This document shows, piece after piece, positions 1 through 35,705 of a stretch of DNA of 35,705 nucleotides. Position numbers and translations under genes: made by a program. Each line of letters begins with the position of its first letter. Position 1 is the first letter of the stretch. The DNA lies in NCBI GenBank assembly GCA_902785355.1, contig CACZYF010000031.1, positions 1-35,705 of the forward strand. Direction: 5' to 3'. Under the pieces are notes generated by a model. That model had not been told where the DNA came from, did no database searches, and was given only the letters and a program-made list of their open reading frames with translations. This DNA comes from an uncultured Ruminococcus sp. (lineage in GTDB: Bacteria; Bacillota; Clostridia; Oscillospirales; Acutalibacteraceae).

Positions 1-40
1 AGGTAATATGAGGGTTTCTCCCTTCGGTCGATCAATTCAT

Positions 41-92
41 GCAATTCCTCAGTCCCCTTTCGGGGACAGCTCCCTTTACCAAAGGGAGCCTT
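41..92. repeat. Palindromic intergenic repeat (REP-like)
   Basis: Two adjacent perfect hairpins are visible: GTCCCC/GGGGAC at 52-67 and GCTCCCTTT/AAAGGGAGC at 69-89 with a 3-nt loop. The wording (cctcagtc, gacagctccct, agggagcctt) resembles an abundant intergenic repeat I associate with Clostridiales genomes; that family link is from memory and only one copy lies in this window. Confidence 0.55.
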
Positions 93-138
93 GGAAATCA
101 ACTACTCATATATTTTATGATACTTTTTCGACAAGCTG

Positions 139-165
139 AAACGCCTCCGTTTGGAGGCGTTTTTT
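139..165 (+). terminator. Intrinsic terminator of a gene outside the window
   Basis: A 9-bp stem (ACGCCTCC arm at 141-148, GGAGGCGT arm at 153-160) with a 4-nt loop is followed by a T run at 160-165. The T run is on the plus strand, so it should end a transcript entering from the left edge. Confidence 0.8.
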
Positions 166-212
166 CTTTATTGGAATAATATTCCGCTTTAGAGATTATG
201 ATATAGAGGGAT

Positions 213-254
213 TATACTAAACGCTGATCAAATCTTTTATCAAGGATTAATATA
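213..254. mobile_element. Deleted remnant of a small MITE
   Basis: The stretch at 224-254 (gatcaaatcttttatcaagg and following bases) is nearly the same as the right end of the MITE at 14893-15017, and TATACTAA at 213-220 matches that element's left tip. The middle is missing. No gene lies in 1-270. Confidence 0.5.
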
Positions 255-270
255 ATGATTTGACTGTCTG

Positions 271-945
271 TTACAAAACAGCCCCGGAGCTTTCCTGTCG
301 GGTTGTATTAAACCGCTCAAAGATACTGTCGTGCGGCTGATAAGTGAAGCTCATCTTTTCACCGGTGAACGGATGCCGAAAGCTCAACTCTGCGGAGCAC
401 AGCGCGATATTGTCGAGCGCCAAGGTGCTGCCGTAGCGGCGGTCTCCCGCCAGCGGAAGCCTGCGCGACGCGAACTGCACGCGGATCTGGTGCGTTCTGC
501 CGGTCAGCAGACGAATCCTCAACAAGCTGACGGATATTCCCTCATAATCGGCTTTATCAAGCGTTTCATAGCGCAGCCGCGCTTCTTTGACGCCCTTACG
601 TTCCCGCTTGACGACATAGCTTTTGTTTTTTCTGCGGTCAAAGAAGAGCAGATCGGTCAGTTCTCCCGAAGGAGCCTTCGGTATGCCCTGCACGACGGCA
701 AGATAGGTTTTCACGAGCTTTCCCTGTGCGATCAAAGCGCTCAGTCGTTTGGCGGCTTCCTTCGTTTTGGCAAACACCATCACGCCCTGCGTGGTACGGT
801 CGAGACGGTGTACGGGATAAACGGTATCGCCTGTCATATCCCGTAGCAGCGCGGGCATGTTCTGCTTCTTCTCATCAAATTCGCTGAGCACCCCGTAGGG
901 CTTGACTGCCGCTATGAGGTGCTCGTCGCTGTAAAGTATCTTCAT
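271..945 (-). CDS. RluA-family pseudouridine synthase
   Basis: The 224-residue protein should convert uridine to pseudouridine in rRNA or tRNA in the cytoplasm. The signature HRLDRTTQGVMVFAKT starts at residue 46, with the expected catalytic Asp49, and the later motif GRTHQIRVQF is also typical of the RluA/RluD family. There is no N-terminal S4 RNA-binding domain, so it is one of the short catalytic-domain-only members (RluA/TruC-like), and the substrate site cannot be named. The gene starts 4 nt after the stop of the formate-tetrahydrofolate ligase gene on the same strand and has only a weak ribosome-binding site, so it is probably read from the same transcript. The C-terminal tail after RFNTT is extra. 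No clear minus-strand terminator is seen downstream. Confidence 0.9.
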   Translation of the reverse strand: MKILYSDEHLIAAVKPYGVLSEFDEKKQNMPALLRDMTGDTVYPVHRLDRTTQGVMVFAKTKEAAKRLSALIAQGKLVKTYLAVVQGIPKAPSGELTDLLFFDRRKNKSYVVKRERKGVKEARLRYETLDKADYEGISVSLLRIRLLTGRTHQIRVQFASRRLPLAGDRRYGSTLALDNIALCSAELSFRHPFTGEKMSFTYQPHDSIFERFNTTRQESSGAVL

Positions 946-949
946 TTTC

Positions 950-2617
950 TCAGAAAAGCCCGGTGATCACGCCGTCATCCGTGACGTCTATCATCTCGGC
1001 GGCGGGGACCTTCGGCAGACCGGGCATCGTCATGATATCGCCGGTCAAAACCACGATGAAGCCCGCACCGGCAGAGATACGGATATCCTGTACATGGATG
1101 ACAAAGCCTTCGGGCGCGCACAGCAGGGTCGGGTCGTCGGAGAAGCTGTATTGAGTCTTGGCAATACAGATCGGCAGAGACGCATAGCCGAGCTTGGTGA
1201 GCTTCTGTATCTCTTTTTCCGCTTTCTTAGAGAACGCGACGTGAGCGGCGCGATACACGCGCTTTGCGACCGCGCGGATCTTCTTCTCGACAGGCAGGTC
1301 GAGTTCATAAGCGTAGGAGAAGTTCTCATTGCTCTCCTGATCACACAGGCGCACGACCTCCTCGGCGAGCGCCTTGCCGCCTTCGCCGCCGTCCGCCCAG
1401 ACGGTCGACAGCACGGTGTTCACGCCCAGCTCCTTACAGCGGCGCATGACCGTCTCGATCTCAGCGTCGGTATCGGTCGGGAAGCGGTTCAGCGCTACGA
1501 CGCACGGCAGGTTATAGACGTTCTTGATATTATCGACATGGCGGAGGAGGTTGGGCAAGCCCTTCTCCAGCGCCTCGAGGTTCTCGGGAGCAAGGTTCTT
1601 TTTATCGACGCCGCCGTGCATCTTCAAGGCGCGGATGGTGCCGACGATAACGACCGCGTCGGGCTTCATGTCCGCGTAGCGGCATTTGATATCGAGGAAC
1701 TTTTCAGCGCCCAGATCGGCGCCGAAGCCTGCCTCGGTGACGGTGTAGTCGCTGAGCTTGCGCGCGACCTTGGTCGCCAGAACGGAGTTACAGCCGTGGG
1801 CGATATTCGCGAACGGACCGCCGTGTACAAACGCGGGCGTACCCTCCAGGGTCTGTACAAGATTCGGCTTGAGCGCGTCCTTGAGCAGCGCGGTCATCGC
1901 GCCCTGCGCCTTAAGATCGCCCGCAGTGACGGGTCTCTCGTCGAAGGTATAGCCTACGATGATGCGGGAAAGCCGATTTTTGAGGTCGCTGACGGATTCG
2001 GCAAGACAAAGGATCGCCATGACCTCGGAGGCGACGGTGATATCGTAGCCGTCCTCACGCGGCACGCCGTTGACCCTGCCGCCCAGACCGTCGGTAACGC
2101 AGCGCAGCTGGCGGTCGTTCATATCAACACAGCGCTTCCAAGTGATTCTGCGGGGATCGATGTTCAGGCTGTTGCCCTGATAGATGTGGTTGTCGAGCAT
2201 GGCGGCGAGCAGGTTATTTGCAGCGCCGATCGCATGCATGTCGCCGGTGAAGTGGAGGTTGATGTCCTCCATCGGGATGACCTGCGCCCAGCCGCCGCCC
2301 GCGGCGCCGCCCTTGATACCGAACACGGGGCCGAGGGAGGGCTCGCGCAGCGCTACGTCGACGCTTTTGCCGATCTTCTTCAAGCCGTCGGCAAGACCGA
2401 TGGTCGTGGTCGTCTTGCCCTCGCCCGCGGGGGTCGGAGTCATCGCAGTCACCAGAATGAGTTTGTTGCCGCGCCGCTCGGTCTTCAATACGTCAAGGCT
2501 GATTTTTGCCTTGTACTTGCCGTAATACTCCAGATATTCCTCGGGGATACCCGCTTCGGCGGCGATATCACCGATGTGCTTTGGTTTACAGCTTTGTGCG
2601 ATTTCTATATCTGTCAT
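950..2617 (-). CDS. fhs: Formate--tetrahydrofolate ligase
   Basis: This enzyme makes 10-formyl-tetrahydrofolate from formate, ATP and tetrahydrofolate in one-carbon metabolism. The protein is about 555 residues, full length for the family. It carries the nucleotide-binding loop [10 protein letters not shown] near residue 61 and the family signature [13 protein letters not shown], and runs to the usual C-terminal region. I chose ATG at 2617 (MTDIEIAQ, as in clostridial homologues) rather than the in-frame GTG at 2629, because that GTG overlaps the GGAG ribosome-binding site at 2629-2632; the spacing of 11 nt to the ATG is slightly long. It diverges from the purine-salvage gene at 2785, and both functions feed nucleotide synthesis. 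A good promoter lies just upstream. Confidence 0.96.
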
Positions 2618-2653
2618 GAAAAAGATCACTCCGTTTAGCTATTTTACATAAAG

Positions 2654-2682
2654 ATTATATCTCAAAACATGAAATTGGTCAA
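2654..2682 (-). promoter_or_regulatory. Sigma-A promoter of fhs
   Basis: On the minus strand, TTGACC (2682-2677) and TATAAT (2659-2654) are separated by 17 nt. The start of transcription would be near 2647, about 30 nt before the ATG. One arm of a 9-bp inverted repeat (ACATGAAAT 2667-2675 / ATTTCATGT 2703-2711) lies in the spacer. Confidence 0.8.
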
Positions 2683-2720
2683 TAAAACTGTTATATTTTT
2701 TCATTTCATGTCAAAACCTC

Positions 2721-2749
2721 TTGCTATATGTAACAAAATGTTGTAAAAT
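2721..2749 (+). promoter_or_regulatory. Probable promoter of xpt
   Basis: TTGCTA (2721-2726), 17 nt, TAAAAT (2744-2749). The leader is only about 30 nt; no purine riboswitch core is present, although xpt genes in other Firmicutes often have one. Confidence 0.55.
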
Positions 2750-2784
2750 TCAATTAATTATCGCATAGATATGGGGGATACTAT

Positions 2785-3360
2785 ATGAAGCTACTGGAAG
2801 ATAGGATCTTGAAAGACGGCATCGTGCGCGAGGGTAACGTGCTGAAGGTCGACAGCTTTGTCAACCATCAGATCGACGTGGATTTTATCGCCGAGCTCGC
2901 GAAGGAGTTCAAGCGTCTTTACGGCAATGAAAACATCACCAAGATCCTGACGATCGAGGCGAGCGGTATCGGTATCGCCTGTATCGTGGCACAGGAATTC
3001 CATGTTCCCGTGGTTTTCGCGAAAAAGACCAAGACCATTAACATTGCGAACGACGTTTACACCTCCAAGGTGGAGTCGTTCACTCATAAGCGCACCTACG
3101 ATATCATCGTATCCAAGGACTTCTTAAAGCCCGAGGACAGGGTGCTGATCATCGATGATTTCCTTGCGATGGGCTCTGCGCTGCAGGGACTGATCAGCCT
3201 GATCCGCGACGCGGGCGCTACCATCGTCGGCGCCGGTATCATCATCGAGAAGGCTTATCAGCAGGGCGGCGAGCTGATTCGCGGCATGGGCGTCAGGGTC
3301 GAATCCCTCGCCCGTATCAAGAGCATGGAGAACAATCGGATCGAATTTATTACCGACTGA
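2785..3360 (+). CDS. xpt: Xanthine phosphoribosyltransferase
   Basis: The 191-residue protein should join xanthine to PRPP to give XMP in purine salvage in the cytoplasm. The PRPP-binding loop VLIIDDFLAMGSA is at residues 120-132, and the length and N-terminus (MKLLEDRILKDG) match bacterial Xpt closely. A GGGGGA ribosome-binding site sits 8 nt before the ATG. The stop is followed after 40 nt by the L,D-transpeptidase gene with no terminator in between, so the two are probably one transcript. There is no xanthine permease gene (pbuX) next to it, which often follows xpt. Confidence 0.95.
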   Translation: MKLLEDRILKDGIVREGNVLKVDSFVNHQIDVDFIAELAKEFKRLYGNENITKILTIEASGIGIACIVAQEFHVPVVFAKKTKTINIANDVYTSKVESFTHKRTYDIIVSKDFLKPEDRVLIIDDFLAMGSALQGLISLIRDAGATIVGAGIIIEKAYQQGGELIRGMGVRVESLARIKSMENNRIEFITD

Positions 3361-3400
3361 TCACTTTCAACGATTTGGAGGGGTATATACGAAACAATAC

Positions 3401-4846
3401 ATGAAAATCGTCCTGTCCGTAGCGCTGGCGATCGTTCTGGCGATCACCGCCGTCATGATCGGACCGCGTTTCATCGGTAAGGCTCATACAAACGCGCCGA
3501 AGGCGGCGAAGATCGATACACCCGCGATGTCGGATACACTGCTTGACGGTCAGCGAGTCGCTATCTCGCCCACCGAGGAGCAGAAGCCGTCATCCTCGGC
3601 TCCCGCAGGTGCAAAGGAAAAAGCGCCGTCCTATAACGCGGGGAATATCCCTGCCGTGACGGGACTGACCCGTGAGGGTGAAAGCGCTGACAGTATCCGC
3701 CTGATTTGGGATGAGATCCCCGGCATTACGAGCTACCGTGTTTATCGCAGCGATATCGACGCGGGGGAGGGCTACTCTTTGTTTACCACCGTCAACAACC
3801 ATGAGCTGCAAATCCGCAACCTCAACCCCGGTTCGCTGTATGGGTTCAAGGTCGCGGCGCTGATCGGCGGCAACCATGAGGGCGAGGCGATGGAGGCAAA
3901 GTTCGCCACCATGCCCGTTGAGATGACCGGCTTGAAGCTCAAGAAGGAGACAAAGGGCGAGACTACCATCAAATGGAATAAGAACGAACATGCCGAGGGC
4001 TATGTGCTGGAGCGCTGTTTTGACGGAAAGTGGAGCGAATACCAAACGTTTGACCGCGACACCACCGAGTTCACCGATACGGATCTCAGCGCCGGCAGAG
4101 CTTACTACTACCGCCTCAGCGCATATCGCGAGGACAGCGCGGGACAGCTCCGCGGCAAATCTGCCGAGCTCTATACCATAGCGGGATTGGTAGGTCCAAA
4201 GGACGACGGCTCAAAGTCGAAGCTCGGCAGAATTCTGCTCGATTACCGGAAGAGCGCCTATGCCGACGGTTATTTGATCTATAACAGTAAGGATAAGAAG
4301 AACTGGAAGAAGCTCACCGACACCACCCGTACTCACTATGCTTCGACCCGTCTTGAGGACGGCGCTACCTATTACTTCCGCATTTACGCTTATCGCGAGG
4401 TCGATGGTCACAAGATCCGCGGCGGCTACACCGAGCTCGAGTTCGTTGCAAATATGGAGATATTTGACCGAGCGGTCGGCGATACCTACGTCGAGGTCAG
4501 CCTGGATGCTCAGCATATGTGGTACATTGTTGACGGCGACGTCTATCTCGAGAGCGACTGCGTTACCGGTAACTACGGCACGGCGGATACGCCCGCGGGC
4601 TTCCACGAGGTCAACGACAAGGCTTCGCCCTGCGTGCTGGAGGCGGAGGATTACCGCACGGTCGTCCAGTACTGGATGCCGTTCATCGGCGGCGGCTGGG
4701 GCCTGCATGACGCCTCTTGGCGCTCGAGCTTCGGCGGCAGTATCTACAAGGGCGACGGCTCACACGGCTGCGTCAACCTGCCTTATGATGTAGCCGAGAA
4801 GCTCTATCATCACATCGAGATCGGTACGCCGGTCATTGTCTATTAA
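3401..4846 (+). CDS. Secreted L,D-transpeptidase with fibronectin type III repeats
   Basis: The protein (481 residues from this ATG) has an N-terminal membrane/signal segment at about 5-25, a low-complexity stretch, three fibronectin type III-like repeats (about 73-162, 163-255 and 256-345; each with YRVYRS, YVLERC or YLIYNS-type strands), and a C-terminal YkuD domain. The YkuD motif SHGCVNLP gives catalytic Cys457, and the upstream GWGLHDASW supplies the conserved His. Such enzymes make 3-3 cross-links in peptidoglycan outside the membrane. The strong ribosome-binding site GGAGGGG (3377-3383) is 17-19 nt from this ATG but 5-7 nt from an in-frame ACG at 3389, so the true start is uncertain. 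Probably co-transcribed with xpt. Confidence 0.88.
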   Translation: MKIVLSVALAIVLAITAVMIGPRFIGKAHTNAPKAAKIDTPAMSDTLLDGQRVAISPTEEQKPSSSAPAGAKEKAPSYNAGNIPAVTGLTREGESADSIRLIWDEIPGITSYRVYRSDIDAGEGYSLFTTVNNHELQIRNLNPGSLYGFKVAALIGGNHEGEAMEAKFATMPVEMTGLKLKKETKGETTIKWNKNEHAEGYVLERCFDGKWSEYQTFDRDTTEFTDTDLSAGRAYYYRLSAYREDSAGQLRGKSAELYTIAGLVGPKDDGSKSKLGRILLDYRKSAYADGYLIYNSKDKKNWKKLTDTTRTHYASTRLEDGATYYFRIYAYREVDGHKIRGGYTELEFVANMEIFDRAVGDTYVEVSLDAQHMWYIVDGDVYLESDCVTGNYGTADTPAGFHEVNDKASPCVLEAEDYRTVVQYWMPFIGGGWGLHDASWRSSFGGSIYKGDGSHGCVNLPYDVAEKLYHHIEIGTPVIVY

Positions 4847-4864
4847 TTAAATCACAGTTTGATT

Positions 4865-4890
4865 GAACCGCTCTGTTTTCAGGGCGGTTC
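4865..4890 (+). terminator. Terminator of the xpt/L,D-transpeptidase transcript
   Basis: An 11-bp stem with one T-G pair (GAACCGC arm from 4865, GCGGTTC arm to 4890) and a TTTT loop is followed by ttctattt. Confidence 0.85.
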
Positions 4891-4896
4891 TTCTAT

Positions 4897-4925
4897 TTGA
4901 CATTCATGGCGATAGGGAGTATAAT
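4897..4925 (+). promoter_or_regulatory. Perfect sigma-A promoter of the sortase/LCP operon
   Basis: TTGACA (4897-4902), 17 nt, TATAAT (4920-4925): consensus in every position. The leader to the sortase start is about 80 nt. Confidence 0.88.
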
Positions 4926-5013
4926 ACAACTATATATAATGTGTTACTATATTGTTTTATTGAAAATAGTATTGTGAGTCATAAGCATTTGAGCAAAAAT
5001 GGATGGTGCTGCT

Positions 5014-5859
5014 ATGAAGAATAAGAAAAAAGCATCATGGATTGTGATATTGGCCTTAAGTATTGCGATCCTTTCGGTCGGATCCTTCTTTCTGATTCAG
5101 TATTTTCAGCAAAAGGATGTTTCGCGAAACGACTTTACGCCCACCGGCGCAACGATGGATTACGCGACGAAGGAGCCTACTGAGGCGCCGGATCCCAACG
5201 CGCCTACACAGCGCCCGACCCTGCCTAAGTCGACCAGCCCTTGGGTGGATAAGGTTGCACAGTACAGCGGCTTTAATGTGGATTTTAACGAGCTGAATAA
5301 GATCAACACCGACGTCTATGCTTGGATCTATATTCCCAATACCAACGTCGATTATCCCGTTGCACAGAGCATTGCAGATCACGACGATTCCTTCTATTTG
5401 AGCCACAATATCTATCGGCAGTACCAGTTCTCGGGCACGATCTACTCCGAGGTGAAGAATCATATTGATTTTCATGACCGCGTGACCGTACTGTACGGGC
5501 ATAATATGCTCAACGGGTCGATGTTTGCCTCTCTTCACAACTTTGAGGATCAAAGCTTTTTTGACGCTAATAACACGATTTTTATCCTGACGAAGGACAA
5601 GGTCTATACCTATCTGGTCTATTCCGTTTACACCTACGATGACCGTCATATCCTTAACTCGTTCCACTTTGAAGATGACAAGGTGTTCCGCAGTTACCTT
5701 GACGATACCCTTGATCCGCACACCTACAGCGGAATCGTGCGAAAGGGCGTTAAGCTGGATCTGAACAGCAAGATTCTGACTCTGAGCACCTGTACAAACG
5801 GTGCGGCAAATACTCGTTTGTTAGTACAGGGGGTGCTGGTAAATGAACAATACCGATGA
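5014..5859 (+). CDS. srtB: Class B sortase
   Basis: The membrane-anchored transpeptidase cleaves a C-terminal sorting signal and links the substrate to peptidoglycan. It has an N-terminal membrane segment (about residues 7-29), a Thr/Pro-rich stem, and the catalytic domain with His163 (YGHNM), Cys260 (LSTC) and Arg268, numbered from the ATG at 5014. The layout and the absence of a C-terminal helix fit class B. An in-frame ATG at 4999 adds five residues (MDGAA); I prefer 5014 because GGATGG precedes it at a better distance. The gene overlaps the LCP gene by 17 nt, implying coupled translation. A likely substrate is the SPKTGD protein at 9727-10992; this is inference. Confidence 0.93.
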   Translation: MKNKKKASWIVILALSIAILSVGSFFLIQYFQQKDVSRNDFTPTGATMDYATKEPTEAPDPNAPTQRPTLPKSTSPWVDKVAQYSGFNVDFNELNKINTDVYAWIYIPNTNVDYPVAQSIADHDDSFYLSHNIYRQYQFSGTIYSEVKNHIDFHDRVTVLYGHNMLNGSMFASLHNFEDQSFFDANNTIFILTKDKVYTYLVYSVYTYDDRHILNSFHFEDDKVFRSYLDDTLDPHTYSGIVRKGVKLDLNSKILTLSTCTNGAANTRLLVQGVLVNEQYR

Positions 5860-7207
5860 AGAGAAAAGCTTGAACCCGGACGAGGTCGAGCTGACGCGGG
5901 AGGAAGATGTACCCGATAAAGATAAGAATTCCTCCGAGATGGCGCTGACCGACGCCAATCATGAGCAGATATCCAATATCAGCGGCGATGACTTCGGCTA
6001 TATCATCCCGAAGGAGACTTATAAACAGCATCACGACAAGCGCAACGTTCGCCGCCGCCGGCGGCATCGCGTCTCCGTAGGCGTACCGCCGACGGAGGAC
6101 GAAGCGTCGATGGAGGGCTATATATTCGCTAAAAAGCCTCATTACAAAAAGCGCAGAAAGCACCATCACCATCACCATTCTTCAAAAAAACGGAAGAAGA
6201 CGCTGATTATCGTCTTGTCGGTTTTGCTTTCGCTGATTCTTGTGGCAGGCTCCGCGTTCTTTATTATGCGTGAGATCGGCAGAGGACGTATGCATGATTA
6301 CAGCGATATCGATATCGTTCCCCCTACCGAGCAGGAGATCCCGATGGATATCTATGATAAGGGACGTGTGATACACTACGGCGGCAAGTCGTATGTGCTG
6401 AATGAGAATCTGGTCAGCATCACCTTCATCGGAGCCGATAACGGTATGGAGAATGTCGAGAATCGCAGAATGTCCGACGCGATCTATATCATAACGGTCG
6501 ATACCGTGACGGGTAAGGTCAAGATCCTGGGTGTGTCCCGTGATACCATGACCGACGTTACGCGCTATTCTTCCGAAGGAAGGCTGATCGACACCTCCCG
6601 CATGCAGATCTCCTACTCCTACTCCTATCACAACGATCAGGTCACCGGCGGTATGAACACCAATTCTTCCTTATCAAAGCTTTTCTTCGGCTTACCGCTG
6701 AAAAATTACTTTGCGATCAATCTTGAGGCGTTGAATGATCTGAACGAGACTGTCGGCGGCGTCACCCTGACGTCCTCGATGACCTTTGAGTCTCCCCTGG
6801 GCCGCACGATCAACGAGGGCGATACGGTAACCCTGCACGGCAGGGAGGCGGAGCGGTATGTGCGTTCACGTGATATGACTAAGCTGGATTCCAACAATGC
6901 GCGTATGCAGCGTCAGCAGCAGTATATCCGTGCTTTCCTCGCGTCTATCGTACCTGCGGTCAAGAAGGATATTTCAACGATCTCGTCATTATACAATGTC
7001 GTGAAGGTCAATTCGGATTCTAATCTAAATCTGACCGATATTACCTATCTGGCGTCTGAGGTTCTGCCTAAGCTGCGCACGGCGAATGATATTCAGTATG
7101 TTACATTGAGCGGCGAGCTGACCGCCGGCGAACATCCGGAGCTGAACGTCAGTAACGATCAGGCGATCCGCACGATGCTGGATGTCTTTTATCTGCCTGA
7201 GACCTGA
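5843..7207 (+). CDS. LytR-CpsA-Psr (LCP) family cell-wall ligase
   Basis: LCP proteins move teichoic acid or other polysaccharide chains from a lipid carrier onto peptidoglycan at the outer face of the membrane. The 454-residue protein has an acidic then strongly basic cytoplasmic tail (1-119), one membrane helix (about 120-142) and an extracellular LCP domain from about 185. Family features are visible: ITFIGADN, SDAIYIITVD, GVSRDTMTDV and YVRSRD, which hold the Asp/Arg residues that bind the polyprenyl phosphate. The cytoplasmic tail contains a natural run of six histidines (107-112) flanked by Lys/Arg. The start lies inside the sortase gene and is preceded by GGGGGTG at 5829-5835. The pairing with a sortase suggests joint action in building the cell surface. 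Confidence 0.92.
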   Translation: MNNTDEEKSLNPDEVELTREEDVPDKDKNSSEMALTDANHEQISNISGDDFGYIIPKETYKQHHDKRNVRRRRRHRVSVGVPPTEDEASMEGYIFAKKPHYKKRRKHHHHHHSSKKRKKTLIIVLSVLLSLILVAGSAFFIMREIGRGRMHDYSDIDIVPPTEQEIPMDIYDKGRVIHYGGKSYVLNENLVSITFIGADNGMENVENRRMSDAIYIITVDTVTGKVKILGVSRDTMTDVTRYSSEGRLIDTSRMQISYSYSYHNDQVTGGMNTNSSLSKLFFGLPLKNYFAINLEALNDLNETVGGVTLTSSMTFESPLGRTINEGDTVTLHGREAERYVRSRDMTKLDSNNARMQRQQQYIRAFLASIVPAVKKDISTISSLYNVVKVNSDSNLNLTDITYLASEVLPKLRTANDIQYVTLSGELTAGEHPELNVSNDQAIRTMLDVFYLPET

Positions 7208-7232
7208 TACACCTAAGAATCAATTGAGCCGA

Positions 7233-7270
7233 GGAGCTGTCGCGTTAAGTGCCGCGACAGCTCCTTTTTT
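7233..7270 (+). terminator. Terminator of the sortase/LCP operon
   Basis: A perfect 12-bp stem (GGAGCTGTCGCG 7233-7244 / CGCGACAGCTCC 7253-7264), 8-nt loop, then six Ts. Confidence 0.92.
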
Positions 7271-7378
7271 GTCAGAAATCGGCGGCGCTGTCGTATTCGG
7301 CGCAGTGATACCTTTTAAGTCAATACGCGGAGTACAAAGCAAAGTTTTCTGTCGGATACCGATATCAGAAAAAAACTG

Positions 7379-7407
7379 TTGAAAAGCGTCGTATCTTGTG
7401 ATATGAT
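7379..7407 (+). promoter_or_regulatory. Promoter of the GH3-like gene
   Basis: TTGAAA (7379-7384), 17 nt, TATGAT (7402-7407); leader about 37 nt before the ATG at 7451. Confidence 0.75.
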
Positions 7408-7450
7408 AGTTGATGTATCAATATATATTGATTATACGGAGGATAATGAT

Positions 7451-8692
7451 ATGAAAAAATTCATCATTATTTCAACCATTCTCATTCTGCTCGCGGCAGG
7501 AGCTTTCGGCTATTCGCTCTACCACTATATGAGCGTTACCGGTATGCTGAACAGCCGGGCGGCGCAGACGACATCCGTGACCGTGAAGCAGAATCCGTCC
7601 GAGAACACGAACGCGACCGAAACGCCCGCGGCAGGTATGTCTGATACCGCGGGCGAAGGTCTGTTCGCGGCAAGTATGCAGAAGGCGGAAAAGTATGTAG
7701 AAACGCTCTCGAAGGAGCAGATGGTCGGTCAGGTCATCCTGGGCGTATGCGACGACTCGTCGACCGCCGTTGCGCAGATGAATCAGTATTCTCTCGCGGG
7801 AATGCTTTTTCAATATTCGAATTTCCAGTCCATGACGCCCGAACAGGTCGCCGATGCGCTCAAAAGCATCCAGACGCAGACGACCGTCAAGCCGATCCTT
7901 GCCGCTCAGGAGGAGGGCGGAACCTATACCACCATCTCCGATCTGCCCGCATATACCGAGTATGATTTCAACGCGCCGCGTTACACCTTCACCTCCGGAG
8001 GCTTACAGGCGGTCGAGAAGGCAGAGCTCGATAAGGCTGAAATGCTCAAGAAATCCGGATTTAACCTCAACCTCGCGCCGGTGGTCGACTTCTGCACCGA
8101 CGCCACTCAGATGATGTATTCCCGCTCGATCGGCGACGATATCGATACGGTAGCGGCGTTTGCCGAGTATGCGGGTAAGTTTGTGCAGGCAAAGGGCGTA
8201 TCCGTCGCATTAAAGCATTTTCCCGGCTGCGGAAGCATCCCGTCCTCCTACGGCTATGAGGCGATCGAGGACGACCGCTCCGCCGAGAGTATCCGAAATA
8301 CCGATTACACCCCGTTCAAGAAGGGCGCTGCGGCGGGCGCTCACTTCATCATGATGTCCAATGTTGTGGTGAAAAATATCGACCCGACCCATACTGCCGC
8401 TCTTTCTCCGACGCTTCACAAGGAGCTGCGTGAAACAGTCGGCTTCAGCGGTCTGATCATGACTGATCTGCTGGATGGCGACGGCGTGGATTATACCGCC
8501 TATGCCGAGGGCAAAAAGCCTGTTGTACAGGCGATCCTTGCCGGTAATGATATTGTTTTCGTCAAGGATTATGCGACAGCTCACGCCGATATCCTCGCCG
8601 CTGTGAACGACGGCACCATCACCGAGAAACAGCTCAAGGAAGCCTGTACCCGCGTGATCGCCTACAAGTACACCGCCGGCATTATCAGCTGA
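7451..8692 (+). CDS. Glycoside hydrolase family 3-like exported protein (NagZ-like, altered catalytic loop)
   Basis: The 413-residue protein has an N-terminal membrane/signal segment (MKKFIIISTILILLAAGA), a Thr-rich linker and a GH3 barrel of the NagZ (beta-N-acetylhexosaminidase) type. KHFPGCG at 255-261 matches the KHFPGHG substrate-binding motif, and MTD with Asp339 fits the nucleophile. The D-S/T-H dyad that supplies the acid/base in NagZ-type enzymes is expected shortly after KHFPG, but here the loop reads SIPSSYGYEAIEDDRS and has no His. The protein may therefore have changed chemistry or be a non-catalytic binder. I chose 7451 because GGAGG (7438-7442) sits 8 nt upstream and the signal segment begins there; the frame stays open further upstream. 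Single-gene transcript, with its own promoter and terminator. Confidence 0.82.
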   Translation: MKKFIIISTILILLAAGAFGYSLYHYMSVTGMLNSRAAQTTSVTVKQNPSENTNATETPAAGMSDTAGEGLFAASMQKAEKYVETLSKEQMVGQVILGVCDDSSTAVAQMNQYSLAGMLFQYSNFQSMTPEQVADALKSIQTQTTVKPILAAQEEGGTYTTISDLPAYTEYDFNAPRYTFTSGGLQAVEKAELDKAEMLKKSGFNLNLAPVVDFCTDATQMMYSRSIGDDIDTVAAFAEYAGKFVQAKGVSVALKHFPGCGSIPSSYGYEAIEDDRSAESIRNTDYTPFKKGAAAGAHFIMMSNVVVKNIDPTHTAALSPTLHKELRETVGFSGLIMTDLLDGDGVDYTAYAEGKKPVVQAILAGNDIVFVKDYATAHADILAAVNDGTITEKQLKEACTRVIAYKYTAGIIS

Positions 8693-8712
8693 CGTCCTTT
8701 ATATTTGATCGT

Positions 8713-8750
8713 TACTCCCTGACTTGTCTCGGCGGGTCAGGGAGTATTTA
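8713..8750 (+). terminator. Terminator of the GH3-like gene
   Basis: Perfect 11-bp stem TACTCCCTGAC (8713-8723) / GTCAGGGAGTA (8736-8746), followed by tttatt. Confidence 0.88.
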
Positions 8751-8810
8751 TTGGTAATCAGACAGCCTTATACTGCCGGAAATCAGAGTTTATGAGAGGA
8801 AGATATCGAA

Positions 8811-9239
8811 ATGAATGAGAGATTGAACGAGCTGATCGAGACGATCGTGAATCTTTCCACAGCGGAGAAATACGCGCTGATCGAGGATAGCTACCGACAG
8901 ATACGCGGCGACTTCCGTAATTTTGACGACAGCGGCGATACGCCCGCGCTTGCGGCGCTTGCCGCCGTGAACGGCGAGGTGACCTACTCCGAGCGTATGG
9001 CGGTGCGTCGGGTCCTCGCGATGGAGGGGATCGCTATGGATGATGAACAGCTCAAGCGGTTTTTCATGACCTCGATGGCGCATGAGCGCTTTAGCAAGCT
9101 CGCCGCGTTTTCAAAAACGCTCGACGACGATAAGCGCGCGGCGCTGTTTACCTTTACTGCCGCGATCTGCTCCTGTGATAACCGTATCGACGAGAGAGAG
9201 TATGATTATCTCCGCCGTTTGGTAGATGATTGTACATGA
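8811..9239 (+). CDS. TerB-like helical protein of unknown function
   Basis: The 142-residue protein has no signal peptide or membrane segment and is predicted mostly helical. Two stretches, LAALAAVNGEVTYSERMAV and FTAAICSCDNRIDEREYDYL, each have the pattern hydrophobic helix, Asn/Asp-Gly/Arg turn, Glu that is typical of TerB-like (tellurite-resistance B, COG3793-type) domains, where acidic residues in the turns can bind metal. No other ter genes are nearby, so a role in tellurite resistance is not implied. An AGAGGA ribosome-binding site precedes the ATG by 10 nt. It stands alone between the GH3-like gene's terminator and the long gap at 9240-9726. Confidence 0.7.
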   Translation: MNERLNELIETIVNLSTAEKYALIEDSYRQIRGDFRNFDDSGDTPALAALAAVNGEVTYSERMAVRRVLAMEGIAMDDEQLKRFFMTSMAHERFSKLAAFSKTLDDDKRAALFTFTAAICSCDNRIDEREYDYLRRLVDDCT

Positions 9240-9255
9240 ATCCGATTCGGTAATG

Positions 9256-9295
9256 CTTCCGCGGCTTTTCTGTAAAGGCGTCTCCGGAGCGGAAG
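9256..9295. other. Hairpin after the TerB-like gene
   Basis: CTTCCGC (9256-9262) and GCGGAAG (9289-9295) form a 7-bp stem around a 26-nt loop. No T run follows, so it is a poor intrinsic terminator; it could be a processing or weak termination site. The DNA from 9300 to 9460 is very AT-rich and I see nothing else in it. Confidence 0.4.
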
Positions 9296-9460
9296 AGCGG
9301 CGCATATTGCCAAAAAAGAAAAAATCAAGAACCGATCGATAAATGATACAATATTTGTGCATTTTGACAAAATTCTGAATTTGTTGTAATTCTACCATAT
9401 TTAATTTCAATATTGTAATTATAATTCGTCGATTTTAATAATAATTTACAAAAACTGTTA

Positions 9461-9489
9461 TTGACAACGCCCGATCCAATGTTTATAAT
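9461..9489 (+). promoter_or_regulatory. Perfect sigma-A promoter of the cohesin gene
   Basis: TTGACA (9461-9466), 17 nt, TATAAT (9484-9489). Transcription should start near 9496, giving an unusually long leader of about 230 nt. Confidence 0.88.
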
Positions 9490-9495
9490 AAGACT

Positions 9496-9712
9496 CGTAT
9501 AGGTGCCTTGGCGTCTCTGCGGGCAGCGGAGGTCGGTCGGGCACAGTACATGATGCTTTGGGGTCTGCGCTTTAGGGCAGAGACCGAGGCATCCGCCGCT
9601 CGGAATCCCGGACGGCGCATACGCACCCCGGACAGGGGATCATCTGTCCCCGATATATGAAGACTGTGGGATTAGTAGTATATCGGTATCAATCCAATCC
9701 CGCAAATTCTTG
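9496..9712 (+). ncRNA. Candidate structured 5' leader RNA (possible riboswitch or attenuator)
   Basis: A GC-rich island in AT-rich DNA, between a perfect promoter and the cohesin gene. Five hairpins can be drawn in order: GTGCC 9503-9507/GGCAC 9540-9544 around CTCTGC/GCGGAG (9515-9531, loop GGGCA); GATGC/GCATC at 9552-9593 with inner GTCT/AGAC; CGCCG/CGGCG at 9594-9617 with inner CGG/CCG; a 9626-9652 element where GGACAG/CTGTCC and GGGGA/TCCCC exclude each other; and GGGATT/AATCCC at 9669-9701. GGTGC (9502-9506) could instead pair with GCACC (9623-9627) to close a multi-branch junction. The opening ataggtgcc recalls cobalamin riboswitches, but their conserved core is absent. I recognise no known class. 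Confidence 0.55.
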
Positions 9713-9726
9713 AAAGGAGCTTGGTC

Positions 9727-10992
9727 ATGAACAAGCGAATCTTATCTATCTTGCTTTGTTTAATGCTGGTTGCTTCTTTACTGGTATTGGCCGTACCGGT
9801 TAACGCCATTATGCCTTCGCATAATGTCGAGCTGAAAGTAACCGCAGATAAGACAAACGCAAAACCCGGTGATACAATTACTTTCACCGTAACTATGGGC
9901 CCTGTTGAGGCTCTCGGAACTCTTCAGATGGTAATGGATATTCCTACCGGTCTTACCTACGTTCCTAAATCCGGTACTACCATCAACAAGGCTGAGTTAG
10001 GCTTTGACGACATCGCGTTCACCGATGAATCCCTGATGATCAACGGCGTCCGTTCCGAGTATGAAGAGGACGGCGTGAAAACCGGCGGTTATGTCAGCAC
10101 TACCGATACCACGATCGGTTCCTATCAGGTAACGGTCGATGATAACGCTGCTGCCGGCGATTATACCGTTAGTCTTACGAACCTTGAGTTCTACGATTGC
10201 CTCGATTGGGAAGACGCTACTTCTTTGTACTACGTCACTCCCGCGGTCGTAACTATCGGTGCTTCCGAGGACGCTACCGAGGCTGCTACCGAGGCTGCTA
10301 CCGAGGCTGTAACTGAGGCTGCTACCGAGGCTGCTACCGAGGCTGCTACCGAGGCTGTTACCGAGGCTGCTACCGAGGCCGCTACCGAGGCTGCTACCGA
10401 GCCCGTACACGTACATGATATCATCTTTGTACCCGAAGTACCCGCTACTACCACAGCAGACGGTATGGCTGCTCACTATGAGTGTACCGATCCCGGCTGT
10501 GCAGGCAAGTACTTTGCTGACGCTACCGGTTCCGCTGAGGTCACTCTCGAGGATCTGATCATCCCCAAGATCACTCCCACCGAGCCCGTAACCGAGGCTG
10601 TTACCGAGGCTGTAACTGAGGCTGCTACCGAGGCTGTAACTGAGGCTGCTACTGAGGCTGCTACCGAGGCTGCTACCGAGGCTGCTACCGAGGCTGCTAC
10701 TGAGGTCGTAACTCCTACCGAGGACGCTACTCAGGCTGCTGGGGATCCCACCGAGGTCGTAACTCCTACCGAGGGCGCTACCGAGGCTGCTACTCAGGCT
10801 GCTACTCAGGCTGCAACCACTCCCGCGTCCAAGGATCAGTCTACTAAGGATTCTTCCAACAAGACTACCACTTCTCCGAAGACCGGCGACAGCACCAACA
10901 TGTATCTGTGGATGCTGATCATGCTCGCGTCTATGGTTGGCGCAGGCGCAGTTCTGTACACTGCTAAGCGCAAGGGTATCTTCACAAAGTAA
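9727..10992 (+). CDS. Wall-anchored cohesin-like surface protein with SPKTGD sorting signal
   Basis: The 421-residue secreted protein has a signal peptide (about 1-28), a beta-rich domain at about 35-178 that looks like a cohesin (VELKVTADKTNAKPGDTITF start, YYVTPAVVTIG end), a Thr-Glu-Ala repeat linker (about 179-226), a short domain (HDIIFVPEVPATTTADG to LEDLIIPKI) seen in Firmicutes surface proteins, a second repeat linker, and a sorting signal: S383-P-K-T-G-D388, a membrane helix and the tail KRKGIFTK. SPKTG is the type of signal read by class B sortases such as C. difficile SrtB. With dockerin proteins nearby, the likely role is to hold them on the cell wall. ATG 9727 is chosen because GGAG (9716-9719) is 7 nt upstream; the in-frame TTG at 9721 is too close. 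The cohesin call is by eye; another adhesin fold is possible. Confidence 0.75.
   Translation: MNKRILSILLCLMLVASLLVLAVPVNAIMPSHNVELKVTADKTNAKPGDTITFTVTMGPVEALGTLQMVMDIPTGLTYVPKSGTTINKAELGFDDIAFTDESLMINGVRSEYEEDGVKTGGYVSTTDTTIGSYQVTVDDNAAAGDYTVSLTNLEFYDCLDWEDATSLYYVTPAVVTIGASEDATEAATEAATEAVTEAATEAATEAATEAVTEAATEAATEAATEPVHVHDIIFVPEVPATTTADGMAAHYECTDPGCAGKYFADATGSAEVTLEDLIIPKITPTEPVTEAVTEAVTEAATEAVTEAATEAATEAATEAATEAATEVVTPTEDATQAAGDPTEVVTPTEGATEAATQAATQAATTPASKDQSTKDSSNKTTTSPKTGDSTNMYLWMLIMLASMVGAGAVLYTAKRKGIFTK
10268..10404 (+). repeat. In-frame Thr-Glu-Ala codon repeats, block 1
   Basis: The 12-nt unit gctaccgaggct and close variants (gtaactgaggct, gttaccgaggct) repeat about eleven times and encode ATEA/VTEA. 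Unit length is a multiple of three, so copy changes keep the frame and only alter stalk length. Confidence 0.85.
10579..10712 (+). repeat. In-frame Thr-Glu-Ala codon repeats, block 2
   Basis: A second run of the same 12-nt units, about eleven copies, follows the short middle domain of the cohesin-like protein. Near-identical DNA in the two blocks makes recombination between them possible, which would remove the middle domain. Confidence 0.85.
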
Positions 10993-11016
10993 TTTGTAAT
11001 CCCTGAGGCTAAGGGC

Positions 11017-11039
11017 GGCGACGGTTATCCGCCGTCGCC
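11017..11039 (+). terminator. Weak terminator hairpin after the cohesin gene
   Basis: GGCGACGG (11017-11024) / CCGTCGCC (11032-11039) followed by ctgatgttttc. A second long foldback follows, GATGTTTTCA (11042-11051) / TGAAAACATC (11088-11097). Confidence 0.5.
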
Positions 11040-11126
11040 CTGATGTTTTCAGCCTTCAGTTCTTGCTCATTATCGAGAGCTGAACGGTGAAAACATCGGT
11101 CGAACCGAAATTATCCCGATGCTAAT

Positions 11127-11158
11127 GCGCCTGTCGTTTCGGCGGGCGCTGTTTTCTT
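11127..11158 (+). terminator. Strong terminator between cohesin and sortase genes
   Basis: A 10-bp stem (GCGCCTGTCG 11127-11136 / CGGCGGGCGC 11140-11149, two T-G pairs) with a TTT loop, followed by tgttttctt. It lowers or separates expression of the downstream pair. Confidence 0.8.
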
Positions 11159-11188
11159 AAATACAATATACAATAAAGGATTGATTTC

Positions 11189-11713
11189 ATGAAACACACA
11201 GAACAAAATGCCGCGTCAGCCGTATCGCCCGAAAAGAAACAGAGCCAGAAGTATGTCGTTATCGGCGTTCTCGCCGTGCTGGCGGTTATCATCGTGGTCG
11301 CTCTTGTCGTTTTACTGAGAGGCTGCTCCGGCCCTTCCGGTACCAACGGCAACTATGAAGGCTCCTTCACCTCGCCTAACTCCGTATTGGGGTACTCCAA
11401 CGGTCAGATCCCGACTACCGGTAATCGTCATGATGTTACCGTCACCGGCGACGGCGGTCCCGACGCGATGGAGGTCATGGGCAACTGGCGCATAGATGAG
11501 GTCACGGTCTATAAGTTTGACGGCTACGGCAGAGGTGTTATGCTGACGAACGTAGATAATTATACCTTTGCTTACAGCGCGATCAACGGTCATCTGATCA
11601 TTGACTTTGACGTTGATAACGCGATGGACTGCGATTATACCTACAAGATCTCCGGTGATAATCTGACCATTACGCGCGGCGGCAAGGACTTTAAGTTCAC
11701 AAAGGAGTCCTGA
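11189..11713 (+). CDS. Membrane-anchored protein, DUF5640-like
   Basis: The 174-residue protein has a short cytoplasmic N-terminus, one membrane helix (about 29-50) and an external domain of about 115 residues. The repeating pattern W-x(5-6)-TVYKFDGYGRG, YTFAYSAINGHLIIDF, YTYKISGDNLTI resembles the small beta-barrel DUF5640 found in Clostridiales lipoproteins. RGCSG just after the helix is a poor lipobox. AAGGA at 11176-11180 fits the start. It overlaps the following sortase gene by one base (TGATG), so the two are translationally coupled and may work together; it is not a sortase substrate, since it lacks a sorting signal. Function unknown. Confidence 0.72.
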   Translation: MKHTEQNAASAVSPEKKQSQKYVVIGVLAVLAVIIVVALVVLLRGCSGPSGTNGNYEGSFTSPNSVLGYSNGQIPTTGNRHDVTVTGDGGPDAMEVMGNWRIDEVTVYKFDGYGRGVMLTNVDNYTFAYSAINGHLIIDFDVDNAMDCDYTYKISGDNLTITRGGKDFKFTKES

Positions 11714-12561
11714 TGAAACACGCAGCACCTACACCTCCTGCCAAGAAGAAAGGCGGCAGGGCGGTCGTAATCATTCTATTGATTATCTTTATCGGCGGCT
11801 TTTGCGTCGGCGGTTTTATGCTCGGCAAGACGCTCTTGACAGCGAAGCATGAACAGGAGACCTATGATAAGCTGCACCAAATCGTTGATGAAGCCGACAA
11901 CGGCGACGAGCTAAGTGAGAAGGGCACTCTTCGTAAGTACGATCCGCTGTACGATTTGAACAAGGATTTTTTCGGCTGGCTTAAGATCGAGGGTACAAAG
12001 ATCGATTATCCCGTGATGTACAGGCCGAACGATAACGAGTATTATCTGCATCATGATTTCTACGGTGAGTATTCCGAGAGCGGTATGCTGTTTATCGACG
12101 GTGACTGTCCCGCGGATGGGAACTACTTCCTGATCTACGGTCATCACATGCGTAACGGCAGTATGTTCGGCAGCCTTCCCGATTATATTGACCAAAAGTT
12201 CTATGAGAAACACAAGACGATCTTCTTCGATACGCGTTATGAACGCCGCGATTATGAGATCTGTGCCGTATTTTACTCCGAGGTCTATGACGTGAAGGAT
12301 GAGGCGGGCAGATTCTGTTATTATAACTACAAGGATCTCAGCTCCAAGCAGGAATTCGAGGAGTATGTCGCCAACATCAAGGAACGCTCTCTCTATGATA
12401 CCGGCGTCACGCCCAAGTTCGGCGATGACCTGATCGTGCTCTCGACATGTAATTACCATACCGAGGACGGCAGATTTGTTGTAGTCGCCCGCAAGGTGAA
12501 GCAAGAGAAGAAGCAACCCGAGACCACCGCTCCGACCTCAGTGCCTGCAACTGTAAAATGA
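11713..12561 (+). CDS. srtB: Second class B sortase
   Basis: The 282-residue membrane-anchored cysteine transpeptidase has one N-terminal helix (about 17-38) and a catalytic domain with His144 (YGHHM), Cys246 (LSTC) and Arg254 (EDGRFVVVARKV). The tail is a Thr/Pro linker. It shares the motifs of the sortase at 5014 but the two differ widely outside the core, so they are old paralogues and may read different signals. Its start codon overlaps the upstream stop by one base, with GGAG just before it. Being 720 nt downstream of the SPKTGD protein makes it the nearest candidate enzyme for that substrate. Confidence 0.93.
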   Translation: MKHAAPTPPAKKKGGRAVVIILLIIFIGGFCVGGFMLGKTLLTAKHEQETYDKLHQIVDEADNGDELSEKGTLRKYDPLYDLNKDFFGWLKIEGTKIDYPVMYRPNDNEYYLHHDFYGEYSESGMLFIDGDCPADGNYFLIYGHHMRNGSMFGSLPDYIDQKFYEKHKTIFFDTRYERRDYEICAVFYSEVYDVKDEAGRFCYYNYKDLSSKQEFEEYVANIKERSLYDTGVTPKFGDDLIVLSTCNYHTEDGRFVVVARKVKQEKKQPETTAPTSVPATVK

Positions 12562-12566
12562 ACATA

Positions 12567-12594
12567 AAAAGAGGCTGCGTCTGCAGCCTCTTTT
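12567..12594. terminator. Bidirectional terminator between convergent genes
   Basis: AAAA, GAGGCTGC (12571-12578), 4-nt loop, GCAGCCTC (12583-12590), TTTT. It serves the sortase gene on the plus strand and the peptidase gene on the minus strand. Confidence 0.9.
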
Positions 12595-12605
12595 GTATTC
12601 AGCGA

Positions 12606-14876
12606 TCAAGCGAGCGGTATATGAGCGGCGCTGTTTCGGTTATCGATGGTGAAGGTATAATCATCGCGCCGGATGACCGGCGGACTGTCGGTATAGCCGA
12701 GCGCCTCAAGCTCTTCGGGTGTGTAGTTGTCCCATTCATTCGGTAAGCCGACATAGGGGAGAATGTACAGCTCCAGCCGGTGACCCGCTTCAATGGTGTA
12801 GATATTCGGATTCAGATATAAACGGTATTCATACCATTCGCCGCTTTGTGCCGGATTAGCCGTATCGACCGCGCTTGACGGAAGATAACCCGCGTGAGGG
12901 TCACGCAGATCCATGATTCCCGAGGCGATGATCTTCCTGTGAACCGGGGTGTTGTTCCAACGGACGAGCTTGTCGCTGTCGATATAGGGCGAGCCGCCGA
13001 TCACAGTTTGCGAAATGCCGGATGATGTCGGAACGAAAGCGTCAAACGGCTCGTCGGAGTAATCGACCAGGATCGCCGCGACGGTCGGGTTATCGGTGCT
13101 CAGGTTATCGGTTTTGAGCCTGAGCGCTATTTCTGCCGTTCCCTTGACGGTTATCGGTTGTTTGACTTCGGTTTTCCACAGCGCCGCACAGTCACAGGAC
13201 TGACCGTTGAGCGTGTGTTCCATTAGGTTGCCGGTCGTTTTATATGCGCCCTTTGCGCTGACCTGCGTGAACTCAGCGCTGCAGTCGGGAGATAAGCTCA
13301 TCGAGCTTTCTTCATCCAAGCTGTCATAATGAGTGAAGCTGCCGTCCGTGTTGTTCTGCGCGAGAACACAGGGGAGGTTCTCGATCCCGTTGACGACCCC
13401 CGCCAGATAGTGGCTGAACCAGCGGTTGAGCAGCTCCTTATAGGTCATATCCTCGATCATGATGTCTGTGCAATCGTTTGAGCCTGCGGGGCGTGTGTGA
13501 CCGTTCTGCAGAAGCAGCAGCTTCGGCGTGATTCCGCACCGCTCAAATGCGCGGCGCATGAGATCGGCATGCTTCGGGGTGACGTTATCATCGTTCAAGC
13601 CCTGCACGATCAGGGCGGACGTCTTCAGCGATTCGGTGTAGGAGGTATAGTCCCGGCTCTCCCAATAGGCACCGTAATTACCTTGTAGGGCGGCCTGCTC
13701 GTTGACGGCATACAGCCGCCAGCGTTCATACAGCGCCTTCAGCGGCGGCAGGGCTCCGTCAAAGAACCGCGAAGCGCAAAAACCGCTGAGAAAGGCGCCG
13801 TAATCATATTCAGCTGTGGTCGGCGTCCCCTGCGAATTGGTGTAGTCATACCAGCTTGCCGGGGCTGAGACAGGGACGATCGTTTTCAGCCCTTTGACGC
13901 CGCTTGCCGCGACTTCGAGCGCCGCTGCTCCGCTGTAGGAGAAGCCGGTCATTCCGACGCTGCCGCTCGACCAGTCTGCCTTGACCGCACAATTATCGTC
14001 ACGGTCGATATAGGCGGCACGATCACCGCAGAGCCATTCGACGATACACTTGAAGGCGTCCGCCTCCATCCGGCTGCCGCTGAGCGTAAAGCCCTCGGAG
14101 CCCTTTGTGCCTAAGCCCGCCGAGCCCGCGACGGCAAAGCCGCGTGACAGCAGATCGCTGTGATCGCGATAGTTTGTGTAGTAATCAATGTCGGAGCTTT
14201 TAAACAAGCTTGCCGCGTACTCGGTCGTAACACAGCCGGCAGGCACACGTTTTGAGGGTTGGTTGTGCAACAGGGATTCCGGTAATTCTTCAACCGCGCT
14301 CGAGAAAACCGTCCGAGGATCTCTTGTTCCCGCGCTGTAGGGATTTGCTTCAAGGATCACCGGCGCCGGATAATCCCCCTCCGCCGCGGGCCGGGGCAGC
14401 TGAACCCAGGTCTTGACGAGATCCGGCTTACCGTCGAGATCGGTATCATAATCTGTCTCGACATATACAGTGAAACGGACGACGTCGGCGGACTCGGCGA
14501 CATTATCCACGGTAAGATCGAGAATCCTTTGCGCCGTTCCGTTCTCAAAGCGCATCGTCCTACGTGCGACCGGATTGCCGATCGGACAGGCGACGAACAT
14601 TCCGGCGAGACTGCGCTGCAGAAGGGTCGCGTCGATAATGTCGATATCGCCGTCGCGATTGACGTCGCCGAGGTTCTCTCCCTTGAAGGAGAGCGCTTTC
14701 ATCAGCGCTCCGTGACGCAGAATTACCGTTATATCGATGATCTCTATCTCGCCGTTGACGTCGGCGTCACCGAGGAGAAAGTCAGCTTCACCCGCTGAGC
14801 AGGCGGAGCCGGACATGCATAGCGCTCCCGCAACGCACAGACAGCACAGGAAAAAGGACAAAAGACGACGTTTCAT
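12606..14876 (-). CDS. Secreted X-Pro dipeptidyl-peptidase-like hydrolase (S15/CocE) with N-terminal dockerin
   Basis: The 756-residue protein has a signal peptide (about 1-29), an N-terminal dockerin (about 34-95: two calcium-loop repeats GDADVNGEIEIIDI and GDVNRDGDIDIIDATLLQRS), an alpha/beta-hydrolase domain of the PepX/CocE family, and the beta-sandwich PepX C-terminal domain. The nucleophile is Ser313 in GFSYSG, His460 lies in QNGHTRP, and the acid is in the DDNVTP stretch. PepX enzymes remove X-Pro dipeptides; CocE relatives cleave esters or beta-lactams, so the exact substrate is open. Family members are usually cytoplasmic or plain secreted, so the dockerin is notable. AAAGGAGGT ribosome-binding site 6 nt upstream. 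A MITE lies between this site and the promoter. Confidence 0.85.
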   Translation of the reverse strand: MKRRLLSFFLCCLCVAGALCMSGSACSAGEADFLLGDADVNGEIEIIDITVILRHGALMKALSFKGENLGDVNRDGDIDIIDATLLQRSLAGMFVACPIGNPVARRTMRFENGTAQRILDLTVDNVAESADVVRFTVYVETDYDTDLDGKPDLVKTWVQLPRPAAEGDYPAPVILEANPYSAGTRDPRTVFSSAVEELPESLLHNQPSKRVPAGCVTTEYAASLFKSSDIDYYTNYRDHSDLLSRGFAVAGSAGLGTKGSEGFTLSGSRMEADAFKCIVEWLCGDRAAYIDRDDNCAVKADWSSGSVGMTGFSYSGAAALEVAASGVKGLKTIVPVSAPASWYDYTNSQGTPTTAEYDYGAFLSGFCASRFFDGALPPLKALYERWRLYAVNEQAALQGNYGAYWESRDYTSYTESLKTSALIVQGLNDDNVTPKHADLMRRAFERCGITPKLLLLQNGHTRPAGSNDCTDIMIEDMTYKELLNRWFSHYLAGVVNGIENLPCVLAQNNTDGSFTHYDSLDEESSMSLSPDCSAEFTQVSAKGAYKTTGNLMEHTLNGQSCDCAALWKTEVKQPITVKGTAEIALRLKTDNLSTDNPTVAAILVDYSDEPFDAFVPTSSGISQTVIGGSPYIDSDKLVRWNNTPVHRKIIASGIMDLRDPHAGYLPSSAVDTANPAQSGEWYEYRLYLNPNIYTIEAGHRLELYILPYVGLPNEWDNYTPEELEALGYTDSPPVIRRDDYTFTIDNRNSAAHIPLA

Positions 14877-14892
14877 GCGGCGACCTCCTTTT

Positions 14893-15017
14893 ATACTAAT
14901 CCTTAATAAAAACCTTTATCATCTATTGCGCTATATTTCGTATAGCTTTGTTGGGCTCCTTGACAGGCGCCAGCCTGTCTGCGTCTCTGATTAAATCTTT
15001 TTATCAAGGATTAGTAT
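14893..15017. mobile_element. MITE with 20-bp terminal inverted repeats
   Basis: ATACTAATCCTTAATAAAAA (14893-14912) is matched by its reverse complement at 14998-15017 with one mismatch. The 125-bp element has no coding capacity and contains a perfect 7-bp hairpin GACAGGC/GCCTGTC near 14962-14979. A shortened copy is at 213-254. Together with the flanking promoters, this accounts for the gap 14877-15227. Confidence 0.75.
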
Positions 15018-15030
15018 GATTCTTGATATG

Positions 15031-15059
15031 ATTATACTACGTGGTTTAGACGCGTGCAA
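15031..15059 (-). promoter_or_regulatory. Promoter of the dockerin-peptidase gene, upstream of the MITE
   Basis: On the minus strand TTGCAC (15059-15054), 17 nt, TATAAT (15036-15031). The transcript would begin about 15024 and carry the whole MITE as its leader. Confidence 0.7.
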
Positions 15060-15123
15060 GCAGAAGGTATTCGGGCAACCATCAAATGTTTAAAAATTAT
15101 TAATAATTTCTTTGAAATTTTTG

Positions 15124-15152
15124 TTGCAACTGGCGTAAAAGTTTGATAGAAT
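15124..15152 (+). promoter_or_regulatory. Promoter of the dockerin protein gene
   Basis: TTGCAA (15124-15129), 17 nt, TAGAAT (15147-15152). Leader about 70 nt, ending in AGGAGG at 15215-15220. Confidence 0.7.
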
Positions 15153-15227
15153 ATACTTAAAGTTTATCATAGCGGTGCCATATAGCTATGTGAACGGTAT
15201 TTTATTAAAGAATCAGGAGGAATTCCA

Positions 15228-16274
15228 ATGAGAAAATTATTGAGCCTCGTGCTCGCACTTGTCATGATTTGCTCGGTAACCGCTATTGCTGCTTCCGCCG
15301 CGAACACCGACGCCGCAGCGACTGCTGCCGAAACAGCTACGGTCACGCTGTATGATATGTACGGCGAGGTTGCGACAACAGGTACCTACAACGTAGGCGA
15401 TACCATTACCTGCACCATGTATTTGAATACTTCCTTGATCGGCACCATCGGCTCCATCAAGGCTAACCAGACCTATACATCTGCTAACCTTACCCTCGCC
15501 GACAAGTACAGCGAGAAGGACGGCCTGATCTCCGATATGGATACCATGTTCCCCGTAACCAAGAAGCAGACCGTAGCGAACGGTAAGCTCGACGGTAAGG
15601 TCGCTTACAACGCTTCCACTCCCCTGATGGGTGAGGATGGCTTCCATTTTGACACCGACGAATCCGCGCTGATCGTTACGCATTATACCGTTACTGCTGC
15701 CGGTGAGGCTGAGATCCATAATGAGATCAACACGCTTGCTGTCGCTGACTATCATCTGACCAGAGTTATCGTGAAGAACATTGTCCTCGACGACAGATTC
15801 ACCACCGCTTATTCTCTGTCCGAGTCAACTGCGGCTACCGGCGTGACCGTTAGCGGCAATATCACCTCCTTCCTCAAGGACGATGACGTAACAGTGACGC
15901 TGACCGGCGTTGATAACAACTTCACTACTAACACTATCGGCATCAACGATTATAATCTTGTAAATGTTCCCGCAGGCAGCTATACCCTGACCATCAGCAA
16001 GAAGAACCATGTGACCCGCGACTATGAGATCACCGTAGCCGACGCTGATGTGACTCAGGACGTGAAGATCCACCCGCTGGGCGATGTTACCGGCGACGGT
16101 AAGATCTCCACCGCTGATTACGGTAAGGCTAATTCTCACGCCAGAAACAAGACGCTGCTCCAGGGCTATGAGCTCAAGTGCGCTGATGTCATCGGCGGCG
16201 ACGGTAAGGTCGGTACCGCTGATGCAGGCCGTATCAACTCCGCTGCAAAGGGCAAAATGTCTCTGTGGACCTGA
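15228..16274 (+). CDS. Secreted dockerin protein with cohesin-like and CarboxypepD_reg-like domains
   Basis: The 348-residue protein has a signal peptide (about 1-24), an N-terminal beta domain (about 36-195) with the opening GTYNVGDTITCTMYLN seen in cohesin-like folds, a small beta-sandwich (about 203-280: VTVSGNITSFL to YTLTISKKNHVTRDYEITV) resembling carboxypeptidase regulatory domains, and a C-terminal dockerin (about 284-342: GDVTGDGKISTADYGKANSH and ADVIGGDGKVGTADAGRINS). The last two domains are closely related to the end of the protein at 32694-35522. If the first domain binds dockerins this would be an adaptor, but it could equally be an inactive relative or an adhesin. No catalytic motif is visible. 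Good ribosome-binding site, own promoter and own terminator. Confidence 0.8.
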   Translation: MRKLLSLVLALVMICSVTAIAASAANTDAAATAAETATVTLYDMYGEVATTGTYNVGDTITCTMYLNTSLIGTIGSIKANQTYTSANLTLADKYSEKDGLISDMDTMFPVTKKQTVANGKLDGKVAYNASTPLMGEDGFHFDTDESALIVTHYTVTAAGEAEIHNEINTLAVADYHLTRVIVKNIVLDDRFTTAYSLSESTAATGVTVSGNITSFLKDDDVTVTLTGVDNNFTTNTIGINDYNLVNVPAGSYTLTISKKNHVTRDYEITVADADVTQDVKIHPLGDVTGDGKISTADYGKANSHARNKTLLQGYELKCADVIGGDGKVGTADAGRINSAAKGKMSLWT

Positions 16275-16296
16275 TCACCGAATAATCAATCATGAG

Positions 16297-16331
16297 AAAT
16301 CCCCGCAAGACTCAGGCTTGCGGGGATTTTT
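16297..16331. terminator. Bidirectional terminator between convergent genes
   Basis: Perfect 13-bp stem AAATCCCCGCAAG (16297-16309) / CTTGCGGGGATTT (16317-16329) with more Ts following. It lies after the dockerin gene and may also serve the amylase gene. Confidence 0.9.
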
Positions 16332-16435
16332 AACGAAATTTGACGAAATAGACAGTCATACTAAGTATCAATCTTTTCGATCTGTTATTTGCAATGTTAT
16401 CTGCAAAATATACGTCTGCTTTTAGTATAAAAGCT

Positions 16436-17818
16436 TTATCCCGTGATGAGGATGATCGGCGCACCGCTGCACATCACGCCGCCGCGGAATACTTCGACGC
16501 TCTCGCCGCTGATGAGATCGCGGTAGAAGCCGTCGGGGAAGTCGACCGCGACATAGCCCGAGCGCCCCTTGACGGAGAACACGCCCAGCGCCTTTCTGCC
16601 GTCCTTTTCGTGCGTCGCGGTCAGGAACGCTTCATCCTGCGCTTTGACGGTATAGACGCTGTCGGTGAAGAGCGGGTCGCGCTTGATCTCAGCGAGCTTC
16701 TGCATGAGCGGGATGAACTGCGGATCGGTTTTGTCGTCCTCATACGCCGTCGCCGTTATGCCGTCGGCGGTGGGGGTGAGGGTGATCCGCTGTCCTTTGG
16801 GACACAGCCGGCGCTTGCCGTCGCTGTCCTCACCAAAGACGTCGTCCTTGTCAAAGAGCGAGGGAGCGTGATCGGCTGCGTACTCCTGACCGGCGTAAAC
16901 GAGCGCCAATCCCTTCTGAAAGTAGGTGAACGCCGTCCAGCTGCGCAGCGCCCTTTTATCGGGGATCATGAACGCCGCCCGCGCCTGATCGTGGTTTTCG
17001 AGAAAGCGGAGCTTGACGTAGTTGTCGGGATAGATGTATTCCTGGCGGTTAATCGCCTCGGCATACGAGGCGAGGGTTCCCTTACCGCTGAGACAGTCGC
17101 GGAACCGTCCGTACACGTCATAGTCATAGCACAGGTCGAACGCCTGATAGATCTCGCTGTCCGAGAGGGCGTTCATTCCTCTGCCGCGCATATAGGTGAT
17201 GAACCCCGGCTCGACCGACTCACTCAGCCAGATACAGCCCGGGTGAACCGCCTCGACCTCCTCTCTCGCTTTCAGCCAAAACTCCAGCGGGATCAGAGGC
17301 GCGACGTCACAACGGAAGCCGTCAACGATCTCCGCCCACATTTTAAGCGTGTCGATCTGATAAGTCCATAATTCTTTATTGGAATAATCGAGGTCAATGA
17401 TATCTGTCCAGTCGCCGACGCGGTTGCCGAAGCTGCCGTCTGCTTTGTGATAGAACCATTCGGGGTGTTCACCTGCCAGCACCGAGTCGGGCGAGGTGTG
17501 GTTATACACGACGTCGATGATGCATTTCATCCCGCGGGCGTGGATGTTTTCGACCAGCGCCTTAAAGTCGTCGATGGTACCGAATTCGGGGTTGACCGCA
17601 CGGTAGTCACTGATCGCGTAGGGTGAGCCGAGCGTGCCTTTTCGGGCTTTGCTTCCAATGGGATGGATAGGCATCAGCCATATGATGTCCGTGCCGAGCT
17701 CCTTGATCCCGTCGAGCTTTTCGCTCACCTTTGCGAAGGTGCCTTCCTCTGAAAAGTTGCGCACAAATATCTGGTACATGACCATATTTCTGAGTGCTTT
17801 TGGGGTATTAACTGCCAT
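16436..17818 (-). CDS. Cytoplasmic alpha-amylase family enzyme (GH13)
   Basis: The 460-residue enzyme has no signal peptide and should act on maltodextrins or related alpha-glucans in the cytoplasm. All four GH13 regions are visible in order: DVVYNHTS (I), GFRCDVAP with the nucleophile Asp (II), IWLSESVEP with the acid/base Glu (III) and FLENHDQ with the transition-state Asp (IV). A short C-terminal beta domain follows. The frame is open for 63 codons upstream, but ATG 17818 is chosen because AAAGGAGGC (17834-17826) precedes it and homologous sequence begins there. It diverges from the sugar ABC transporter, as expected for a maltodextrin uptake and breakdown unit. Exact specificity (amylase, glucosidase or cyclodextrinase) is not readable. 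Confidence 0.92.
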   Translation of the reverse strand: MAVNTPKALRNMVMYQIFVRNFSEEGTFAKVSEKLDGIKELGTDIIWLMPIHPIGSKARKGTLGSPYAISDYRAVNPEFGTIDDFKALVENIHARGMKCIIDVVYNHTSPDSVLAGEHPEWFYHKADGSFGNRVGDWTDIIDLDYSNKELWTYQIDTLKMWAEIVDGFRCDVAPLIPLEFWLKAREEVEAVHPGCIWLSESVEPGFITYMRGRGMNALSDSEIYQAFDLCYDYDVYGRFRDCLSGKGTLASYAEAINRQEYIYPDNYVKLRFLENHDQARAAFMIPDKRALRSWTAFTYFQKGLALVYAGQEYAADHAPSLFDKDDVFGEDSDGKRRLCPKGQRITLTPTADGITATAYEDDKTDPQFIPLMQKLAEIKRDPLFTDSVYTVKAQDEAFLTATHEKDGRKALGVFSVKGRSGYVAVDFPDGFYRDLISGESVEVFRGGVMCSGAPIILITG

Positions 17819-17860
17819 TTCAACTGCCTCCTTTGTCGTTTGCCGTTTTACGCTAAGCTT

Positions 17861-17889
17861 ATTATACCGTTTGCGGCGGAAATAGTAAA
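17861..17889 (-). promoter_or_regulatory. Promoter of the amylase gene
   Basis: On the minus strand TTTACT (17889-17884), 17 nt, TATAAT (17866-17861). Leader about 37 nt. Confidence 0.65.
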
Positions 17890-17984
17890 TAGAAACGCCC
17901 GAATTTTCGAAAAAATGCAGCATATTTTTTATAGCGCGATTGACGTTTCCTGCAAAAATTACTGTAAAAAATCCGTGAAATCTG

Positions 17985-18013
17985 TTGACATCGTCAAGTC
18001 TATCCACTATAAT
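17985..18013 (+). promoter_or_regulatory. Perfect sigma-A promoter of the sugar ABC transporter
   Basis: TTGACA (17985-17990), 17 nt, TATAAT (18008-18013). The -35 box is half of a perfect small palindrome TTGAC-atc-GTCAA (17985-17997), a possible operator. The leader contains GAGGC/GCCTC (18028-18044) followed by a T run at 18048-18052. I see no catabolite-repression (cre) site. Confidence 0.85.
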
Positions 18014-18107
18014 ATTAGATAGAAAACGAGGCAGCTTTCGCCTCCGCTTTTTCGGCTTTCACGCTATGAAAATAGTGATGAAATAAATAAACAAAGGAGA
18101 TATTAAC

Positions 18108-19439
18108 ATGAAAGCAAAGAGGATTTTAGCAATCGTCTTAGCCGTCCTGATGGTAGCTGCACTCGCAGCCTGCGGCGCTAAGACCAACGACAGTAACTCC
18201 GGCACAGCATCCGCTGACAGCGGCAAGAAGGCTGACGCGACCGGCGGCTCCGTTTACTGGCTGAACTTCAAGCCCGAGATCGACGAGACACTCCAGAGCC
18301 TCGCCGCGAAATACAAAGAGGCAAAGGGCGTCGACGTCAAGGTCGTCACTGCTGCTTCCGGTACCTACAGCCAGACCCTCACCTCCGAGATGGATAAGTC
18401 CAACCCGCCCACACTGTTTGTCATCGGCAACCAGCAGGGCGTCAAGGATTGGAAAGACTATGCCATCGACCTCAAGGACACCGCGATCGCGAAAGAGCTG
18501 AATACCGACGCTTACAACCTCTATGACGAGGATGGCAAGCTGGTCTCCATCGGCTACTGCTACGAGTGCTACGGCATCATCGTGAACCCCGACCTGATCG
18601 AGAAGGCCGGTCACACCATGGACGAGATCAAGAACTTTGACGGTCTGAAGGCTGTCGCCGAGGATATCCACGCTCGCGCTGCAGAGCTGGGCTTCGACGC
18701 GTTCTCCTCCTCCGACATGGACGACTCCTCCTCCTGGAGATTCACCGGTCATATGGCGAACCTCGAGTACTTCTACGAGGAGAAGGAAGCAGGCGGCTGG
18801 ACTGAGTGCCCCGCTTCCCTGACCGGTAAGTACATGGACAACTTCAAGAACCTGTATGATCTGTGCATCAACAACTCCCTCACCGCTCCCGCCGATCTCG
18901 CTACCGGCGGTCATGACGCTGAGAACGAGTTCAAGACCGGCAAGGCTGCGTTCTTTGTCAACGGCTCATGGGAGTACGCTGCGGTTTCCGAAGATGTTCC
19001 CAACGCTACCATGATCCCCTACTACTGCGGTGTAGAGGGTGAAGAGAAGGCCGGTCTGAACTGCGGTACTGAGAACTGCTGGGCTGTCAACAGCAAGGTT
19101 TCCGAGGCTGATCAGCAGGCTACCATCGACTTCATGGTATGGCTCGTGACCGATCCCGAGGCTTCTGCTACTATGGTAGAGCAGCTCGGTATCATGCCTT
19201 ACAAGAGCGCTGCCAAGTCCTCCAACGGCTTCCTGAACGACGCCGCGAAGTACACTGCAGACGGTTGCTACGTCATGGATTGGGCGACCAACTATCAGCC
19301 TAACGTCGACGAGTATCGTGCCGCTCTGGTTGCCGCTCTGAACCAGTACAACGCTGACCAGAGTGACGACAACTGGGCTGCTGTCCGGACCGCTTTCGTA
19401 GACGGTTGGGCTCAGCAGTACGCTGCGATCAACGGCTGA
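18108..19439 (+). CDS. Sugar ABC transporter substrate-binding lipoprotein
   Basis: The 443-residue lipoprotein has a signal peptide ending in LAACG, with the lipid-bearing Cys at about residue 22, and an extracellular solute-binding family 1/8 fold as in MalE-type proteins. The order (binding protein, two permeases) and the divergent GH13 enzyme point to malto-oligosaccharides or a similar sugar. A sequence-related second binding protein lies at 21466. Codon use is strongly biased to C/G-ending codons, as expected for a highly expressed gene. A terminator hairpin after the stop should keep binding-protein mRNA above permease mRNA. The ribosome-binding site AAAGGAG is about 8 nt upstream. Confidence 0.93.
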   Translation: MKAKRILAIVLAVLMVAALAACGAKTNDSNSGTASADSGKKADATGGSVYWLNFKPEIDETLQSLAAKYKEAKGVDVKVVTAASGTYSQTLTSEMDKSNPPTLFVIGNQQGVKDWKDYAIDLKDTAIAKELNTDAYNLYDEDGKLVSIGYCYECYGIIVNPDLIEKAGHTMDEIKNFDGLKAVAEDIHARAAELGFDAFSSSDMDDSSSWRFTGHMANLEYFYEEKEAGGWTECPASLTGKYMDNFKNLYDLCINNSLTAPADLATGGHDAENEFKTGKAAFFVNGSWEYAAVSEDVPNATMIPYYCGVEGEEKAGLNCGTENCWAVNSKVSEADQQATIDFMVWLVTDPEASATMVEQLGIMPYKSAAKSSNGFLNDAAKYTADGCYVMDWATNYQPNVDEYRAALVAALNQYNADQSDDNWAAVRTAFVDGWAQQYAAING

Positions 19440-19480
19440 TCCCTCTGATCGCCGTTATCGTATCATCAGATAACTGTCTT

Positions 19481-19514
19481 CGGGGCGGGCATGGCGTCCG
19501 CCCCGATTTTCTTT
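19481..19514 (+). terminator. Intra-operon terminator after the binding-protein gene
   Basis: CGGGGCGG (19481-19488) / CCGCCCCG (19498-19505) followed by attttcttt. Partial read-through would supply the permease genes at a lower level. Confidence 0.78.
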
Positions 19515-19584
19515 AGGATTTGAATTCGCCGATATCCCCGTATCGGTATCACCCGCACGGCTGAGCCGTGAACTGGAGGAACAT

Positions 19585-20490
19585 ATGAAAAAAGGACTTT
19601 TCAAGAATCCTTTACGCCGCTGGGGCTGGCTGTTCTTAGGTCCCGTAGCGGCTGCCTTTGTGATCGGCTTTGTCTGGCCGTTCATCCAGGGCATCTATCT
19701 GTCCTTCTGTAAGTTCCGCACGACCTCCGACGCCAAGCTCCTTCCCACCATCGGAGAGAGCCTGTTCGGAAACTATCAGAAGGCGATCGCGGATCCGAGC
19801 TTCATCCACAGCTTCTGGTACACCGCGCTGTTCGCCCTTGTCAGCCTGATCCTGATCAACGTGCTGGCGTTCTTTGTCGCCTATCTCCTGACGCAGGGGA
19901 TCAAGGGCTCCAACCTCTTCCGTACCGTCTTCTTCATGCCGAACCTGATCGGCGGCATCGTACTGGGCTATATCTGGTCGATGATCTTCGACGGTATCCT
20001 GTCCCACTTCGGTACTTCGATCCTGATGGAGTCGAAGTACGGCTTCTGGGGGCTTATCATCCTCATGTGCTGGCAGCAGATCGGCTACATGATGATCATT
20101 TACATCGCCGGCTTGCAGGCTGTCCCCGAGGACATGCTCGAGGCGGCGAAGATCGACGGCGCGACCAAGTCGCAGACCCTGTTCAGGGTCATCATCCCCA
20201 ATGTGATGCCGTCCATCACCATCTGTACTTTCCTGAGCCTGACCAACGGCTTCAAGCTGTTTGACCAGAACCTCGCCCTCACCGGCGGTCAGCCCTTCAT
20301 CATCCAGGAGGGCGGCTCCGTCATCAAGACCACCGAGATGCTCGCGCTGAACATCTTCAACACCTTCTATGGCTCCAACGCCGCTTCGCAGGGTACCGCT
20401 CAGGCGAAGGCTGTGATGTTCTTCATCCTTGTCGCGGGTCTCGGTCTGATCCAACTGGGCTACACCCGTAAGAGGGAGGTGCAGCAGTAA
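19585..20490 (+). CDS. Sugar ABC transporter permease, MalF-type
   Basis: The 301-residue inner-membrane protein has six predicted membrane helices. The EAA loop that contacts the ATPase is seen as EAAKIDGATKSQTLFRVIIP, a CUT1 sugar transporter feature. Its last base pair overlaps the next gene's start (TAATG), so the two permeases are translationally coupled. GGAGGA precedes the ATG. It should form the channel together with the protein at 20490-21350. Confidence 0.94.
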   Translation: MKKGLFKNPLRRWGWLFLGPVAAAFVIGFVWPFIQGIYLSFCKFRTTSDAKLLPTIGESLFGNYQKAIADPSFIHSFWYTALFALVSLILINVLAFFVAYLLTQGIKGSNLFRTVFFMPNLIGGIVLGYIWSMIFDGILSHFGTSILMESKYGFWGLIILMCWQQIGYMMIIYIAGLQAVPEDMLEAAKIDGATKSQTLFRVIIPNVMPSITICTFLSLTNGFKLFDQNLALTGGQPFIIQEGGSVIKTTEMLALNIFNTFYGSNAASQGTAQAKAVMFFILVAGLGLIQLGYTRKREVQQ

Positions 20491-21350
20491 TGAGGAAACA
20501 AGAGACCTTAGCCTCCGAGCGCCGTCGTAAGACGATCATGTCGGTCGTACTGAGCGTGATCTGTATCATCTATGTGCTGCCGGTGCTCTCGGTCGTTATC
20601 AACTCGTTCAAGCTGAATACCTATGTCAAGACCGACACCTTCGCCCTGCCTCTGGGCGAAATGTGGGCGGGCTTCCAGAACTTTATCAAGGGCATGACCT
20701 TCGGCAACTATCCGTTCTACAAGAGCGTGCTGTACACCGTGATCATCACGGTGCTTTCGACGGCGCTGATCCTCTTGTTCTGCTCGATGGCTGCGTGGTA
20801 TATCGCCCGCGTGAACAGCCTGTTCTGCAAGATCTTCTACTACCTGTGCGTATTCTCGATGGTCGTACCCTTCCAGATGGTCATGTTCACCCTCTCCAAG
20901 ACCGCGGACAAGCTCCATCTGAATACCCCGTGGACGATCCCGGTCGTGTATCTGGGCTTCGGCGCAGGCTTGGCGATCTTTATGTTCGTCGGCTTTGCCA
21001 AGTCGATCCCGATCGAGATCGAGGAGGCGGCTTCCATCGACGGCTGCGGACCGCTGCGCACCTACTTCAAGGTGGTGTTCCCGATGCTCAAGCCGACGAT
21101 GATCTCCGTCGGTATCCTCGAGATTATGTGGGTCTGGAACGACTACCTCCTGCCCTCGCTGGTGCTTGACATCAACGAGTACCGCACCATCCCCATCCAT
21201 ATCCAGTACCTCAAGGGCAGCTACGGCACGGTCGACCTCGGCGCTACCATGGCGCTGATCCTGCTGTCGATCATCCCTGTGATTATCTTCTACCTCGTGT
21301 GTCAGAAGTACATCATCAAGGGCGTCGCCGCAGGCGCTGTCAAGGGCTGA
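20490..21350 (+). CDS. Sugar ABC transporter permease, MalG-type
   Basis: The 286-residue inner-membrane protein has six predicted helices and the EAA loop EEAASIDGCGPLRTYFKVVF. It belongs to the CUT1 second-permease family and completes the channel with the preceding gene. No ATP-binding subunit gene follows, so the pair probably uses a shared ATPase (MsmK/UgpC type) encoded elsewhere, as is common in Firmicutes. Confidence 0.94.
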   Translation: MRKQETLASERRRKTIMSVVLSVICIIYVLPVLSVVINSFKLNTYVKTDTFALPLGEMWAGFQNFIKGMTFGNYPFYKSVLYTVIITVLSTALILLFCSMAAWYIARVNSLFCKIFYYLCVFSMVVPFQMVMFTLSKTADKLHLNTPWTIPVVYLGFGAGLAIFMFVGFAKSIPIEIEEAASIDGCGPLRTYFKVVFPMLKPTMISVGILEIMWVWNDYLLPSLVLDINEYRTIPIHIQYLKGSYGTVDLGATMALILLSIIPVIIFYLVCQKYIIKGVAAGAVKG

Positions 21351-21367
21351 TGATACAATAGACTATG

Positions 21368-21396
21368 GACCGGCGCTGCTTGCGCCGGTCTGCTTT
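21368..21396 (+). terminator. Terminator after the permease genes
   Basis: GACCGGCGC (21368-21376), 5-nt loop, GCGCCGGTC (21382-21390), then tgctttc. The T tract is weak. Confidence 0.65.
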
Positions 21397-21403
21397 CGTA
21401 TGG

Positions 21404-21432
21404 TTGACTTTTCAGCCTGAATTGGCTATACT
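21404..21432 (+). promoter_or_regulatory. Promoter of the second binding-protein gene
   Basis: TTGACT (21404-21409), 17 nt, TATACT (21427-21432). The second binding protein can therefore be expressed apart from the permeases. Confidence 0.72.
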
Positions 21433-21465
21433 TGTAAACAGAACGTTACTTTGGGAGATTCCGAT

Positions 21466-22755
21466 ATGAAGGTAAAACGTATATTGGCGGTCGTTCTGGC
21501 GGCCGCGATGCTGTTCTCGCTCGCCTCATGCAGCAACTGGGATAAGATCAACAGTAAGAAGGCATATGTCTACTGGCTGAACTTCAAGCCCGAGTTGGAC
21601 GGAATACTGCAGGAGCTTGCCGCTCGTTACAGTAAGAAAAAAGGCATCAGCGTCACCGTTAAAACCCCTGAGAGCGACTATAAGTCGACCCTTGCCGAAG
21701 AGCTTAATTCAGATACGCCTCCGACGATGTTCGTACTCAGCGGACAGGACGACGTCAATCGGCTCAGCGGCCATATCGCCGAGCTCGGAAAGACGGATAT
21801 CTCGAAGCTGCTGAACACCGAGGACTTCAACCTGTTTAACGAAAATAACAGTGTTGTCGCGATCCCGTACTGTCAGGAGTGTTTTGGCATAGCGGTGAAT
21901 CCGGATTATTTGGAGCTTGCAGGACACAGCGTAGAGGAAATCAAGGATTTCGACAGCTTGAAAACGGTAGCGGAGGAGATTCACGGTAACGCCTCGTGGC
22001 TTGGCTTTGACGCTTTTGCGGCGGTGGATATCGGCGGCGACAGCTCGTGGAAGTACACAGCGCATTTGGCTAACGTTGATTATGCCTATGAAATGCGCCG
22101 TACATATGAGTGGGAGCGTACGCCTGCTTCGCTTACCGGTGAATACATGGATAATTACAAAAAGCTATACGACCTTATTGTCAATAACGCCACTGCAAAA
22201 GCCTCCGAACTGACCGGAGGGCATGACGGATTGCGGGAATTTAAGGACGGCAAGGCGGCGTTTTATCTTGCGGGCTCGTGGGAGTTTGCTTCGATCGCCG
22301 AGAAGATCCCTAACGCAGTGATGATCCCGTATTACTGCGGCGTGGACGGCGAGGAGAAGGCGGGATTGTGCGTCGGCACCGAGAACTACTGGGCGATCAA
22401 TGAGAATATCAGCGTTGAGAGCAACAAGGCGACGGTCGATTTCATGGTGTGGCTCGTTTCCAATAAGGATGCGTCTGCCGCGCTTGTTAAGGAGCTCGGT
22501 CCGCTGCCGTACACCAAGGCGGCTAAGACATCTGAGAATACCTTCCTCAACAATGCAAAAGCCTATGAGGAAAACGGTTGCTACAGCCTGATGTGGGCGT
22601 TCCGCTTCCAGCCCGATTCCGAAAACTACCGCGCAGCGTTACGTGAAGCGCTCGCGGCGTATAACGCCGATCAGAGCGATCAAAACTGGCAGCAGGTACG
22701 CGAAGCGATGATCGACGGATGGATGAAGGGATATATTTCTGAAAACGAAAAATAA
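21466..22755 (+). CDS. Second sugar-binding lipoprotein, paralogue of the first
   Basis: The 429-residue lipoprotein has a signal peptide ending in LASCS and the same solute-binding fold as the protein at 18108. The two align along their length (both begin the mature part with YWLNFKPE and share GYMDN/YMDN, AAFY/AAFF, MIPYYCGV and AYNADQSD stretches), so they arose by duplication. Differences in loops and a plainer codon use suggest a different ligand or expression level. ATG 21466 follows GGGAG at 21453-21457; an in-frame TTG at 21451 overlaps that site and is rejected. It has its own promoter and may serve the same permeases. Confidence 0.92.
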   Translation: MKVKRILAVVLAAAMLFSLASCSNWDKINSKKAYVYWLNFKPELDGILQELAARYSKKKGISVTVKTPESDYKSTLAEELNSDTPPTMFVLSGQDDVNRLSGHIAELGKTDISKLLNTEDFNLFNENNSVVAIPYCQECFGIAVNPDYLELAGHSVEEIKDFDSLKTVAEEIHGNASWLGFDAFAAVDIGGDSSWKYTAHLANVDYAYEMRRTYEWERTPASLTGEYMDNYKKLYDLIVNNATAKASELTGGHDGLREFKDGKAAFYLAGSWEFASIAEKIPNAVMIPYYCGVDGEEKAGLCVGTENYWAINENISVESNKATVDFMVWLVSNKDASAALVKELGPLPYTKAAKTSENTFLNNAKAYEENGCYSLMWAFRFQPDSENYRAALREALAAYNADQSDQNWQQVREAMIDGWMKGYISENEK

Positions 22756-22765
22756 GTCGAGATAA

Positions 22766-22804
22766 GGGGTTGTCGCATGGATCTCAGCGACAGCCCCCTT
22801 TCTG
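22766..22804 (+). terminator. Terminator of the second binding-protein gene
   Basis: GGGGTTGTCGC (22766-22776) / GCGACAGCCCC (22787-22797) with one T-G pair, then ctttctgt. Its stem sequence resembles the terminator at 7233 and the outer arms of the repeat at 32420. Confidence 0.8.
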
Positions 22805-22821
22805 TAATAACACATATAACG

Positions 22822-22852
22822 AAGGGCGACTCCGATTACGGGAGCCGCCCTT
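22822..22852. terminator. Second hairpin between convergent genes
   Basis: AAGGGCG-a-CTCC (22822-22833) pairs with GGAG-c-CGCCCTT (22841-22852) apart from one mismatch. T tracts are short on both sides. It may end the esterase transcript from the minus strand. Nothing else is seen up to 22956. Confidence 0.55.
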
Positions 22853-22956
22853 ATTGCCTTGTTGAAATCATGTGCTTGATACGCTCAGCACGCAATACAG
22901 CTTTATGATTTCGAAATTTTACATCATGAAGGAAACGACGTACACACAGGCGCGCC

Positions 22957-24459
22957 TTATAAATCTAGGCAGTAGCTGAGCATATCGGGGAAGTACAGCG
23001 CCCAGAACGCCTCGCTGTGGGTCGCGTTCGTGTCGGTTACGGTGATCATCTTCTCGGCGGGATAGCCGTGGGTTGTCATCCAGCCTTCCATCGCAGTCGC
23101 GTTGGGATACAACGCCTGTTCAAGCGGGTCCTTCTCACTGTTGCCGCAGAAGAAGTAGATGCGCGGCACGTTGCCGGAGAAATCCTTCGCGCTCAGATAG
23201 CTGTCCCAGACCGCCCGGTCATAGAGGATGAAGGCGGGGGAGAGAGCGCCGATGTAACGGAACTTATCCATGTTCTCCATGCCGATGTAGAACGCCTCAA
23301 TACCGCCCGAGGACGAGCCCGCGATTCCGCGGATAGAGTTGACGTTGTAGTTTGACTCGACGTAGGGGATGACGGTGTCGGTCACAAAGTCAGAGAACAC
23401 CTTGCCGCCGCCGTTCTGATAGGAAGTATCACCACCGACTGCGGAGGAGAGCTTACCGAGGTTGGGCGTCAACTCATGGTTGCGTCGTGCGTTTGTATCG
23501 CCGCAGGCAACGCCGACGACGATCACGCCGTCGCCGCCGTTCTGCATCATGGAAAGTACGGTCTCGTCACACTCCCACTCATAGCCCGACAGTGTGGTCG
23601 CCTGACCGAAGAGATTCTGACCGTCGCACATGTAGAGTACGGAGTATTTCTTGGTTTTGTCAGCGGGATCATATCCGGCAGGAGTCCAGATGTAAACCGC
23701 TTTTTTGTATCCGTCGGGATAATCCATGTTCACGGTATTGATACTGCCTTCGGCTTCCTGACCGTAGGGATACAGCCCCGCCATCAAATGATTATTCAGA
23801 GCTTTTTGGATGAAGTAGCCGGAGCTTGCCTTGGTCAGCGGGAGATCGTGGGTCTGGGTAGAGCCGTTGTTGAAGATCACTCGGTCATACTGCGTTACGT
23901 CCGCCGTGATCGAGTAGACCTTCTCGCCGAGATCGTTCGTGACCGGGTTGGTCAGCGTCTTGCCCGGCCATTTGGTGAGATAGGCGCCTGTTTTGCTGTT
24001 GAACAAATAGGCGTTCACGGTCGTCCAGTTCTTATTGTTGGTAAAACGTGCGGTGATCGTGTTCCCAATCTTGGTCACTTCGTCCTCGGGCTCAGTCGGA
24101 GCTTCGGTAGGCGCCTCGGTAGGAGCGATCGTGGGAGCCTGTGTAGGCGCCTCGGTAGGCTTCATCGCTTCGACGGGGAAGGAGTCGATGATTCCCGCGA
24201 TGTAACGCTGTATCAGCGTTGCGTCAATGATGTTGATCTCCTCGTCGCCGTCGACGTCAGCGTTGACGGTATTGATGGCGGTGGGGATGGGGATGCCCAG
24301 CTCATAGCGCTGGACGTAGGTGACGTCCATCACGTTGATATCCTCGTCATCATCAGCGTCGCCGTAGAGGATCGCCGCGCCGCTCACCGCGGAAAAGTAT
24401 GCCGGTACGAAGAATACCAGCGCAGCGCACAAAAGTAATGAGATCAATCTTTTTTTCAT
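22957..24459 (-). CDS. Secreted esterase with N-terminal dockerin and CBM26-like starch-binding module
   Basis: The 500-residue protein has a signal peptide (about 1-28), a dockerin (about 33-95: GDADDDEDINVMDVTYVQRY and ADVDGDEEINIIDATLIQRY), a Thr-Glu-Ala-Pro linker, a starch-binding module resembling CBM26 (about 135-240: NNKNWTTVNAYLFN, KWPGK, VIFNNGSTQTHDL), and a putative esterase (Esterase_D, enterochelin-esterase-like) domain with nucleophile Ser383 in GSSSG and a late His in NATHSEAFW. The combination suggests removal of acyl groups from starch-associated or starch-bound substrates at the cell surface. The real ester substrate is unknown. GGTG ribosome-binding site about 7 nt upstream. 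It may be read with the HD/DUF5662 genes 49 nt upstream or from its own promoter. Confidence 0.87.
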   Translation of the reverse strand: MKKRLISLLLCAALVFFVPAYFSAVSGAAILYGDADDDEDINVMDVTYVQRYELGIPIPTAINTVNADVDGDEEINIIDATLIQRYIAGIIDSFPVEAMKPTEAPTQAPTIAPTEAPTEAPTEPEDEVTKIGNTITARFTNNKNWTTVNAYLFNSKTGAYLTKWPGKTLTNPVTNDLGEKVYSITADVTQYDRVIFNNGSTQTHDLPLTKASSGYFIQKALNNHLMAGLYPYGQEAEGSINTVNMDYPDGYKKAVYIWTPAGYDPADKTKKYSVLYMCDGQNLFGQATTLSGYEWECDETVLSMMQNGGDGVIVVGVACGDTNARRNHELTPNLGKLSSAVGGDTSYQNGGGKVFSDFVTDTVIPYVESNYNVNSIRGIAGSSSGGIEAFYIGMENMDKFRYIGALSPAFILYDRAVWDSYLSAKDFSGNVPRIYFFCGNSEKDPLEQALYPNATAMEGWMTTHGYPAEKMITVTDTNATHSEAFWALYFPDMLSYCLDL

Positions 24460-24508
24460 GTTAACACCTGCTTTGATAATAGTTAATATTCTTATATAGA
24501 ATTATATC

Positions 24509-25003
24509 TTATACATTAAACGCGCGTTTGAGGAAGAGCTTGCCGCTGTTTGTGATGAAACGCTCCTTGGCGATCCTTACGATCTCCTCCTCGGGCGTAT
24601 CCTTTTCCTTAAAATCAACGATCATCATCGCCTCGGTCAGTATCTGGTGATCGAGGGTGCCGATGTGGTCGTAGTTGTACTCGTTCGCTACCATGTGGCA
24701 TACGCGCATGTTGATCGCCTCGTTGATGCCGCAGGCACGGAGCATATCGCGCACCACGGGTACGCGCTCGTCCTCCTCGACGTTATGCACGACTGCCGCG
24801 AGTTCAAGGTCGAGCTGTTCTTCATCGCTGAGGTGTTCCAGCTCGCCGATCGTTTTGGCGAGGGTGTAGACGCGGACAAAGTGCTGTACCTTCACGGGGT
24901 CGCCGTGATGATAGAGCTTCATCCGCATCGCAACATGGTTCACGCTGGCGGTACGCTGTTTCTTCGCAAAGTCGTCGATGTTATCCGGTCGTTCAGCGGA
25001 CAT
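24509..25003 (-). CDS. HD-superfamily protein with altered HD motif
   Basis: The 164-residue soluble protein has the helical pattern of small HD-domain phosphohydrolases: a first His in KVQHFVRVYTLA, then LAAVVHNVEED where the His-Asp pair is expected, and a later Asp in MMIVDF. The central pair is HN, not HD, so one metal ligand is lost and activity is doubtful. It may be a nucleotide-binding or scaffold protein, or it may use a variant metal site. Its start overlaps the end of the DUF5662 gene by 11 nt, so the two are coupled. Confidence 0.75.
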   Translation of the reverse strand: MSAERPDNIDDFAKKQRTASVNHVAMRMKLYHHGDPVKVQHFVRVYTLAKTIGELEHLSDEEQLDLELAAVVHNVEEDERVPVVRDMLRACGINEAINMRVCHMVANEYNYDHIGTLDHQILTEAMMIVDFKEKDTPEEEIVRIAKERFITNSGKLFLKRAFNV

Positions 25004-25574
25004 TTTTCAGCGCCTTCTTTCTTTTCTTTCTCTCCTGCCTGTCCCTTTTGATCACCCTTCTGAGGTAGGCGAAGGTCTTTTCCTCGCCGTCATTCGCGAG
25101 TCGGGTCAGGTATTCCTCGATCAGGTCGGAGGTAGCGGGGTGGATCATTCCTATACGGCGAACCTTGCCGCGTTCAAAGTAATCGAGCGGGCTGCGGTCG
25201 GTGTAGGCGTCGCCCTGATAGATCTTGCTCGCCGCCACACGGTCACAGAACATCTCGACAACATAGCGAGTCGGCATCTCGATGGGCGTGATCTTCCGGT
25301 CGGTTGCGGAGTAGTCAGTCCAGTATTCGAAGTGGTGGCGGTTGCGCCCCTTGTGATGCATCCATGATTCGCTGTAGCCCTTTACCTCGCGCTCGCGGTC
25401 GTTCGGGCTTCGCGTGCCCTGCCAGTACCGCGCTCCCTGCAAAAACTCGGTGGGGGAGTACTTCGACAGATCATGCCTCAGCCCCTGCCACGGTATCCCC
25501 GCCTTGAAGCAGTTGCGGATCACTTCATGACGATGGCGGGTGATGGTTTTGAAATGTTGCAGCGCCTTACTCAT
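24993..25574 (-). CDS. DUF5662 family protein
   Basis: The 193-residue basic protein matches DUF5662 by eye: an N-terminal HxxxV helix with repeated His (FKTITRHRHEVIRN), GLRHDLSKYSPTEF, the His-rich stretch WMHHKGRNRHHFEYW, and a closing Lys/Arg-rich tail. Conserved His and Asp residues (RHDLSKY, HHKGRNRHH) suggest a metal site, but no function is established. GAGGG precedes the ATG. It is the first gene of a two-gene unit, diverging from the OhrR-like regulator. Confidence 0.82.
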   Translation of the reverse strand: MSKALQHFKTITRHRHEVIRNCFKAGIPWQGLRHDLSKYSPTEFLQGARYWQGTRSPNDREREVKGYSESWMHHKGRNRHHFEYWTDYSATDRKITPIEMPTRYVVEMFCDRVAASKIYQGDAYTDRSPLDYFERGKVRRIGMIHPATSDLIEEYLTRLANDGEEKTFAYLRRVIKRDRQERKKRKKALKNVR

Positions 25575-25597
25575 ATAATCCCTCTTTTCGATTATAT

Positions 25598-25626
25598 ATT
25601 ATAGTATATACATTCTGATAATGCAA
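25598..25626 (-). promoter_or_regulatory. Promoter of the DUF5662/HD operon
   Basis: On the minus strand TTGCAT (25626-25621), 17 nt, TATAAT (25603-25598). Confidence 0.75.
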
Positions 25627-25662
25627 GAGCTCAAAAAAGAACAGGATTTATCAAAAAGCCTC

Positions 25663-25692
25663 TTGACAAATTATATTTTATCAAATATAATT
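25663..25692 (+). promoter_or_regulatory. Perfect promoter containing an OhrR-type operator
   Basis: TTGACA (25663-25668), 17 nt, TATAAT (25686-25691). Between and over these boxes lies AATTATATTT (25669-25678), 4 nt, AAATATAATT (25683-25692), a perfect 10-bp inverted repeat. An AT-rich palindrome over the core promoter is what OhrR/MarR repressors use, so the gene should repress itself. Confidence 0.85.
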
Positions 25693-25720
25693 GAGTCAAA
25701 TAAAGCAAGAGGGTAAAGCT

Positions 25721-26161
25721 ATGAGTGAACCAAGGGTAAATGAAATCATGAAGCTCGAGAACCAGCTCTGTTTCCCGTTGTATGCGGCGGCTCGTCAGGT
25801 GACGGCGCTATATACGCCGTATCTGAAGGAGCTCGGGCTGACCTATACGCAGTATATCGTTTTCCTCGTTCTGTGGGAGAACGACGGGATTCCGGTAGGG
25901 GAGCTCGGACGTCGGCTGTATCTCGATAACGGTACGCTGACTCCGCTGCTCAAGAAGCTTGAGTCCTCGGGTTACCTGACCCGTTCGCGCGACACCGCCG
26001 ACGAGCGTGTTGTCACGGTCGCGCTGACCGACGAGGGAAGGGCGTTACAGAGTAAGGCAGCCCATATCCCCGAGGCGATCGGCTCCTGCATCCATCTGAG
26101 CGAACAGGAAGCACGGGATTTATACCGTATCTTATATCAACTATTGAAAGGTGAACAGTAA
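25721..26161 (+). CDS. ohrR: OhrR-like MarR-family peroxide-sensing repressor
   Basis: The 146-residue protein is very like B. subtilis OhrR: it starts with KLENQLCFPLYAAARQVT, placing the redox-sensing Cys at residue 17, and keeps the tyrosines of YTPYLKELGLTYTQY that help bind the oxidised Cys. The winged-helix stretch LYLDNGTLTPLLKKLESSGY and RSRDTADERVV follow. Organic hydroperoxides oxidise the Cys and release the repressor from DNA. ATG 25721 is preceded by AGAGGG; the in-frame TTG at 25691 lies in the -10 box and is rejected. The stop overlaps the CDF gene by one base (TAATG). Confidence 0.88.
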   Translation: MSEPRVNEIMKLENQLCFPLYAAARQVTALYTPYLKELGLTYTQYIVFLVLWENDGIPVGELGRRLYLDNGTLTPLLKKLESSGYLTRSRDTADERVVTVALTDEGRALQSKAAHIPEAIGSCIHLSEQEARDLYRILYQLLKGEQ

Positions 26162-27267
26162 TGGACAGACAAAAGGTTATTGTACGCACCAGCTTTATCG
26201 GTATTCTTGCCAATCTTTTTTTGGCGGGCTTCAAGGCGGCGGTCGGACTGATCGCGAATTCTATCTCCGTCGTTCTGGACGCCGTCAATAACTTGAGCGA
26301 CGCGCTCTCGTCGATCATCACCATCATCGGCGCGAAGCTGTCGACCAAACCCGCGGATAAGAAGCACCCGCTGGGCTACGGCAGGGTCGAGTTTGTCAGC
26401 GCGGTGCTGATTTCGATGCTGGTGCTCTACGCCGGTCTAACCTCGCTGATCGAGTCGGTCAAGAAGATCATCACACCCGAAGCTCCCGATTACAGCGCGA
26501 TTTCGCTGATCATCATCGCGGTTGCGGTCGTCGTCAAGATCGTGCTGGGGACGTACGTGTCCCATACCGGCAAGAAGGTCAACTCCGATTCGCTGATCAT
26601 GTCCGGTAAGGACGCCTTGCTGGATGCGATCATCTCCGCGTCGGTCCTGGTAGCGGCGATCATCTACCTGATCTGGGGCGTATCGCTGGAAGCGTACCTC
26701 GGCGTAGTCATCTCCGGGTTCATTATCAAGTCCGGCGTCGAAATGCTCCTCGAATCGATCTCCCGTATCCTCGGCGAACGCATCGACGAGGAGCTCAGCC
26801 GAAAGATCAAGCAGGAGCTCTGTACCTACGACGGCGTCAGCGGCGCTTATGACCTGATCCTCCACAGCTACGGTCCCGATCAGCTGATCGGTTCGGTGCA
26901 TATCGAGGTTTCCGATACGATGAACGCTACGGCGCTGGATGTACTGGAGCGCCGTATGACTGCCGATATCTATCAGAAGTATAACGTTGCGCTGACGGGT
27001 ATCTCGGTCTATGCCGTCAATCTCTCCGATCCCGAGACGGATAACCTGTTCCATCAGGTACACGACGAGGTCATGGCGCATGAGCATGTGCTGCAGATGC
27101 ACGGCTTTACGCTCGATAAGTCTACGTCGACGGCGGTATTCGATCTCGTTATCGGCTTCGATGTCAAGGATCGCAAGGCGCTATATGACCGGATCATAAA
27201 CGAGATTCACGAGAAGCACCCCGGGTATCGCTTCTACGTTACTATGGATAACGATATTTCGGATTAA
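26161..27267 (+). CDS. Cation diffusion facilitator, probably Mn2+ type
   Basis: The 368-residue inner-membrane exporter has the CDF fold: about six membrane helices, then a cytoplasmic domain (from about 200). The loop KKHPLGYGRVEF is diagnostic. The metal-site residues read NNLSD in helix 2 and GKDALLD in helix 5 (Asp where zinc exporters have His), which is the pattern reported for manganese exporters such as MntE. Linked to OhrR by overlapping stop and start, so it would be induced by organic peroxides. Mn versus Fe or Zn preference is inference. Confidence 0.87.
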   Translation: MDRQKVIVRTSFIGILANLFLAGFKAAVGLIANSISVVLDAVNNLSDALSSIITIIGAKLSTKPADKKHPLGYGRVEFVSAVLISMLVLYAGLTSLIESVKKIITPEAPDYSAISLIIIAVAVVVKIVLGTYVSHTGKKVNSDSLIMSGKDALLDAIISASVLVAAIIYLIWGVSLEAYLGVVISGFIIKSGVEMLLESISRILGERIDEELSRKIKQELCTYDGVSGAYDLILHSYGPDQLIGSVHIEVSDTMNATALDVLERRMTADIYQKYNVALTGISVYAVNLSDPETDNLFHQVHDEVMAHEHVLQMHGFTLDKSTSTAVFDLVIGFDVKDRKALYDRIINEIHEKHPGYRFYVTMDNDISD

Positions 27268-27301
27268 CGACGGCTTCCGTTCATAAAAAACGGTTGTTTC
27301 C

Positions 27302-27325
27302 AAGACAAATCGTATAGTTTGTCTT
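27302..27325. promoter_or_regulatory. Perfect 8-bp inverted repeat before the peroxidase gene
   Basis: AAGACAAA (27302-27309), 8 nt, TTTGTCTT (27318-27325). No T run follows, so it is either an operator or an mRNA hairpin 38 nt before the start codon. Confidence 0.5.
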
Positions 27326-27363
27326 CGGTGATCTGACCGAATAAATATATAGGAGGTATTATT

Positions 27364-27909
27364 ATGGCAAGTATCTATGATTTTACGCTTTACGACCGCA
27401 AGGGGAACGAGTATCCTCTCGCAAACTACAAGGGCGAGGTTATGCTGATCGTCAACACGGCGACCGGCTGCGGCTTTACCCCTCACTATGAGCCCATCGA
27501 GAAGATGTATGAGCAGTACCACGACAAGGGCTTCGAGGTCATCGACGTACCCTGCAACCAGTTCGCGGGACAGACCCCCGGAAACGATGACGAGATCCAT
27601 GAGTTCTGCACCTTGAAGTACAATACGCAGTTCCCCCAGATGAAGAAGAGCGACGTCAACGGCGAGAACGCGCTCCCGCTGTTCACCTATCTCAAAAGTC
27701 AGAAGGGCTTCGAGGGCTTCGGTAAGGGCGTAGCCGCTCTTGCGATGAAGGCGATGGCGAAGAAGGCTGATAAGGATTACAAGAACAGCCCCGATATCAA
27801 GTGGAACTTCACCAAGTTTCTCGTCGACCGTGAGGGCAACGTCGTCGCGCGCTTTGAGCCGACTGCCGACATGAAGGAAGTCGAGAAGGCTGTCGCGGCG
27901 CTGATCTGA
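27364..27909 (+). CDS. Glutathione peroxidase family thiol peroxidase
   Basis: The 181-residue cytoplasmic protein reduces hydroperoxides using an active-site Cys. The family tetrad is visible: Cys36 (NTATGCGFT), Gln70 (PCNQFAGQ), Trp147 and Asn148 (KWNFTKFL). It has Cys rather than selenocysteine, as usual in bacteria, where the real reductant is often thioredoxin. A Lys-rich insert (GKGVAALAMKAMAKKADKDY) matches the longer bacterial type. AGGAGG sits about 7 nt upstream of the ATG. Placed after OhrR and the CDF exporter, it is probably part of the peroxide response. Confidence 0.93.
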   Translation: MASIYDFTLYDRKGNEYPLANYKGEVMLIVNTATGCGFTPHYEPIEKMYEQYHDKGFEVIDVPCNQFAGQTPGNDDEIHEFCTLKYNTQFPQMKKSDVNGENALPLFTYLKSQKGFEGFGKGVAALAMKAMAKKADKDYKNSPDIKWNFTKFLVDREGNVVARFEPTADMKEVEKAVAALI

Positions 27910-27923
27910 GCGGAAAATAAGGA

Positions 27924-27952
27924 TTGAAATAGCACCTCGGATGTGATACACT
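27924..27952 (+). promoter_or_regulatory. Promoter of the subtilisin gene, inside the preceding terminator
   Basis: TTGAAA (27924-27929), 17 nt, TACACT (27947-27952). Transcription would start near 27959, after the left arm of the terminator hairpin. Confidence 0.6.
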
Positions 27953-27980
27953 GGATGTATCAACAATCCGGGGTGTTTTT
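27933..27980 (+). terminator. Terminator of the peroxidase gene, ending at the next start codon
   Basis: CACCTCGGAT (27933-27942) pairs with ATCCGGGGTG (27966-27975), with an inner perfect hairpin GATACA/TGTATC (27945-27961), followed by TTTTT and then the ATG of the next gene. The right arm holds the next gene's only ribosome-binding site, GGGGTG. Confidence 0.85.
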
Positions 27981-29240
27981 ATGAGGAGACTTAGCGTACT
28001 ATCGGTAATATTGGCTGCGATCATGATGATGTCCGCCGTGTGTGTTCACGTCAGTGCCGCAGAGGCGGATCAGGCAGAGAGCGGCGCACTCAATAATTAT
28101 CTGTTTGGCTACATGAGCTGGGGCGTTAAGCACATGGGACTTGACCTTCTGCAGAAGAAGCTCGAGAACAGCGGCAGAACCCTTCCCGAGGTTCGCGTCG
28201 CGGTGCTGGATACCGGACTCAAAAAGACCAACCGATACTTACAGGGGCGTTTTCTGGACGAAGGTTACAACTTTGTCGATAACAATACGAATTATGACGA
28301 CGATCAGTATCACGGTACCGAGGTGTGCGGCGTTATCGCCGACGGTACCTCCTCGAATGTCAAGATCCTTCCGATCAAGGTCATGAACGCAAAGGGTGAC
28401 GGCAATATGGCAGATACCGCCAAGGGCATTTACTATGCGCTCGATCACGGCGCCGACGTTATCAACCTGAGCTTGAGCGGCGATGACAAAAACCACACTT
28501 ATCACTCGCTGGACGACGCTGTTGCGGAGGCTGTATCCCGTAATGCGGTGGTGGTCGTAGCGGCAGGTAACCAGGATTCGGACGCGTTGTTTCGCTACCC
28601 CGCAAATAAGGATAACGTTATTACCGTAACCTCCGTGAACAAGAACAATACCCTCGGTCTTTTGGCTAATTACGGCTCCGTGATTGACTTTGCTCTGCCG
28701 GGTATGAACGTGCTCGCGCCGCGCAAGTCCGCTATGTTCCTCGATTCAGGTACCTCTCTCGCGGCGCCTCATGCCGCCGCTGCCGCCGCTCTGCTCAAAA
28801 CCTGGGACAAGAGCCTGAACCAGGCGGAGATCTATGAGATCTTTAAGCAGCACGCGGTCGATCTCGGCGAGAAGGGTTTTGACAATACCTACGGCTGGGG
28901 AATGATCGATCTCTCTGATTTTGATATCAACTCTGTCTACGTTCGACCTACTGAGCCGCCTGCAGAAGCTCCGACTGAGACAACGACCGAAGCGCCTACC
29001 GAAGCCTCCGAGCCCTTATACACCCTCGGCGACGCTGACGGCGACGGCGGAGTCAGCGCCCCTGACGTAACGCTGATCCAAAGACTGCTTGCTCAGATCG
29101 TGTCCGAGAACACCGTGAATGAAAAAGCCGCCGACGTCGATCTTGACGCGGAGGTCACGGTTTTCGACGTTTCGCAGATCCAGCGGTATCTGGCGGGGAT
29201 CGAAATCTATGCCGAGGTCGGCAAACCGATTTTTGAATAA
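27981..29240 (+). CDS. Secreted subtilisin-family protease with C-terminal dockerin
   Basis: The 419-residue protein has a signal peptide (about 1-29), a short leader, a subtilase (S8) domain with the full triad Asp77 (VLDTG), His111 (YHGTEVCG) and Ser259 (SGTSLAAPH), plus the oxyanion Asn in AAGNQDS, a Thr-Glu-Ala-Pro linker and a C-terminal dockerin (about 353-415: GDADGDGGVSAPDVTLIQRL and ADVDLDAEVTVFDVSQIQRY). It should degrade protein at the cell surface. The dockerin is of the IQRYLAG type shared with the esterase and peptidase here. The start codon follows the T run of the peroxidase terminator with no other usable start upstream. Confidence 0.93.
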   Translation: MRRLSVLSVILAAIMMMSAVCVHVSAAEADQAESGALNNYLFGYMSWGVKHMGLDLLQKKLENSGRTLPEVRVAVLDTGLKKTNRYLQGRFLDEGYNFVDNNTNYDDDQYHGTEVCGVIADGTSSNVKILPIKVMNAKGDGNMADTAKGIYYALDHGADVINLSLSGDDKNHTYHSLDDAVAEAVSRNAVVVVAAGNQDSDALFRYPANKDNVITVTSVNKNNTLGLLANYGSVIDFALPGMNVLAPRKSAMFLDSGTSLAAPHAAAAAALLKTWDKSLNQAEIYEIFKQHAVDLGEKGFDNTYGWGMIDLSDFDINSVYVRPTEPPAEAPTETTTEAPTEASEPLYTLGDADGDGGVSAPDVTLIQRLLAQIVSENTVNEKAADVDLDAEVTVFDVSQIQRYLAGIEIYAEVGKPIFE

Positions 29241-29249
29241 ACCGAGCTG

Positions 29250-29281
29250 AGCTCCTTCGATCTTCGGAGGAGCTTTTTATT
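29250..29281 (+). terminator. Terminator of the subtilisin gene
   Basis: 10-bp stem AGCTCCTTCG (29250-29259) / CGGAGGAGCT (29265-29274) with one T-G pair, then ttttatt. Confidence 0.9.
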
Positions 29282-29304
29282 TGGATTAATCAGAACATGT
29301 ATTA

Positions 29305-29333
29305 TCATATTCCGGGTTTCCTTTTCATATACT
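29305..29333 (+). promoter_or_regulatory. Sigma-E-like sporulation promoter of sipL-spoIVA
   Basis: TCATATT (29305-29311), 14 nt, CATATACT (29326-29333). This fits the mother-cell sigma-E consensus (ATATT then CATACAnT) with one mismatch, and both genes are known sigma-E targets in Firmicutes. Confidence 0.8.
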
Positions 29334-29362
29334 GTAACACAATACGATAAGGAGCGAAAAAG

Positions 29363-30889
29363 ATGGAATATCATTTGACTAAGAAGAGTCTGTCCCGCCG
29401 CAGGGATGTTCTGCACACGGCGGCGGAACAGCCGGTGGATTTTGAGCTGACTCTGCCTGACTACTGTCCCGACATCGAGCGGATCCTGTCCTGTACGCTG
29501 ATTCCGAAGGTGTATCTGTCTAATGTCAGCGGCGACCGGCTTAACGTCGAGGGCGGATCGTGTGTTCGTGTGATTTATGTCGACGGCGATAAGGGTACGC
29601 CCCGCTCGTATGAATATACGCAGCCTTTTTCCGAGAGCTTCCCGCTGGGCGAGAGCGTAAGCGACTGCGCGGTGTATGTTGAGACGAAGCCCGAGTATAT
29701 CAATTGTCGTGCGCTGAGTCCGCGAAAGCTCAGCCTGCATGGAGCGTTTTCCCTATGTGCGACTGTCGTTACTGCCGACAGCGTCGATTACTGTACCTGC
29801 GAGGCAGAGGAAGATTTACAGATGAAGAGCGAGGTCATGGAAGCATCGTCTCTGTGCGGCGTGTGTACCGAGAGCTTTAACGTTCAGGAGGATATCCCCG
29901 CGGGAGAAAAGGACGGTATCAGCGCTCTGCTTTCTCACAGACTGTCTGCCCGTATCACGGAGCTGAAGGCGATCCACAACAAGATCATGCTCACGGGAGA
30001 GCTGAAGCTGGACATCCTGTATCTCAGCGGCGGTGAGGATCGCGGGATACAGTGCCTTTCCTACAGCATTCCGCTGTCGAGGGTGATAGACTGTGACGGA
30101 GCGGGGGAGGACGCTGTGATCGACGGCGAGCTGTCCGTGATGAGCGAGGAGCTGCGCCTGAGCGATGACGCGCTTGACGGCTCCCGGGTGTTGGGACTGG
30201 ACGCAAGGCTTTCCTTCAGCGCTTTGTGCTACCGTGCTCAGGAGCTTGAGGTTCTGAGCGACGCCTTTGCCACCGACCGTGATGTCGATGTCCGACTGAT
30301 GCCGTTCTCCTGTCTCGGCGAGCTTTCGTGCCGAGCCTATACGGACGTTTGTAAGGCGGCGCTGAGCGTGGATGAGGAGATCGGTAAGGTTTATGATGTA
30401 AATTGCGAGAAGATTGTTTCTTCAGCTTCCGAGATCGACGGCGGGGTGCTCGTAAGCACCAAGCTGTGTATCGGCGTGTTGTACGAAACGCCTGCGGGTG
30501 AGCTGCGTTACGTCAGACGTGATGTCGAATTCAGCTATCGGCCCGATACCGGCGGCTGTGACACCGTCGAGAGCCTTCGCACGGCTGTCGAGAGCCTGAG
30601 CTACCGACTTACGGACGGCAGTTCGCTGGAGATCAGGGCGGAGATCAACTATCGAATGACCCTGTGCCGCAGACTGAACTGTTCCGCGGTTGACGCGGTG
30701 ACGGCTGACGATGACGCGCCGGTGCGCGAGGCGGACGGCTCGCTGATCCTGTATTATGCCGACGGTTCGGACAGCGTGTGGGATATCGCGAAGCGTTTTT
30801 CGTCACGTCCCGCAGATATCCGCTCGGAAAATGCAATAGACGGCGACAAAGTCATCAAGGGCACGATGCTCCTGATCCCCTCGGCATAA
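29363..30889 (+). CDS. sipL: SpoIVA-interacting coat protein with SPOCS and LysM domains
   Basis: The 508-residue protein lacks a signal peptide and should act in the mother cell during spore coat assembly. It contains DUF3794/SPOCS-type repeats (QPVDFELTLPDYCPDIERIL at about 23-42 is diagnostic) and a C-terminal LysM domain (about 457-506: YYADGSDSVWDIAKRFSSRP to GTMLLIPSA). In C. difficile the SipL LysM domain binds SpoIVA, and spoIVA follows here after 36 nt on the same transcript. AAGGAG is 8 nt before the ATG. The gene's role as the SpoVM/SpoIVA-linked coat adaptor is from established work; the identity is by domain order and neighbour. Confidence 0.9.
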   Translation: MEYHLTKKSLSRRRDVLHTAAEQPVDFELTLPDYCPDIERILSCTLIPKVYLSNVSGDRLNVEGGSCVRVIYVDGDKGTPRSYEYTQPFSESFPLGESVSDCAVYVETKPEYINCRALSPRKLSLHGAFSLCATVVTADSVDYCTCEAEEDLQMKSEVMEASSLCGVCTESFNVQEDIPAGEKDGISALLSHRLSARITELKAIHNKIMLTGELKLDILYLSGGEDRGIQCLSYSIPLSRVIDCDGAGEDAVIDGELSVMSEELRLSDDALDGSRVLGLDARLSFSALCYRAQELEVLSDAFATDRDVDVRLMPFSCLGELSCRAYTDVCKAALSVDEEIGKVYDVNCEKIVSSASEIDGGVLVSTKLCIGVLYETPAGELRYVRRDVEFSYRPDTGGCDTVESLRTAVESLSYRLTDGSSLEIRAEINYRMTLCRRLNCSAVDAVTADDDAPVREADGSLILYYADGSDSVWDIAKRFSSRPADIRSENAIDGDKVIKGTMLLIPSA

Positions 30890-30925
30890 CAGTATAAATC
30901 ACGATTTACCATTACGGAGGAACAT

Positions 30926-32404
30926 ATGGAAGAGAGAAGTATCTATAAGGATATTGAAAGTCGCACGGGCGGCGATATTTATATCGGCGTGGTCGGACCT
31001 GTGCGCACGGGAAAATCAACCTTCATCAAGCGTTTTATGGATACGCTTGTCGTTCCGAATATCACCGATGACAGTCTGCGCGAGCGGACGATCGACGAAC
31101 TGCCTCAGAGCGCCGCGGGTCGTACCATCATGACTACGGAGCCTAAGTTCGTACCCGAGAACGCAGTACCCGTTGCCCTCGAGGGTAACGCCCATCTGCG
31201 CGTGAGAATGATCGACTGTGTGGGATATATCGTGGAGTCGGCGATGGGATATATTGAAGAGGACGGCGAGCGTATGGTACGAACGCCTTGGAGCGAGACG
31301 GAGATGCCCTTCCGTCAAGCGGCGGAGCTCGGCACCAAGAAGGTGATCGACGATCACAGTACGATCGGGATTCTGGTGACCACCGACGGCTCGATCGGCG
31401 ATATCGACCGGGAGGATTATGTCCGGGCTGAGGAGCGCGTCGCGGCGGAGCTTACGGCGGCGGGAAAGCCCTATGTGATCCTTTTGAATACCACTGCTCC
31501 CGAGAGCGCTTCATCGGCGGCGATGGCGTCGTCTCTCTCCCGCAGGTACGGCGCTCCGGCGATCGCGGTCGACTGCGCCCTGATGGATGAAAATACAGTC
31601 AAGGGGATCCTTGCTGCGATCCTGTTCGAGTTCCCGATCCGAGAGATCCATGTGGATATCCCGGGCTGGCTGCAGGGGCTTGAAAAGGAGAATTGGCTGC
31701 GGCGCGCGGTATTCGGCTCGATCCGCGAACGTGCAAAGGATATCTCTCGTATTCGCGAGGTTCAGGACGCCGCCGCCGATCTATCCGAAAATGATTATAT
31801 CGCAGAAGCAGAGCTTTGCAACATGGATCTCGGTACCGGCAGAGCTGATCTGCGCGTGCGGCTCGACGGCGATCTGTTCTACCGCGTGCTGACCGAAAAG
31901 AGCGGACTGGAGATCCATTCCGAGCGCGAGCTGATGCAGAGTATCTGTGAGCTGGCGGCAGCAAAGGACAGCGTCGACCGTATCGGAAAGGCGTATGAGG
32001 AGGTGCTCGATAAGGGCTACGGTATCGTCATGCCGACGATGGAGGAGCTAAGCCTTGAGGAACCCGAGATCGTGCGCCAGAACGGCAAGTACGGTATCCG
32101 CCTCAGGGCGAGCGCGCCGTCTATCCACATGATGCGCGTGCGAACGACCGCAGAGGTCACGCCGATCGTCGGATCGGAGCAGCAGAGCGAGGAGCTGGTG
32201 ACCTATCTGCTCAAGGAGTTCGAAGAAAGTCCCGCGAAGATCTGGGACAGCAATATCTTCGGCAAGTCGGTCAGCGACCTTGTGAACGAGGGCTTGCATA
32301 ATAAATTGTATCGTATGCCCGATAAAGCAAGGCTGAAGATAGGGGAGACCGTGGAGAAGATCATCAACGACGGTTGCAACGGCTTGATCTGTATTATTTT
32401 ATAA
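30926..32404 (+). CDS. spoIVA: Stage IV sporulation protein A, coat basement ATPase
   Basis: The 492-residue ATPase has the same length as B. subtilis SpoIVA and forms the platform on which the spore coat assembles around the forespore. The Walker A motif GPVRTGKST is near residue 24. The extreme C-terminus NDGCNGLICIIL matches the conserved tail needed for placement on the forespore. ACGGAGG precedes the ATG. It is the most reliable marker that this is an endospore former. No separate promoter is seen between it and sipL, so it relies on the sigma-E promoter at 29305. Confidence 0.97.
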   Translation: MEERSIYKDIESRTGGDIYIGVVGPVRTGKSTFIKRFMDTLVVPNITDDSLRERTIDELPQSAAGRTIMTTEPKFVPENAVPVALEGNAHLRVRMIDCVGYIVESAMGYIEEDGERMVRTPWSETEMPFRQAAELGTKKVIDDHSTIGILVTTDGSIGDIDREDYVRAEERVAAELTAAGKPYVILLNTTAPESASSAAMASSLSRRYGAPAIAVDCALMDENTVKGILAAILFEFPIREIHVDIPGWLQGLEKENWLRRAVFGSIRERAKDISRIREVQDAAADLSENDYIAEAELCNMDLGTGRADLRVRLDGDLFYRVLTEKSGLEIHSERELMQSICELAAAKDSVDRIGKAYEEVLDKGYGIVMPTMEELSLEEPEIVRQNGKYGIRLRASAPSIHMMRVRTTAEVTPIVGSEQQSEELVTYLLKEFEESPAKIWDSNIFGKSVSDLVNEGLHNKLYRMPDKARLKIGETVEKIINDGCNGLICIIL

Positions 32405-32419
32405 GGAAACAGAGCGGAT

Positions 32420-32559
32420 GGGGCTGTCGCAAAACAAAAATGTCATTCTGAGGCTCCTCCGAAGAATCTGAAAGTGCTCGACTTTCCGTAAGATTACACA
32501 TGATAGAAGCTCAGAATGACACTCTGAGGGGCTGTTGCATTTCTTAGTGCGACGGCCCC
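32420..32559. repeat. Foldback repeat element (MITE/REP-like)
   Basis: Outer arms GGGGCTGTCGCA (32420-32431) / TGCGACGGCCCC (32548-32559) and inner arms TGTCATTCTGAG (32441-32452) / CTCAGAATGACA (32510-32521) are inverted repeats. Gtcattctgagg...gaagaatct is wording I associate with a widespread repeat in Firmicutes. No coding capacity. It lies after spoIVA and may end its transcript. Confidence 0.7.
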
Positions 32560-32612
32560 GTTCGTTCTTTTTCTGTTTTCTCAAAGTTTTTTGAAAATAT
32601 TCTTGATTTTGC

Positions 32613-32641
32613 TTGTGTTTTTCTAAATCATTTGATATAAT
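32613..32641 (+). promoter_or_regulatory. Probable promoter of the large dockerin protein gene
   Basis: TTGTGT (32613-32618), 17 nt, TATAAT (32636-32641). The -10 box is perfect, the -35 box is poor. Confidence 0.6.
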
Positions 32642-32693
32642 CCTTCTAATTATAGCGAGGTGCTATTATAATTTTTTTAAAGGAGGACACAAT

Positions 32694-35522
32694 ATGAAGC
32701 TTAGCAAAAAGCTGATCAGCCTGCTGCTTGCAGTGCTGATGGTTTCTTCCTGCTGTGCAGCTGCCTTTTCGGCCGGCGCGGCGGAGACCGATGAAAAGCC
32801 CTTCACCGTGACCAAGATCTCCAACCCCGACCGCGGAGAACGTGAGGTTGACGGTCTGATCGAGGGAGGTGATCGTGAGAACAGCTATACGTGGCGTCTT
32901 GCGATGCGCGGCGACGAGATCTATATCGCAACCACCCGTAATATCGCCAGTGCGCTGGTAAATATGTACGGCGGTGAGTTCGCGAAGGCGGGTATCGATA
33001 TCGACACCTTCTGGGCGATGATCGACGTGGTCGCTAACGGCGATATCCCGCGCAATGACGCTAACGAGGGCGCAAACATTATCAGCTATAACCGCCAGTC
33101 CGGTGAGTTCAAGGTAATCTACACTGCCGATACGGGCGATTACTTCCGTATGGCTGTCACCTTCGGCGACAATGTGTACTTTGGCTCCTACTCCGCTCTG
33201 CCTACCAACCCGCAGTATATCCTGAAGCTGGATACCGAGGGTAACTTCACCAAGGTTTTCCAGACCATGGGTTCCGTTTCTCTGCGCGCTAACTGCGAGT
33301 ATGACGGACATCTGTTCTTTGCGGGCGCCGACGATCGTACGCCTGTTTATGACGGAACCACCGCTCCTGTCGCGAAGATGGCTGTTTTGCGTAAGAGCAA
33401 CGAGGATGATACCGTCTGGGAGCGCGTCGCCGACTACAGAGATTTCGGCACGACCGCCTATGATCCGATCCACACCAGCTGGGCAGGCGCTCCGATCTGG
33501 GAGCTTGCGAACCACGACGGTTACATCTATGCGACTGCTCCGACTCATGCGGGCTTCGTTATTTACAAGGGGCGTCCCGCACAGGACGGCGAGCAGGCAA
33601 ACGAGTACGGATGGATCTGGACGGAGGTCGCAGGTAATACCAACGGCATCAACAACCCCGGCCTGTCCGATATAGAGGGCGGCGAGCCCGGTACCATGCG
33701 TTCGCTGATCGGTTCCGTTTATGAGTACAACGGCGAGCTGTATGCCTACAACTTTGACCACAGCTTCGGCGGCGAGGCTTCTGCTTTTGCGGGTGCTCTG
33801 CAGCAGCTTGCGGGCAAGGATGTCAAGGCGTCCGAATATCTCTTCTATCTGTATGATTCTCTCCACAATCCTCAGAAGGTCTGGAAGCTCAACGATGAGA
33901 CCGGTAAGTTTGAGGAGCTCGAGGAATTCACCAAGCTGATGGAGGGTACCACTAACGAATATGTCTGGAGACTCGGCGAGCACGAAGGCGATCTGTATAT
34001 TGCGACCATGGACGCCGGTATCTTCTACAACTATCTGACCCAGCTGACCAACGGCAGTTTCTTCTCTATGTCTAAGGAGGAGATCGTTCAAAAGATCGGT
34101 TACATCAATAACCTGCTCTCCATAATCGCAAAGAGCAAGGGCAGCGAGGCGCTGGATAAGCTCAAAGAGAAGCTTGAGGAGCTCAAGGCGTTGCTTGAGG
34201 CAGGTAAGGATCCCGACGCTGCGTTTGACGGATCCGTGCTCGACCTGATCTCGGAGTACGGCAATACGGATGAAGCGGTCGCCCAGATCACCGATTGGAT
34301 CATGCAGGTCAGACAAGAGGTAATCATGGACCTTGTCAAGAGCATTATCGGCAATATGCTGGAGAATGACAAGGATATCGCCGCTACCGGTATCGATGAT
34401 ATCCCGGCAGAGATCGACGACGCCGCCGGCATAGACCTGAGCTTCTTCAAAGATCTGTTGACTGAGGAACAGCTCAAGCAGCTTGAAGAAAGGATAAATG
34501 CTCCCGGCTTTAATCTTGATGTCAATACCGATGATATCAAGCAGACAATCGATACTTATGTCAATCAGTTGATCGATCAGTATAAGGATGAGATCAACCG
34601 ACTCGTCGAAGCGGGCGAGATGCTTAGCGCTACCGCAGACGCATACAAGCAGATCGTTGATGTATATAAGGCTCAGCTGACAGAGGAGCTCAAGGCGATG
34701 GCTGACGAAGGCATTGAAAAGCTCAACGGCAAGTATGAGGAGCTCAAGCTGGCGTTCGCGGCTGCGATGATGAAGCTTCAGGAGCTTGAGGAACAGCTCA
34801 AGGAGATCGTTGAGAATATCGACTGGGAAGGCATTAGCATGTATTTATACATCAATAATGCCGTTGTCGAGGATGATTGGGGCTTCGATCTGTATCGTAC
34901 CAATGACGGTGAGAACTTCCAGTGCATTACAAAGGACGGCTTCGGCGATAAGTATAATTATGGCTGCCCGAGCTTCCTGTCTACCGATGAGGGTCTGTAC
35001 ATCGGTACCTGTAATCCGTTCTACGGCGGTCAGCTCTATCTCTTGTCAAACGACAGCAAGACTGAGACCGGGGTTACCGTAAGAGGAAACGTGACGAGCT
35101 TCCTCAGCACAGATGAGGTTGTGACTGCCGAGCTGGTCTCCAAGACCGATGAAACGCTCGTCAAGTCCAGTGAGTCCGCCGACGATTATGCTTTCTACGA
35201 TGTTCCCGCGGGCGAATATACGCTGAGCGTATCCAAGAAGGATCACGTTACCCGTGAGTATGACGTGACGGTTGTTGACGACGACGTCACGATGGACGTC
35301 AAGATCCATCCGGTCGGCGATATCAACGGCGACGGAAAGGTCACGACTGTCGACTTCGGCAAAGCGAACTCCATGGCGCGTACTATGAGTGAGCTGAATG
35401 ATTATGAGTTCAAGTGTGCCGACGTCAACGGCGACGGCATGATCACGACGGTCGATACCGCCCGTATCAACTCTCATGTGAAGGGTAAAGCCTTTTTGTG
35501 GAGCGTAGAAGCTGTAGCGTAA
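32694..35522 (+). CDS. Large secreted dockerin protein with propeller-like and coiled-coil regions
   Basis: The 942-residue protein has a signal peptide (about 1-30), a beta-rich region (about 35-460) with repeated Y-x-W-R-L...G-x-I/L-Y-I-A-T strands that suggest a beta-propeller or kelch-like fold, a long Glu/Lys/Leu-rich helical stretch (about 465-715, likely coiled coil), a further strand region (about 715-790), a small beta-sandwich (about 792-870: VTVRGNVTSFL to YTLSVSKKDHVTREYDVTV) and a C-terminal dockerin (about 873-935: GDINGDGKVTTVDFGKANSM and ADVNGDGMITTVDTARINSH). The last two domains are nearly copied in the protein at 15228. No catalytic motif is recognised. ATG 32694 follows AGGAGG at 32681; the frame is open 27 codons further upstream but without signal sequence. 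Confidence 0.85.
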   Translation: MKLSKKLISLLLAVLMVSSCCAAAFSAGAAETDEKPFTVTKISNPDRGEREVDGLIEGGDRENSYTWRLAMRGDEIYIATTRNIASALVNMYGGEFAKAGIDIDTFWAMIDVVANGDIPRNDANEGANIISYNRQSGEFKVIYTADTGDYFRMAVTFGDNVYFGSYSALPTNPQYILKLDTEGNFTKVFQTMGSVSLRANCEYDGHLFFAGADDRTPVYDGTTAPVAKMAVLRKSNEDDTVWERVADYRDFGTTAYDPIHTSWAGAPIWELANHDGYIYATAPTHAGFVIYKGRPAQDGEQANEYGWIWTEVAGNTNGINNPGLSDIEGGEPGTMRSLIGSVYEYNGELYAYNFDHSFGGEASAFAGALQQLAGKDVKASEYLFYLYDSLHNPQKVWKLNDETGKFEELEEFTKLMEGTTNEYVWRLGEHEGDLYIATMDAGIFYNYLTQLTNGSFFSMSKEEIVQKIGYINNLLSIIAKSKGSEALDKLKEKLEELKALLEAGKDPDAAFDGSVLDLISEYGNTDEAVAQITDWIMQVRQEVIMDLVKSIIGNMLENDKDIAATGIDDIPAEIDDAAGIDLSFFKDLLTEEQLKQLEERINAPGFNLDVNTDDIKQTIDTYVNQLIDQYKDEINRLVEAGEMLSATADAYKQIVDVYKAQLTEELKAMADEGIEKLNGKYEELKLAFAAAMMKLQELEEQLKEIVENIDWEGISMYLYINNAVVEDDWGFDLYRTNDGENFQCITKDGFGDKYNYGCPSFLSTDEGLYIGTCNPFYGGQLYLLSNDSKTETGVTVRGNVTSFLSTDEVVTAELVSKTDETLVKSSESADDYAFYDVPAGEYTLSVSKKDHVTREYDVTVVDDDVTMDVKIHPVGDINGDGKVTTVDFGKANSMARTMSELNDYEFKCADVNGDGMITTVDTARINSHVKGKAFLWSVEAVA

Positions 35523-35550
35523 TCATCTGCAACAGAATCTTTACTCATAT

Positions 35551-35586
35551 GCAGGACTGCTTTCAGAGCGGTCCTGCTTTTCTGTT
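35551..35586 (+). terminator. Terminator of the large dockerin protein gene
   Basis: GCAGGAC (35551-35557) / GTCCTGC (35571-35577) with an inner GC pair, then ttttctgtt. Confidence 0.85.
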
Positions 35587-35624
35587 CACCCGGGCGGAAA
35601 AACGGAAAATATGTTGGTTTGTCA

Positions 35625-35705
35625 ATGATGTGTTACACAAATTCAAGAAAAGATGACCTCGCTGGTATTGAGGAAATGGTAAAGGAACTCGCGAGGGGAT
35701 TTCCA
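35625..35705 (+). CDS. Possible start of a gene running off the window
   Basis: From ATG 35625 the frame stays open to the window end (27 codons, MMCYTNSRKDDLAGIEEMV and on). The stretch is helical and hydrophilic, but no clear ribosome-binding site precedes it and no family is recognised. It may be the N-terminus of an unknown protein or chance. Confidence 0.25.
   Translation, partial: MMCYTNSRKDDLAGIEEMVKELARGFP

Follow-up and report, generated by a model that had tools for sequence, protein, structure and literature searches.

In a 35,705-nucleotide stretch of DNA from an uncultured Ruminococcus sp. (hereafter the window), a scaffoldin gene is preceded by a leader RNA with a predicted conserved pseudoknot near the ribosome binding site, apparently undescribed so far, which probably sets the amount of scaffold protein made. 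We propose that positions 9496-9760 encode a new family of cis-acting mRNA leaders that would act post-transcriptionally on scaffoldin translation or mRNA stability and would be specific to the start of sortase-type scaffoldin genes with one recognised cohesin, an explanation that, taken as a whole, we hold at roughly even confidence. Comparison among related leaders shows the predicted architecture to consist of a 5' hairpin domain, a hairpin P3, a hairpin P4 whose loop can pair with the tail of the leader, and a nearly invariant hairpin around the start codon.

To our knowledge, the balance between scaffoldin and dockerin-bearing enzymes in gut bacteria is little understood outside Clostridium cellulolyticum, and a covarying RNA at the scaffoldin start, placed either behind a promoter or between genes, would offer a direct handle on it that can be fused to reporters, probed, and screened for ligands. 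The leader also adds an RNA family that has no Rfam match and in which constraint extends past the start codon into the part of the gene that encodes the signal peptide. Among the papers listed on leaders, pseudoknots, and riboswitches of cohesin, dockerin, scaffoldin, and cellulosome genes, no title or abstract opening describes this leader RNA, and a term search of the main texts of two RNA-discovery papers returned no mention of Ruminococcus, Eubacterium, or cohesin.

The scaffoldin gene and its leader

The scaffoldin gene (9727-10992, forward strand) encodes a signal peptide (assigned by eye), a cohesin domain, TE-rich repeats, and an SPKTG sorting signal; one cohesin is recognised in the protein. 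Pfam gave no cohesin match for the window protein and weak to clear matches for three of four relatives. An AlphaFold2 model of residues 28-183 (a 156-residue region, pLDDT 92.6) finds cohesins as its best PDB fold matches, the top one being the Ruminococcus flavefaciens ScaB cohesin 5n5p (E 1.1e-9, TM 0.64), and on the predicted structure the gene product thus belongs to the cohesin fold. Beyond the gene (11189-12561 and 12606-14876) come a DUF5640 protein and a sortase and then, on the opposite strand, an S15-type peptidase with a dockerin; the region is likely a surface-complex locus.

The perfect sigma-A promoter that the first-pass annotation had placed at 9461 is indeed present (9461-9489, forward strand), with TTGACA at 9461-9466, a 17-nt spacer, and TATAAT at 9484-9489, matching the consensus at 12 of 12 positions. 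By inference the transcript starts at about 9496, giving a leader of about 230 nt up to the ATG at 9727. The leader had also been described as GC-rich in AT-rich surroundings; it is GC-rich (57% overall, 64% for 9496-9655), and the surroundings are AT-rich on the upstream side only, since GC content is 26% over 9300-9495 and 53% across the window.

A covariance-model search against Rfam 15 returned no match in the window at the gathering threshold, consistent with the earlier view that the leader fits no known class, and a search of eight relatives' loci gave two weak matches, neither at a leader. Two weak H/ACA-type matches within 9250-9800 (Pab91 and HgcG) lie far below the Rfam threshold and were set aside, as was a phage or viral origin: 47 Klebsiella phage records share a single 35-nt match (E 0.5), and the protein has no viral relative.

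Structure and covariation of the leader

The forward strand of the leader folds at -95.4 kcal/mol (z -2.8), better than 199 of 200 dinucleotide shuffles, and the reverse strand more weakly (z -1.85). In single folds, the 5' domain opens with hairpin P1 (9497-9549, outer strands 9497-9507 and 9540-9549). When 15 genus leaders are folded one by one, a 5' hairpin can be made out by eye in 13 of them; it is absent in L032 and L036 and shifted in L038 and L049. There follow the long hairpin P2 (9552-9593, with strands 9552-9561/9584-9593) and P2b (9594-9617, with strands 9594-9603/9608-9617), the latter seen in single folds only. P2 shows compensatory changes relative to the sister leader L049 (read by eye), and a helix of different sequence stands at its place in 12 relatives, with 3 doubly changed pairs of 11. 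Because RNAalifold applied to the 5' domain recovered P2 only, with MAFFT aligning P1 poorly, P1 and P2b rest on single folds, for which the sister comparison is a further basis. The at least five consecutive hairpins first proposed are therefore borne out in part: several are present, P3, P4, and a hairpin at the place of P2 are conserved, and P1 and P2b are single-fold predictions.

Covariation was assessed on 15 of the 19 genus leaders (set A2), leaving out the deviating L041, L042, L043, and L047. Across these, the P3 hairpin (9630-9649, GGACAG/CTGTCC) is paired in 97.8% of cells, with one pair switched between UA and CG in 7 of the 15 leaders, and P4 (9650-9686, strands 9650-9657/9679-9686) shows double changes in five of eight pairs. 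We compared P4 with a tree-based null in which inferred substitutions were replayed on the tree and any 6-bp helix anywhere in the alignment was scored: none of 200 null alignments reached the P4 score (1.69, or 2.02 one pair further in, against a null maximum of 0.52, or 0.40 with site-rate weighting). This helix-level test was made after seeing the weak result of a pairwise tree-based test of little power: with all column pairs counted, 1 of 31 pairs had E below 0.05, and with proposed pairs only, 2 of 31. The proposed fold including the pseudoknot pairs 91.6% of cells, versus 27%-46% in slid controls, and contains 38 doubly changed cells, versus 15.6 in shuffles; two of five global measures are not clearly above shuffles (pairs with double changes, as high in 39 of 500; further pair types, in 190 of 500). 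P4 carries most of the covariation. We note in passing a natural variant, L041 (853-968), in which a deletion takes most of the P4 5' strand and the pseudoknot segments remain.

Two further pairings of the first-pass annotation are not conserved. It had set the GGACAG/CTGTCC stem against a mutually exclusive GGGGA/TCCCC pairing; the first of these is the P3 helix, with its one doubly changed pair, whereas the alternative (9635-9639/9647-9651) is paired in 70.7% of cells without a double change, and sliding it by one column gives 78.7%. A long-range helix (9502-9506 with 9623-9627) has a run of at least five pairs in roughly that place in only two of the 14 other leaders (L036 and L038), L049 having a 6-nt run elsewhere, and shuffles often reach the observed run length in all 15 leaders including the window (48 to 300 of 300). 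The leader survived two tests set in advance, in that homologous leaders show compensatory changes (in P3 and in P4, which exceeds 200 of 200 null alignments) and no Rfam family matches. It is, as judged from aligned sequences, real and conserved, with a conserved structure that differs from the one first drawn; the pseudoknot, the start-codon hairpin, and the conservation into coding sequence had been missed.

The pseudoknot (9665-9704) would join the apical loop of P4 (9665-9672) to 9697-9704, a strand that lies just upstream of the Shine-Dalgarno sequence and ends 8 nt before it. The best pairing between the two segments joins them in all 25 leaders compared (19 from the genus and six distant ones), with mismatches in some and a shifted register in L042; the scan covered only -75 to -45 versus -36 to -21, so that the position is partly set by the search. 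Between the genus form (GUGGGA/UCCCGC) and the distant form (GCGAGG/CCUCGC or GCGAGA/UCUCGC), G-C pairs change to A-U and A-U to G-C, with an A-C mismatch in L060, L066, and L069. Individual pairings stand out only moderately, with 0 to 45 of 300 shuffles doing as well, and within the genus the pseudoknot core and the start hairpin vary too little to covary; what argues for the predicted pairings is that they stand at corresponding positions and change between the two forms. An upstream ORF beginning at an ATG in loop 3 was considered and rejected, as the ATG is absent in 9 of 25 leaders and stands in mixed frames in the other 16.

Downstream of the pseudoknot, the Shine-Dalgarno sequence AAAGGAG (9713-9719) is the same in 25 of 25 leaders, five of which were found with an exact pattern that contains it. 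A hairpin of GCTTG (9719-9723) with CAAGC (9732-9736), spanning 9719-9736 at -6.9 kcal/mol, holds the ATG at 9727 in its loop and is identical in all 19 genus genes, in a search allowing up to three mismatches. Paralogs L050 and L099 keep the stem with altered loops (GCTTG-AATATGAA-CAAGC and GCTTG-TTAATTATGAT-CAAGC, respectively), paralogs L122 and L095 do not keep it, and in L100, which has a TTG start, one stem pair is broken. Conservation continues at the nucleotide level through codons 1-12 of the signal-peptide coding start (9727-9762). Codon 4 is the rare CGA in all six distant genes and in 18 of the 19 genus genes; CGA makes up 29 of 401 arginine codons in 23 window ORFs, which we chose as likely genes. 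Over codons 2-12, genus members with the same residue share the codon in 1711 of 1827 comparisons, versus 1280 of 1748 over codons 13-26. These comparisons suggest selection on nucleotides at the gene start beyond what the protein needs; since codons 19-24 vary little as well, constraints of another kind may be at work.

Distribution and genomic context

A blastn search of 161 genomes from the same genus found clear, if partial, matches, and the first 15 leaders so obtained end in the same Shine-Dalgarno-to-start stretch. Searching for that stretch with up to three mismatches found it in 19 of the 161 genomes at zero mismatches, plus one extra place with three, and a covariance model built from the 15 genus leaders only (R1) returned the same 19 at E below 1e-9 together with six weak places. 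An exact scan of genome contigs with 25 nt around the start gave 24 loci, 18 in the genus genomes already found and six new; the five of these with enough upstream sequence are labelled by their depositors as Eubacterium ramulus ATCC 29099, Tyzzerella sp., Peptococcaceae, Anaerotruncus sp., and Oscillospiraceae. As these five were found by an exact 25-nt match, the identity of their starts is by selection; a sixth, L100, in a genome of another family, was added by R1 (run on 391 class genomes) and not by the pattern. The resulting set of 25 leaves out the sixth pattern locus, L068 (with 18 nt upstream), and the paralog L050/L098. A second model (R2), built from the six distant leaders with no sequence of the genus among them, also finds the window leader (E 7.6e-10), part of the score coming from the shared Shine-Dalgarno-to-start stretch, and the two forms therefore look like one family.

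The element is rare. Within the class sample only the window's own genome and one other (G503) gave strong matches, 12 further ones falling at E 0.002 to 0.1, and a search of seven distant genomes found a single copy in six and none in the last, where the copy sits at the end of a contig. Strong leader matches thus stand in 19 of 161 genus genomes and six distant ones, once per genome and always before a cohesin-type gene. Weak model matches at L094, L096, L097, L101, and L102 showed no cohesin-like frame and were not taken as members. Of the 11 weak loci L110-L120, five were inspected: L110, L112, and L116, whose frames are not cohesin-like, and L115 and L119, which show a start. Conversely, a profile of the N-terminal region (up to 22 candidates scored per genome, E up to 1e-12) finds at least 25 genes in at least 22 of the 161 genomes, and, among the matches listed, the 19 leader genes take ranks 1-18 and 20, with L147 at rank 19. 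The other six are paralogs or weaker relatives with no strong leader match; five of them were read and have short or different leaders (L146 of G022 is not among the five). Among these is a second sorting-signal cohesin-type gene in the window's own genome (G000:C24:4679-5194; L122, L148); its leader is short and contains another hairpin, and no pseudoknot was seen in it. G148 has a similar paralog (L050).

Genus and distant copies occupy different settings. Promoter-like sites upstream of the element match 12 of 12 consensus positions in 15 of 19 genus leaders and at least 10 of 12 in all 19. In the six distant genomes, the element instead lies in a gap of 164-187 nt, with no promoter-like site above 9/12, after an ORF ending in dockerin-like repeats; Pfam finds dockerin in five of the six upstream ORFs (for L069 just under and for L071 below the cut-off), the sixth having been scanned without its C-terminus. 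As the distant copies follow a dockerin-ending gene, the element is not tied to its own promoter. The RNA goes with the scaffoldin start, which points to a post-transcriptional role. The attenuator offered in the first-pass annotation, alongside a riboswitch or stable RNA, is not supported, given this position in six distant genomes and the scan of the window, which found no terminator-like site within 9250-9800; what stands of that proposal is that the cohesin gene has a structured leader that is conserved.

Several smaller observations concern individual loci. L043 and L047 (genomes G104 and G137) combine weaker promoters (10/12) with a different 5' domain, which looks intermediate between the genus and distant forms, and retain P4 and the pseudoknot segments. 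By eye, several of the distant gaps (among L051, L060, L066, L069, L071, and L100) contain an extra stretch that resembles a hairpin, its loop of the GCCATAT type, as well as the string AAGAATATA ahead of P3; genus leaders carry a similar GGAATATA or GAAATA ahead of P2b. The upstream frames of L060, L069, and L071 run to 1168-1542 codons, that of L060 reaching the end of its locus, with dockerin-like repeats at the end.

Possible modes of action and related systems

In the mechanism that we propose, the module would act after transcription, its compact pseudoknot fixing where the ribosome landing site begins on the 5' side and blocking entry of 5' nucleases, and its start-codon hairpin setting the efficiency of initiation. 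Together the two would fix scaffoldin dosage relative to its dockerin partners, whether the gene has its own promoter, as in the genus, or follows a dockerin-ending gene, as in the distant genomes. We entertain more tentatively, as one joint proposal, that the element represents a previously undescribed class of RNA, either a riboswitch or gated by a protein, which would sense a signal related to substrate or surface and, by controlling scaffoldin, gate assembly of the surface enzyme complex; the class would be conserved in several clostridial groups, in some with a promoter of its own and in others in a gap between genes.

A translational riboswitch in the strict sense, whose pseudoknot would bind a small metabolite (for example a sugar or second messenger) and alter access to the Shine-Dalgarno sequence or start hairpin, strikes us as rather unlikely. 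The compact loop-tail pseudoknot adjoining the Shine-Dalgarno sequence suits it, as several known pseudoknot riboswitches have such geometry; the preQ1 and SAM-II types are translational riboswitches with a compact pseudoknot directly upstream of the start site, a likeness offset by the lack of an Rfam match here and by a Shine-Dalgarno sequence that lies outside the pseudoknot and unpaired in our model. One strong copy per genome fits as well, the P3 and P4 tests supply the conserved, covariation-supported structured domain that membership in a riboswitch class calls for, and conserved unpaired bases are apparent by eye (AUGAAA in loop 3, UAACUAA in the distant form), although few are common to the two forms (by eye). 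Further, 8 of 25 leaders have a pyrimidine run (e.g., CCTTTC), at about -34 to -28 relative to the start codon, that could base-pair with the Shine-Dalgarno bases GAAAGG. However, these candidates (5-7 nt, overlapping loop 3 and the pseudoknot 3' strand) are within shuffle range, 11 to 126 of 200 shuffles doing at least as well, and the run is absent from the other 17 and from the window, whose best run is 3 nt. No masking partner conserved across the 25 leaders was found, nor a conserved mutually exclusive expression platform, the proposed alternatives not being conserved, and the target gene codes for no metabolic enzyme or transporter. A cellulosomal precedent is the 5'-UTR of the xyl-doc cluster of Clostridium papyrosolvens, over 400 nt long and proposed as a putative riboswitch (PMC5815224). 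Compared by description only, both are long conserved structured leaders of cellulosomal genes, whereas the xyl-doc leader acts through proposed termination stem-loops and no terminator was found in the scan of the present one.

We give similarly little credence to an element of the selective RNA processing and stabilization type (SRPS). All six distant copies lie between subunits of the complex, a dockerin-ending ORF and the scaffoldin gene, and in the parts consulted of the work on C. cellulolyticum, cip-cel mRNA is regulated by processing and stem-loops (PMC4423207; PMC10311766), a 231-bp segment of the cipC 5'-UTR being structured and containing a processing site (PMC4423207). Structured RNA around clostridial scaffoldin and dockerin genes is thus common to both systems, the distant copies adjoining dockerin-ending genes. 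The described cip-cel stem-loops are tied to cleavage sites and include no pseudoknot, in contrast to the conserved pseudoknot and start-codon hairpin predicted here from sequence, and none of the 19 genus copies is intercistronic: each gene has its own promoter-like site and therefore no upstream message that needs cutting.

Quite improbable, in our judgement, is that a trans-acting protein or small RNA binds at the invariant Shine-Dalgarno-to-start stretch, for example in autoregulation. Such binding would explain why 25 nt are identical in 19 genomes of one genus, with high identity through codon 12, beyond codon need. Against an antisense RNA, opposite-strand matches in the window's own genome reach 15 nt (E 0.7, within an open frame) and 19 nt (E 2.6); against autoregulation, a secreted scaffoldin is an unlikely RNA binder. 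Finally, a cassette without RNA function, spread by recombination and conserved through recent transfer, would fit near-identical gene starts in genus members that are only 37%-68% identical to the window protein over the first 175 residues, and is very improbable because the many compensatory changes of P4 lie directly beside the invariant stretch, a pattern not expected of a transferred tract.

Beyond these alternatives, the leader of our proposed family resembles the odc1 motif of Alphaproteobacteria (PMC8632094), a hairpin upstream of a gene that pairs through its loop with nucleotides outside the hairpin; odc1 differs in containing a uORF, unlike the loop-3 ATG here, with its 9 absences and mixed frames. 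On the protein side, Sca5 and Sca2 of Ruminococcus bromii are sortase-signal scaffoldins (PMC5814915), and the text of that paper does not contain the word "untranslated". The likeness, which is by description and not by orthology, is that of a cohesin protein with a C-terminal sortase signal from a Ruminococcus-type gut bacterium; Sca5 has two cohesins, versus the one recognised in the window protein.
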